Positions 1 to 46,207 of a stretch of DNA of 46,207 bases are shown here, in pieces. Where the stretch lies: positions 1-46,207 of the forward strand of contig JAILQG010000059.1 of NCBI GenBank assembly GCA_024699055.1, read 5' to 3'. The stretch comes from Bacteroidales bacterium (GTDB taxonomy: Bacteria > Bacteroidota > Bacteroidia > Bacteroidales > UBA932). The notes beneath the pieces were generated by a model, which had not been told where the DNA came from, ran no database searches, and worked only from the letters and a program-made list of their open reading frames with translations. Position 1 is the first letter of the stretch. Each line of letters starts with the position of its first letter. The translations under genes and the position numbers were made by a program.

Positions 1-435
1 AGAGTCGATGCTCTTGCCGTAGACCACGAAGCGCTGGAAGAGGAACTCGGTGATGAAATTGAGGAACAGGTTGATTACCGTAACCAGGTAATCGTTCCAG
101 TGCAGGCCCTTGCCGCTTTCCCCGAACAGGGTAATGCCGTCAGTGAGCCACTGCCCGAGCATCGTAGACAACGGCGTGAATACCAGATAATAAAGGAATA
201 CCAGCATCATGGCCTTGGCCACGTTGTTGGCGCTGCGGAAGGTGAATTTGCGGTTGAGCGTGAAGTTCCAAAGCACCGACAGCACCAGGGCTATGAGGTA
301 GCTGGGCCAGTAGGTCCAGCCGGTGGTTTCGTTGAGAAGGGCGAAGGAGCCCATTTCGATGAGTCCGGCGCTTATGCTGAAGAGCGTGAATTTGAGGAAA
401 CGCACGAACTCGGAAGGTTTTTTGGTTTCGGACAC
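1..435 (-). CDS. GtrA-like family membrane protein, C-terminus truncated by window edge
   Basis: Minus-strand frame reads VSETKKPSEFVRFLKFTLFSISAGLIEMGSFALLNETTGWTYWPSYLIALVLSVLWNFTLNRKFTF..., a GtrA-type pattern (NFxxxRKFTF). GTG start at 433-435; not in the ORF track in this frame. Confidence 0.75.
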   Translation of the reverse strand, partial: MSETKKPSEFVRFLKFTLFSISAGLIEMGSFALLNETTGWTYWPSYLIALVLSVLWNFTLNRKFTFRSANNVAKAMMLVFLYYLVFTPLSTMLGQWLTDGITLFGESGKGLHWNDYLVTVINLFLNFITEFLFQRFVVYGKSIDS

Positions 436-447
436 GGTCAGATTCTG

Positions 448-930
448 TTAAAAGACATGTTTGATGATGGAGAAGAGCATGAGGCCGGAGACGATTAGCT
501 TGAAGCCTGTGGTGGTGATAAAACCGAAGAACGCTCCGATTCCGGCCTTGAATGACTCCCAGACGCCTTTTTTCTCCACGATGAACTCGCCCAGGAACGC
601 TCCCAGAATGGCTCCGAGGATTATTCCGAACGGCGAGAACAGCCCCACCAGCAGGCCTATGGTGGCGCCTATGGACGCCGCTTTGTGGCCTCCCGTCACC
701 TTGGTGAACCACCCCGGAAGGATATAGTCGGCTATGGTCACGATGACGGTGACGATAAGCCAGGCTATCAGGGCCTTGAGGGTATAAGGATCAGCCCCTC
801 CCTTGGTGCCGGAAATGTACACGAGCAGCACGCCCACCCAGCTGAAGGGCGGCCCGGCGAGCATGGGGACCACGCTCCCTACGATTCCGATCAAGCCTGC
901 CACCAGGCCAAGTATGCACCAGACGTCCAT
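448..930 (-). CDS. DUF456 domain-containing membrane protein
   Basis: 160 aa, Gly-rich transmembrane protein with the GLIGIVGSVVPMLAGPPFSW and GAILGAFLGEF pattern typical of DUF456. Confidence 0.8.
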   Translation of the reverse strand: MDVWCILGLVAGLIGIVGSVVPMLAGPPFSWVGVLLVYISGTKGGADPYTLKALIAWLIVTVIVTIADYILPGWFTKVTGGHKAASIGATIGLLVGLFSPFGIILGAILGAFLGEFIVEKKGVWESFKAGIGAFFGFITTTGFKLIVSGLMLFSIIKHVF

Positions 931-940
931 ATCTTCAATT

Positions 941-1783
941 TTAGATTACATGCCAATGCCCGCCTTTGTCGGGACCTATGCGTTCAAGGCTGCCGGCTTC
1001 CTTGAGCAGCTTCAGCTGTTTTTCCACCCCCTTGGCACTGATGCCTATGGCCGCGGCGAGATCGGCCGTGGTCATGTACGGATGTTCGCGCAGCAGTTGC
1101 AGGATTATCTGCCTTGAAGAAGGCCTCTGCGCTGAGGGCTTCTGTACGGTATAGACTACCCGGACTCCTGCGGGCTTCGATTTTTCCTTTTCGGGGGCGT
1201 CGTGCAGGTGGTCCATCATGTAGTTTACGAAGATTTCCGCGATGTCCTCTTCCTTTGCAATCGCCAGAATGCGCTTGTATTCAGAGCGTTGCGAGGGCCT
1301 CACGATAACCGGGGCCAGGCCGCATTCCATTTGCAGGTAGTTCATCAGAAGGCGCCCCATCACATCGTTTCCGTCCGCCCAGGGTTTTTGGGAAGAGACG
1401 ATGAAATGGATGGAAATGGAGCCGCGGTAGATATCTTCGGGTGGCGTGGTGCCGAGATGCAGCCGGAATCCGTTTGCGATGGAACAGACCTTCTGAAGCG
1501 CATTTTCACCTGTCACCGCATTGCCGTCGATTCCGAAACTGCGCAACGCTTCCACCGCAAGCATCTTGATGCGGTACGGGCTCCAGTATTCATGGGCGCG
1601 GGCAAACTCGAGGCAGTGTTTATAAGCTCCGTCGAGGCCCATGCACATCATCTGCTCGTGAACGGTCTTGCCGGCAGAGCTCACGTTCTTCTCCAGAAGC
1701 AGACGGCATTCATCCAGGTCGAGGGTGACGCCATCGAGCGCCGCCGAAGCCTGAACCATCTCTATGATACCGGTTTTGTCCAT
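941..1783 (-). CDS. Degenerate Fic-family protein with C-terminal winged helix
   Basis: 280 aa. N-terminal ASAALDGVTLDLDECRLLLE resembles the Fic inhibitory-helix region. HFIVSSQKPWADGNDVMGRLLMNY aligns with HYRFVAIHPFxDGNGRxxRLLMN. C-terminal HPYMTTADLAAAIGISAKGVEKQLKLLKEAGSLERIG is a wHTH. Confidence 0.8.
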   Translation of the reverse strand: MDKTGIIEMVQASAALDGVTLDLDECRLLLEKNVSSAGKTVHEQMMCMGLDGAYKHCLEFARAHEYWSPYRIKMLAVEALRSFGIDGNAVTGENALQKVCSIANGFRLHLGTTPPEDIYRGSISIHFIVSSQKPWADGNDVMGRLLMNYLQMECGLAPVIVRPSQRSEYKRILAIAKEEDIAEIFVNYMMDHLHDAPEKEKSKPAGVRVVYTVQKPSAQRPSSRQIILQLLREHPYMTTADLAAAIGISAKGVEKQLKLLKEAGSLERIGPDKGGHWHVI

Positions 1784-1793
1784 TCCGTTCCTG

Positions 1794-1801
1794 CAAAGAT
1801 A
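1794..1801 (-). promoter_or_regulatory. Bacteroidota -7 box TATCTTTG upstream of Fic-like gene
   Basis: Reverse complement of caaagata, 10 nt from the ATG (1781-1783). Confidence 0.6.
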
Positions 1802-1839
1802 ACAATTTCTCCCTACTTGCTACTTGCGCAAAAATAGAT

Positions 1840-1847
1840 TATATTTG
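1840..1847 (+). promoter_or_regulatory. Bacteroidota -7 box TATATTTG upstream of fprA, with TTG (-33) 20 nt upstream
   Basis: TTG at 1817-1819, TATATTTG at 1840-1847, ATG at 1855. Confidence 0.65.
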
Positions 1848-1854
1848 CGCAGCC

Positions 1855-3051
1855 ATGTCAAAGATAATAAGCGATAACATTACCTGGGTGGGAAAGGTGG
1901 ACTGGGAGCTCACCATGTTCCACGGAAACGAACTCAGCACGAAGCGGGGTTCCAGTTATAACGCATATCTCGTGAGGGGCCTCAAGAAAACCGTTCTGCT
2001 CGACACAGTATGGGGCCCTTACGACAAGGAATTCGTATCCCGCCTGAAAGAGGAAGTGCCTCTGGACCAGATAGATGCCATTATAATGCAGCATAACGAG
2101 ACCGACCATTCCGGCGCTCTTGCGGAGCTCATGCGCGAGATTCCGGACACTCCCGTCTACTGCACTGCAAAAGGCGAGGCCATCCTGCGCGGCCACTACC
2201 ACCAGGACTGGAACTTCGTGAATGTCAAGACCGGGGATGTCCTGGAACTGGGCGGGGACGAGAGGCTCACTTTCGTCGAAGCCCCCATGCTCCACTGGCC
2301 CGACACCATGTTCACTTACTACAATGGCGGTGGCGGAGTCCTCTTCAGCAACGACGGGTTCGGCCAGCACTATGCGAGCGAGAATCTCTTCAACGACGAG
2401 GTTCCGGAATGCGAGATGATGTATGAAGCGCTGAAATACTACGCCAACATCCTCTCCACCTACAGCCCCATGGTCAGCCGCAAGGTAAAGGAGATTCTGG
2501 GCATGAACCTGCCTCTGGCAATGATCTGCCCCAGCCACGGCGTCATCTGGCGCAAGAATCCCGCCCAAATCGTCGAAAAGTACCTGCAGTGGTCCGATTC
2601 CTATCAGGAAGACCAGGTCACCATAGTCTACGACACCATGTGGAACAGCACCAGGCTCATGGCGGAAGCCCTGGCCCGGGGCATCAAGGCCGAAGCTCCC
2701 GCCACAACTGTCAAGATCCTGAACGCTGCCAAGGAAGACAAAAACGACATACTCACCGAGGTGTTCAGGAGCAAGGCGGTGCTTGTAGGCTCTCCCACAA
2801 TCAATTACGGCTATTCCTTCGCCATCGCCGGCATACTCGAGATGCTCAAGGGCATGAGGCTCAAGAAAAAGAAGGCTGCCGCATTCGGTTCATACGGATG
2901 GAGCGGCGAGGGCGCCAAGCTCATAAGCGCCGCCCTTTCCGAAGCCGGCTTCGAAGTTGCCGACGAAGGCTGCCGCACCCTGTGGGTTCCCGACGCGAAG
3001 GCGCTCGGTGAGGTGGAAGAGTACGGAAAGGCATTTGCGCTCAAACTTTAA
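1855..3051 (+). CDS. fprA: FprA-family A-type flavoprotein (flavodiiron protein)
   Basis: 398 aa. MBL-like di-iron motif HNETDHSG followed by a C-terminal flavodoxin domain (VTIVYDTMWNSTRLMAEALARGI). Confidence 0.93.
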   Translation: MSKIISDNITWVGKVDWELTMFHGNELSTKRGSSYNAYLVRGLKKTVLLDTVWGPYDKEFVSRLKEEVPLDQIDAIIMQHNETDHSGALAELMREIPDTPVYCTAKGEAILRGHYHQDWNFVNVKTGDVLELGGDERLTFVEAPMLHWPDTMFTYYNGGGGVLFSNDGFGQHYASENLFNDEVPECEMMYEALKYYANILSTYSPMVSRKVKEILGMNLPLAMICPSHGVIWRKNPAQIVEKYLQWSDSYQEDQVTIVYDTMWNSTRLMAEALARGIKAEAPATTVKILNAAKEDKNDILTEVFRSKAVLVGSPTINYGYSFAIAGILEMLKGMRLKKKKAAAFGSYGWSGEGAKLISAALSEAGFEVADEGCRTLWVPDAKALGEVEEYGKAFALKL

Positions 3052-3063
3052 ACTCTCAGCTAT

Positions 3064-3225
3064 ATGAAAAAGTACGTATGCAACATCTGCGGGTACGAAT
3101 ATGATCCCGCAGTCGGCGATCCAGACAGCGGAATCGCCCCCGGAACCGCCTTCGAAGACATCCCGGAAAGCTGGGTGTGCCCCGTATGCGGAGTCGGCAA
3201 GGAAGACTTCAGTCCTGTGGAATAA
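3064..3225 (+). CDS. Rubredoxin
   Basis: 53 aa read directly: [53 protein letters not shown]. Two CxxCG motifs; below the ORF-track size cut-off. Confidence 0.95.
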
Positions 3226-3252
3226 GACCGCACGCGCCGGTGTCGCCCGGCC

Positions 3253-4617
3253 TTACCTGACTTCGAGGCGGAGGGCGATGGAATCGTCCTTGAGGCCCTT
3301 GGGCAGGGTGACCGTGGTGACGCCGTCCTTCGTGACGGTGCGGAGTTTCTTTCCGGTGCTCAGCAGCACCGCCTTTCCCTTTGGTGCGTTGCCCGTCCAT
3401 GAAATGGTCTGAGGCAGGCTCTCGCCGTCGGGCAGGGCATAGATCGCATACAGTTTCGAGCTGTCCTTGGAACGGGTGAACCACAGCCTGTCCTGATTGT
3501 AGTTCTCCACGGGCCTGGTTGCGTAGATGGCCTCGCCGTTAGCCTTGAGCCATGCGCCTATCTCTTTGAGTATCACCACTTCCTTCTCTTCGACAATGCC
3601 TCCGGCCGTGGGTCCTACCCCGAGTACGAGGCAGCCGCCCTTGGCAGTTATCTCGGCAAGGGTGTTGATTACCCTGCGGGCTGATTTGTAGCGCGCCCGG
3701 GGAGTCCAACCCCAGTCGTTGCTGTGCGGCAGGCAGCTCTCCCAGGGATGCAGGATCTGGTGGTCGGGGACCATCCTCTCGGGGGTCTGATAGTTTTCGT
3801 TCGGCCCCTGGATGGTGCGGTCCACGCAGATCATGCCGGGATTGAGTTTCCTGGCGCCGGGGAGCACTTCGTTCAGTCCCACTTCGTCGCCGGTTATCCA
3901 GCCGCCGTCGAGCCAGAGGATGTCGATCTTTCCGTAACGTCCGCCGGTAATTTCGTTCAGCTGGTTCTGCGTGAAGTCCACGTAGGCCTGCCACCAGTCG
4001 GGGTGCGACTCGCGCTTGTAGTTCGGCCTGCGGTTGGGGGTGGCGTAGTAGGGATTCCAGAAATTCTCGCAGTGCCAGTCAGGCTTGGAGAAGTAAGCCC
4101 CTATCATGAAATCCTGCTCCCTGAAAGCCTCGAATACGTATTTGGCTATGTCGCTGCGGGGATTGTCGGCAAACGGCCCCTTCGCTACTGAGAAATCGGT
4201 GAAACGGGAGTCGAACATGCAGAACCCGTCGTGGTGCTTGGTGGTGAAGATGGAATACTTCATGCCGGCTTCGGCGCACACTTCAGCCCACTGTTCGGGA
4301 TTGAAATCCACGGGGTTGAACTCCTTGCTCAGGCCCCAGTACCACTGCTTGTACTCCTCGTATTTCGAGCCTTCCGGCCTGGTTATCCAGTCTTCGTTGC
4401 AGATGCTCCACGACTCAACGATGCCAGGCACGGCATAAAGCCCCCAGTGGATGAGCGCGCCGAACTTGAGATCCTGCCACTCTTCGAGTTTTTCGAGGAC
4501 CTGCGGATCGGTCGGCCATTCGTATCCGTCGCTCTGGGCGACGATGTCACTTTCCTGCGCAGATGCAAGGCAGAGGGCGCAGAGCAGCGCGGCGGCTGTA
4601 AGTATAAGCTTTTTCAT
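3253..4617 (-). CDS. Secreted alpha-L-fucosidase (GH29)
   Basis: 454 aa with signal peptide MKKLILTAAALLCALCLASAQ; GH29 patterns FGALIHWGLYAVPG, FTTKHHDGFCMFDS, DILWLDGGW. Confidence 0.93.
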   Translation of the reverse strand: MKKLILTAAALLCALCLASAQESDIVAQSDGYEWPTDPQVLEKLEEWQDLKFGALIHWGLYAVPGIVESWSICNEDWITRPEGSKYEEYKQWYWGLSKEFNPVDFNPEQWAEVCAEAGMKYSIFTTKHHDGFCMFDSRFTDFSVAKGPFADNPRSDIAKYVFEAFREQDFMIGAYFSKPDWHCENFWNPYYATPNRRPNYKRESHPDWWQAYVDFTQNQLNEITGGRYGKIDILWLDGGWITGDEVGLNEVLPGARKLNPGMICVDRTIQGPNENYQTPERMVPDHQILHPWESCLPHSNDWGWTPRARYKSARRVINTLAEITAKGGCLVLGVGPTAGGIVEEKEVVILKEIGAWLKANGEAIYATRPVENYNQDRLWFTRSKDSSKLYAIYALPDGESLPQTISWTGNAPKGKAVLLSTGKKLRTVTKDGVTTVTLPKGLKDDSIALRLEVR

Positions 4618-4620
4618 ATC

Positions 4621-7056
4621 CTAATCGTTGTTCATTCCGACAATGTCCACGGGCCTGCGGGTGTCGTCGCCCATCAGCCAGTAGGTGTAGAAGTCCGCCA
4701 TCTTCCAGAAGAAGTAGTCGTTGAGGTCGCCGTAGCCGTGGCGCTGTTCGGGCATGAGCACGAATTCGAAGCGCTTGTTGGCGCGCATGAGCGCGTTCAC
4801 CACGCGGATAGTGTTGGCGGGATGCACGTTGTCGTCGATGTCGCCTGTCACGAGCATCAGGTGCCCCTTGAGCTTGCCGGCGATGTCCTGGTTCTTCTCT
4901 ATCCTGTAGACGAAGGTGGTGTCGCCCTTGACGATCTTCTCCTGGATGCCGTGATGCTGCTCGCTCCACCAGCGGTTGTAGATGGAGTTGTCGTGGTTGC
5001 CGGAGCAGGATACGGCCGCCTTGAAGAAGTCGGGATAGGTGAAGATGGCCGCGGTGCTCATGAATCCGCCGCCGCTGTGGCCATGGATGCCCACGCGGGT
5101 GACGTCCATGTACGGCCTCTGCGCGCAGAGCTGCTGGATGGCGTATTTCTGGTCTTCGAGACCGTAGTCGCGCAGGTTGCCGTAACCGTAATTGTGATAC
5201 CATTTGCTGCGGTTGGGATGGCCGCCGCGGTTGCCCACGGTCACCACTATGAAGCCCAGCTGGGCGAGGCGGTCGGTGCGGGTGAATCCTTTGCTCCACG
5301 ATATGTTCACGGCCTCGACCTGCGGACCGGGATAGACGTAGTCACATACCGGATAAACCTTGGTGGAATCGAAGTCGAAAGGCTTGTAAATGGCTCCGTA
5401 CAAATCGGTTATGCCGTCGGCTGCCTTTACCTTGAAACGCTCCGGGAACTTGTATCCGGCGGCGAAAAGGTTGCTGAAATCGGCTTCCTCGAGGTCGAGC
5501 ACCTTCTTACCGGCGGCGTCGTAGAGTGCCGATGCGGGCTTGGCGTCCACGCGGGAGTAATTGGCCACGAACCATTTGGCGTCGTAGCTGGCGGCGGCGT
5601 CCACGTCCATGTCGGGCATGTCGAGCCTCTGGGGCTTTCCGCCGGTGAAGGGTACCTTGCAGGTATGCATCTGGTACGGGTTCTCATCGGCATCGAGGCC
5701 GCAGGCGCTCACAAGCAGATAATCCTTGCCTACGGCGAGCACGTCCTCCACGTGCCAAGGACCGTCGGTGAGATTCTTCTTGAGCGTGCCGTCCTTGCCG
5801 TACAGGTAGATGTTGGCCCATCCGTTGCGTTCGCTCCAGAAGAGAAGCCCCTGCGGAGTCTCGCGAAGGTTCCTGTATTCTACGTAAGTATTTGACCTTT
5901 CGGAGATTATGGTCTTGGTGGAGTCGGCTCCCACGGCCACGTGGCAGACGTCGAGGCGCTTGATGTCACGGCTGAGCCGCTGCATGTAGAAGCCGTCGTT
6001 GTCGCCCAGCCAGATGGGGGAGCGGTAATCCTTGTAGGCATCCGCAGGGGTGGGCTGGGCCATGTAGAGACCCATGTCCTGGCTCTTGAAGGCATAAGTC
6101 CTGACCTCCTGGGGCGTCCAGGTGGTGTCGGCCTTGGAGAACACCAGCAGGGTGCCCCTGGGGCCTTCCTCGCCGGGCATCTGGTATTTGTAGGTCTCGA
6201 GGGTGGGACGGGGCTGCTTCACGGAGTGGATGACCCACATCTCCTTGAGGGCGGTCACGTCCCATTTCAGGACGGCGAAATGGGTGCCGTCGGGGCTCCA
6301 GGCCATCTCGCCCGGGTAATGCCTCTCCTTGGGGTCCTCGCCGTTGTCACCCTTGTAATTGTCGAAGCCGTAGCCGTTGTGGCGCACGCCGTCCGAGGTT
6401 ATGCGGTGCTCCACGATGGTAGTGTCCTTCGGGTCCTTGGCGGCCTTGCGGAGGCTCGTGGAGTCCATCCACCAGAGGTTGCTCTCCTTGGCGTAGACGG
6501 CCATGGTGCCGTCGGGGCAGACGCATGCCCAGCGGGGATAGCGGTCTTTCTCTTCGGGAACCTGGGAAAGCTGCTTCGAGGAGAGGTCATACTTGAAGTG
6601 ATACACCTTCTTGCGGGTCTTGGTGCTGTCTTCGGGATCCTTTTCATCCGCGGTGCTCCTCACGTCGAAGGTAAAGTAACTGTCATCCCTGAGCCTCAGC
6701 TTTTCGAGCGGAAGATGCCTCTCGTCGAAGGGGTCGCGGACGATTTCGGTAATCTGCATGGCGAGCCTCGGGAGGTCGAAGATTTCGGTCTTGCTGCCCT
6801 TGGCGGGGTCGACAAGCCAGTATTTGGTGCCTTCGGAGGTCTTGTAGCTGTACCAGAACCTGTCGGAATCCTTGAACCATGAGGGCCTTACCGATGTGGA
6901 GAAGACCATCTGGTTCACGTTTTTCTGGGAGAAACGCTCGGCTTGCGGGTAGTTCGCCCTGGTTACGACCCTGTCGGAATCTCCGTCCGGACGGGCTGCG
7001 GCCGGGAGTACGGGAAGGAGGCAGAGAGCTGCCGGGATAAGGAATCTGAGTTTCAT
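4621..7056 (-). CDS. S9 family peptidase (dipeptidyl peptidase IV-like), exported
   Basis: C-terminal alpha/beta hydrolase with GIHGHSGGGFMS nucleophile elbow, GDIDDNVHPAN Asp and EQRHGYGD His; DPPIV N-domain; signal peptide. ATG at 7054-7056; the tracked start at 7062 is TTG. Confidence 0.92.
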   Translation of the reverse strand: MKLRFLIPAALCLLPVLPAAARPDGDSDRVVTRANYPQAERFSQKNVNQMVFSTSVRPSWFKDSDRFWYSYKTSEGTKYWLVDPAKGSKTEIFDLPRLAMQITEIVRDPFDERHLPLEKLRLRDDSYFTFDVRSTADEKDPEDSTKTRKKVYHFKYDLSSKQLSQVPEEKDRYPRWACVCPDGTMAVYAKESNLWWMDSTSLRKAAKDPKDTTIVEHRITSDGVRHNGYGFDNYKGDNGEDPKERHYPGEMAWSPDGTHFAVLKWDVTALKEMWVIHSVKQPRPTLETYKYQMPGEEGPRGTLLVFSKADTTWTPQEVRTYAFKSQDMGLYMAQPTPADAYKDYRSPIWLGDNDGFYMQRLSRDIKRLDVCHVAVGADSTKTIISERSNTYVEYRNLRETPQGLLFWSERNGWANIYLYGKDGTLKKNLTDGPWHVEDVLAVGKDYLLVSACGLDADENPYQMHTCKVPFTGGKPQRLDMPDMDVDAAASYDAKWFVANYSRVDAKPASALYDAAGKKVLDLEEADFSNLFAAGYKFPERFKVKAADGITDLYGAIYKPFDFDSTKVYPVCDYVYPGPQVEAVNISWSKGFTRTDRLAQLGFIVVTVGNRGGHPNRSKWYHNYGYGNLRDYGLEDQKYAIQQLCAQRPYMDVTRVGIHGHSGGGFMSTAAIFTYPDFFKAAVSCSGNHDNSIYNRWWSEQHHGIQEKIVKGDTTFVYRIEKNQDIAGKLKGHLMLVTGDIDDNVHPANTIRVVNALMRANKRFEFVLMPEQRHGYGDLNDYFFWKMADFYTYWLMGDDTRRPVDIVGMNND

Positions 7057-7064
7057 ATGCAAGT

Positions 7065-8156
7065 CTATTTATATTCGTCGAAATCGGGATCGGCCAGCTC
7101 GGACTGGGTATCATGCAGGATTTTTTCGTCGCGCGGGCAGATGTAAAGCACGTCGTCGGAATCGACCACGAGGAAATCCTTCAGGCCCCTCAAGACCGTG
7201 AGCTTGCGCGGTCGGTTGCTCCATACCATACTGCCCTCAACGTCTTTGAGCAGGGATTTTCCAGCTATGGAAACGATATTGCCGTCTCCGTCTTTGTGCG
7301 GATAGTTCTCGTATAGCGAGTTGAAGTCGCCGACATCGCTCCAGTCGAAAAGGGAGGGGAGCACCCAAAGCTTCCCGCTCTTTTCGAGCACGGCATAGTC
7401 GATGGAGACGTTTGGGCTGTCGGTATATACCCTTTCCACGAAACTGCGCTCCTGAGGAGTGCCCATGTAGTTCTGCCACCCTTCCCAAAGCATGGTAATT
7501 TCGGGGCAGCACTCTTGCATCTCTTCGTGGATTTTCGAGGCTTTCCATACGAAGATACCCGAGTTCCAGAGGAATTCACCGCTTTCGATGAAAACCCTGG
7601 CGAGCTCGGCGGAAGGCTTTTCGGTAAACGTCCTTGCCTTGATCGGAACCCCGGCCTTGTAGGCGTCCCGTCCTCCTTCAACCTGGACGTAGCCGAAATG
7701 GGTGTCTGGGCTGGCGGGCACTATTCCGAGAGCCAGCAGCGCGTCGTAATTCGAAGCGTAGTCTATGGCTTTGGTTATGGACTCGTGGAAGAACTCCGTG
7801 TTTCCAATCTGCTGGTCGGTAGGCACGGTGACAATAACGGCGTCCGGGTCTTTTGCGAGTATCCTGTACGTCGAGAAGGCTATGGCGGGTGCGGTGTTGC
7901 GGGAATAAGGTTCCAGGATGAGCTGGTCTTCGCCGACTTGCGGGAGCTGCTCGAGGATGGTTTCCTTCAGGCGGTAGAGAGTTGCAATGAATATGTTTTC
8001 CGCCGGGAAGATGCCCAGCATCCTGTTGTACGTCTGCATCAGGAAGGATTTTCCGGTGATTTCAGACCTTACCAGTTCTTTGGGACGGTTTTCGCGGCTG
8101 ATCGGCCAGAAGCTGGAGCTCGAACCGCCGGCGAGTATGACGCAATAATTAGACAT
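7065..8156 (-). CDS. manC: Mannose-1-phosphate guanylyltransferase
   Basis: 363 aa nucleotidyltransferase: VILAGGSSSSFWPISRENRPKE, FTEKPSAELA, WNSGIFVWK. Confidence 0.9.
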   Translation of the reverse strand: MSNYCVILAGGSSSSFWPISRENRPKELVRSEITGKSFLMQTYNRMLGIFPAENIFIATLYRLKETILEQLPQVGEDQLILEPYSRNTAPAIAFSTYRILAKDPDAVIVTVPTDQQIGNTEFFHESITKAIDYASNYDALLALGIVPASPDTHFGYVQVEGGRDAYKAGVPIKARTFTEKPSAELARVFIESGEFLWNSGIFVWKASKIHEEMQECCPEITMLWEGWQNYMGTPQERSFVERVYTDSPNVSIDYAVLEKSGKLWVLPSLFDWSDVGDFNSLYENYPHKDGDGNIVSIAGKSLLKDVEGSMVWSNRPRKLTVLRGLKDFLVVDSDDVLYICPRDEKILHDTQSELADPDFDEYK

Positions 8157-8517
8157 GTATGGGAATGAATGCTTGTGGATAATAGTTCAGATATGTGGTT
8201 TCGGAATCGAATACGACTGTGATTACATCGAAGAATACTTCCATGGGGGAGAAACCCGCATGGGAGTGGAGCCAGCGCTGTGCTGCGGACTGCAAATTCT
8301 TCATTTTTAATAAGTTGATATTAACTGCAGGATCGGCCGTGAGAGGCGCCTTGCGGCTCTTTACCTCTACAAAATGGATGCCCGAAGAGTCTTGGGACAC
8401 AATGTCAAGCTCCACTCTTCCTCCTCTCCAGTTCCTGTCCAGGATCCTGTGCCCGCGGGCGGACAGCCACTGCGCCGCCGCATCTTCTCCGAGCTTTCCG
8501 GTTTCGCGCCTGTCCAT
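8149..8517 (-). CDS. YraN family (UPF0102) endonuclease-like protein
   Basis: 122 aa: GKLGEDAAAQWLSARGHRILDRNWRGGRVELDIVSQD...FVEVKSRK. Confidence 0.93.
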   Translation of the reverse strand: MDRRETGKLGEDAAAQWLSARGHRILDRNWRGGRVELDIVSQDSSGIHFVEVKSRKAPLTADPAVNINLLKMKNLQSAAQRWLHSHAGFSPMEVFFDVITVVFDSETTYLNYYPQAFIPIHV

Positions 8518-8519
8518 GC

Positions 8520-10976
8520 TCAGTCGAATGTCACTATGGTTACACCCGAGCCCCCATGCCGTACGTCCTCGTCTGCCACCCTGGCCACTCCGGGAACGGT
8601 CCTCAGGTATTTCTGTATCTCTTCGTGGAGGGCGCCGGTGCCTTTACCGTGGATGATACGCACGGAAGGGACTCCCACCATGATGGCGTCGTCCACATAA
8701 TGCATCACTATGTCAAGGGCGTCCGACAGCCTTTCGCCGCGTACGTCCAGTTCGGGCTTGAAGCCCAGCCGCCTCTCGGCCAGTCCCGGATCGGCCTTTG
8801 CCCTTGGCTTGTCGAAGGTACGCCTGGCCGCTTCCTTGTATTCGTTGGAAGATATTCTTTCTAGACCGTCCGGAGACATGGTGCTGGAGATGTTGCCGAT
8901 GATGATCGTGACGTTTTTCGAGGAGACCTTGGAAACTTCGCCCACCATTCCGCTGGACTTCACGCGCACTTTCTCGCCCAGCTTGAGCGGTTCTCCGCGG
9001 CGGGATGCAACTGTCGCCGGCGCCCCCTCGCGGGTTTTCCTGGCGTTCTTCCTGCCGAGCTTCTCCATCTTGCGCTCGATGTATTCGTCCTTGGTCTTCT
9101 TCTGGGCCAGGGCGCCGAGGAAGCCCTGGAGCTCTTCGCGCGCCTCTTTCGTGCGCGTCTTGTCGGCCTGGCTCTCGCGGATTACCCTGATTGTGCGCTC
9201 CACCTGGCTGCCGGCCCCCTTCACTATCTTTTCGGCTTCGCGATGGGCGGCGTCGAGGATCTGTTTCCTCTCCTGCTGGAGCTCTTCGAGTTCCTTGTGA
9301 TATTCTTCGACGGCCTGCTCCAGCTCCTTGTCGGTATGTTTTACCTTCATGAGCTTTTCGTCGAGAGCCCTCCGGTTACGCACTATCCGGCGCAGGTTCC
9401 GTTCTATTCCTACATATTCTTCGCCCGCGCGGGTTTCGGCATCTTTGACTATGGGCTCGGGGAGGCCGGTCTTGCGGGCCATTTCGAATGCGAACGAGTT
9501 GCCAGGGAGCCCGATTTCAAGCTGGAAGAGGGGCTCGATCCGCGCCGCATCGAACTGCATCGCGCCGTTGACCACGCCGGTTTTCGAGCCGGAGGCGTAG
9601 AGTTTCAGGTTGGTGTAATGAGTCGTTATCACGCCGTAGACCCCCCGTTTGTCGAGTTCGGCCAGGATGGCTTCGGCTATGGCTCCGCCTGCGGCCGGTT
9701 CTGTGCCGGAACCGAATTCGTCTATCAGCACCATGGTGGAAGAATCGGCCGATGCAAGCATCTCCTTCATTTCCACGAGGAAGGAGGAGTAGGTGGAAAG
9801 GTCGTTCTCGAGGCTCTGGTCATCCCCGATGCTGAGCATAATATCTTTGAATACAGGCAGTTCCGAGGTTTCAGAAGTGGGTATCAGCATGCCCCACTGG
9901 AACATGTACTGGAGCAGCCCCGCGGTTTTGAGGCAGACGCTCTTTCCGCCAGCGTTGGGGCCGGAAATGAGCAGTATGTGTTTTTCGGGCGAGAGGTTGA
10001 GGCTCACCGGCACCATCTTCCTGCCTTCCTTGGCCAGAGCCCTTTCGAGCAGGGGATGCCTGGCCTTGCGCAGGCGCAGATTGCCATCTTCGGAGATGAT
10101 GGGCATGCCGGCGCGGAAGTCCATGGCGGTGCGGGCCTTCGCCATGATGAAGTCGAGCTCGCCGATGAACTCGGCCGACTTGACGAGCTCGGGAATGTAC
10201 GGGCGCAGGAAATCGGTGAAATCTATGAGGATGCGCTCGATTTCCCTGGCCTCGTCGGCGCGAAGGGCGTTGATTTCGTTCTCGAGTTCGATGACCTCGA
10301 CCGGCTCCACGAAGCTGGTCTTGCCGGTGGCGGACTCGTCGAACACGTAGCCGGGGATTCTTTTCTTGTGGGCGGACGCTACCGGCACCAGATATTTGCC
10401 GTCCCTGATGGCGATGCCGGAATCGGGGTCGGCATAGCCGGCGTCCTGGGCCGCCTTCAGCACCGCCTGCGCCTTCTTGGAGAGGGAGGCTTCGCGGCTT
10501 TTCAGCTTATGCCTGATGTCCTGCAGCCCGGGCGAGGCGGAGTCTTTGATTTCGCCGTATTTGTCGAGGATGTTCTCTATCCGGCGCAGCACCTCCGGGA
10601 AACTCATCACCGGAGCCGCCATTTTCTTGAGATTGGGATAGATGCCGTCCTTGATGCTGCCGAAGAAAGCCGTGGTGCGGCGGGTGGTGTCCAGGAGCGT
10701 CTTGAGCTTGCCAAGGCCCAGTACGTCGATATGGAAACCCGTCTGTTCCAGCAGTTTAAGGAAACCTATGGCGTCGATATAGCCGGCGGTGGGGAAGTTC
10801 TCCTCGAACATGAGTACCACCCTCATCTCGTCCGTGAGCTGAAGGCGGTGCCGGATTTCCGCGGCATCCGTGCAGAACTCTTCCTCCGCGGTGCGCCGGG
10901 CGGCGTAGTCGGTGCTGCAGCGGTCGGAGATCATCTGCCGCACGCGGTCGAATCCGAGCTTACTCTCTGTTCTCAT
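8520..10976 (-). CDS. mutS2: MutS2 endonuclease/recombination suppressor
   Basis: 818 aa: Walker A GPNAGGKSVCLKT, Walker B MVLIDEFGSGTEP, C-terminal Smr domain ELDVRGERLSDAL...RIIHGKGTGAL. Confidence 0.96.
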   Translation of the reverse strand: MRTESKLGFDRVRQMISDRCSTDYAARRTAEEEFCTDAAEIRHRLQLTDEMRVVLMFEENFPTAGYIDAIGFLKLLEQTGFHIDVLGLGKLKTLLDTTRRTTAFFGSIKDGIYPNLKKMAAPVMSFPEVLRRIENILDKYGEIKDSASPGLQDIRHKLKSREASLSKKAQAVLKAAQDAGYADPDSGIAIRDGKYLVPVASAHKKRIPGYVFDESATGKTSFVEPVEVIELENEINALRADEAREIERILIDFTDFLRPYIPELVKSAEFIGELDFIMAKARTAMDFRAGMPIISEDGNLRLRKARHPLLERALAKEGRKMVPVSLNLSPEKHILLISGPNAGGKSVCLKTAGLLQYMFQWGMLIPTSETSELPVFKDIMLSIGDDQSLENDLSTYSSFLVEMKEMLASADSSTMVLIDEFGSGTEPAAGGAIAEAILAELDKRGVYGVITTHYTNLKLYASGSKTGVVNGAMQFDAARIEPLFQLEIGLPGNSFAFEMARKTGLPEPIVKDAETRAGEEYVGIERNLRRIVRNRRALDEKLMKVKHTDKELEQAVEEYHKELEELQQERKQILDAAHREAEKIVKGAGSQVERTIRVIRESQADKTRTKEAREELQGFLGALAQKKTKDEYIERKMEKLGRKNARKTREGAPATVASRRGEPLKLGEKVRVKSSGMVGEVSKVSSKNVTIIIGNISSTMSPDGLERISSNEYKEAARRTFDKPRAKADPGLAERRLGFKPELDVRGERLSDALDIVMHYVDDAIMVGVPSVRIIHGKGTGALHEEIQKYLRTVPGVARVADEDVRHGGSGVTIVTFD

Positions 10977-11784
10977 CTTCCTTCATCTGCGGCTCCAGGA
11001 GGAGTTTGAGTTCGTTAATGTTGTTGATAGGGGTGATGACCCCTTCCCTGCAGAAGGAGATGGTGCCTCTCTGCTCGCTTACCACTATGACGTCGGCATC
11101 GCTCCTTTCACTGATGCCCACGGCCGACTTGTGGCGCATGCCGTACATGGGAGGAAGGTCGGTGCGTTCGGTCATGGGAAGGGTGCAGCGCGCCGCGATG
11201 ATGCGGCCGTCGCCTATTATCATGGCCCCGTCGTGCAGGGGGGAATTCTTGAAGAAGATGTTCTCCATCAGCCGGCATTTGATGTCGGCGTCGATGCGGT
11301 CGCCGCTGTCGATGACGTTCTGGAGGAGGTTCTTGTGCCTGATGACTATGAGGGCGCCGGTCTTCGATTCGGCCATGTCCCTGCAGGCCTGGGTGATTTC
11401 CTGGATGGCCTGCTTGTCGAGTACGTGCCTGTTCTTGCCCAGAAGCCGGTCGACCCAGCTGCGGTTGTTGCTGTCCCTGTTCCTGAGGCCGGTGGAGCGC
11501 CCCAGCGTAGAGAGGAACTGGCGGATTTCCGGCTGGAAAATGATGATGAGGGCTATCGCTCCGAGGTTGATGACCGTGTTGAGGATGGCGCTCATGAGCT
11601 TCATGTCCAGGGCCCCCGCCACGAAGCGCAGGATGAACAGCGCCACGATGGCTATGAGGATGTTGAGGGCGCTGGAGCCCCTGAGCCAGCGGAATGAGAT
11701 GTAGATGATGGCCGCCACCATTACGATGTCGAGCACGTCTATGAAGGAGAGTTTCAGGAACCCGAAGATTTCAAGAGGAATCAT
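10960..11784 (-). CDS. cdaA: Diadenylate cyclase (CdaA type)
   Basis: N-terminal TM segments then DAC domain: SPLHDGAMIIGDGRIIAARCTLPM...GMRHKSAVGISERSDADVIVVSEQRG. ATG at 11782-11784; the tracked start at 11793 is a TTG inside the promoter -7 box. Confidence 0.93.
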   Translation of the reverse strand: MIPLEIFGFLKLSFIDVLDIVMVAAIIYISFRWLRGSSALNILIAIVALFILRFVAGALDMKLMSAILNTVINLGAIALIIIFQPEIRQFLSTLGRSTGLRNRDSNNRSWVDRLLGKNRHVLDKQAIQEITQACRDMAESKTGALIVIRHKNLLQNVIDSGDRIDADIKCRLMENIFFKNSPLHDGAMIIGDGRIIAARCTLPMTERTDLPPMYGMRHKSAVGISERSDADVIVVSEQRGTISFCREGVITPINNINELKLLLEPQMKEDENRE

Positions 11785-11790
11785 ACTGTG

Positions 11791-11798
11791 CAAAGATA
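11791..11798 (-). promoter_or_regulatory. -7 box TATCTTTG for cdaA
   Basis: Reverse complement of caaagata, 6 nt from ATG. Confidence 0.65.
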
Positions 11799-11825
11799 CT
11801 ACAAATAAATATTTTTTTAGTGCAC

Positions 11826-11855
11826 TTGCTTTTTGAAAAATTAATCGTATCTTTG
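11826..11855 (+). promoter_or_regulatory. Promoter of rplC operon: TTG-N19-TATCTTTG
   Basis: TTG 11826-11828, TATCTTTG 11848-11855, followed by CAG and a hairpin. Confidence 0.75.
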
Positions 11856-11858
11856 CAG

Positions 11859-11873
11859 CCCCAATTTTTGGGG
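11859..11873 (+). promoter_or_regulatory. Short hairpin CCCCAA-ttt-TTGGGG at the start of the rplC mRNA leader
   Basis: 6-bp perfect inverted repeat within a few nt of the expected transcription start. Confidence 0.5.
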
Positions 11874-11907
11874 TTAAGTATCAAACAATTAATTAACAAA
11901 CAAACCA

Positions 11908-12531
11908 ATGCCTGGATTAATTGGAAAAAAAGTCGGAATGACTTCCGTCTTCAGTGCTGATGGAAAGAACCTTCCATGCACTGTCATCGAGGCTGGTCCG
12001 TGCGTTGTCACGCAAATCCGCACACTCGAAAAGGATAAGTACGAGGCCGTGCAGCTTGCCTATGACGAAACCACAGAAAAGCACACCAGCGCACCGCTCA
12101 AGGGGCATTTCGCCAAAGCCGGCGTGACCCCCAGGCGCAAGCTTGTCGAATTTGAGGCAGACTTCGCCAAGGAGCTCAAATTGGGCGACACCGTAACCGT
12201 CGAGGACGTTTTCAAGGACGTTCCCTTCGTCGATGTCGTCGGCACTTCTAAAGGTAAGGGTTTCCAGGGTGTCGTTCACCGTTACCACTTCAATGGTGTC
12301 GGTGGCACGACCCACGGTCAGTCCGACCGCCTGCGTCACCCGGGTTCTATGGGAGCATCCTCCTGGCCTTCCCGCGTTCTTCCCGGAATGCGTATGGCCG
12401 GCCACATGGGGCAGGAGAGGGTGAAGGTCTTCAACCTTCAGGTTATCAAGATCATTCCCGAGAACAATCTTCTCATCGTCAAGGGTTCCGTTCCCGGAGC
12501 CAGGGGTTCATATCTTATTTTGGAGGCTTAA
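11908..12531 (+). CDS. rplC: 50S ribosomal protein L3
   Basis: [15 protein letters not shown]...[38 protein letters not shown]. Confidence 0.98.
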
Positions 12532-12534
12532 ACC

Positions 12535-13161
12535 ATGAATCTGAACGTACTTAAAATAGACGGTACCGATTCCGGAAAGCAGGTCGTCCTCGACGACGCC
12601 GTTTTCGGCATCGAACCCAACGATCACGCCATCTATCTCGACGTCATCCAGTATCTCGCGCATCAGCGTCATGGCAATGCCAAGAGCAAGGACCGCAGCG
12701 AAGTTTCCTACAGCACCAAGAAAATGGGTCGCCAGAAAGGCGGCGGCGGTGCACGTCACGGCTCCATCAAGGCCGGTACCTATGTAGGCGGCGGTAGCAT
12801 CTTCGGTCCCAAGCCCCGCTGGTACGGCGGCAAGCTCAACAAGAAGGTCAAATCCCTCGCACGCTGTTCAGCTCTCTCTTATAAAGTTAAGGAGAACGCC
12901 CTCAAGGTCGTCGAGCCGTTCGCTATGGACGCTCCCAAGACCAAGGAATTTGCAGGCATCCTTTCTGCTATCAAGGCCGGAGACCGCAAGGTTCTCTTCG
13001 TCCTTCCGCAGAACTCCGACAATATCTTCCTTTCTTCCCGCAACCTTCCTTATGTAAATGTCATCACTGTCGACGAAATCAACACCTACGCCATCATGAA
13101 TGCGAATTCTGTGGTTCTGGTGGACGGCGTCCAGGACATTCTTGCAGAAAGGAAAAAATAA
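12535..13161 (+). CDS. rplD: 50S ribosomal protein L4
   Basis: KKMGRQKGGGGARHGSIKAGTYVGGGSIFGPKPR is the L4 signature. Confidence 0.98.
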   Translation: MNLNVLKIDGTDSGKQVVLDDAVFGIEPNDHAIYLDVIQYLAHQRHGNAKSKDRSEVSYSTKKMGRQKGGGGARHGSIKAGTYVGGGSIFGPKPRWYGGKLNKKVKSLARCSALSYKVKENALKVVEPFAMDAPKTKEFAGILSAIKAGDRKVLFVLPQNSDNIFLSSRNLPYVNVITVDEINTYAIMNANSVVLVDGVQDILAERKK

Positions 13162-13173
13162 ATTCTACAAGAA

Positions 13174-13464
13174 ATGGGAATCATTATTAAGCCAATAGTT
13201 ACTGAGAAGCTCACGGTTCAGGGCGAAAAGTTGAACCGTTATGGCTTCGTGGTCGACCGCGACGCCAACAAGCTTCAGATCAAGGATGCAGTGGAGAAGA
13301 TGTATGGAGTATCCGTTGCAGACGTGAATACCATCAACTACCACGGCAAGCGCAAGAGCCGTTTCTCCAAGAGTGGCATTCTCCGCGGCCGTACGAATCA
13401 CTTCAAGAAGGCATACGTCACCCTCGCCGGGGAAGACAAGATTGACTTCTACGCTAATATATAG
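13174..13464 (+). CDS. rplW: 50S ribosomal protein L23
   Basis: [12 protein letters not shown]...[31 protein letters not shown]. Confidence 0.97.
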
Positions 13465-13475
13465 GAGGTAAGACA

Positions 13476-14300
13476 ATGGCAGTTAAGAAATTCAAACCGA
13501 CCACTCCCGGACAGAGGAACAAGGTCATCAGCACGTTCGCCGAGATTACGACGGACAAGCCCCACAAGTCATTGCTCGAGCCCCTGCACCGCACCGGCGG
13601 CCGCAACAACACCGGCCAGCTCACGATGCGCTATATAGGCGGCGGTCACAAGAGGATGTACCGCGTCATCGACTTCCTCCGCAACAAGGACAACTGCACC
13701 GCTACCGTCCGTACCATCGAGTACGACCCCAACCGCAGTGCACGCATCGCCCTCGTCCAGTATGAGGACGGCGAGTATCGCTACATCATCGCTCCCGACA
13801 AGATTCAGGTCGGTCAGGTCATCGCTTCCGGTCACGGAGTTGCTCCCGAAGTGGGCAACTGCCTCCCCCTCAGCGAAATTCCTGTTGGTACCCAGGTTCA
13901 CAACATCGAGCTTCGTCCCGGCCAGGGCGCCGCTATGGCGCGCTCCGCAGGCACCTACGCACAGCTTGCTGCCCGTGAAGGCAACTACGCAGTGCTTCGT
14001 CTGCCCTCCGGCGAAACCCGCATGGTGACCGTCAGCTGCCGCGCTACCGTAGGTGTCGTCTCCAACGGAGACCACAACCTCGAAAGCGACGGTAAGGCAG
14101 GACGTCCCCGTCATCTGGGCCGCAGGCCGCACAACCGCGGCGTCGTCATGAACCCGCACGACCACCCGATGGGCGGTGGTGAAGGACGTGCCTCCGGCGG
14201 ACATCCCCGTTCGCGCAAGGGTCTCCCCGCAAAGGGCTACAAGACCCGCAACCCGAAGGCCACTTCCAACAAGTTCATAATTGAAAGAAGAAAGAAATAA
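13476..14300 (+). CDS. rplB: 50S ribosomal protein L2
   Basis: [26 protein letters not shown]...[22 protein letters not shown]. Perfect AGGAGG at 13463-13468. Confidence 0.98.
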
Positions 14301-14309
14301 ACAGGAATT

Positions 14310-14582
14310 ATGAGTCGTTCACTTAAAAAAGGACCATACATCCAGGAAGCCCTGGAAAAGAGGATTCTTGCCATGAATGAAGGTGGCAAGAAGAAAGAGG
14401 TGGTCAAGACCTGGAGCCGTTCCAGCATGATTTCACCTGACTTCATCGGCCATACTGTCGCGGTTCACAACGGGAACAAGTTCATTCCTGTTTATGTAAC
14501 CGAGCAGATGGTCGGTCACAAGCTCGGCGAGTTTGCGCCGACCCGCACTTTCAGAGGACATTCCGGCAATAACAAGAAGTAA
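14310..14582 (+). CDS. rpsS: 30S ribosomal protein S19
   Basis: [15 protein letters not shown]...[46 protein letters not shown]. Confidence 0.98.
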
Positions 14583-14584
14583 CC

Positions 14585-15004
14585 ATGGGACAGAGAAAAA
14601 GACTTATGGCCGAACGCTTCAAGGAAGCCAGGAAGACCACGGCAATCGCCAAACTGAATGAAGTTCCCACTTCTCCCCGCAAGATGCGTCTCGTAGCTGA
14701 CACCGTCAGGGGCGTCGAGGTCAACAAGGCCCTCGATATCCTGCACTTCAGCAAGCGCGAGCCCAGCATCAAGCTCGAGAAACTTCTCCGCAGCGCCATC
14801 GCGAACTGGGAAGCCAAGAATCCCGAGAGCGCCAAGGAACTCGACAACGGCAACGTATATGTCAAGACTATAATGGTAGGCGAAGGACGCACCATCAAGC
14901 GCATCCGCCCCATGCCTCAGGGCAGGGCCGGCCGCATCCGCAAGCGTTCCAACCACGTCACCGTCGTACTCGATGTTAAACCCGCACAGGAGGAGGCTAA
15001 ATAA
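14585..15004 (+). CDS. rplV: 50S ribosomal protein L22
   Basis: [25 protein letters not shown]...[28 protein letters not shown]. Confidence 0.97.
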
Positions 15005-15006
15005 TC

Positions 15007-15789
15007 ATGGGACAGAAAACTAATCCTATCAGCAACAGAATCGGCATCACCCGCGGCTGGGACTCCAACTGGGCAGGTGGCAACTACGCCGAAAAGATTG
15101 CGGAAGATTTCAAGATCCGCAAGTATCTGAACAGCCGTCTCGCAAAGGCCGGCCTCAGCAGGATCGTCATCGAACGCACCCTCAAGCTCATAACCGTCAC
15201 CATCTATGCGGCCCGTCCCGGTTTCATCATCGGCAAGGGCGGCACCGAGGTCGACAAGCTCAAGGAAGAGCTCAAGAAGGTTACGGGCAAGGACGTCCAG
15301 GTGAACATCTACGAGGTTCGCCGTCCCGAGGTTGACGCTCACATCGTAGCTGACAGCATCGCCCGTCAGATTGAAGGCCGCGTGTCTTACCGCCGCGCCA
15401 TCAAGATGGCTATCGCCAACACCATGCGTGTAGGCGCCGAGGGCATCAAGGTGCAGATCAGCGGCCGTGTAGGCGGTGCTGAAATCGCACGCAGCGAGAT
15501 GTTCAAGGAAGGCAGGACCCCGCTCCACACCTTCCGTGCCGACATCGACTACGCACTCGCAGTGGCCCGTACCCAGATGGGTGCCATGGGCATCAAGGTC
15601 TGGATCTGCAACGGCGAAAAGTACGGCAAGCAGGATCTTTCTCCCGCTGCCTACGCTGCCGCCAATGCACAGGCTGCAGGCGCCAACCGTGGCTCCGGCC
15701 GTGGTGGCGACCGCAGGCCCCGTCGCGACGGTGACCGTCGTGGTGGTGACCGCAGGCCCCGCCGTGACAGCGAGCGCTCCGACAACTAG
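15007..15789 (+). CDS. rpsC: 30S ribosomal protein S3 with Arg/Gly/Asp-rich C-terminal tail
   Basis: [25 protein letters not shown]...[15 protein letters not shown]; tail [29 protein letters not shown]. Confidence 0.98.
15700..15774 (+). repeat. Imperfect in-frame tandem duplication (about 36-39 bp units) encoding the S3 tail
   Basis: cgtggtggcgaccgcaggccccgtcgcgac... then cgtggtggtgaccgcaggccccgccgtgac... Confidence 0.6.
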
Positions 15790-15811
15790 TCCGGAGTTAT
15801 CATAAGAGAGG

Positions 15812-15843
15812 TGACCGACAGTTTCTGCCGGTCATCTTTTTTT
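15812..15843 (+). terminator. Rho-independent terminator of rplC-rpsC segment
   Basis: TGACCGACAG-ttt-CTGCCGGTCA (10-bp stem, one mismatch), then tctttttttg. Confidence 0.85.
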
Positions 15844-15875
15844 GTGGGGACAAGCCGGGCGCTTGGCATAATTGA

Positions 15876-15911
15876 AGACGGCCGGCAATTTCTTGCCGGC
15901 CGTCTCCTTTT
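15876..15911. terminator. Perfect 13-bp hairpin between converging rpsC and acpP, likely bidirectional terminator
   Basis: AGACGGCCGGCAA-tttc-TTGCCGGCCGTCT then ccttttg. Confidence 0.75.
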
Positions 15912-15935
15912 GATAGCGTTTTTATTGCAAAGGAT

Positions 15936-16190
15936 TTATGCTATCGGGGTGCCGAGCTTTTCGGCGACCTTGTCGATGGCATCCTTTACGGTTGCGATGC
16001 CGCTGGTTTCTTCATCGGGAATCTTGACTCCGAACACCTTCTCGAACTCCATGAGAAGCTCGACGGTATCCAGAGAATCTGCGCCAAGGTCATTGGTGAA
16101 ATTGGCGGTTTCTGTTACCTCGGAGGGCTCCACGCCGAGTTTGTCGACGATGATGGCCTTCACTTTGTTTACGATCTCTTCGTATTCCAT
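15936..16190 (-). CDS. acpP: Acyl carrier protein
   Basis: 84 aa with phosphopantetheine site [16 protein letters not shown]. Confidence 0.97.
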
Positions 16191-16270
16191 AATAATTTAG
16201 ATTTTATAGTACTTTCTAGTCAAGGTTTCGCAAAGTAACAAAAAATAATTAATTTCTCCAAACAATGCGG

Positions 16271-17092
16271 TCAAGCCGCGCTGGCACCGTCCGGCACACT
16301 CCCGGATTCCTTGCTGAGCTTCAGCCAGATGCGTACGGCATTGATGCTGTTGAGCAGGTAGAATACATACTTGAGCAGTTGCGCTACGGTATAGCTCGCT
16401 TCGGGGCCTCCGGCGGAAAGCTTTGAGGAGAAGGCGATGATGGAGGAGATGTTCACCAGTATCCACAGGTACCACTGGTCGGTGAAGGCAAGGGCCATCA
16501 GCACGAGCGCCACGATGTTTGCGGTGGTCATGGTGCAGTCCAGTGCCATGTCCTTGAAATCCACCTCCTGTTTAGCGCTGAGAAGCCAGTCCCAGCCGGT
16601 GACTGAGGCAAGCGCGCCCGAATCGAGCGACCAGCGCAGCAGCATCATCACTCCGAAGACGCCTGCGAACAGAAGGATTGTCCATAGCCACTGCACTCCC
16701 TTGAGCCTACGGGCCTTGAGGGTTGAGTCCTTCGCGGAACCTCCGCGTTTCTTCCACTGGTAGAATCCGATGAACTCCATGGGGATGAAGTATCCCACGT
16801 GCAGGGCCAGCAGCATGTAAATCCTCTGGTCGAAGAGCGTGAACGAAAAGATGATTACGTCTATGAGGCCAAACACGAAGGTGAGGATGTTGGCGTTGGC
16901 GGCCAGGATCGTGCTGATTACGCCCATGAGTGCTCCCACCGAAGTGAGGATGATGAACCAGGGCTGGGAAGTGAGTGCGGCGCCCCCCGAGTTGTTAGTC
17001 AGGTTATGGATGCACGCTATTGTGAGGCAGACCGTCATTCCCACTACCAGGAAGACGTTGAACCATTTGTTGAATTTCTTTTCGTCAGTCAT
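16271..17092 (-). CDS. PnuC-family nicotinamide riboside/vitamin transporter
   Basis: Polytopic protein with ILTFVFGLIDVIIFSFTLF and GFYQWKKRG, C-terminal WYLWILVNISSI. Likely start MTDEKKF at 17092, overlapping the uvrC stop by 8 bp; the tracked start at 17152 is inside uvrC. Confidence 0.82.
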   Translation of the reverse strand: MTDEKKFNKWFNVFLVVGMTVCLTIACIHNLTNNSGGAALTSQPWFIILTSVGALMGVISTILAANANILTFVFGLIDVIIFSFTLFDQRIYMLLALHVGYFIPMEFIGFYQWKKRGGSAKDSTLKARRLKGVQWLWTILLFAGVFGVMMLLRWSLDSGALASVTGWDWLLSAKQEVDFKDMALDCTMTTANIVALVLMALAFTDQWYLWILVNISSIIAFSSKLSAGGPEASYTVAQLLKYVFYLLNSINAVRIWLKLSKESGSVPDGASAA

Positions 17093-18893
17093 TGTCGAAT
17101 AAGCTTGGGTTAAGCGCCCGCAGTATCCTGCCTGCAAGTTTAGGGCCTGCAAAGTTAGCTAATTCTTCCGGATCCGCGGCGGCAATCCGCGCCACCGAAC
17201 CGTAATGCAGGAGAAGGCGTTCAGCCGTTTTGGGGCCTACGCCGGGGATGTCGTCCAGGGCTGATTTTATGGACGACTTGTCGCGAAGCGAACGGTGGAA
17301 GGTGATTCCGAAACGGTGCGCCTCGTCGCGTATCTGCTGTAACAGTTTGAGTGCCTGCGAATTGCGGTCGAGGAAAAGGGGATAGGGATCCCTTACCCGG
17401 ATGACCTCTTCCTGCCGTTTGGCCAGACCCACGACGGTAAGCGAATCCTGCAGGCCGAGTTCGCAGAGCGCCTGCCAAGCGAATTCAAGCTGACCCTTGC
17501 CTCCGTCGATCACTACCAGCTGGGGCAGGTCGTCCGGATTCTCTTCCATCATGCGGGAGTAGCGGCGGTTCACCACCTCCTTCATGGAAGCGTAGTCGTT
17601 GGCGCCCACGACCGTCTTTATCTTGAATTTCCGGTAATCCTTCTTGGAAGGCACCCCGCCCCTGAAAACCACGCACGAGGCCACCGGGTTGGTGCCCTGG
17701 ATGTTGGAGTTGTCGAAGCATTCCATGTGCTCGGGGAGGACGTCCATGGCCAGGGCCTTGCGGAGTTCCTCCAGGACGCTGCGGTGGAAGGCGTCGGGAT
17801 CGGTGTGCTCCCTCTGCTTAAGGGTGTTGAAATGATACTCGCGGGCATTTTTGGCGCTCAGTTCCAGCAGCGACATCTTATCGCCTTTCACCGGCACCGT
17901 GAACTTCACGTCGGGCATCTGCACGTCCGGCAGGAACGGAACTATTATCTCGCGGGAGAGGGTTCCGAACTTGCTCTCGATTTCGCCGATGAACGTGCTG
18001 AGCACCGCCGCCTGCTCCTCTTCTATACGGCTCTTGAAACCAAGGTTGAGACTCTGGATTATGGCGCCGCCGCGGATGCGCAGGAAATTGCCGAAGGCGT
18101 CGGCCCCGTCGAAAACCAGCGAGAATACGTCGGCGTCGGTGCCGCTGGCGGCGGTGATGATACTGCGGGAATAATGCTTCCGGAGCCGTTCAGCCTTCTC
18201 CTTATAAAACTGGGCGCTCTCGAAATCGAGGGCGTCGGAAGCCTGCTTCATGCGGGCCTCGTAGCTCCTGATGATGTCGCCGACTCCGCCCTTCAGCAGC
18301 GATTCTATTTCCGCTATCCATTCGCCGTACTCCGAGACGCTCACCGCACCGGTGCACGGGCCTTTGCAGCGTCCCAGCTGGAGGTCGAGGCAGGGGCGTA
18401 TCTTCTTCCGCAGGATGGCGTCGGAATCAATCCTGTACTTGCAGCTGCGCAGGGGATAGTTGGAATAGAAGAAATCAAGCAGTCCGCGGGCATGCATCAC
18501 GGTGCTGTACGGACCATAGTAGCGCGAACCGTTCTTCTCGAGCCTGCGGGTCAGGAACACCCTGGGGTATGGCTCGTCGGTGATGCAGATCCACGGGTAG
18601 GTCTTGCTGTCTTTGAGGAGGATGTTGTATCGGGGCTTGTACTGCTTGATAAGGTTGTTCTCGAGCAGAAGGGCGTCGGATTCGGAGTCGACCACGCTGT
18701 ACTGCACGTCCGCTATCCTGCTTACCAGCAGGCGCGTTTTGGTGTTCAGCCTCGAAGGGTCGACGAAATACTGCGCCACCCGCTTGTGGAGGTCCTTGGC
18801 CTTGCCCACATAAATGACCGTTCCCTCGGAGTCATAATAGCGGTAGACTCCGGGGGAATGCGGTAATAAGCGTATTTTCTCGCTGACTTTCAA
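17085..18893 (-). CDS. uvrC: Excinuclease ABC subunit C
   Basis: 602 aa: GIY-YIG domain (GVYRYYDSEGTVIYVGKAKDLHKRV), UVR motif, C-terminal HhH (LDDIPGVGPKTAERLLLHYGS). Confidence 0.97.
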   Translation of the reverse strand: MKVSEKIRLLPHSPGVYRYYDSEGTVIYVGKAKDLHKRVAQYFVDPSRLNTKTRLLVSRIADVQYSVVDSESDALLLENNLIKQYKPRYNILLKDSKTYPWICITDEPYPRVFLTRRLEKNGSRYYGPYSTVMHARGLLDFFYSNYPLRSCKYRIDSDAILRKKIRPCLDLQLGRCKGPCTGAVSVSEYGEWIAEIESLLKGGVGDIIRSYEARMKQASDALDFESAQFYKEKAERLRKHYSRSIITAASGTDADVFSLVFDGADAFGNFLRIRGGAIIQSLNLGFKSRIEEEQAAVLSTFIGEIESKFGTLSREIIVPFLPDVQMPDVKFTVPVKGDKMSLLELSAKNAREYHFNTLKQREHTDPDAFHRSVLEELRKALAMDVLPEHMECFDNSNIQGTNPVASCVVFRGGVPSKKDYRKFKIKTVVGANDYASMKEVVNRRYSRMMEENPDDLPQLVVIDGGKGQLEFAWQALCELGLQDSLTVVGLAKRQEEVIRVRDPYPLFLDRNSQALKLLQQIRDEAHRFGITFHRSLRDKSSIKSALDDIPGVGPKTAERLLLHYGSVARIAAADPEELANFAGPKLAGRILRALNPSLFDND

Positions 18894-19919
18894 TTACTTC
18901 CTGAGATACTCGGCGATGGCGGGTTCCATGTTGTCTCCGCGCAATTCTTCGCCTCTCTTGAGGATGGTTCCGTCGGGGGCGAAGAGGATGAGCTCAGGGA
19001 TGCCTGCGATGCCGTAGGCGTCGGTCGGTACCTTCTGTGCGTCGAGGATCTGGTTCCATTTGAGGCCTTCGACTTCGATGGCCTTCTGCGTATCGGCGAG
19101 CTTGTCCCACACGGCGATGGACACCACGTCGAACTTCGGGCCGTGGAACTTGTCGTAAACCTTCTTGATGTTGGGGATCTCCCTCCTGCAGGGGCCGCAC
19201 CAGCTCGCCCAGAAGTCGGCGAGGATGTACTTGCCCTTGCCGACGTAGTCGGAGAGCTTCTTCACTGTGCCGTCGGGCTGGGGAATCTCGAAGTCGGTGA
19301 ACATCTGGCCGGGCGCGGTAGCGTCCTTGGCGTCCAGGTTCTTCACCATGCGGGCGATGTTCTCCTTCTCCTGGAGTTCGGGAGCGAGGGCGGCAATGAT
19401 TTCGCGGAGCTTTGCGGATTCTACCATGCCATTGAGGCTCTGGACGCACATGATTCCGAATGCGTTGTCGGGGTTGGCCTTCGCACATTCTTCGAGCTTG
19501 GCCGTGTATTCGTCCATGAAGGCGTCATCGTCCTTATCTTCGGCCTCGTCGTAACGCTTCATGAAGTCGTTATTCCAGCGCACGAATTCGTTCATGCGCT
19601 CGGTGATGCTGGCTGCGGGTTTCGAGGATTTTGCAACGATGGCGTCCTCTTCATCCTGAAGCGTGAGGGGAGTGCCGTCGAGCACGAACTGAGTGCGCTT
19701 CCTTGCTACCGAAACGATTCCGGATGCGGTCTTGTCGAAGGGAAGATCTATGGAGAAACTGCCGTTTTTGACGGCGATGAGAGTGTCGATACCCAGGTCG
19801 GGCACCTTTACGGAGACCATTTCAACGCCTTCGGGAACGGTTCCGTTCAGGGTTGTCTTCTTTTCGGATGCGCATGCGACCGCTGTGATCGCAAGCACGA
19901 GGAACAGTAATTTTTTCAT
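18894..19919 (-). CDS. TlpA-like thioredoxin-fold lipoprotein (DUF4369-type N-terminus)
   Basis: Lipobox AVAC; C-terminal FWASWCGPCRREIPNIKKVYDKF. Confidence 0.88.
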   Translation of the reverse strand: MKKLLFLVLAITAVACASEKKTTLNGTVPEGVEMVSVKVPDLGIDTLIAVKNGSFSIDLPFDKTASGIVSVARKRTQFVLDGTPLTLQDEEDAIVAKSSKPAASITERMNEFVRWNNDFMKRYDEAEDKDDDAFMDEYTAKLEECAKANPDNAFGIMCVQSLNGMVESAKLREIIAALAPELQEKENIARMVKNLDAKDATAPGQMFTDFEIPQPDGTVKKLSDYVGKGKYILADFWASWCGPCRREIPNIKKVYDKFHGPKFDVVSIAVWDKLADTQKAIEVEGLKWNQILDAQKVPTDAYGIAGIPELILFAPDGTILKRGEELRGDNMEPAIAEYLRK

Positions 19920-19923
19920 GGTT

Positions 19924-21558
19924 TTATTCGTCGTTCGGGACGGAGTAAGTGAATGTCAGGACTGGGCGCATCTCGGCATCGGGGCATTCGGGGCCGTAAA
20001 GGAGGCAGTGGTAGTAGCGGTCGCGGTCGAGATTCCTGCTGGTGCTGGTCGAGGTGGTGGACTGGCCGTACATCTGCGCAAGCATGGCGTAGTTGTAATA
20101 GTTGGTGTAGCTGTTGCCGTAGCCATAGCCGCCGTATCCGTATCCGTATCCGTATCCGCCGTAGCCTCCGTACATGTTGCCCATATAGCTCTGGTAGGCC
20201 AGATACTGATAGTACTGGCTGATCTCGGAATTGCCGCTGCTGGTGGTCTGGGTGACGTCGTTGTGCATGATGAGCAGCCAGATGTCGTAATTGCCCTTCA
20301 CCAGGCTTTCATCATCCGAGTCCATGGCCACGAGCTTCTGTGCATGGTAGGTTATGTCGGGATCGAAGGTGTAGAGGGACAGGTTCCTGTCGCCCTGGTT
20401 CTCTTCGCTGGCGGAGCTGTCGGTAAGGCCCATGAAGCTTACGGTGGAGTCGCCCCTGATGCGGCATGTGGGACTGAGCACTTCGGGAAGCTTGTAGAGC
20501 TTGTCGAGGTCTTCCTGCACGAAATTGAAGTGCAGGGTGGCGCGATTGATGGTAGCCTTCGAAGGATCGTCCCCGTTTGCCGCTATCGCGGAAATGATGG
20601 ATTCGCGGATTTCGCGGGCGCTCACCACAGGCTTGAGGCCTCCGCCGCCTTCGACCAGTACTTCTTCATGTGCCGGACCGGCATGGCCCCGGGACTCGTG
20701 GCCGGTGAGATTCAGGCAGTACTGCGGGAAACTGCCGGTGCCGGAGTTCTTTGCCAGCGAGTCGAGGTCGTAGAACCCGGTTGCGGAGAAATAAAAGAAC
20801 GCGCAGGTGTCTTTGCGTACACCGTCATAGATTGCCGAGTAGTTGAGCTGGGCATAGTTGCCGGTGACGCCGCCAGAATCGCTGCTGTAGCCAAGCTGCA
20901 GCTTGAAGATGTTTATCCTGCCGCCCTCTCCGAGGGGTTCGGTGGTTTCGAGGTAGATGCCCGGGAACCTGGCCACGTAGTTGTCGTAGCTGGAGCGGTC
21001 TGTGTCGGTCATGTTCATGTACTTCTCTCCGAAACTGGAAGTGAAGTTGAAGGAGAGGGAGTCGGAGGCCCCGATGTGGGGGATGCGGTCGGAAATCCTT
21101 TCGCTGCCGTGGGGGATGTCGCCATTGCAGTCGAAATCCTTGGAGTAGTCGACGGTTTTCAGCACCTCGTAAACGTTTACCCCCTGGAGGATGTTTATCT
21201 GGCTCTTGTCTTCTACCGATACGGAGTCGAGGGCCGTGGCGAAGTGCATGCTCTGGAAGATGCGGCCGGTGCCCATGTCGTGGTCGGAGTCGAAGAGCGG
21301 GATGAGCGTCACCACGCTGGATCGGGTGGTGAGGCCGTATTCGTCATCCTTGCGGATGGAGCCTATGGTGATGCGGGAGGAGGAGAAGCCGGAAAGGCTG
21401 TCCGCCATCTGCTGGCTGACTCCTATGGGAATGGCCTCGGGTGAGACGACCTTATAGGTGTTGCCGACGGGGATCATGCTCCCGCCGAGATTCTCGTCTA
21501 TATTCACGCAAGCGGCCATACACATGCAGAGTGCGGCCGCGACAACAGGGAATTTCAT
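19924..21558 (-). CDS. DUF4270 domain-containing lipoprotein with Gly-Tyr repeat
   Basis: 544 aa, lipobox MAAC, DUF4270-like layout, YGGYGGYGYGYGYGGYGYGNSY stretch near C-terminus. Confidence 0.75.
   Translation of the reverse strand: MKFPVVAAALCMCMAACVNIDENLGGSMIPVGNTYKVVSPEAIPIGVSQQMADSLSGFSSSRITIGSIRKDDEYGLTTRSSVVTLIPLFDSDHDMGTGRIFQSMHFATALDSVSVEDKSQINILQGVNVYEVLKTVDYSKDFDCNGDIPHGSERISDRIPHIGASDSLSFNFTSSFGEKYMNMTDTDRSSYDNYVARFPGIYLETTEPLGEGGRINIFKLQLGYSSDSGGVTGNYAQLNYSAIYDGVRKDTCAFFYFSATGFYDLDSLAKNSGTGSFPQYCLNLTGHESRGHAGPAHEEVLVEGGGGLKPVVSAREIRESIISAIAANGDDPSKATINRATLHFNFVQEDLDKLYKLPEVLSPTCRIRGDSTVSFMGLTDSSASEENQGDRNLSLYTFDPDITYHAQKLVAMDSDDESLVKGNYDIWLLIMHNDVTQTTSSGNSEISQYYQYLAYQSYMGNMYGGYGGYGYGYGYGGYGYGNSYTNYYNYAMLAQMYGQSTTSTSTSRNLDRDRYYHCLLYGPECPDAEMRPVLTFTYSVPNDE
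20133..20156. repeat. Hexanucleotide microsatellite (CGTATC)x4 inside the DUF4270 gene
   Basis: Four perfect tandem copies, in frame, encoding (Tyr-Gly) on the minus strand. Confidence 0.9.
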
Positions 21559-21561
21559 TGT

Positions 21562-22380
21562 TTAAAGCTTGTCATAAAAAGCGTTGTATTCGTCGACGTA
21601 GGAACCGTCTTCGAAGCTCTTGGCGTTGTAGGGAAGAACCGGGAGCCCGAGTTCTTCGGCGTACGCCGTGAGTTCTCCGTTGACGTCGGGGGAGCCGAGA
21701 ATTACGCCGTCGGAATACTTGATAGCCGTTTTAGCAAGTTCTATGCCAGTGGAGGCCTTGGAAATCAGCAGGTCTTTGTCGCTCAGACCGCCGAACGGAA
21801 TCTTGCTCGCGAAGTCTTTGCTGAACGGCTCGGCAGGGGTGTCGCCGTAAAGCGAGAGCACCACTTTCGCGGAGGCGAAGATGGGATCGCCCTTATACGC
21901 TTTTTTGAGATATGCGGGAACGAGCTGGGAGAACCATCCGTTGCAGTGGATGATGTCGGGAGCCCAGCGCAGTTTCTTGGCGGTTTCCATGACTCCGCGG
22001 GCAAAGAAGATGGCGCGTTCGTCGTTGTCCGGGAAGAACTTGCCGTCGGCATCGGCATAGATGGCCTTGCGACGGAAATAATCATCGTTGTCGATGAAGT
22101 AAATCTGGATATGAGCGGCGGCTATCGAAGCCACTTTGATTACAAGCGGCCTGTCCACGTCGGAGATGATGATGTTCATGCCCGACAGCCGGATGACTTC
22201 GTGCAGCTGGTTCCTGCGCTCGTTGATGCAACCGAAACGCGGCATGAAGACTCGGATTTCCTTCTTTCTTTCCTGTATCCCCTGGGGCAGATGGCGGCCT
22301 ATGCCGGCCACCTCGCTTTCCGGAAGATAGGGAAAGATCTCTGAATTGACGAAGAGGACTTTCTGTGCGCTATTACTCAT
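21562..22380 (-). CDS. GT5-like (glycogen/starch synthase N-terminal domain) stand-alone protein
   Basis: 272 aa: KVLFVNSEIFPYLPESEVAGIGRHLPQGI...WAPDIIHCNGWFSQLVPAYLKK resembles the GT5 N-lobe; no GT-B C-terminal lobe. Confidence 0.82.
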   Translation of the reverse strand: MSNSAQKVLFVNSEIFPYLPESEVAGIGRHLPQGIQERKKEIRVFMPRFGCINERRNQLHEVIRLSGMNIIISDVDRPLVIKVASIAAAHIQIYFIDNDDYFRRKAIYADADGKFFPDNDERAIFFARGVMETAKKLRWAPDIIHCNGWFSQLVPAYLKKAYKGDPIFASAKVVLSLYGDTPAEPFSKDFASKIPFGGLSDKDLLISKASTGIELAKTAIKYSDGVILGSPDVNGELTAYAEELGLPVLPYNAKSFEDGSYVDEYNAFYDKL

Positions 22381-22385
22381 TGTAA

Positions 22386-22393
22386 CAAAGGTA
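22386..22393 (-). promoter_or_regulatory. -7 box TACCTTTG for GT5-like gene
   Basis: Reverse complement of caaaggta, 5 nt from ATG at 22378-22380. Confidence 0.6.
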
Positions 22394-22423
22394 AGAAATT
22401 TTTTTGAATTTTAATAATTTTGG

Positions 22424-22431
22424 TATCTTTG
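22424..22431 (+). promoter_or_regulatory. -7 box TATCTTTG for ftsX
   Basis: 9 nt upstream of ATG 22441. Confidence 0.6.
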
Positions 22432-22440
22432 GAACTCGAT

Positions 22441-23319
22441 ATGGCAAAGACCGGGAACAAGGCAATCAGGCACAGACTGGCAGGAGCGTGGATTTCGTCC
22501 GTACTCAGCATCGCCCTCGTTCTCGTGCTTGTCGGGATCGCCGCATTCCTGGCGGTGAACTCCCGCAGCGTCTCGAATTACTTCAAGGAAAACATGCAGA
22601 TGGAGGTCCTCCTGAAACAGGAGGTGAGCGAGGATGCCGCGGCCGGATACGCTGCCTCCGCAGGCTCCCTCCCTTATGTGAAATCCGCCCGCCTCATAAC
22701 CCGCGAAGAGGGCAGGAAGGAACTTGAGGACATCCTGGGCAAAGATTTCCTGGAAGTGTTCGAAAGCACTTCCATCCCGCTTTCGGTGGAAATCACCCTC
22801 AAGGCCGACTATGTCAACTCGGACAGTCTCGGGATGGTGTCTTCCGCCCTTGCGGCCTCTCCGCTGGTGGACGGCGTGGAAAGCCGTGCCACGCTGGTGG
22901 ACGCCCTCAATTCTAATCTGTCGGTCATCTCCATCGTGCTCGGGGTGCTCATCGCGCTGCTGGTTTTCATCTCCTATGTGCTCATAGGCAACACCGTGAG
23001 ACTCAATATCTTCGCCCGCCGTTTCACCATCCACACCATGCAGCTGGTAGGGGCTTCGCTCTCATTCATCCGCAGGCCGTTCATGCGCTCCGCGGTGGTG
23101 ATGGGGGTGGTGGCGTCGCTGCTTGCGACCGCCATCCTCGGGCTTGGGGGCTGGCTGGCTCTCAGGAACTTCCCTGAGATAATGGGCCTTTTCGGCTGGA
23201 AGGGCCTGATGCTCGTGGCGGCAATCATCCTGGTGTGCGGCGTGGGTATCTGCATGGTGAGCACGTTTTTTGCCGTCAACAGGCTTTCCGGAATGAATAA
23301 GGATCAACTTTACTATTAG
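22441..23319 (+). CDS. ftsX: Cell division protein FtsX (permease-like)
   Basis: MAKTGNKAIRHRLAGAWISSVLSIALVLVLVGIAAFLAVNSRSVSNYFKENMQMEVLLKQ; 4-TM ABC permease-like. The tracked start at 22420 lies at the promoter. Confidence 0.92.
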   Translation: MAKTGNKAIRHRLAGAWISSVLSIALVLVLVGIAAFLAVNSRSVSNYFKENMQMEVLLKQEVSEDAAAGYAASAGSLPYVKSARLITREEGRKELEDILGKDFLEVFESTSIPLSVEITLKADYVNSDSLGMVSSALAASPLVDGVESRATLVDALNSNLSVISIVLGVLIALLVFISYVLIGNTVRLNIFARRFTIHTMQLVGASLSFIRRPFMRSAVVMGVVASLLATAILGLGGWLALRNFPEIMGLFGWKGLMLVAAIILVCGVGICMVSTFFAVNRLSGMNKDQLYY

Positions 23320-23321
23320 AT

Positions 23322-23570
23322 ATGGACAAGAAAGACAAGCTCGCGATCACCCCGAAGGGGGTAAAACTCATGATCGCAGGGGTTTTGGTGATGGCGGCAG
23401 GATTCATCCTGCTGGCGGGAGGCGGTCTGAAAGATCCGCAGGTTTTCAATTGGAGTATGTTCGACTTCAGGCGCCTCGTGGCTGCTCCCATAGTCATAGT
23501 TGCAGGTGTCGTTACGGTTATCGTCGGCATAATGGGGCCGTGCGGCCGTTCTAAACAGAATAAGGCATGA
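23322..23570 (+). CDS. DUF3098 domain-containing small membrane protein
   Basis: 82 aa: KLAITPKGVKLMIAGVLVMAAGFILLAGGG...VFDF-like; located between ftsX and uppP. Confidence 0.75.
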   Translation: MDKKDKLAITPKGVKLMIAGVLVMAAGFILLAGGGLKDPQVFNWSMFDFRRLVAAPIVIVAGVVTVIVGIMGPCGRSKQNKA

Positions 23571-24370
23571 ACTGGTGGCAAGCGATAATCCTCGGCATGG
23601 TTCAGGGCCTGACCGAGTTTCTGCCCGTGAGCAGCAGCGGGCATCTCATGATAGCCCGTGAACTCCTTGGGGTGGACGCCTCCAATTTCCTCGATTTCAC
23701 CGTTACCGTGCATCTCGCCACCGTAATCAGCACCATCATCGTGTTCTGGTCGGCTATCATGCAGATTATCAAGGGGGTATTCAAGTTCAAATACAACGAC
23801 GAGACCGACTATTTCCTCAAGCTCTGCGTCTCCATGATTCCGGTCGCGGTGGTCGGCTTCTTCTTCAAGGACAAGGTCGAGGCCCTTTTCGGCGAGACCC
23901 TCACCACCGTGGGCATCTGCCTGCTGGTGACGGCGGCCCTGCTGCTTTTCGCCACCCTCTATTCTCCCAGGAAAGCCGGCAATCATCGCAACGGCATCGC
24001 GTGGTGGCAGGCCTTCGTGGTGGGCATTGGACAGGCCCTGGCCGTAGCTCCGGGCCTTTCCCGCAGCGGCACCACCATCGCCACCGGACTCGTCACCGGC
24101 GTCAAGAAAGACTCCATGGCGCAGTTCTCCTTCCTCATGGTGCTGGTGCCCATCCTAGGGGAGCAGTTCCTTTCCATCGTCGACGTCCTGCAGGGTGAGG
24201 CAACCATGGGCCTGGGCGCACTTCCGCTCATCCTCGGTTTCCTCGCTGCCTTCGCCTCGGGCCTCTTCGCCTGCAAGGTCATGATAGCCATAGTGCGCAA
24301 GGCCAAGTTCAGCTGGTTCGCCCTTTATTGCGCCGTGGTAGGCATACTGGTCCTGATTCTCGGCCGATGA
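23567..24370 (+). CDS. uppP: Undecaprenyl-diphosphatase
   Basis: ILGMVQGLTEFLPVSSSGHLMIARELLG and AVAPGLSRSGTTIATGLVTG motifs. Confidence 0.97.
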   Translation: MNWWQAIILGMVQGLTEFLPVSSSGHLMIARELLGVDASNFLDFTVTVHLATVISTIIVFWSAIMQIIKGVFKFKYNDETDYFLKLCVSMIPVAVVGFFFKDKVEALFGETLTTVGICLLVTAALLLFATLYSPRKAGNHRNGIAWWQAFVVGIGQALAVAPGLSRSGTTIATGLVTGVKKDSMAQFSFLMVLVPILGEQFLSIVDVLQGEATMGLGALPLILGFLAAFASGLFACKVMIAIVRKAKFSWFALYCAVVGILVLILGR

Positions 24371-25110
24371 TCTATTTCGCGTCCGACGTGCACCTGGGGC
24401 TCACCGAGGGCGATCCTGCGGAGAGGGAGGCCCGCTTCACGGCGTGGCTGCGTTCCCTCCTGCAAAAGCCCGGCACCGAAGCCCTGTATCTGCTCGGCGA
24501 CATCTGGGACTTCTGGTATGAGTACCGCGACGTGATTCCCCGCGAAGGGGTGCGCGTCGTCGCCGCCATCTCCGACCTGCTGGATGCCGGAATCCCCGTG
24601 TATTACATTCCCGGCAACCACGACGTGTGGCTGTATTCATTCTGGCAGGATCTGGGAGTGAAGGTGTTGCAGCAGCCGTGCCATATCGAGCTGCATGGAA
24701 AGAGCCTGCTGCTGGGCCATGGAGACGGTCTGGCCCCGTCCTCAAAATCCTATGATTTCATGCTCAAGGTATTTCATAACCGCTTGTGCCAGAAGCTGTT
24801 CAGTACCCTTCACCCGTGGATCGCATACAGGTTTGCCAAGGGTTGGAGCAACTCCAGCCGGAAAAGCCATTCGCACTATCAGTTCAAGGGAGAGGACGAG
24901 CCCCTGTACCGGTACTGCTTGGGGGAGTGTGCGGAGCGGCCTGCCGATTACTGCATCTTCGGCCACTTCCACAACGCCGTGGACATGCCCTTGCCTTCCG
25001 TCGGAACCGGGGGAGGCGCTTCGCGTTTCGTGATTCTGAAAGATTGGATTACCGGCGGAGAGCCGCATGCCGAACTGGAGGGAGGCGAGCTGTCAGTCTT
25101 CGTTCGCTAG
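24367..25110 (+). CDS. UDP-2,3-diacylglucosamine diphosphatase-like metallophosphoesterase
   Basis: MIYFASDVHLG, LLGDIWDFWYEY, IPGNHDVW, GHGDG, FGHFH metallophosphoesterase motifs. ATGA overlap with uppP stop. Confidence 0.88.
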   Translation: MIYFASDVHLGLTEGDPAEREARFTAWLRSLLQKPGTEALYLLGDIWDFWYEYRDVIPREGVRVVAAISDLLDAGIPVYYIPGNHDVWLYSFWQDLGVKVLQQPCHIELHGKSLLLGHGDGLAPSSKSYDFMLKVFHNRLCQKLFSTLHPWIAYRFAKGWSNSSRKSHSHYQFKGEDEPLYRYCLGECAERPADYCIFGHFHNAVDMPLPSVGTGGGASRFVILKDWITGGEPHAELEGGELSVFVR

Positions 25111-25929
25111 CTCCAGGGCGCGCTTCATTATTCCCTGTTCCTTTTCCTCATCCTGCTTCATCTTGCGGCGGTCTTCGCGGCTTTTGACTGTGCTCTGAAG
25201 CCGTTCGCGGGGTATTACCGTCTTTTTGGGAGGTTCGTAGAATATCGAGTAATAGAACGAATCCCAGGCCCCGCTTTCCCAGATGCGGACCAGGCTCTCG
25301 ATGTCCTTGTCGGCGCCGGCGGGCTCGTAGCGTTTCTTGAGGTCGGCGCCGAAAAGCTTTGCGACCAGCTGCCAGAATCCGGCGGTGAAGCTGTTCCTGT
25401 ATTCCTTGATGAGCCCGTACGGAGGCTCGCCGCATTCGCGGTCTATGAGGCGCATCAGTATCATGCCCTGGTTTACCGACATGTGGCGGATATCCTTCTC
25501 GAAGAGGCTGAACAGCTCCATCATCACGTCGTGGGTGTACGCGTTGCGCTGGCTGCGCTTTGAAGCGTCCACGGCGAGGGTGCTGTCCACCTGAGCCATC
25601 ATCTTGCGGCCAGCGAGAGCATAGGGATATACCTTGTTGAAATTGTAGACAAGCCTGTAGTCTTTCCGCCAGTCTTTGCCCTGGGGCTTGTACCCCTTGG
25701 GGAAACACCATACCGGATCTATTGCGTCCACGAAGACAGTGTCTCCGTCGATCACTTCGTAGAACATGGGAATTCCGGAGACCTTGCGCACTCCTGTCTG
25801 CCCGTCCGGGACCTCTTTCTGCTGTTCCGTCTGCTGCTTCCGGGCGTTCTTCCTGCGCGACCTGAACAGCTGCGCTTCCGAGGGGATGCACAGCAACAGG
25901 GCGAGCAGAATCAGGACTGTCTTTTTCAC
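25093..25929 (-). CDS. DUF4294 domain-containing protein
   Basis: YEVIDGDTVFVDAIDPVWCF...VYPYALAGRKMMAQVD; likely GTG start at 25927-25929, directly downstream of TACCTTTG. The tracked start at 25962 is upstream of the promoter. Confidence 0.72.
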   Translation of the reverse strand: MKKTVLILLALLLCIPSEAQLFRSRRKNARKQQTEQQKEVPDGQTGVRKVSGIPMFYEVIDGDTVFVDAIDPVWCFPKGYKPQGKDWRKDYRLVYNFNKVYPYALAGRKMMAQVDSTLAVDASKRSQRNAYTHDVMMELFSLFEKDIRHMSVNQGMILMRLIDRECGEPPYGLIKEYRNSFTAGFWQLVAKLFGADLKKRYEPAGADKDIESLVRIWESGAWDSFYYSIFYEPPKKTVIPRERLQSTVKSREDRRKMKQDEEKEQGIMKRALELANED

Positions 25930-25934
25930 GGTCG

Positions 25935-25942
25935 CAAAGGTA
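25935..25942 (-). promoter_or_regulatory. -7 box TACCTTTG for DUF4294 gene
   Basis: Reverse complement of caaaggta, 5 nt from GTG start. Confidence 0.6.
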
Positions 25943-26041
25943 GTAAAAAATTTTTTGTCCAAAATTGTAACTTCTTGAAAAGTTGGTAGTTGACTATTTG
26001 GTTTTCGTGTCGAAAATGTTTCAAAAATTTTGCCGAAATAC

Positions 26042-26071
26042 TTGCCGGAAAGAAAAAAATCACTAAATTTG
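26042..26071 (+). promoter_or_regulatory. Promoter of rplP-rplQ segment: TTG-N19-TAAATTTG
   Basis: TTG 26042-26044, TAAATTTG 26064-26071; same 19-nt spacing as at rplC. Confidence 0.75.
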
Positions 26072-26075
26072 CAGT

Positions 26076-26122
26076 CCCAAAATGGGCCCTTTAAAGGCCA
26101 ACCATTTGATAGTTAATTGGTT
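26076..26122 (+). promoter_or_regulatory. Possible structured leader of rplP operon
   Basis: CCCA-aaa-TGGG (26076-26086), CCTTTAAAGG palindrome, and AACCA...TGGTT (26100-26104/26118-26122) in a leader of about 107 nt. Confidence 0.4.
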
Positions 26123-26184
26123 AGTTGTTAATCGCTCATTGAGGGGAAACTGAATTTTAGTTAAACTATAATAATTGTAATAAG

Positions 26185-26604
26185 ATGTTACAGCCAAAAC
26201 GTACCAAGTACCGCAGGGAACAGAAGAACGTCATGAAGGGCATGGCCCAGAGGGGCAATCAGCTCGCATTCGGTTCTTTCGGAATCAAGACCCTGGAGAA
26301 CTGCTGGCTCACGGCTCAGCAAATCGAGGCCGCCCGTCAGGCAATCTCCCGCTATATGAACCGTGAGGGCCAGATCTGGATCCGCGTCTTCCCTGTGAAG
26401 CCTATCACCAAGAAGCCTCTCGACACCCGTATGGGTAAGGGTAAGGGCGACGTCTATGCATGGGTAGCCCCCATCACCCCCGGCCGCATCCTCTTCGAGG
26501 CCGAAGGCGTGTCCCTCGCAATTGCCAAGGAAGCAATGCGTCTGGGCGCCAACAAACTTCCCATCGCCACCAAGTTCGTGGTCAGGAGGGACTATACCGA
26601 ATAA
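26185..26604 (+). CDS. rplP: 50S ribosomal protein L16
   Basis: [35 protein letters not shown]...[15 protein letters not shown]. Confidence 0.98.
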
Positions 26605-26624
26605 TCTTTAATGGAGAACAAGAA

Positions 26625-26822
26625 ATGAAAGCAGCTGAAGCCCGCGAAATGTCTGTAGCAGACCTGCGCGACAAAATCCAGGTCGAGAAAGGAAATCTCG
26701 AGACCATGAAGATCAACCATGCGATTTCTCCACTGGAAGATACCTCCAAGTTTAAGAAGACCCGCCATGACATCGCTCTTATGATCACTGTCCTGGCAGA
26801 GAAAGAAAAACAACTGAATTAA
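26625..26822 (+). CDS. rpmC: 50S ribosomal protein L29
   Basis: [65 protein letters not shown], read from the longer tracked ORF. Confidence 0.95.
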
Positions 26823-26833
26823 AAGATATTCCC

Positions 26834-27088
26834 ATGGAAAGAAATCTTCGCAAGGAAAGACAAGGTGTTGTGGTCAGCAGCAAGATGGATAAGACCGTCG
26901 TTGTTGCGGTGGAACGCAAGGAGATGCATCCCCTTTACGGCAAGTTCGTCAAGACCACGGCAAAGTTCGTTGCCCACGACGAGAAGAACGAATGTGGCGA
27001 GGGAGACACTGTCCTCATCATGGAGACCCGTCCGCTGAGCAAGACCAAGAACTGGAGAGTAGTTAAAATCGTAGAAAAAGCCAAGTAG
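26834..27088 (+). CDS. rpsQ: 30S ribosomal protein S17
   Basis: [35 protein letters not shown]. Confidence 0.97.
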
Positions 27089-27090
27089 TT

Positions 27091-27456
27091 ATGATACAGC
27101 AGGAAACACGTTTACAGGTGGCCGACAACAGCGGAGCCAAGGAAGTCCTTTGCATCCGTGTGCTTGGCGGTACCCACCATCGTTATGCGACAGTCGGCGA
27201 CACCATCGTGGTCGCCATCAAGAGCGCCATCCCCGGCGGCGACGCCAAGAAGGGTACGGTCTCCAGGGCTGTCGTGGTACGCACCAAGAAGGAAATCCGT
27301 CGTGCAGACGGCTCTTATATCCGCTTCGACGACAACGCCTGCGTCCTTCTGAACCAGGCCGGCGAACTCCGCGGCACCCGTATCTTCGGACCGGTTGCGC
27401 GCGAGCTCCGCGAGAATTACATGAAAATCGTTTCACTGGCACCGGAGGTCCTCTAA
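27091..27456 (+). CDS. rplN: 50S ribosomal protein L14
   Basis: [27 protein letters not shown]. Confidence 0.98.
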
Positions 27457-27468
27457 TATTACAGCATC

Positions 27469-27798
27469 ATGAAAAAGCTTAAAATCAAGAAAGGCGACAC
27501 CGTTTACGTAAACGCCGGAAACGACAAGGGTAAGACCGGAAAGGTCCTCACCATACTCAAAGACAAAGACCGTGTGATAGTAGAGGGCGTGAACCTCGTC
27601 AGCAAGCACACGAAACCCAATCCTCAGCAGCCCCAGGGCGGCATCGTAAAGAAGGAAGCGGGCATCCATATTTCCAACGTTAATCTTCTCGACCCCGCCA
27701 GCACCGCTGCGAAGCCGGTTCCCACCCGCGTGGGTTACAAGATCGAGGATGGCAAGAAGGTGCGCGTGTCTAAAAAATCAGGACAGGAGATCAAGTAA
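27469..27798 (+). CDS. rplX: 50S ribosomal protein L24
   Basis: [28 protein letters not shown] motif. Confidence 0.97.
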
Positions 27799-27800
27799 TC

Positions 27801-28403
27801 ATGGCAAAGCAGAATAAAAAAGAAACGGCAGGACAGCAGCCGGCCCCCAAGGGTTATGTTCCCGCCCTCAAGAAGCTTTACAAGGAGGAGATCGTTCCCT
27901 CTCTCGTGAAGAAGTTCTCATTTGACACTCCGATGGCCGTTCCGCGCCTGACGAAGATAACCATCAACGAAGGCGTCGGCGAAGGCACCCAGGACAAGAA
28001 GGTCGTCGAGGATGCAGCCGAAGAGCTCTCCCTCATCACCGGCCAGAAGGCTGTCATCACCTACTCCCGCAAGGACATCTCCAACTTCAAGCTCCGTAAG
28101 GGCATGCCGGTTGGCTGCAAGGTCACTCTGCGCGACGTCAAGATGTACGAGTTCCTCGAGAAGCTCATCCGCGTCACCCTTCCCCGTATCCGTGACTTCA
28201 ACGGTATCGCCGAGAACATGGACGGCCGCGGCAACTACACCCTCGGTATCAAGGAGCAGGTCATCTTCCCCGAGATCGATATCGACAAGAACCCCCGCAT
28301 CCACGGCATGGAGATCAGCTTTGTCACCACTGCCAAGACGGACGAGGAGTGCCACGCTCTTCTCGCCGCTTTCGGGCTTCCTTTCAAGAAACATAACAAT
28401 TAA
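27801..28403 (+). CDS. rplE: 50S ribosomal protein L5
   Basis: [19 protein letters not shown]...PRIRDFNGI...[19 protein letters not shown]. Confidence 0.98.
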
Positions 28404-28408
28404 AGAAT

Positions 28409-28678
28409 ATGGCAAAAGAATCAATGAAAGCCCGCGAAGTAAAGCGCGCGAAAATGGTTGCTAAATACGCCGAAAAGAGAGCCGCCCTCAAGGCTGCCGG
28501 AGACTACGCCGCATTGGACAAGCTGCCCAAGAACGCCAGCCCCGTGCGTCTGCACAACCGCTGCTCGCTCACCGGCAGACCCAAGGGATACATGAGGGAA
28601 TTCGGCCTCAGCCGTATCCAGTTCCGTGAAATGGCCTCTAACGGTCTCATTCCCGGAGTAAAGAAGGCAAGCTGGTAG
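28409..28678 (+). CDS. rpsN: 30S ribosomal protein S14
   Basis: [24 protein letters not shown]...[43 protein letters not shown]. Confidence 0.98.
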
Positions 28679-28698
28679 AATATTAAAAGTATAAAGAT

Positions 28699-29094
28699 AT
28701 GACTGATCCAATCGCAGATTACCTTACCAGAATCCGCAATGCCTACATGGCAGGAAAGAAGGTCGTGGAAATTCCTTCCTCCAAGGTCAAGGAAGCCATC
28801 ACCGAGATTCTGTGCGAGCAGGGCTACATCCTCAGCTACAAGGTAGTTGAAGGAAATCCCTTTAATACCATCAAGATAGCTCTCAAGTATCATCCCGAGA
28901 CCAAGATGCCCGCCATCAAGGGCATCGAGCGCGTGAGCTCCCCCGGTCTGAGGCGTTACAACGGAGTGGACGAGCTTCCCCGCGTCCTCAACGGACTCGG
29001 CATAGCCATCGTCTCCACCTCCAAGGGCATCGTCACCGACAAGAAGGCCCGCGAAATGGGTGTCGGCGGCGAAGTAATGTGCTACGTATATTAA
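28699..29094 (+). CDS. rpsH: 30S ribosomal protein S8
   Basis: [21 protein letters not shown]...[26 protein letters not shown]. Confidence 0.98.
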
Positions 29095-29113
29095 TCCTTA
29101 AACAAAACAATAA

Positions 29114-29674
29114 ATGTCACGAATCGGTAAATTGCCTGTAAACCTTCCGGCCGGTGTGAGCGTTGAAATCATGCCTGGCAACGTTGTGAAGGTTAAAGGC
29201 CCTCTCGGTGAGATGTCGCAGAAAGTAGATCCCGACATCAACATTTCCATTGAGGACAACGAAATCAAGTTCACCCGCCCCACTGACAACCCGCGTCACC
29301 GTTCAATGCACGGCCTGTATCGCGCGCTCGTCCATAACATGGTGGTAGGTGTAAGCGAGGGATTCACCATCAAGCAGGAGCTTGTCGGTGTCGGATACCG
29401 CGTATCCGTACAGGGCCAGCTTCTCATCTTCTCCCTCGGTTATTCTCACGACATCCAGCTCATGCTTCCTCCCGAGGTAAAGGCTGAAGTTCCCGAAATC
29501 AAGAAGGGCGAGACTCCCAAGCTCGTGCTCAAGAGCTGCGACAAGCAGCTGGTGGGCCAGGTAGCTGCGAAAATCCGCTCGTTCCGCAAGCCCGAACCGT
29601 ACAAGGGCAAGGGTATCAAGTTCGTAGGCGAACAGCTCCGCCGCAAGGCCGGTAAGACCGCTGCAGCCAAATAA
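29114..29674 (+). CDS. rplF: 50S ribosomal protein L6
   Basis: MSRIGKLPVNLPAGVSVEI...RKPEPYKGKGIKFVGEQLRRKAGKTA. Confidence 0.98.
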   Translation: MSRIGKLPVNLPAGVSVEIMPGNVVKVKGPLGEMSQKVDPDINISIEDNEIKFTRPTDNPRHRSMHGLYRALVHNMVVGVSEGFTIKQELVGVGYRVSVQGQLLIFSLGYSHDIQLMLPPEVKAEVPEIKKGETPKLVLKSCDKQLVGQVAAKIRSFRKPEPYKGKGIKFVGEQLRRKAGKTAAAK

Positions 29675-29692
29675 TGTTAGGAGGAAAGAATT

Positions 29693-30055
29693 ATGGCATT
29701 ATCTAGAATAGCAAGAAGGCAGAGGATACATTATCGCATCCGCAAGCATGTCAGCGGCACCGCCGAAAGGCCCCGTCTGGCCGTATTCCGCAGCAACAAG
29801 CAGATCTATTGCCAGGTCATCGACGACGAGGCCGGCAAGACTCTCGCTGCCGCATCTTCCAACGACAAGGCTCTCGCAGCACAGTGCAAAGGCAAGACCG
29901 GCGTCGAGGCAGCTGCCATCGTCGGCAAGGCCATCGCCGAGCGCGCTATCGCAGCCGGCATTAAGACCGTCTCCTTCGACCGCGGAGGTTACCTCTTCCA
30001 CGGCCGTGTCAAGAGTCTGGCAGACGCTGCCCGCGAAGGCGGCCTGATCTTCTAA
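29693..30055 (+). CDS. rplR: 50S ribosomal protein L18
   Basis: [30 protein letters not shown]...[32 protein letters not shown] at 29679-29684. Confidence 0.98.
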
Positions 30056-30067
30056 AAACAAGAGACT

Positions 30068-30586
30068 ATGGCAAATACAAACGTTAAAAGAGTCAAAACG
30101 TCTGATCTTGAACTCAAGGACAGACTGGTAGCTATCCAGAGGGTGACCAAGGTCACCAAGGGCGGCCGCCACTTCCGCTTTGCCGCTATCGTTGTGGTAG
30201 GTGATGAAAACGGTGTTGTAGGCTACGGGCTTGGCAAGGCCAATGAGGTCACTGCTGCTATAGCCAAGGGCACTGAGGATGCGAAGAAGAACCTCGTAAA
30301 GGTTCCCGTCATCAACTCCACCATCCCCCACGAGCAGGAGACTGCTTACGGCGGAGCAAAGGTATTCATGAAACCTGCGGCTCCCGGTACCGGTGTCAAG
30401 GCCGGCGGCGCCATGCGTGCTGTGTTCGAGAGCGCCGGAATCCAGAACGTGCTTGCAAAGAGCAAGGGTTCCAGCAATCCCCACAACCTCGTCAAGGCAA
30501 CTGTGCAGGCTCTCACCGAAATGAGGGACGCCTACACCGTGGCAGGCCTGCGCGGTATTCCGATGAGCAAGGTATTTAAAGGCTAG
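30068..30586 (+). CDS. rpsE: 30S ribosomal protein S5
   Basis: [46 protein letters not shown]. Confidence 0.98.
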
Positions 30587-30598
30587 GAGGAACTGACA

Positions 30599-30781
30599 AT
30601 GGCAAAACTCAGAATCACACAGATCGTAAGCAAGAATGGCGAAGACAAGCGTCAGAAGGCCAATCTGCTCAATCTCGGACTGCGTCGCATGCACCAGACC
30701 GTCGAGGTGGAGGATACCCCCATCACCCGCGGTCAGCTCGCGAAAGTAGCCCATCTCGTCAAATACGAAGTAATAGACTAA
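30599..30781 (+). CDS. rpmD: 50S ribosomal protein L30
   Basis: 60 aa LRITQIVSKNGEDKRQKANLLNLGLRRMHQTVEVEDTP. AGGAGG at 30585-30590. Confidence 0.96.
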   Translation: MAKLRITQIVSKNGEDKRQKANLLNLGLRRMHQTVEVEDTPITRGQLAKVAHLVKYEVID

Positions 30782-30793
30782 GGAGGGAAAGAA

Positions 30794-31243
30794 ATGAAAC
30801 TTGAAAACATTAAACCCGCAGCTGGTTCAACCAAGAATAACAAGCGCGTAGGTCGCGGCGAAGGCTCCGGCAGGGGCGGCACCGCCACCCGTGGTACCAA
30901 GGGTGCCAAGGCACGTGCAGGTTACGAGCACAAGATCGGCTTCGAAGGCGGCCAGATGCCCCTTCAGCGCCGTCTTCCCAAGTTCGGCTTCAAGAATCCC
31001 ACCCGCGTCGAGTACCAGGCTGTCAACCTCAGCGCTCTTCAGGCCATCGCAGATGCCGAAAAGGTGAGCGAGATCGGTATCGACCTCATGAAGGATTACG
31101 GCCTCGCGGCCAAGAGGGACCTCATCAAGGTCCTCGGCAACGGCGAAATCAAGAGCGCCGTCACCGTCACCGCGGATGCATTCTCCAAATCAGCAATCAG
31201 CAAAATCGAAGCTGCCGGCGGTAAGGCAGTCGTAATCGAATAA
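30794..31243 (+). CDS. rplO: 50S ribosomal protein L15
   Basis: NNKRVGRGEGSGRGGTATRGTKGAKARAGYEHKIGFEGGQMPLQRRLPKFGF. AGGAGG at 30781-30786. Confidence 0.98.
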   Translation: MKLENIKPAAGSTKNNKRVGRGEGSGRGGTATRGTKGAKARAGYEHKIGFEGGQMPLQRRLPKFGFKNPTRVEYQAVNLSALQAIADAEKVSEIGIDLMKDYGLAAKRDLIKVLGNGEIKSAVTVTADAFSKSAISKIEAAGGKAVVIE

Positions 31244-31246
31244 ACC

Positions 31247-32587
31247 ATGAAGAAGTTTATCGAAACAATCAAGAACATCTTCAAGATAGAAGAGCTGCGC
31301 AAGAGGTTGGGCTACACCCTCCTCCTGGTGATCATCTATCGCCTGGGGTGCTTCATCGTGCTCCCCGGCATCGATGCCACCATGCTTGCAAAGCTCCAGA
31401 GCGCTACTTCTCAAGGTCTCGTAGGCCTTCTGAACATGTTCTCCGGCGGTGCCATGGGCAACGCTTCCATCTTTGCGCTCGGTGTGATGCCGTACATCTC
31501 GGCATCCATCGTGGTCCAGCTCCTCGGAATGTTCGTACCCTACTTCCGCAAGCTTCAGACTGAAGGCGAGAGCGGCCGCCAGAAGATGAATCAGATCACC
31601 AGGTATCTTACTATCCTGATCATCTGCATCCAGGGCCCCGCCTACATCGCTTCCCTTCACAGCCAGATCCCCGCTCAGGCATTCGTTGCGGTCAACGCAC
31701 TCGGATGGAGCAACTTCATGTACAACATGGTGGCCACCGTCATTATCATGGCCGGCTCCATGTTCGTCATGTGGCTCGGTGAGCGCATCACTGACCGCGG
31801 CATCGGCAACGGTATCTCTCTCCTTATTATGATAGGTATCGTGGCCCGTCTGCCTTACGCCCTCATAGCCGAGTTCGGCGAGAAGTTCTCCACCACCACC
31901 AGCGGCGGTGCGCTCTTCTTCGTAGTGGAACTGCTCATATGGTTCTTCGTAATCGTTGCAGCAGTCGCCCTCGTACAGGCTGTCCGCAGGGTTCCCGTCC
32001 AGTATGCCAAGAGGGTTGTCGGAAACCGTCAGTACGGCGGCGTCCGTCAGTACATCCCCCTCAAGATCAACGCCGCGGGCGTTATGCCTATCATCTTCGC
32101 CCAGGCCCTGATGCTCTTCCCGCTGCTGTTCTCCCGCTGGGATGCAACGCGCGGACTCGCTGCCACGCTCAGCAACTATACCGGATTCTGGTATAACTTC
32201 ATATTCTTTGTTCTCATCATCATCTTCACCTACTTCTACACTGCGGTAACGATCAATCCTACCCAGATGGCGGAGGACATGAAGCGTAATGGTGGGTTCA
32301 TCCCGGGTGTGAAGCCCGGCAAGAAGACCGTGGAATACCTCGACAACATCATGTCCAAGGTTACCCTCCCCGGCTCTATCTTCCTGGGCATCATTGCAAT
32401 TCTGCCTGCTTTTGCGATTCTTCTGGGAGTCAACAACCAGTTCGCAAGCTTCTTCGGCGGCACCTCGCTGCTGATCCTTGTGGGCGTTGTCCTGGATACG
32501 CTCCAGCAGATAGAAAGTTACCTGCTCATGCGTCACTATGACGGCCTCATGAAGACCGGCCGTCTGAGCGGACGTTCGGGCATGTAG
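31247..32587 (+). CDS. secY: Preprotein translocase subunit SecY
   Basis: 446 aa polytopic; MFSGGAMGNASIFALGVMPYISASIVVQLL, ITDRGIGNGISLLIMIGI. Confidence 0.98.
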   Translation: MKKFIETIKNIFKIEELRKRLGYTLLLVIIYRLGCFIVLPGIDATMLAKLQSATSQGLVGLLNMFSGGAMGNASIFALGVMPYISASIVVQLLGMFVPYFRKLQTEGESGRQKMNQITRYLTILIICIQGPAYIASLHSQIPAQAFVAVNALGWSNFMYNMVATVIIMAGSMFVMWLGERITDRGIGNGISLLIMIGIVARLPYALIAEFGEKFSTTTSGGALFFVVELLIWFFVIVAAVALVQAVRRVPVQYAKRVVGNRQYGGVRQYIPLKINAAGVMPIIFAQALMLFPLLFSRWDATRGLAATLSNYTGFWYNFIFFVLIIIFTYFYTAVTINPTQMAEDMKRNGGFIPGVKPGKKTVEYLDNIMSKVTLPGSIFLGIIAILPAFAILLGVNNQFASFFGGTSLLILVGVVLDTLQQIESYLLMRHYDGLMKTGRLSGRSGM

Positions 32588-32611
32588 AGATCCTTGAAAT
32601 TTCGAAGCAAG

Positions 32612-33391
32612 ATGGTCAAGCCCAAGACTGAGGAAGAGATAGAGTTGATGCGCGAGAATGGTATTCTCGTGTCGAAGACTCTCGCCGAAGTGGGTAAGGC
32701 GGTGGCTCCCGGCGTCTCTACTAAAGAGTTGAGCCGCATAGCCGAAACCTTCATCCGCGACCACGGCGCCATTCCTTCTTCTCTCGGCTTCGAGGGCTTC
32801 CCCGCGGCAATATGCACTTCGGTGAACGATGTGGTCGTGCACGGTATCCCGTCCGACGAGCCCTTGAAAGAGGGCGACATCGTCACTGCGGACATTACCA
32901 CTTTGTACAAAGGGTACAGCGGCGATTCGGCGTACACTTTCCCTGTCGGGGAAGTGTCGCCTGAAACCCGCCGCCTGCTCGATGTCACAAAGGCCTCGCT
33001 CTACAAGGGCATAGAGGCTGCCGTGGCGGGCGCCCGTGTCGGCGACATCGGACACGCGGTGCAATCGTACGTCGAGTCATTCGGTTATTCAGTGGTCCGC
33101 GAACTCGAGGGCCACGGAATCGGCAAGGGGATGCACGAAGACCCCGGAGTCCCGAATTTCGGGCTCCCGGGCCGCGGCCCCAAGCTGGTTGAAGGAATGA
33201 CCATATGCATCGAGCCCATGGTCATAGCCGGCGGCAGGAGTGTGTACCTGGACCGTAACGGCTGGAGCGTTCACAGCGCAGACCGGAGCAACACTGCACA
33301 TTACGAACTTACGGTTGTTGTCCGTAAAGGCCGGGCGGAGCAGCTGTCGACCTTCGAGTTTATCGAGAAAGATCCCGCAATCAAATTTTAA
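32612..33391 (+). CDS. map: Type I methionyl aminopeptidase
   Basis: [59 protein letters not shown] at 32612; the tracked start at 32594 is TTG. Confidence 0.97.
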
Positions 33392-33405
33392 AGTATAATA
33401 TTTTA

Positions 33406-33624
33406 ATGTCTAAACAAGTAGCAATAGAACAGGACGGAAAGGTCATAGAGACCCTTCCAAACGCGATGTTCAAGGTCGAGCTTGAGAACGGTCACGTACT
33501 TCTCTGCAACATTTCGGGGAAGATGCGTATGCACTTTATCCACATCCTTCTGGGCGACAGGGTTAAGGTTGAAATATCTCCTTACGATTTGACCAAGGGA
33601 AGAATATCTTTCAGATACAAATAA
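33406..33624 (+). CDS. infA: Translation initiation factor IF-1
   Basis: 72 aa: [50 protein letters not shown]. Confidence 0.98.
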
Positions 33625-33636
33625 AATCCAATCGAT

Positions 33637-33753
33637 ATGAAAGTCAAGACATCCATCAAGAAGCGCAGCGACGATTGCAAGATAGTAAGGCGCAAAGGCC
33701 GTCTCTACGTAATCTGCAAGAAGAACCCCAAGTTCAAGATGCGCCAGGGTTAA
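33637..33753 (+). CDS. rpmJ: 50S ribosomal protein L36 (zinc-site-deficient form)
   Basis: 38 aa read directly: [38 protein letters not shown]; below ORF-track cut-off. Confidence 0.96.
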
Positions 33754-33785
33754 TAAATTGTATAACAAATAATTACAGATAAATT

Positions 33786-34160
33786 ATGGCAAGAATAGCC
33801 GGTGTTGATTTACCCAACAACAAAAGAGGAGATGTGGGACTGACCTACATCTACGGTATCGGCCGCAGCAGGGCGAGGCAGATCCTCGACAAGTGCGGCA
33901 TCGACAGCGCCATCAAGTGTGGGGACTGGGACGACGCCCAGACCGCAGCCATCCGTGCTGAGGTATCTGATTATCGCATCGAAGGCGAGCTCCGCACCAC
34001 CGTCCAGATGAACATCAAGCGATTGATGGACATCGGTTGCTATCGCGGAATCCGCCATCGTCTCGGACTCCCCGTACGCGGCCAGAGCACCAAGAACAAT
34101 GCCCGCACCCGCAAGGGCAAGAAGAAGACCGTTGCCAACAAGAAGAAGGCGACCAAGTAA
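33786..34160 (+). CDS. rpsM: 30S ribosomal protein S13
   Basis: [34 protein letters not shown]. Confidence 0.98.
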
Positions 34161-34175
34161 CAGACCCCAAGAATT

Positions 34176-34562
34176 ATGGCAAAGAAAACTACAACATCCA
34201 AGAGGGTTGTCAAGGTAGACGCATATGGCGAAGCCCATATCACTTCTACTTTCAACAACGTGATCGTCACTCTGGCCAACGGTCAGGGTCAGGTCATCAG
34301 CTGGAGCTCCGCCGGAAAATGCGGTTTCAGGGGTTCCAAGAAGAACACCCCGTATGCTGCCCAGATGGCCGCTGAGGACGCAAGCAAGACTGCTTACGAC
34401 GCCGGCCTCCGCAGGGTCAAGGTATACGTGAAAGGTCCCGGTGCAGGTCGTGAAAGCGCAATCCGCACCATCAACAATGCAGGCATCATAGTTTCCGAGA
34501 TCATCGACGTCACCCCGATGCCGCACAACGGTTGCAGACCCAAGGGCCGTCGTAAAGTTTAA
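34176..34562 (+). CDS. rpsK: 30S ribosomal protein S11
   Basis: [47 protein letters not shown]. Confidence 0.98.
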
Positions 34563-34582
34563 CTCTTAAAAGTACAGTTACC

Positions 34583-35185
34583 ATGGCAAGATACACAGGT
34601 CCAACCACCAAGATAGCCCGCAAGTTCGGCGAACCCATCTACGGGGCTGACAAGAATTTCGAAAAGAGGAACTATCCTCCGGGACAGCACGGCCTCGCCG
34701 CAAAGCGCAAGAAGGCCAAGGAGTACGGCACCCAGCTCGCTGAGAAGCAGAAGGTAAAGTACATGTACGGAGTTCTGGAGCGCCAGTTCCACAACACCTA
34801 CGACAAGGCTTCCCGCATGGCCGGCCTGAAGGGTGAGAACCTCATCCTCCTCCTCGAGAGCCGTCTCGACAACGTAGTATACCGTCTCGGTATCGCTCCC
34901 ACCAGGGCCGCTGCCCGCCAGCTTGTGAACCATCATCACATCACCCTCAACGGCAAGGTCTGCAGCATTCCCTCCACCAGGGTTATGGCAGGCGACACCG
35001 TAGCCGTACGTGAGCGTTCCAAGAGCCTCGAAGTCATCCAGGCCAGCGTTGCTTCCGCAAGCAAATACTCCTGGCTGGAGTTCGACGCCAAGGCTCTCTC
35101 CGGCAAGTTCCTGAATCTCCCCGCAAGGGCTGATATTCCCGAGAACATCAACGAGCAGCTCATCGTCGACCTTTACTCCAAATAA
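34583..35185 (+). CDS. rpsD: 30S ribosomal protein S4
   Basis: [21 protein letters not shown]...[35 protein letters not shown]. Confidence 0.98.
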
Positions 35186-35203
35186 CGTTTAACACCTCGC
35201 ATC

Positions 35204-36211
35204 ATGGCAATCTTAGCATTTCAAAAACCCGACAAGGTGATAATGCTCGAAGGCACCAACACGGTCGGCCGCTTTGAGTTCAGGCCCCTTGAGCCCGGCT
35301 ACGGCCAGACCATAGGTAATGCCCTCCGCCGCATTCTCCTTGCTTCACTGGAAGGTTTTGCCATCTCCCAGATCAAAGTCGAAGGCGTTCAGAACGAATT
35401 CGCCACCATCCCCGGCGTTATCGAGGGTATGCAGGATATCATCCTGAACCTCAAGCAGGTACGCTTCAAGAGAATGGTAGAGACCGTAGACTCCGAGGAG
35501 GTGAACATCACCATCAGCGGCAAACAGGAGTTTACCGCCGAGGATATCTCCAAAGGATTGTCTTCATTCAAGGTGTTGAACCCCGAGCAGCACATCTGCT
35601 CGCTGGAGCCTTCAGTCAAGCTGCAGATCAATATCCTTATCACCATGGGCCGCGGCTTTGTGAGCGCAGAGGAATCCCGCGACGAGAATACCCCCATCGG
35701 GACCATCCCCGTCGACGCCATCTACACTCCTATCCGCAAGGTCAACTGGACGGTCGAGAACTGGCGCGTGGAGCAGAAGACCGACTATGAAAAGCTCACG
35801 CTTGAAATAGTCACCGACGGTTCCATCACCCCGAACGCCGCCCTCCAGGATGCAGCCAATATCCTTATCTACCACTTCAAGCTCTTCACCGACGACAACA
35901 AGATCTCCATCGAGAGCGCTGTCGAACCCGAAACCAAGGAGCTTGACGAGGAGAGCCTCCGCATGAGGCACATCCTCCTCACCAAACTCTCCGACATGGG
36001 TCTTTCCGTACGTGCGTACAACTGCCTCAAGGCTGCCGATATCGACACTTTCGCCGATCTCGTCAGCTACAGCCGCAGCGAACTCATGAAGTTCCGCAAC
36101 TTCGGACGCAAGTCCCTCAACGAGATAGACGTACTGGTGGAGAAGATGAAGCTCTCCTTTGGCATGGATGTGACCAAGTATAACATTGAACCCAAGAAAA
36201 AGATCGTATAA
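35204..36211 (+). CDS. rpoA: DNA-directed RNA polymerase subunit alpha
   Basis: [29 protein letters not shown]-terminal [39 protein letters not shown]. Confidence 0.98.
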
Positions 36212-36213
36212 AG

Positions 36214-36690
36214 ATGAGACACAATAGAGCAGTAAATCATCTCGGCCGTCAGAGCGGACACCGCAAGGCTATGCTCGCCAACATGGCTTCTTCCCTCATT
36301 CTCAAGAAGAGGATTACCACTACGGTCGCCAAGGCAAAGGCCCTCAAGCCCTACCTTGAACCCCTTGTGACCAAGAGCAAGGACGACAGCACCCACAGCC
36401 GTCGCGTCGTCTTCAGCTACCTTAAGGACAAGGAGGCCGTCAGCGAGCTCTTCCGCACCATCGCTCCCAAGATCGCAGACCGTCCCGGCGGATACCTCCG
36501 TATCCTCCACCTCGGTTTCCGCAAGGGCGACGCCGCCGACATGGCACTCGTTGAATTCGTAGACTTCAACGAAGCCGCCCTCGCTTCCGGCGAGAAGAAG
36601 GAGGCCAAGAAGACCACCCGCCGCAGCCGCAGCAAGAAGGCCGTCGAGGCTCCCGCAGAGGAAGCTCCCGCCGAAGAGAAGGCCGAGTAA
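36214..36690 (+). CDS. rplQ: 50S ribosomal protein L17
   Basis: [44 protein letters not shown]. Confidence 0.98.
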
Positions 36691-36713
36691 CGGACTAGCC
36701 GTTACATCATTAA

Positions 36714-36748
36714 AAACCCGCAGAAACGAACATTTCTGCGGGTTTTTT
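36714..36748 (+). terminator. Rho-independent terminator after rplQ
   Basis: AAACCCGCAGAAA-cgaaca-TTTCTGCGGGTTT followed by TTT; 13-bp perfect stem. Confidence 0.9.
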
Positions 36749-36803
36749 ATTACATTTGTGATTGGCTTAACGAAGAAACGCACAAAAAACACATAATTAA
36801 TCT

Positions 36804-39017
36804 ATGAATCCACTATTCTATGCAGTGCCCGCAGCATCGGTGATCGCCCTGTTCTTCGCATGGCTTTTCTATCACCAGATGCGCAAGGAAGACGAGGGTA
36901 CACCCCGTATGAAAGAAATCGCCAAATACGTCCGTGAGGGCGCAATGGCCTATCTCAAGCAGCAATACAAAGTGGTGATCATCGTGTTCGCCATCCTCGC
37001 CGTGTTCTTCGCCGTCCTGGCGTACGGCTTCGGTGTGCAGAACCCGTGGGTGCCCTTCGCCTTCCTCACCGGCGGTTTCTTCAGCGGTCTCGCCGGCTTT
37101 GTCGGCATGCGCACCGCCACCTATGCCTCCGGCCGTACGGCCAACGCCGCCCGTCGCTCGCTCAACTCCGGCCTCAAGGTGGCGTTCCGCAGCGGTGCGG
37201 TCATGGGCCTCACGGTGGTCGGTCTCGGCCTCCTCGATATCGCACTGTGGTACTTCGTCCTGCAGCTCGTATATCCCGCCAGCCTGTCGCAGAACCTCGT
37301 GATCATCACCACCACCATGCTTACCTTCGGCATGGGTGCCAGCACCCAGGCCCTCTTCGCCCGTGTGGGCGGCGGTATCTATACCAAGGCCGCTGACGTG
37401 GGCGCCGACATCGTGGGCAAGGTGGAAAGCGATCTTCCGGAAGACGATCCCCGCAACCCCGCCACCATCGCAGACAACGTCGGCGACAATGTAGGTGACG
37501 TGGCCGGTATGGGCGCCGACCTCTACGAGAGCTACTGCGGCAGTATCCTGTCCACCATGGCACTCGGCGCTTCGGCCTTCTACGCCCTCGGTCCCGAGAT
37601 GCAGACCCGCGCCATTCTCGCCCCCATGCTCATCGCAGCAGTGGGCGTGGTGCTCTCGGTAATCAGCATCTTCACCGTGCGCACCAAGGAAGGCGCCGGC
37701 ATGGGCCAGCTTCTGAAGAGCATGAGCTTCGGCACCAACATGGCGGCCATTCTCAGCGGCGTCGCCACCTTCGGCATCCTGGCCCTGGTGTTCGGTACCT
37801 CCAACAGCGACTGGTGGCACTTCGGTTGCTCGGTCGTGGCAGGTCTGCTGGCCGGCGTCATCATAGGCAAGGCCACCGAATACTACACTTCGCACTCCTA
37901 TAAGCCCACCCAGAAGCTTGCGGAGGCCTCCAAGACCGGCCCTGCAACCGTTATCATCAACGGTGTCGGTCTGGGCATGGTCTCCACTGCCATTCCGGTC
38001 ATCAGCATCGTATTCGCAATCGTGCTTGCATACCTCTTCGCCATCGGCTTCGACGTGAAGCACATGATGACGGCCGCATCCCTGGCCAAGGGGCTCTACG
38101 GTGTGGCGATCGCCGCAGTGGGCATGCTCTCCACCCTGGGCATCACCCTTGCTACCGACGCCTACGGCCCCATAGCCGACAACGCCGGCGGAAACGCCCA
38201 GATGAGCGAGCTCGAGCCTGAAGTGCGCGAACGCACCGATGTCCTCGACGCCCTCGGCAACACCACCGCCGCCACTGGCAAGGGCTTCGCGATCGGCAGC
38301 GCCGCACTCACCGCGCTGGCCCTCCTGGCATCCTACATAGAAGAGATCAAGATAGCCCTCGAGCGCGTGGGCGAACAGGTTGTGGCCGTAGGCGGCAATC
38401 TGATAAAGGCCGCCGATGCCAGCATCCTGGATATCCTGAACAACTTCAACGTGTCGCTCATGAATCCGGCCGTTCTCGCGGGCGTATTCATCGGCGCCAT
38501 GATGGCCTTCCTGTTCTGCGGCCTCACCATGAACGCAGTCGGCCGCGCCGCCTCCAAGATGGTGGTCGAGGTGCGCCGCCAGTTCCGTGAAATCAAGGGT
38601 ATCCTCACCGGCGAAGGCACTCCCGATTACAAGCGTTGCGTGGAAATCTCCACCAGGGCAGCACAGCACGAGATGCTCGGTCCCGCCCTTCTGGCCATCA
38701 TAGTTCCCGTCCTTGTGGGCATAGTCCTCGGCGTCGCCGGCGTGCTTGGCCTGCTTATCGGCGGCCTGGGCGCAGGCTTCGTGCTTGCCGTGTTCATGTC
38801 CAATTCGGGCGGAGCGTGGGATAACGCAAAGAAATATGTGGAAGAAGGCAACTTCGGGGGCAAGAATTCCGAATGCCACCATGCCACCGTCGTGGGTGAC
38901 ACGGTCGGCGACCCGTTCAAAGATACTTCAGGTCCGTCCCTCAACATACTCATCAAGCTCATGAGCATGGTGAGTATAGTAATGGCAGGCCTCACAGTCG
39001 GATTCCATCTGCTATAA
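36804..39017 (+). CDS. hppA: Membrane ion-pumping pyrophosphatase (K+-dependent type by motif)
   Basis: 737 aa: DVGADIVGKVESDLPEDDPRNPATIADNVGDNVGDVAGMGADLYESY; GNTTAATGKGFAIGSAALTALAL (Ala rather than Lys at the K+-dependence position). Confidence 0.96.
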   Translation: MNPLFYAVPAASVIALFFAWLFYHQMRKEDEGTPRMKEIAKYVREGAMAYLKQQYKVVIIVFAILAVFFAVLAYGFGVQNPWVPFAFLTGGFFSGLAGFVGMRTATYASGRTANAARRSLNSGLKVAFRSGAVMGLTVVGLGLLDIALWYFVLQLVYPASLSQNLVIITTTMLTFGMGASTQALFARVGGGIYTKAADVGADIVGKVESDLPEDDPRNPATIADNVGDNVGDVAGMGADLYESYCGSILSTMALGASAFYALGPEMQTRAILAPMLIAAVGVVLSVISIFTVRTKEGAGMGQLLKSMSFGTNMAAILSGVATFGILALVFGTSNSDWWHFGCSVVAGLLAGVIIGKATEYYTSHSYKPTQKLAEASKTGPATVIINGVGLGMVSTAIPVISIVFAIVLAYLFAIGFDVKHMMTAASLAKGLYGVAIAAVGMLSTLGITLATDAYGPIADNAGGNAQMSELEPEVRERTDVLDALGNTTAATGKGFAIGSAALTALALLASYIEEIKIALERVGEQVVAVGGNLIKAADASILDILNNFNVSLMNPAVLAGVFIGAMMAFLFCGLTMNAVGRAASKMVVEVRRQFREIKGILTGEGTPDYKRCVEISTRAAQHEMLGPALLAIIVPVLVGIVLGVAGVLGLLIGGLGAGFVLAVFMSNSGGAWDNAKKYVEEGNFGGKNSECHHATVVGDTVGDPFKDTSGPSLNILIKLMSMVSIVMAGLTVGFHLL

Positions 39018-39022
39018 ACGAT

Positions 39023-40957
39023 ATGAAACATTTTACACTTCCTGAGGACGGGGGCCTCATCCTTAACAATCTCCCGGACGATCTCCTTCACAGCTTCGAC
39101 CGCCTTTATACGGTAGTAAGCCGCGATCCGCTTGAAGGCAGCGAAAAAGTTGCAGACGAGGTAATCGGGGCTATCCGTGCCCACGAAAAGTCGGGGGAGA
39201 AGCGCCTCTTCCGTCTCGGTCTCAGCACCGGTTCCAGCCCTGTGATGCTCTACGAAGAACTCACCCGTCGCAATGCGGCCGGAGAAGTGTCCTTCAGGAA
39301 TGTGGAGATTTATTCGATAGACGAGTATTATCCTTCGGTCCCAGGGAGTTACCAGAGCCGCAACGCAAAGCTTTACGAGGCGCTGCTCAACCATATTGAC
39401 ATCCTGCCGGAAAACATCCATATACCCGACGGTACCGTCCCCCACGAAAAGGTGAGTGAATTCTGCTCCGCCTTCGATGCTGCCGCACGCGGTCTCGACC
39501 TTCTGGTCATAGGTATTGGTGAGCAGGGGCAGGTCGGCTTCAACGAACCCGGCGCCGCCGAGCAGAGCCGCACCCGCACCGTGCTCCTGTCATATCTCAA
39601 CCGCAAGCGTCAGGCAAGCAATTATTTCGGCCACGACCTGTCAATCACCCCCAAGGAGGCCATTACAATGGGCCTCAGCACCATGCTCAGCGCCAAGAAG
39701 GTCATCCTGCTGGCCTGGGGTGAAGGCAAGGCCGAAGTGGTGAGCAAGGTCGCCGAGGGGAAAGTGACTTCGGATGTCCCCGCCAGCTTCTTCCAGGGTC
39801 ACCCCGATGTCAAGCTGTATGTCGATGACGTGGCCGCCGGCAACCTTACCCGTTTCGTCGCCCCGTGGCTCATCGGTCCTTGCGACTGGACACCCAAGTT
39901 CTGCCGCAAGGCCGTTATCTGGCTGTGCCGCAAGGTCGGGAAGCCCATACTCAAGCTCACCCGCCAGGACTATCTCCAGAACTCCCTTGAAGGTCTCCTG
40001 GAATCCGTAGGCAGCTACAACAAGTTGAATATAGACGTTTTCAACGACCTCCAGCATACCATTTCCGGGTGGCCCGGCGGCAAACCCAACGCCGACGACA
40101 CCTATCGTCCCGTCAAGAGCAGTCCCTTCCCGAAAACGGTGCTGGTCTTCTCTCCGCACCCCGACGACGATGTCATCAGCATGGGCGGTACGCTCATCCG
40201 GCTGCAGCATCAGGGTCACAACGTGCATGTCGCCTACGAGACTTCAGGTGACGTGGCCGTCCACGACAGCGTGGTGATGCAGCACATCGACGCCGCCTAC
40301 CAGCTCGGCTACGGCGACAGGCGCGAAGAGGTGCGTAAGATCATCGAAAGCAAGAGACCCGGTGAGCCCGAACCCCGTAAGCTGCTGGATATCAAGGCTG
40401 CAATCCGCAGAAGCGAAGCCCGCGGCGCCGACCATTCCTTTGGCATGGACGATGACCACATCCACTTCCTCAACCTGCCCTTCTACGAGAGCGGCGGCGT
40501 GAAGAAGAACCCCTGCAGCCAGATCGACGTCGATATCATCAAAAAGCTCATGAGCGAGCTCAAGCCCGACCAGATCTACATGGCCGGCGACCTGGCTGAT
40601 CCCCACGGCACCCACCGCGTATGCACCGAGGCTGCCCTCGAGGCTTTCACCCAGCTTGCCGAGGAAGGTGCTTCCTGGACTGAAGGCTGCTATATCTGGC
40701 TCTACCGCGGCGCTTGGATGGAGTGGGAGCTCGACCGCGTCGATATGGCCGTTCCCCTCAGCCCCGACGAAGTGCTGGAGAAACGCCATGCCATCTACAG
40801 GCATCTTTCCCAGAAAGACATAGTCCCGTTCCCCGGCGAAGATCCGCGCGAGTTCTGGCAGAGGGCCGAAGACCGCACCCAGACCACCGCACGTCAGTAT
40901 GACGATTTGGGAATGGCTGAATATCAGGCAATTGAAGTGTTCTTAAGATTGAAATAG
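39023..40957 (+). CDS. NagB-like domain fused to PIG-L/LmbE-type deacetylase domain
   Basis: 644 aa: N-terminal sugar-phosphate isomerase fold (LGLSTGSSPVMLYEEL, YSIDEYYP, GIGEQGQVGFNEPG); C-terminal VFSPHPDDDVISMGGTL and DPHGTHRVC (PIG-L). Confidence 0.92.
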   Translation: MKHFTLPEDGGLILNNLPDDLLHSFDRLYTVVSRDPLEGSEKVADEVIGAIRAHEKSGEKRLFRLGLSTGSSPVMLYEELTRRNAAGEVSFRNVEIYSIDEYYPSVPGSYQSRNAKLYEALLNHIDILPENIHIPDGTVPHEKVSEFCSAFDAAARGLDLLVIGIGEQGQVGFNEPGAAEQSRTRTVLLSYLNRKRQASNYFGHDLSITPKEAITMGLSTMLSAKKVILLAWGEGKAEVVSKVAEGKVTSDVPASFFQGHPDVKLYVDDVAAGNLTRFVAPWLIGPCDWTPKFCRKAVIWLCRKVGKPILKLTRQDYLQNSLEGLLESVGSYNKLNIDVFNDLQHTISGWPGGKPNADDTYRPVKSSPFPKTVLVFSPHPDDDVISMGGTLIRLQHQGHNVHVAYETSGDVAVHDSVVMQHIDAAYQLGYGDRREEVRKIIESKRPGEPEPRKLLDIKAAIRRSEARGADHSFGMDDDHIHFLNLPFYESGGVKKNPCSQIDVDIIKKLMSELKPDQIYMAGDLADPHGTHRVCTEAALEAFTQLAEEGASWTEGCYIWLYRGAWMEWELDRVDMAVPLSPDEVLEKRHAIYRHLSQKDIVPFPGEDPREFWQRAEDRTQTTARQYDDLGMAEYQAIEVFLRLK

Positions 40958-40959
40958 AA

Positions 40960-41754
40960 ATGAGAGTAATCATCCGCGATTCCTATTCCGACGGCTCCAT
41001 CTGGGCCGCGCATTACATTGCAGACCGCATCCGCGAAAAGGCGGCGCGCACCGACGAACCCTTCGTGCTGGGTCTCCCCACCGGTTCAACCCCCATAGGC
41101 ACCTATGACGAGCTTGCGCGCATGTACGCCGCGGGCGAGATCTCTTTCAAGAACGTCATCTCCTTCAACATGGACGAGTATGTAGGCCTTCCCGAAAGCC
41201 ATCCCGAAAGCTACCACTCCTTCATGTTCAAGAACCTGTTCTCGCGCATAGACGAGCCCAGGGAGAACATCCATATCCTCAACGGCAACGCCCCCGACCT
41301 TCAGGCTGAGTGCATGGCCTATGAGAGGGCCATCGTGGAAGCCGGCGGCATCGACCTCTTCCTCGGCGGCATCGGCGAAGACGGGCATATCGCCTTCAAC
41401 GAACCCTTCTCGTCCATCTACAGCCGCACACGCGTCGTCACCCTGACCGACGACACCATCCGCGTGAATTCCCGTTTCTTCGGCGGCGACGAGTCGCTCG
41501 TACCCAGGCAGGCCATGTCGGTAGGCGTGGCCACGGTGCTCTCCGCAAAGGAAGTGGTGATCCTCGCCTTCGGTCCCAAAAAGGCCCGCGCCATCCGTGA
41601 CGCCATCGAAGGGGGAGTGTCCCACACCAACACCGTGTCGGCGCTTCAGCTCCACCAGTTCGGTACCATCGTTATGGACGAACTTGCTGCAGGTGAACTG
41701 AAAGTCAACAGTTACAACTATTTCAAGGCTGTGGAGGCGGCAGAGAACCGCTAA
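40960..41754 (+). CDS. nagB: Glucosamine-6-phosphate deaminase
   Basis: 264 aa: LGLPTGSTPIGTYDEL, FNMDEYVGL, GGIGEDGHIAFNEPFSS. Confidence 0.97.
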   Translation: MRVIIRDSYSDGSIWAAHYIADRIREKAARTDEPFVLGLPTGSTPIGTYDELARMYAAGEISFKNVISFNMDEYVGLPESHPESYHSFMFKNLFSRIDEPRENIHILNGNAPDLQAECMAYERAIVEAGGIDLFLGGIGEDGHIAFNEPFSSIYSRTRVVTLTDDTIRVNSRFFGGDESLVPRQAMSVGVATVLSAKEVVILAFGPKKARAIRDAIEGGVSHTNTVSALQLHQFGTIVMDELAAGELKVNSYNYFKAVEAAENR

Positions 41755-42614
41755 AGACACTGCCGGTAGACGGAACCTCTCAACAGGGTGCGCAGTTCTT
41801 CGGGACTTGCGCACCTTTGCTGTTCTTCTGGGCTGATGACCGGGCCGATTGCCAGCCTGATTGTCTTTCCGGATTTGTTCGTAACCTCCCATGGGAAGCG
41901 CAACAGCCGCACCTTCCATCCGAAGAGAGTGCCCAGATTGTAGTAAAAGTCGGAGTTTCCGTCGAAGAAACGGATTGGAACTACCGGCACGCCGGCCTTT
42001 GAGATGAACTTTATTATGGACATCTGCCAGTCGCGGTCGCGTACGCGCGGCTCAGTGTAGGTGCTGCCGTCCGGCATTGTAACCACGGGCCCCGGGCCTG
42101 GGATTTTGTCGGAAACCGCACCGGAGGGAAAGAGCCCGAGGGGGTGACCGCTCCTGACATGCTCCATGGCGGCTCGGATCCCGCTGATGCTTTCAGAGGT
42201 GGGCGCGGTGCGTGTCTCCCCGGTAGGGGTTACGGAGATGAAGTTGTCTTCCAGCACTTTGATGCGCATCAGCACCTTGTTCACGATCAGTTTGTAGTCG
42301 GGATACATCTTTGCGAGATAATCCACGAGAATAATGCCGTCGATACTGCCCATGGGATGGTTGCTGATTGTAATGAATGAGCCCGACCCGAGGCTTCTGA
42401 GGTGTTCGCCGCCTGTGACTGTGTAGTTCACGCCTATTCTCTTGAGGAAAGCGTCGGATGCCTCCGGGCCCTTCTTCCCTTCGGTGGCCCTGTACACCTC
42501 TTCCAGCCTGGTAACGCCTGTAACGCGGAGGAGCATCCTGGCAAAGGCGTTACCGGCCTTCCCGCGGAAGACTGGAGATGCCTGTTCGAGTTCTGAAAGG
42601 GGAAGCAGCGGCAT
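41751..42614 (-). CDS. Lysophospholipid acyltransferase family protein
   Basis: 287 aa: GSFITISNHPMGSIDGIILVDYL (NHPxGxxD acyltransferase motif), LGLFPSGAVSDK. Confidence 0.85.
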   Translation of the reverse strand: MPLLPLSELEQASPVFRGKAGNAFARMLLRVTGVTRLEEVYRATEGKKGPEASDAFLKRIGVNYTVTGGEHLRSLGSGSFITISNHPMGSIDGIILVDYLAKMYPDYKLIVNKVLMRIKVLEDNFISVTPTGETRTAPTSESISGIRAAMEHVRSGHPLGLFPSGAVSDKIPGPGPVVTMPDGSTYTEPRVRDRDWQMSIIKFISKAGVPVVPIRFFDGNSDFYYNLGTLFGWKVRLLRFPWEVTNKSGKTIRLAIGPVISPEEQQRCASPEELRTLLRGSVYRQCL

Positions 42615-43318
42615 CAGTTACCCTCTTTAGGAGGATCCTGCCTGGCGTAGTACCTGATGTCCTGAATCCAGTTCACTGCGACTATTGCGGCCAGGATCGC
42701 GGTTACGCCGCCGGCAATATAGTCGAACAAAGTGAAGGTATAGGTGATGCCGAGAATCGTGATGTCGCCTGTATACTCCCGTATCGGCTTGATGCAGATG
42801 AAGAGCAGGCAGATTACTATCATTATGAGCCTGAACTCCGTGGGCCCCATTTTGGCATAGGTGAGATTGAATTCGCTCCTGAGGTGCACGTTCATGTTCT
42901 GGTTGACGGTGAGAATTAGATAGAATACCAGGGCTCCGAGAGCTATGTGCAGATGCACCCAGGGGGAGAGGCCTACCCCCACGAACATGAGAAGTTCGTT
43001 GATCATGTCCATGGTATGGTCGATGTAATAGCCGTAGACCGGCCTCTGCGCATTGCGTACGCGTGCGATGGTGCCGTCCAGCGAATCGCCGAACCAGTTG
43101 AGCACAAAGCCGCCGATGGCGAGCCACAGCCAGCCCACTCCGAGGTTGGACAGAATGAACCCCGCCGCCGTCATAATCGAACCGGCAAGGCCCACCCCCG
43201 TCATTACGTCGGAAGTCACCCATGAGGGCATCCTTTCCGCCAGCCATACGAGGAGTTTCTTTTCCCCCGCGGCCAGGACGGAAGTCTGTATTCTTTGTGC
43301 CTGCCTGATTTCTGCCAT
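42614..43318 (-). CDS. CDP-alcohol phosphatidyltransferase family protein
   Basis: DSLDGTIARVRNAQRPVYGYYIDHTMDM fits the CDP-alcohol PT signature DG-x2-AR-x8-G-x3-D-x3-D. Likely start MAEIRQ at 43318. Confidence 0.92.
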   Translation of the reverse strand: MAEIRQAQRIQTSVLAAGEKKLLVWLAERMPSWVTSDVMTGVGLAGSIMTAAGFILSNLGVGWLWLAIGGFVLNWFGDSLDGTIARVRNAQRPVYGYYIDHTMDMINELLMFVGVGLSPWVHLHIALGALVFYLILTVNQNMNVHLRSEFNLTYAKMGPTEFRLIMIVICLLFICIKPIREYTGDITILGITYTFTLFDYIAGGVTAILAAIVAVNWIQDIRYYARQDPPKEGN

Positions 43319-43335
43319 TTCAAGAGTATCTCCAG

Positions 43336-43343
43336 CAAATATA
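43336..43343 (-). promoter_or_regulatory. -7 box TATATTTG for CDP-alcohol phosphatidyltransferase gene
   Basis: Reverse complement of caaatata, 17 nt from the ATG at 43316-43318. Confidence 0.55.
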
Positions 43344-43363
43344 ATAATTTTGGCGGAAAACAT

Positions 43364-44917
43364 CTATATAATCCGCCGGTCGAGGAAACGGTAACTTGCG
43401 GCTTCGGAGAGATGCGCAGGGCTTATGTCCGTGGCCCCTTCGAGGTCGGCGATGGTGCGGGCCACCTTGATGATGCGCGAAAACGACCTTGCAGATAGCC
43501 CCATACGTTCTATCAATTTCTCCAGCAGGTCTTTGCATTCGTCGTCAAGATGGCAGAAACGCTCGATCGCCCGGCTGTCCATCTCGGCGTTCGTGTGTAT
43601 GCCTGCATCGCGGAAGCGGGACTTCTGCCTCTCCCGGGCCTTCGCCACCCTCTCCGCCACGGCGGCGCTGGATTCTCCCTTCACTCTGTTCACCAGTTTG
43701 CGGGTATTCACGCTTTTTAAATACAGCTGTATATCTATCCTGTCCATTATGGGGCCTGACAGTCGGGAGAGGTAGCCCTGCCGCTGGCCTGCCGTGCACG
43801 TGCATTTGTCGCCCTCCCCATAATAGCCGCAGGGACAGGGATTGCTGGCCGCGACCAGCATGAAAGAAGCCGGATAGACTATCTTCGACCGGAGTCTCGA
43901 GATGCTCACCGTGCGGTCTTCGATCGGCCCGCGCAGGGCCTCAATGACGCTTTTCGGCGCCTGCACCATCTCGTCGAGAAAAAGGATGCCGTTGTGGGCG
44001 AGCGAGACCTCCCCGGGGAGTATGTTGTCGCCGTTGCCGCCCCCCAGGATTGCGGCCAGTGACGCGCTGTAATGGGGGGCGCGGAAGGGACGCTGCCTTA
44101 CCATCCCCGGAGCCCGTCCCTTCCCGGCTATGGAGTATATCTTGCTGGTGACCAGCGACTCCTCCATGGTCATTGGCGGAAGTATCCCGGCCAGGGCCTT
44201 TGCAAGCGAACTCTTGCCGCTCCCCGGAGGGCCTATCATTATCATGTTGTGTCCGCCCGCGACTGCAATCTCCGCCCCGCGTTTGGCTCCCTCCTGGCCG
44301 ATTATCTCCGAGAAATCCATATAACCGCTTTCCAACGCGCCGTTTTTGATTCCGGCCATGTACTCCCTGTACGCGCCGCTGTTCCAGATGAGCAGGTCAT
44401 CCGCCGGCTCTTTCTCCTCCAGGATACGGAGCACGTCCGGGATGCTGCGCACCCCGTAGATGAGCGTCTGCCTGTATTCTATCGCTTCCATCGCCGAGCG
44501 CTCCGGCAGTATGCAGCCCGCAAAACCGCGGCTCACGGCCAGTTCGGCGTAGGGGAGTGCGCCGGGGACCTCCCTCACCGAGCCGTCCAGCCCCAGTTCC
44601 CCCATAATCAGATACTTGTCGAGCCTTGGCATGGTGCGCTGTCCCGAGGCGGCGATTATGCCCAGCGCGATGGGCAGGTCGTAGCCGCTGCCGTTCTTGT
44701 GCAGGTCGGCCGGCGCCAGGTTGATGACTATCTTTTTCCCGGGGATATGGAAACCCAGCGACTGCAGCGCGGTTATGGTCCGGAGCAAACTCTCCTTCAC
44801 TGCCACGTCCGCCAGTCCCACCAGGTGGATGCCTATCCCCATCGTAATGTCCACTTCCACCGTAACGGGTACGGCGTCGATTCCTATCGTCTTGGCACCG
44901 ATGATGTTGATTAACAT
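43364..44917 (-). CDS. YifB family Mg-chelatase-like AAA ATPase (ComM homologue)
   Basis: MLINIIGAKTIGIDAVPVTVEVDITMGIGIHLVGLADVAVKES; IGPPGSGKSSLAKALAGILP; FRAPHYSAS. ATG at 44915-44917. Confidence 0.95.
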   Translation of the reverse strand: MLINIIGAKTIGIDAVPVTVEVDITMGIGIHLVGLADVAVKESLLRTITALQSLGFHIPGKKIVINLAPADLHKNGSGYDLPIALGIIAASGQRTMPRLDKYLIMGELGLDGSVREVPGALPYAELAVSRGFAGCILPERSAMEAIEYRQTLIYGVRSIPDVLRILEEKEPADDLLIWNSGAYREYMAGIKNGALESGYMDFSEIIGQEGAKRGAEIAVAGGHNMIMIGPPGSGKSSLAKALAGILPPMTMEESLVTSKIYSIAGKGRAPGMVRQRPFRAPHYSASLAAILGGGNGDNILPGEVSLAHNGILFLDEMVQAPKSVIEALRGPIEDRTVSISRLRSKIVYPASFMLVAASNPCPCGYYGEGDKCTCTAGQRQGYLSRLSGPIMDRIDIQLYLKSVNTRKLVNRVKGESSAAVAERVAKARERQKSRFRDAGIHTNAEMDSRAIERFCHLDDECKDLLEKLIERMGLSARSFSRIIKVARTIADLEGATDISPAHLSEAASYRFLDRRII

Positions 44918-44931
44918 GTCCTTTAATTTTA

Positions 44932-44939
44932 TAACTTTG
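44932..44939 (+). promoter_or_regulatory. -7 box TAACTTTG for tsaE
   Basis: 9 nt upstream of ATG 44949. Confidence 0.55.
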
Positions 44940-44948
44940 TCCGTCGTA

Positions 44949-45374
44949 ATGAAAAACCAGATTCTGATAAACAGCCTTTCGGAAATCGACACCGCCGCAA
45001 AGCAGTTCCTTTCCGAGCTCGGCGACTCCCGCGTGGTGGCATTTTACGGCTCCATGGGAGCCGGCAAGACCACTTTCATTACCGCGCTCTGCAAGGCCCT
45101 GGGCGTGAGGGACGACGCCGTGAGCTCGCCCACCTTCGCCATAGTCAACGAATACCGCAGTTCTTCCGGAGAGAGCATCTTCCATTTTGATTTCTACCGC
45201 ATCGAGCGCATTTCCGAGGCCCTCGACATAGGGTTCTACGACTATATCGACTCCGGTTGCCTCTGTCTCATGGAGTGGCCGGAAAATATTGAGGACCTGC
45301 TTCCCGAAGACTGCCTGCGCGTGCACATCGACGTCCTTCCCGAAGGCGGAAGAGTGCTCAGTTGGGAGAAGTGA
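44949..45374 (+). CDS. tsaE: tRNA (adenosine(37)-N6)-threonylcarbamoyltransferase complex ATPase TsaE
   Basis: YGSMGAGKTTFITALCKALGV, SSPTFAIVNEY, FHFDFYRI, MEWPENI. The tracked start at 44697 is inside yifB. Confidence 0.95.
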   Translation: MKNQILINSLSEIDTAAKQFLSELGDSRVVAFYGSMGAGKTTFITALCKALGVRDDAVSSPTFAIVNEYRSSSGESIFHFDFYRIERISEALDIGFYDYIDSGCLCLMEWPENIEDLLPEDCLRVHIDVLPEGGRVLSWEK

Positions 45375-46207
45375 GCTGCACTTCCACTCCTGTCAGATAG
45401 CCGTTCAGGCTGAATTCCCTCAGCTTTTCCCCGTCCTTCCAGATGAAGGGCGGCCCGTTATCGGTCGAGACCGCCAGATAAAGGCTCCCGTCCAGGCTGT
45501 CCCCGCATCCCCTCGAAAAGAAATAGCAGCCGCTCCCTTCCATCAGGATTTCCCCCTCTCCGGGCATGGCGGCATCAGCCACACGTACGCTTACGGGCCG
45601 GAGCGCCTTCACTGAGAATACCTTACCCAGGCTGGCATAGATGAACAGGCTTTCCCCTTCAAAGTTCAGTGTGCAACTGTCCCGGAGGTTCCTGACTACG
45701 GTCCTTCCCCTTGAAGTGCCGGCCGCGAACACGCCGTATTCAGTGCCGATTACGTGGAAATCTTCCAGCGAGCCCTGCTTTTCGCACAGGGCCGAGCTTT
45801 TCTTGTCCTGAAGCAGGAAGACGTTGTTCCCAGTGGTGAAGATGCAGTACGGCACCCCGTCTATCATGCGGTAGTCCATCACGGAGCTGGGAATTGCATC
45901 CACTTTTTTCATGCTGCCGTCCTTTACCAGATAGGTGGTGCCGCTCTGCAGTATTGCAAAATACTGATGCCCTTCATCAAGATAGAGCGCCGGGGCGTTC
46001 TCGCCGAGCCCTCCTAAGGCGCGGGCGCCGTCCATTTTCAGCAGGATTGTGCCGTTCTTCCTGTATACCAGCGAGTTGTCGTCCTTGTCGAGGCCGAGTG
46101 TGAGGATGTCGTCTTCCACCGTGAGGAGCCCTTTCAGCACTTCGCGCCCTTCGTACTGGCAGACGATTTCGCCGTCCCGCCTGATCTGGGTTCCCGACGG
46201 AGAGTTG
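45358..46207 (-). CDS. Hypothetical protein, possibly beta-propeller-like; N-terminus beyond window
   Basis: Frame remains open to the window end (NSPSGTQIRRDGEIVCQYEGREVLKGLLTVED...). The tracked start at 46140 is only an internal GTG. Recurrent short K/R-D/N-G turns (IRRDG, VYRKNG, YLVKDG, FIWKDG). Confidence 0.65.
   Translation of the reverse strand, partial: NSPSGTQIRRDGEIVCQYEGREVLKGLLTVEDDILTLGLDKDDNSLVYRKNGTILLKMDGARALGGLGENAPALYLDEGHQYFAILQSGTTYLVKDGSMKKVDAIPSSVMDYRMIDGVPYCIFTTGNNVFLLQDKKSSALCEKQGSLEDFHVIGTEYGVFAAGTSRGRTVVRNLRDSCTLNFEGESLFIYASLGKVFSVKALRPVSVRVADAAMPGEGEILMEGSGCYFFSRGCGDSLDGSLYLAVSTDNGPPFIWKDGEKLREFSLNGYLTGVEVQLTSPN

Follow-up and report, generated by a model that had tools for sequence, protein, structure and literature searches.

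The window, which is the whole analyzed stretch of 46,207 nucleotides from a gut or rumen bacterium of the order Bacteroidales, contains a gene in which an N-terminal NagB-fold domain that has lost the catalytic histidine of glucosamine-6-phosphate deaminase is fused to a C-terminal PIG-L deacetylase domain with a complete putative metal site, and a standalone nagB gene follows directly downstream. A comparison of 273 distinct fusions suggests that the ancestral protein was probably a bifunctional GlcNAc-6-phosphate deacetylase/GlcN-6-phosphate deaminase, the deaminase half of which would now be non-catalytic, with the separate NagB performing the second step. The fusion architecture was already known; the pattern across the 273 fusions is new.

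Fusion gene and its surroundings

The features of the region are given with position, strand, and basis of assignment.

36804 to 39017, plus strand: membrane pyrophosphatase gene, ending 5 bp before the fusion gene (profile match; context only)
39023 to 40957, plus strand: NagB–PIG-L fusion gene, 644 aa, composed of NagB-fold domain, linker, and PIG-L deacetylase (open reading frame, profile matches)
39143 to 39847, plus strand: NagB-fold domain, approximately residues 41 to 275, glutamine at the position of the catalytic histidine (PF01182, alignment with E. coli NagB)
39320 to 39322, plus strand: codon of D100, equivalent to E. coli NagB D72, retained (alignment)
39524 to 39526, plus strand: codon of Q168, equivalent to D141 (alignment)
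39530 to 39532, plus strand: codon of Q170, equivalent to H143, catalytic histidine lost (alignment)
39545 to 39547, plus strand: codon of E175, equivalent to E148, retained (alignment)
39848 to 40132, plus strand: conserved linker, residues 276 to 370 (conservation comparison)
40133 to 40954, plus strand: PIG-L deacetylase domain, residues 371 to 644, full putative metal-binding/catalytic set (PF02585, alignment)
40154 to 40168, plus strand: PHPDD motif, residues 378 to 382, with H379, D381, and D382 (alignment)
40598 to 40615, plus strand: DPHGTH motif, residues 526 to 531, with H528 and H531 (alignment)
40960 to 41754, plus strand: standalone nagB, 264 aa, intact GEDGHIAFNEP motif (open reading frame, TIGR00502)
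41751 to 43363, minus strand: genes for a lyso-glycine-lipid-type acyltransferase and a CDP-alcohol phosphatidyltransferase, converging on nagB

The fusion gene starts with an ATG codon, and PF01182 (“Glucosamine_iso,” residues 41 to 259, 71 bits, Pfam cut-off 27) and PF02585 (“PIG-L,” residues 374 to 541, 70.5 bits, Pfam gathering score 28.2) were both matched in this one reading frame. The NCBIfam model NF002557 (PRK02122, “glucosamine-6-phosphate deaminase-like protein”), which describes the same NagB plus PIG-L architecture over its full length, spanned residues 23 to 643 with 807.8 bits versus a curated cut-off of 384. On the fusion, the NagB equivalog model TIGR00502 reached only about 173.2 to 175 bits, below the cut-off of 236.9. 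The product of the standalone gene, which begins 2 bp past the fusion stop codon, scored 363 bits (cut-off 237), and the first-pass annotation had rightly taken it for a normal NagB. Both genes are apparently co-transcribed in the window.

The gene order rplQ, membrane pyrophosphatase, and fusion (window positions 36214 to 41754) was common to the loci L034, L035, L036, L039, L042, L049, and L062, and nagB comes after the fusion in several of these near relatives. The fusion sits behind ribosomal-protein and pyrophosphatase genes, outside any sugar-utilization locus. At the other end, the last few bases of nagB overlap with the lyso-glycine-lipid-type acyltransferase gene.

An AlphaFold model of the fusion, based on an alignment of 26 sequences, had a mean pLDDT of 76, mostly near 90 in the NagB half and mostly lower in the PIG-L half, and a pTM of 0.58, which makes the arrangement of the domains unfit for detailed reading. 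The model agreed with NagB structures (1dea, 7lqn, and 2bkv; TM to target 0.79 to 0.90) and with diacetylchitobiose deacetylases (8bgo and 4xm1; 0.58 to 0.62), the nearest solved PIG-L sequences. The PHPDD motif, a second histidine motif, and the fold are common to the fusion and to the diacetylchitobiose and BshB-type PIG-L deacetylases, but the similarity is low outside the first motif, and the fusion is joined to NagB.

Long nagB genes with a conserved C-terminal extension are present in Bacteroidetes/Chlorobi, Rhodopirellula, and several protists, a distribution ascribed to lateral transfer (Andersson et al. 2006, PMC1484493). The text of that paper mentions neither a deacetylase nor PIG-L nor the catalytic residues, and the extension described there comprises about 500 aa versus about 370 here; judged by the description, the long nagB would correspond to NF002557. 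No experimental work on the fusion or on its catalytic residues turned up in the open-access literature searched, and PGN_0606 of P. gingivalis, which carries the same family name, appears merely in a ChIP-seq table. Fusions of this kind occur widely in Bacteroidota, and their name comes from the N-terminal half. Members of NF002557 outside the order mostly keep the catalytic histidine in a motif of the GRTGHIGFNEP type, whereas the clade of the window carries glutamine. The earlier warning that a deaminase label would be misleading goes too far in part, since NCBIfam already names the family “deaminase-like.”

Catalytic residues of the NagB half

Residues were compared with E. coli K-12 NagB (gene from NC_000913) at the sites D72, D141, H143, and E148, which aligned with D100, Q168, Q170, and E175 of the fusion, the active-site motif of which reads GEQGQVGFNEP. 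The fold, the equivalents of D72 and E148, and K208 are shared by NagB and the fusion; glutamines at the equivalents of D141 and H143 separate the two. The codons of both glutamines had been located correctly in the first-pass annotation, and no catalytic residue was shifted to a nearby position in the alignment.

Evaluation of these two replacements needs to consider the variability of position 141. Among the 121 fusions with H143, this position was T, N, or S and never Asp, which indicates that Q168 is not diagnostic and that only the change of the histidine is. The NagB of B. subtilis (PDB alignment, IGRNGHIGFNEP) also has no Asp at position 141. Both catalytic positions are changed, as claimed, but the D141-to-Gln change was dropped as a sign of inactivity.

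Glutamine was present at the H143 position in all 35 own-genus-like sequences, which excludes a sequencing accident. The own genome is a draft in 112 contigs with about 95% completeness, its gene content being taken from searches, and this fragmentation might point to an error of sequencing, assembly, or alignment, or to a pseudogene. Such an artifact is refuted for practical purposes by the same glutamine in near relatives from independent assemblies, by the intact frame, and by the low dN/dS values of the window fusion compared to L034 and L035, which were 0.05 to 0.08 for the NagB half and 0.03 to 0.05 for the PIG-L half.

Apart from these positions, the own-genus set shows a conserved pocket: equivalents of D72, R158, and K208 are present in 35/35 sequences and E148 in 31/35, the other 4 having Asp; E73 and Y74 are likewise invariant (35/35). 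A ligand-binding domain would fit this conservation better than free decay, and the earlier proposal of a ligand-binding NagB-fold domain is supported to this extent within the own-genus set; the allosteric role proposed alongside it goes too far. Close to the pocket, a further change specific to the clade concerns residue 64 (window positions 39212 to 39214; E. coli NagB position 36), a strand residue before the GLxTG motif, which is Arg or Lys in all 35 own-genus sequences and Val in most fusions that keep the histidine.

Residue states in 273 fusions

The 273 distinct fusions were obtained by genome searches in the phylum, the order, and the family. Of these, 121 retain H143 and 152 lack it, with 80 replacements by Q, 54 by N, and the remainder by S, G, A, or a gap. 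The histidine was present in 30/30 phylum-wide top matches and in all but one of 60 further loci. This one locus belongs to a genome of the same order, and the histidine was thus kept in every fusion sampled outside the order (59/59 and 30/30). The five PIG-L residues H379, D381, D382, H528, and H531, whose individual metal-binding or catalytic roles we take to be those of known PIG-L enzymes, are all present in the window protein, and this set (“HDDHH”) was intact in 152/152 fusions without H143 versus 115/121 with it. The metal-site motifs, apparently intact according to the first reading, were found to be so well beyond this one protein. These residue states suggest that several clades, among them much of this gut and rumen order, have an N-terminal half without catalytic activity; in such clades, it is the deacetylase half that was never lost.

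In another large clade of the order, H143 is replaced by N or S, and D72 is mostly gone as well (Y, S, G, or F). The loop around positions 138 to 140 is lost in other clades. A mirror clade that keeps the NagB histidine comprises L133, L152, L154, L155, and L160 (genomes G651, G591, G656, G660, and G402); its PIG-L set is altered in L154, L155, and L160 (HADHH, HGDHH, and RADHR, respectively), and L152 has H528N. Apparently, loss can affect either half of the fusion.

In other parts of the phylum, many family members keep H143 and are probably real deaminases, a point that the first reading missed. The claim that the NagB half is no second deaminase may thus hold for the clade of the window and a few others but not for the architecture as such.

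Loss of the histidine and presence of a standalone nagB

The order-level sample comprised 69 genomes whose full-length fusion had been scored. A standalone nagB, defined as an unfused TIGR00502 match above the cut-off, was present in 36 of 37 genomes with a fusion that lost H143 and in 6 of 32 with a fusion that kept it (Fisher P = 3e-12, kinship ignored). Outside the order, 3 of 80 genomes with histidine-keeping fusions had a standalone nagB above the cut-off, and more distant NagB-like genes, below the cut-off, were present in some of them. Adjacency was counted on loci of at least 4 kb, a few of which overlap in content: nagB adjoined the fusion in 51 of 144 loci without the histidine (35 downstream on the same strand, 12 divergent, and 4 upstream) and in none of the 59 loci with it.

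These genome counts are not independent and overstate the evidence, since the histidine was lost only two to three times. In trees calculated without the NagB half, H143 changed state 3 times, and a single loss was weakly rejected (AU test, P = 0.046, with long branches present), which weakly suggests two to three independent events in the order. All 3 phylogenetic pairs pointed in the same direction, histidine loss with nagB, but a phylogenetically corrected test cannot reach significance with 3 independent pairs (sign test, P = 0.25). Moreover, a fusion without the histidine (Y, S, N, and M at the four sites) is present at G485:C5:893754-895667 (L153) in a genome of 1.2 Mb that is 99% complete, and neither nagB nor MurQ was found above the cut-off in G485. 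This indicates that the coupling of such fusions to NagB is not universal.

The following course of events would agree with these data. In the ancestral fusion, the C-terminal PIG-L domain would have deacetylated the phosphate of an N-acetylamino sugar, for which GlcNAc-6-phosphate is the most likely candidate. The N-terminal NagB domain would have deaminated the resulting GlcN-6-phosphate to fructose-6-phosphate. In the clade of the window, and once or twice more in the order, a separate NagB is present, and the fused NagB half has lost its catalytic histidine and would no longer deaminate but would have persisted as a folded structural or regulatory partner of the deacetylase that probably binds sugar phosphates. 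The window fusion would make GlcN-6-phosphate, and the NagB encoded 2 bp downstream would use it. The fusions form a series suited for studying how a fused enzyme domain may become a non-catalytic domain when another copy provides the same activity.

Divergence and selection after the loss

In fusions that keep H143, the mean pairwise identity was similar for both halves, 0.605 for the NagB half and 0.591 for the PIG-L half. At a PIG-L identity of 0.80 to 0.85, the identity of the NagB half was 0.78 in these fusions, compared to 0.57 within the own clade and 0.54 within the other clade without the histidine. The dN/dS of the NagB half was about 0.03 to 0.15 in pairs without the histidine, in many pairs 2- to 4-fold that of the PIG-L half. 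Faster divergence at a low dN/dS indicates that the NagB half is relaxed but not abandoned and that purifying selection persists. The linker was as conserved as the PIG-L part in the lineages without the histidine.

A NagB half that continues to work as a deaminase or isomerase, with glutamine in place of H143, the chemistry of D72 and E148, and possibly another sugar phosphate, is quite improbable. The conserved D72, E148, K208, and R158 equivalents in the own-genus set, the variability of position 141 across the family, and the low dN/dS would agree with such an activity. However, H143 is kept in every fusion sampled outside the order and, with few exceptions, wherever the genome has no other NagB, its replacement varies by clade (Q, N, S, G, or A), D72 is also gone in the other clade that lost the histidine, and the NagB domain diverges faster after the loss.

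Alternatively, the NagB half may be a decaying scaffold for folding or assembly of PIG-L that binds no ligand. This reading, doubtful as a general one, draws on the faster evolution after the histidine loss and on the disappearance of D72 and of the loop around 138 to 140 in other clades, and it is likely for the clades without D72. In the own genus, in contrast, the invariant D72, E73, Y74, R158, and K208 and the uniform change of the histidine to Gln would be unexpected under random decay. The opposite extension, in which the inactive NagB half is a sugar-phosphate sensor that binds GlcN-6-phosphate or GlcNAc-6-phosphate and sets the rate of a PIG-L domain replacing NagA in many Bacteroidota, can be proposed only tentatively. 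If it is true, the order holds a series from a bifunctional enzyme to an enzyme plus sensor, together with the mirror cases.

Substrate of the PIG-L half

The preferred reading, a deacetylase that was once bifunctional, requires a substrate for PIG-L, and GlcNAc-6-phosphate is slightly favored here: a deacetylase fused to the enzyme that acts next, together with a nagB gene that repeatedly adjoins the fusion after the loss of this second step, would point to this compound. The reaction would then be the same as that of NagA (TIGR00221). NagA has an amidohydrolase fold and is unrelated to PIG-L. The fusion would be a non-orthologous NagA for genomes seemingly without NagA, and reconstructions of the amino-sugar pathway would change for gut and rumen Bacteroidota.

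In the own genome, a draft of about 95% completeness, neither NagA (best score 19.7 bits versus a cut-off of 225.65) nor a second PIG-L gene was found. Within the own family, NagA was present in 29 of 99 genomes with the fusion, leaving 70 without it, versus 16 of 25 genomes that have nagB but no fusion (P = 0.002). In the order, the respective numbers were 10/69 and 6/22, which was not significant (P = 0.20). NagA is scarce in the order even without the fusion, so a replacement of NagA by the fusion would be indicated mainly by the own family. NagA was also present in some genomes with a fusion that lost the histidine, and two tandem NagA-like genes adjoin such a fusion on contig C82 of G348 and contig C16 of G680 (L291 and L096), which indicates that some genomes carry NagA alongside the fusion.

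The PIG-L half may instead serve another route, such as bacillithiol, glycolipids, or peptidoglycan fragments, and the adjacent nagB would then be unrelated. PIG-L is a broad family, the locus with its ribosomal-protein and pyrophosphatase genes is no sugar-utilization locus, genes for a lipid-type acyltransferase and a CDP-alcohol transferase adjoin nagB, and G485 keeps the fusion without nagB. This explanation is nevertheless rather unlikely, given that a GlcN-6-phosphate enzyme is both the partner in the fusion and the product of the repeatedly adjacent gene, that the fused NagB half is intact where no other NagB exists, and that BshA was not found above the cut-off in any of 26 genomes. 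A role in bacillithiol synthesis was rejected on this last result (0/26, with a best score in the own genome of 83 bits versus 273.7), and the BshB1 model gave 25 bits on the fusion versus a cut-off of 182.5.

Recycling of MurNAc was also rejected as a source of GlcNAc-6-phosphate in the genus, with murQ absent here and in most genus members tested. It was present in many other genomes tested, and this uneven occurrence argues against a general link of the fusion to MurNAc recycling.

The own genome contains a third NagB-like gene (L003, contig C93, about positions 11000 to 17000), GLGENAHLGFNQPG, in which the histidine is kept. Its best subfamily scores were those for NagB and galactosamine-6-phosphate isomerase, all below the cut-off, and it adjoins genes for a ROK-family sugar kinase and a gluP/NagP-like transporter.
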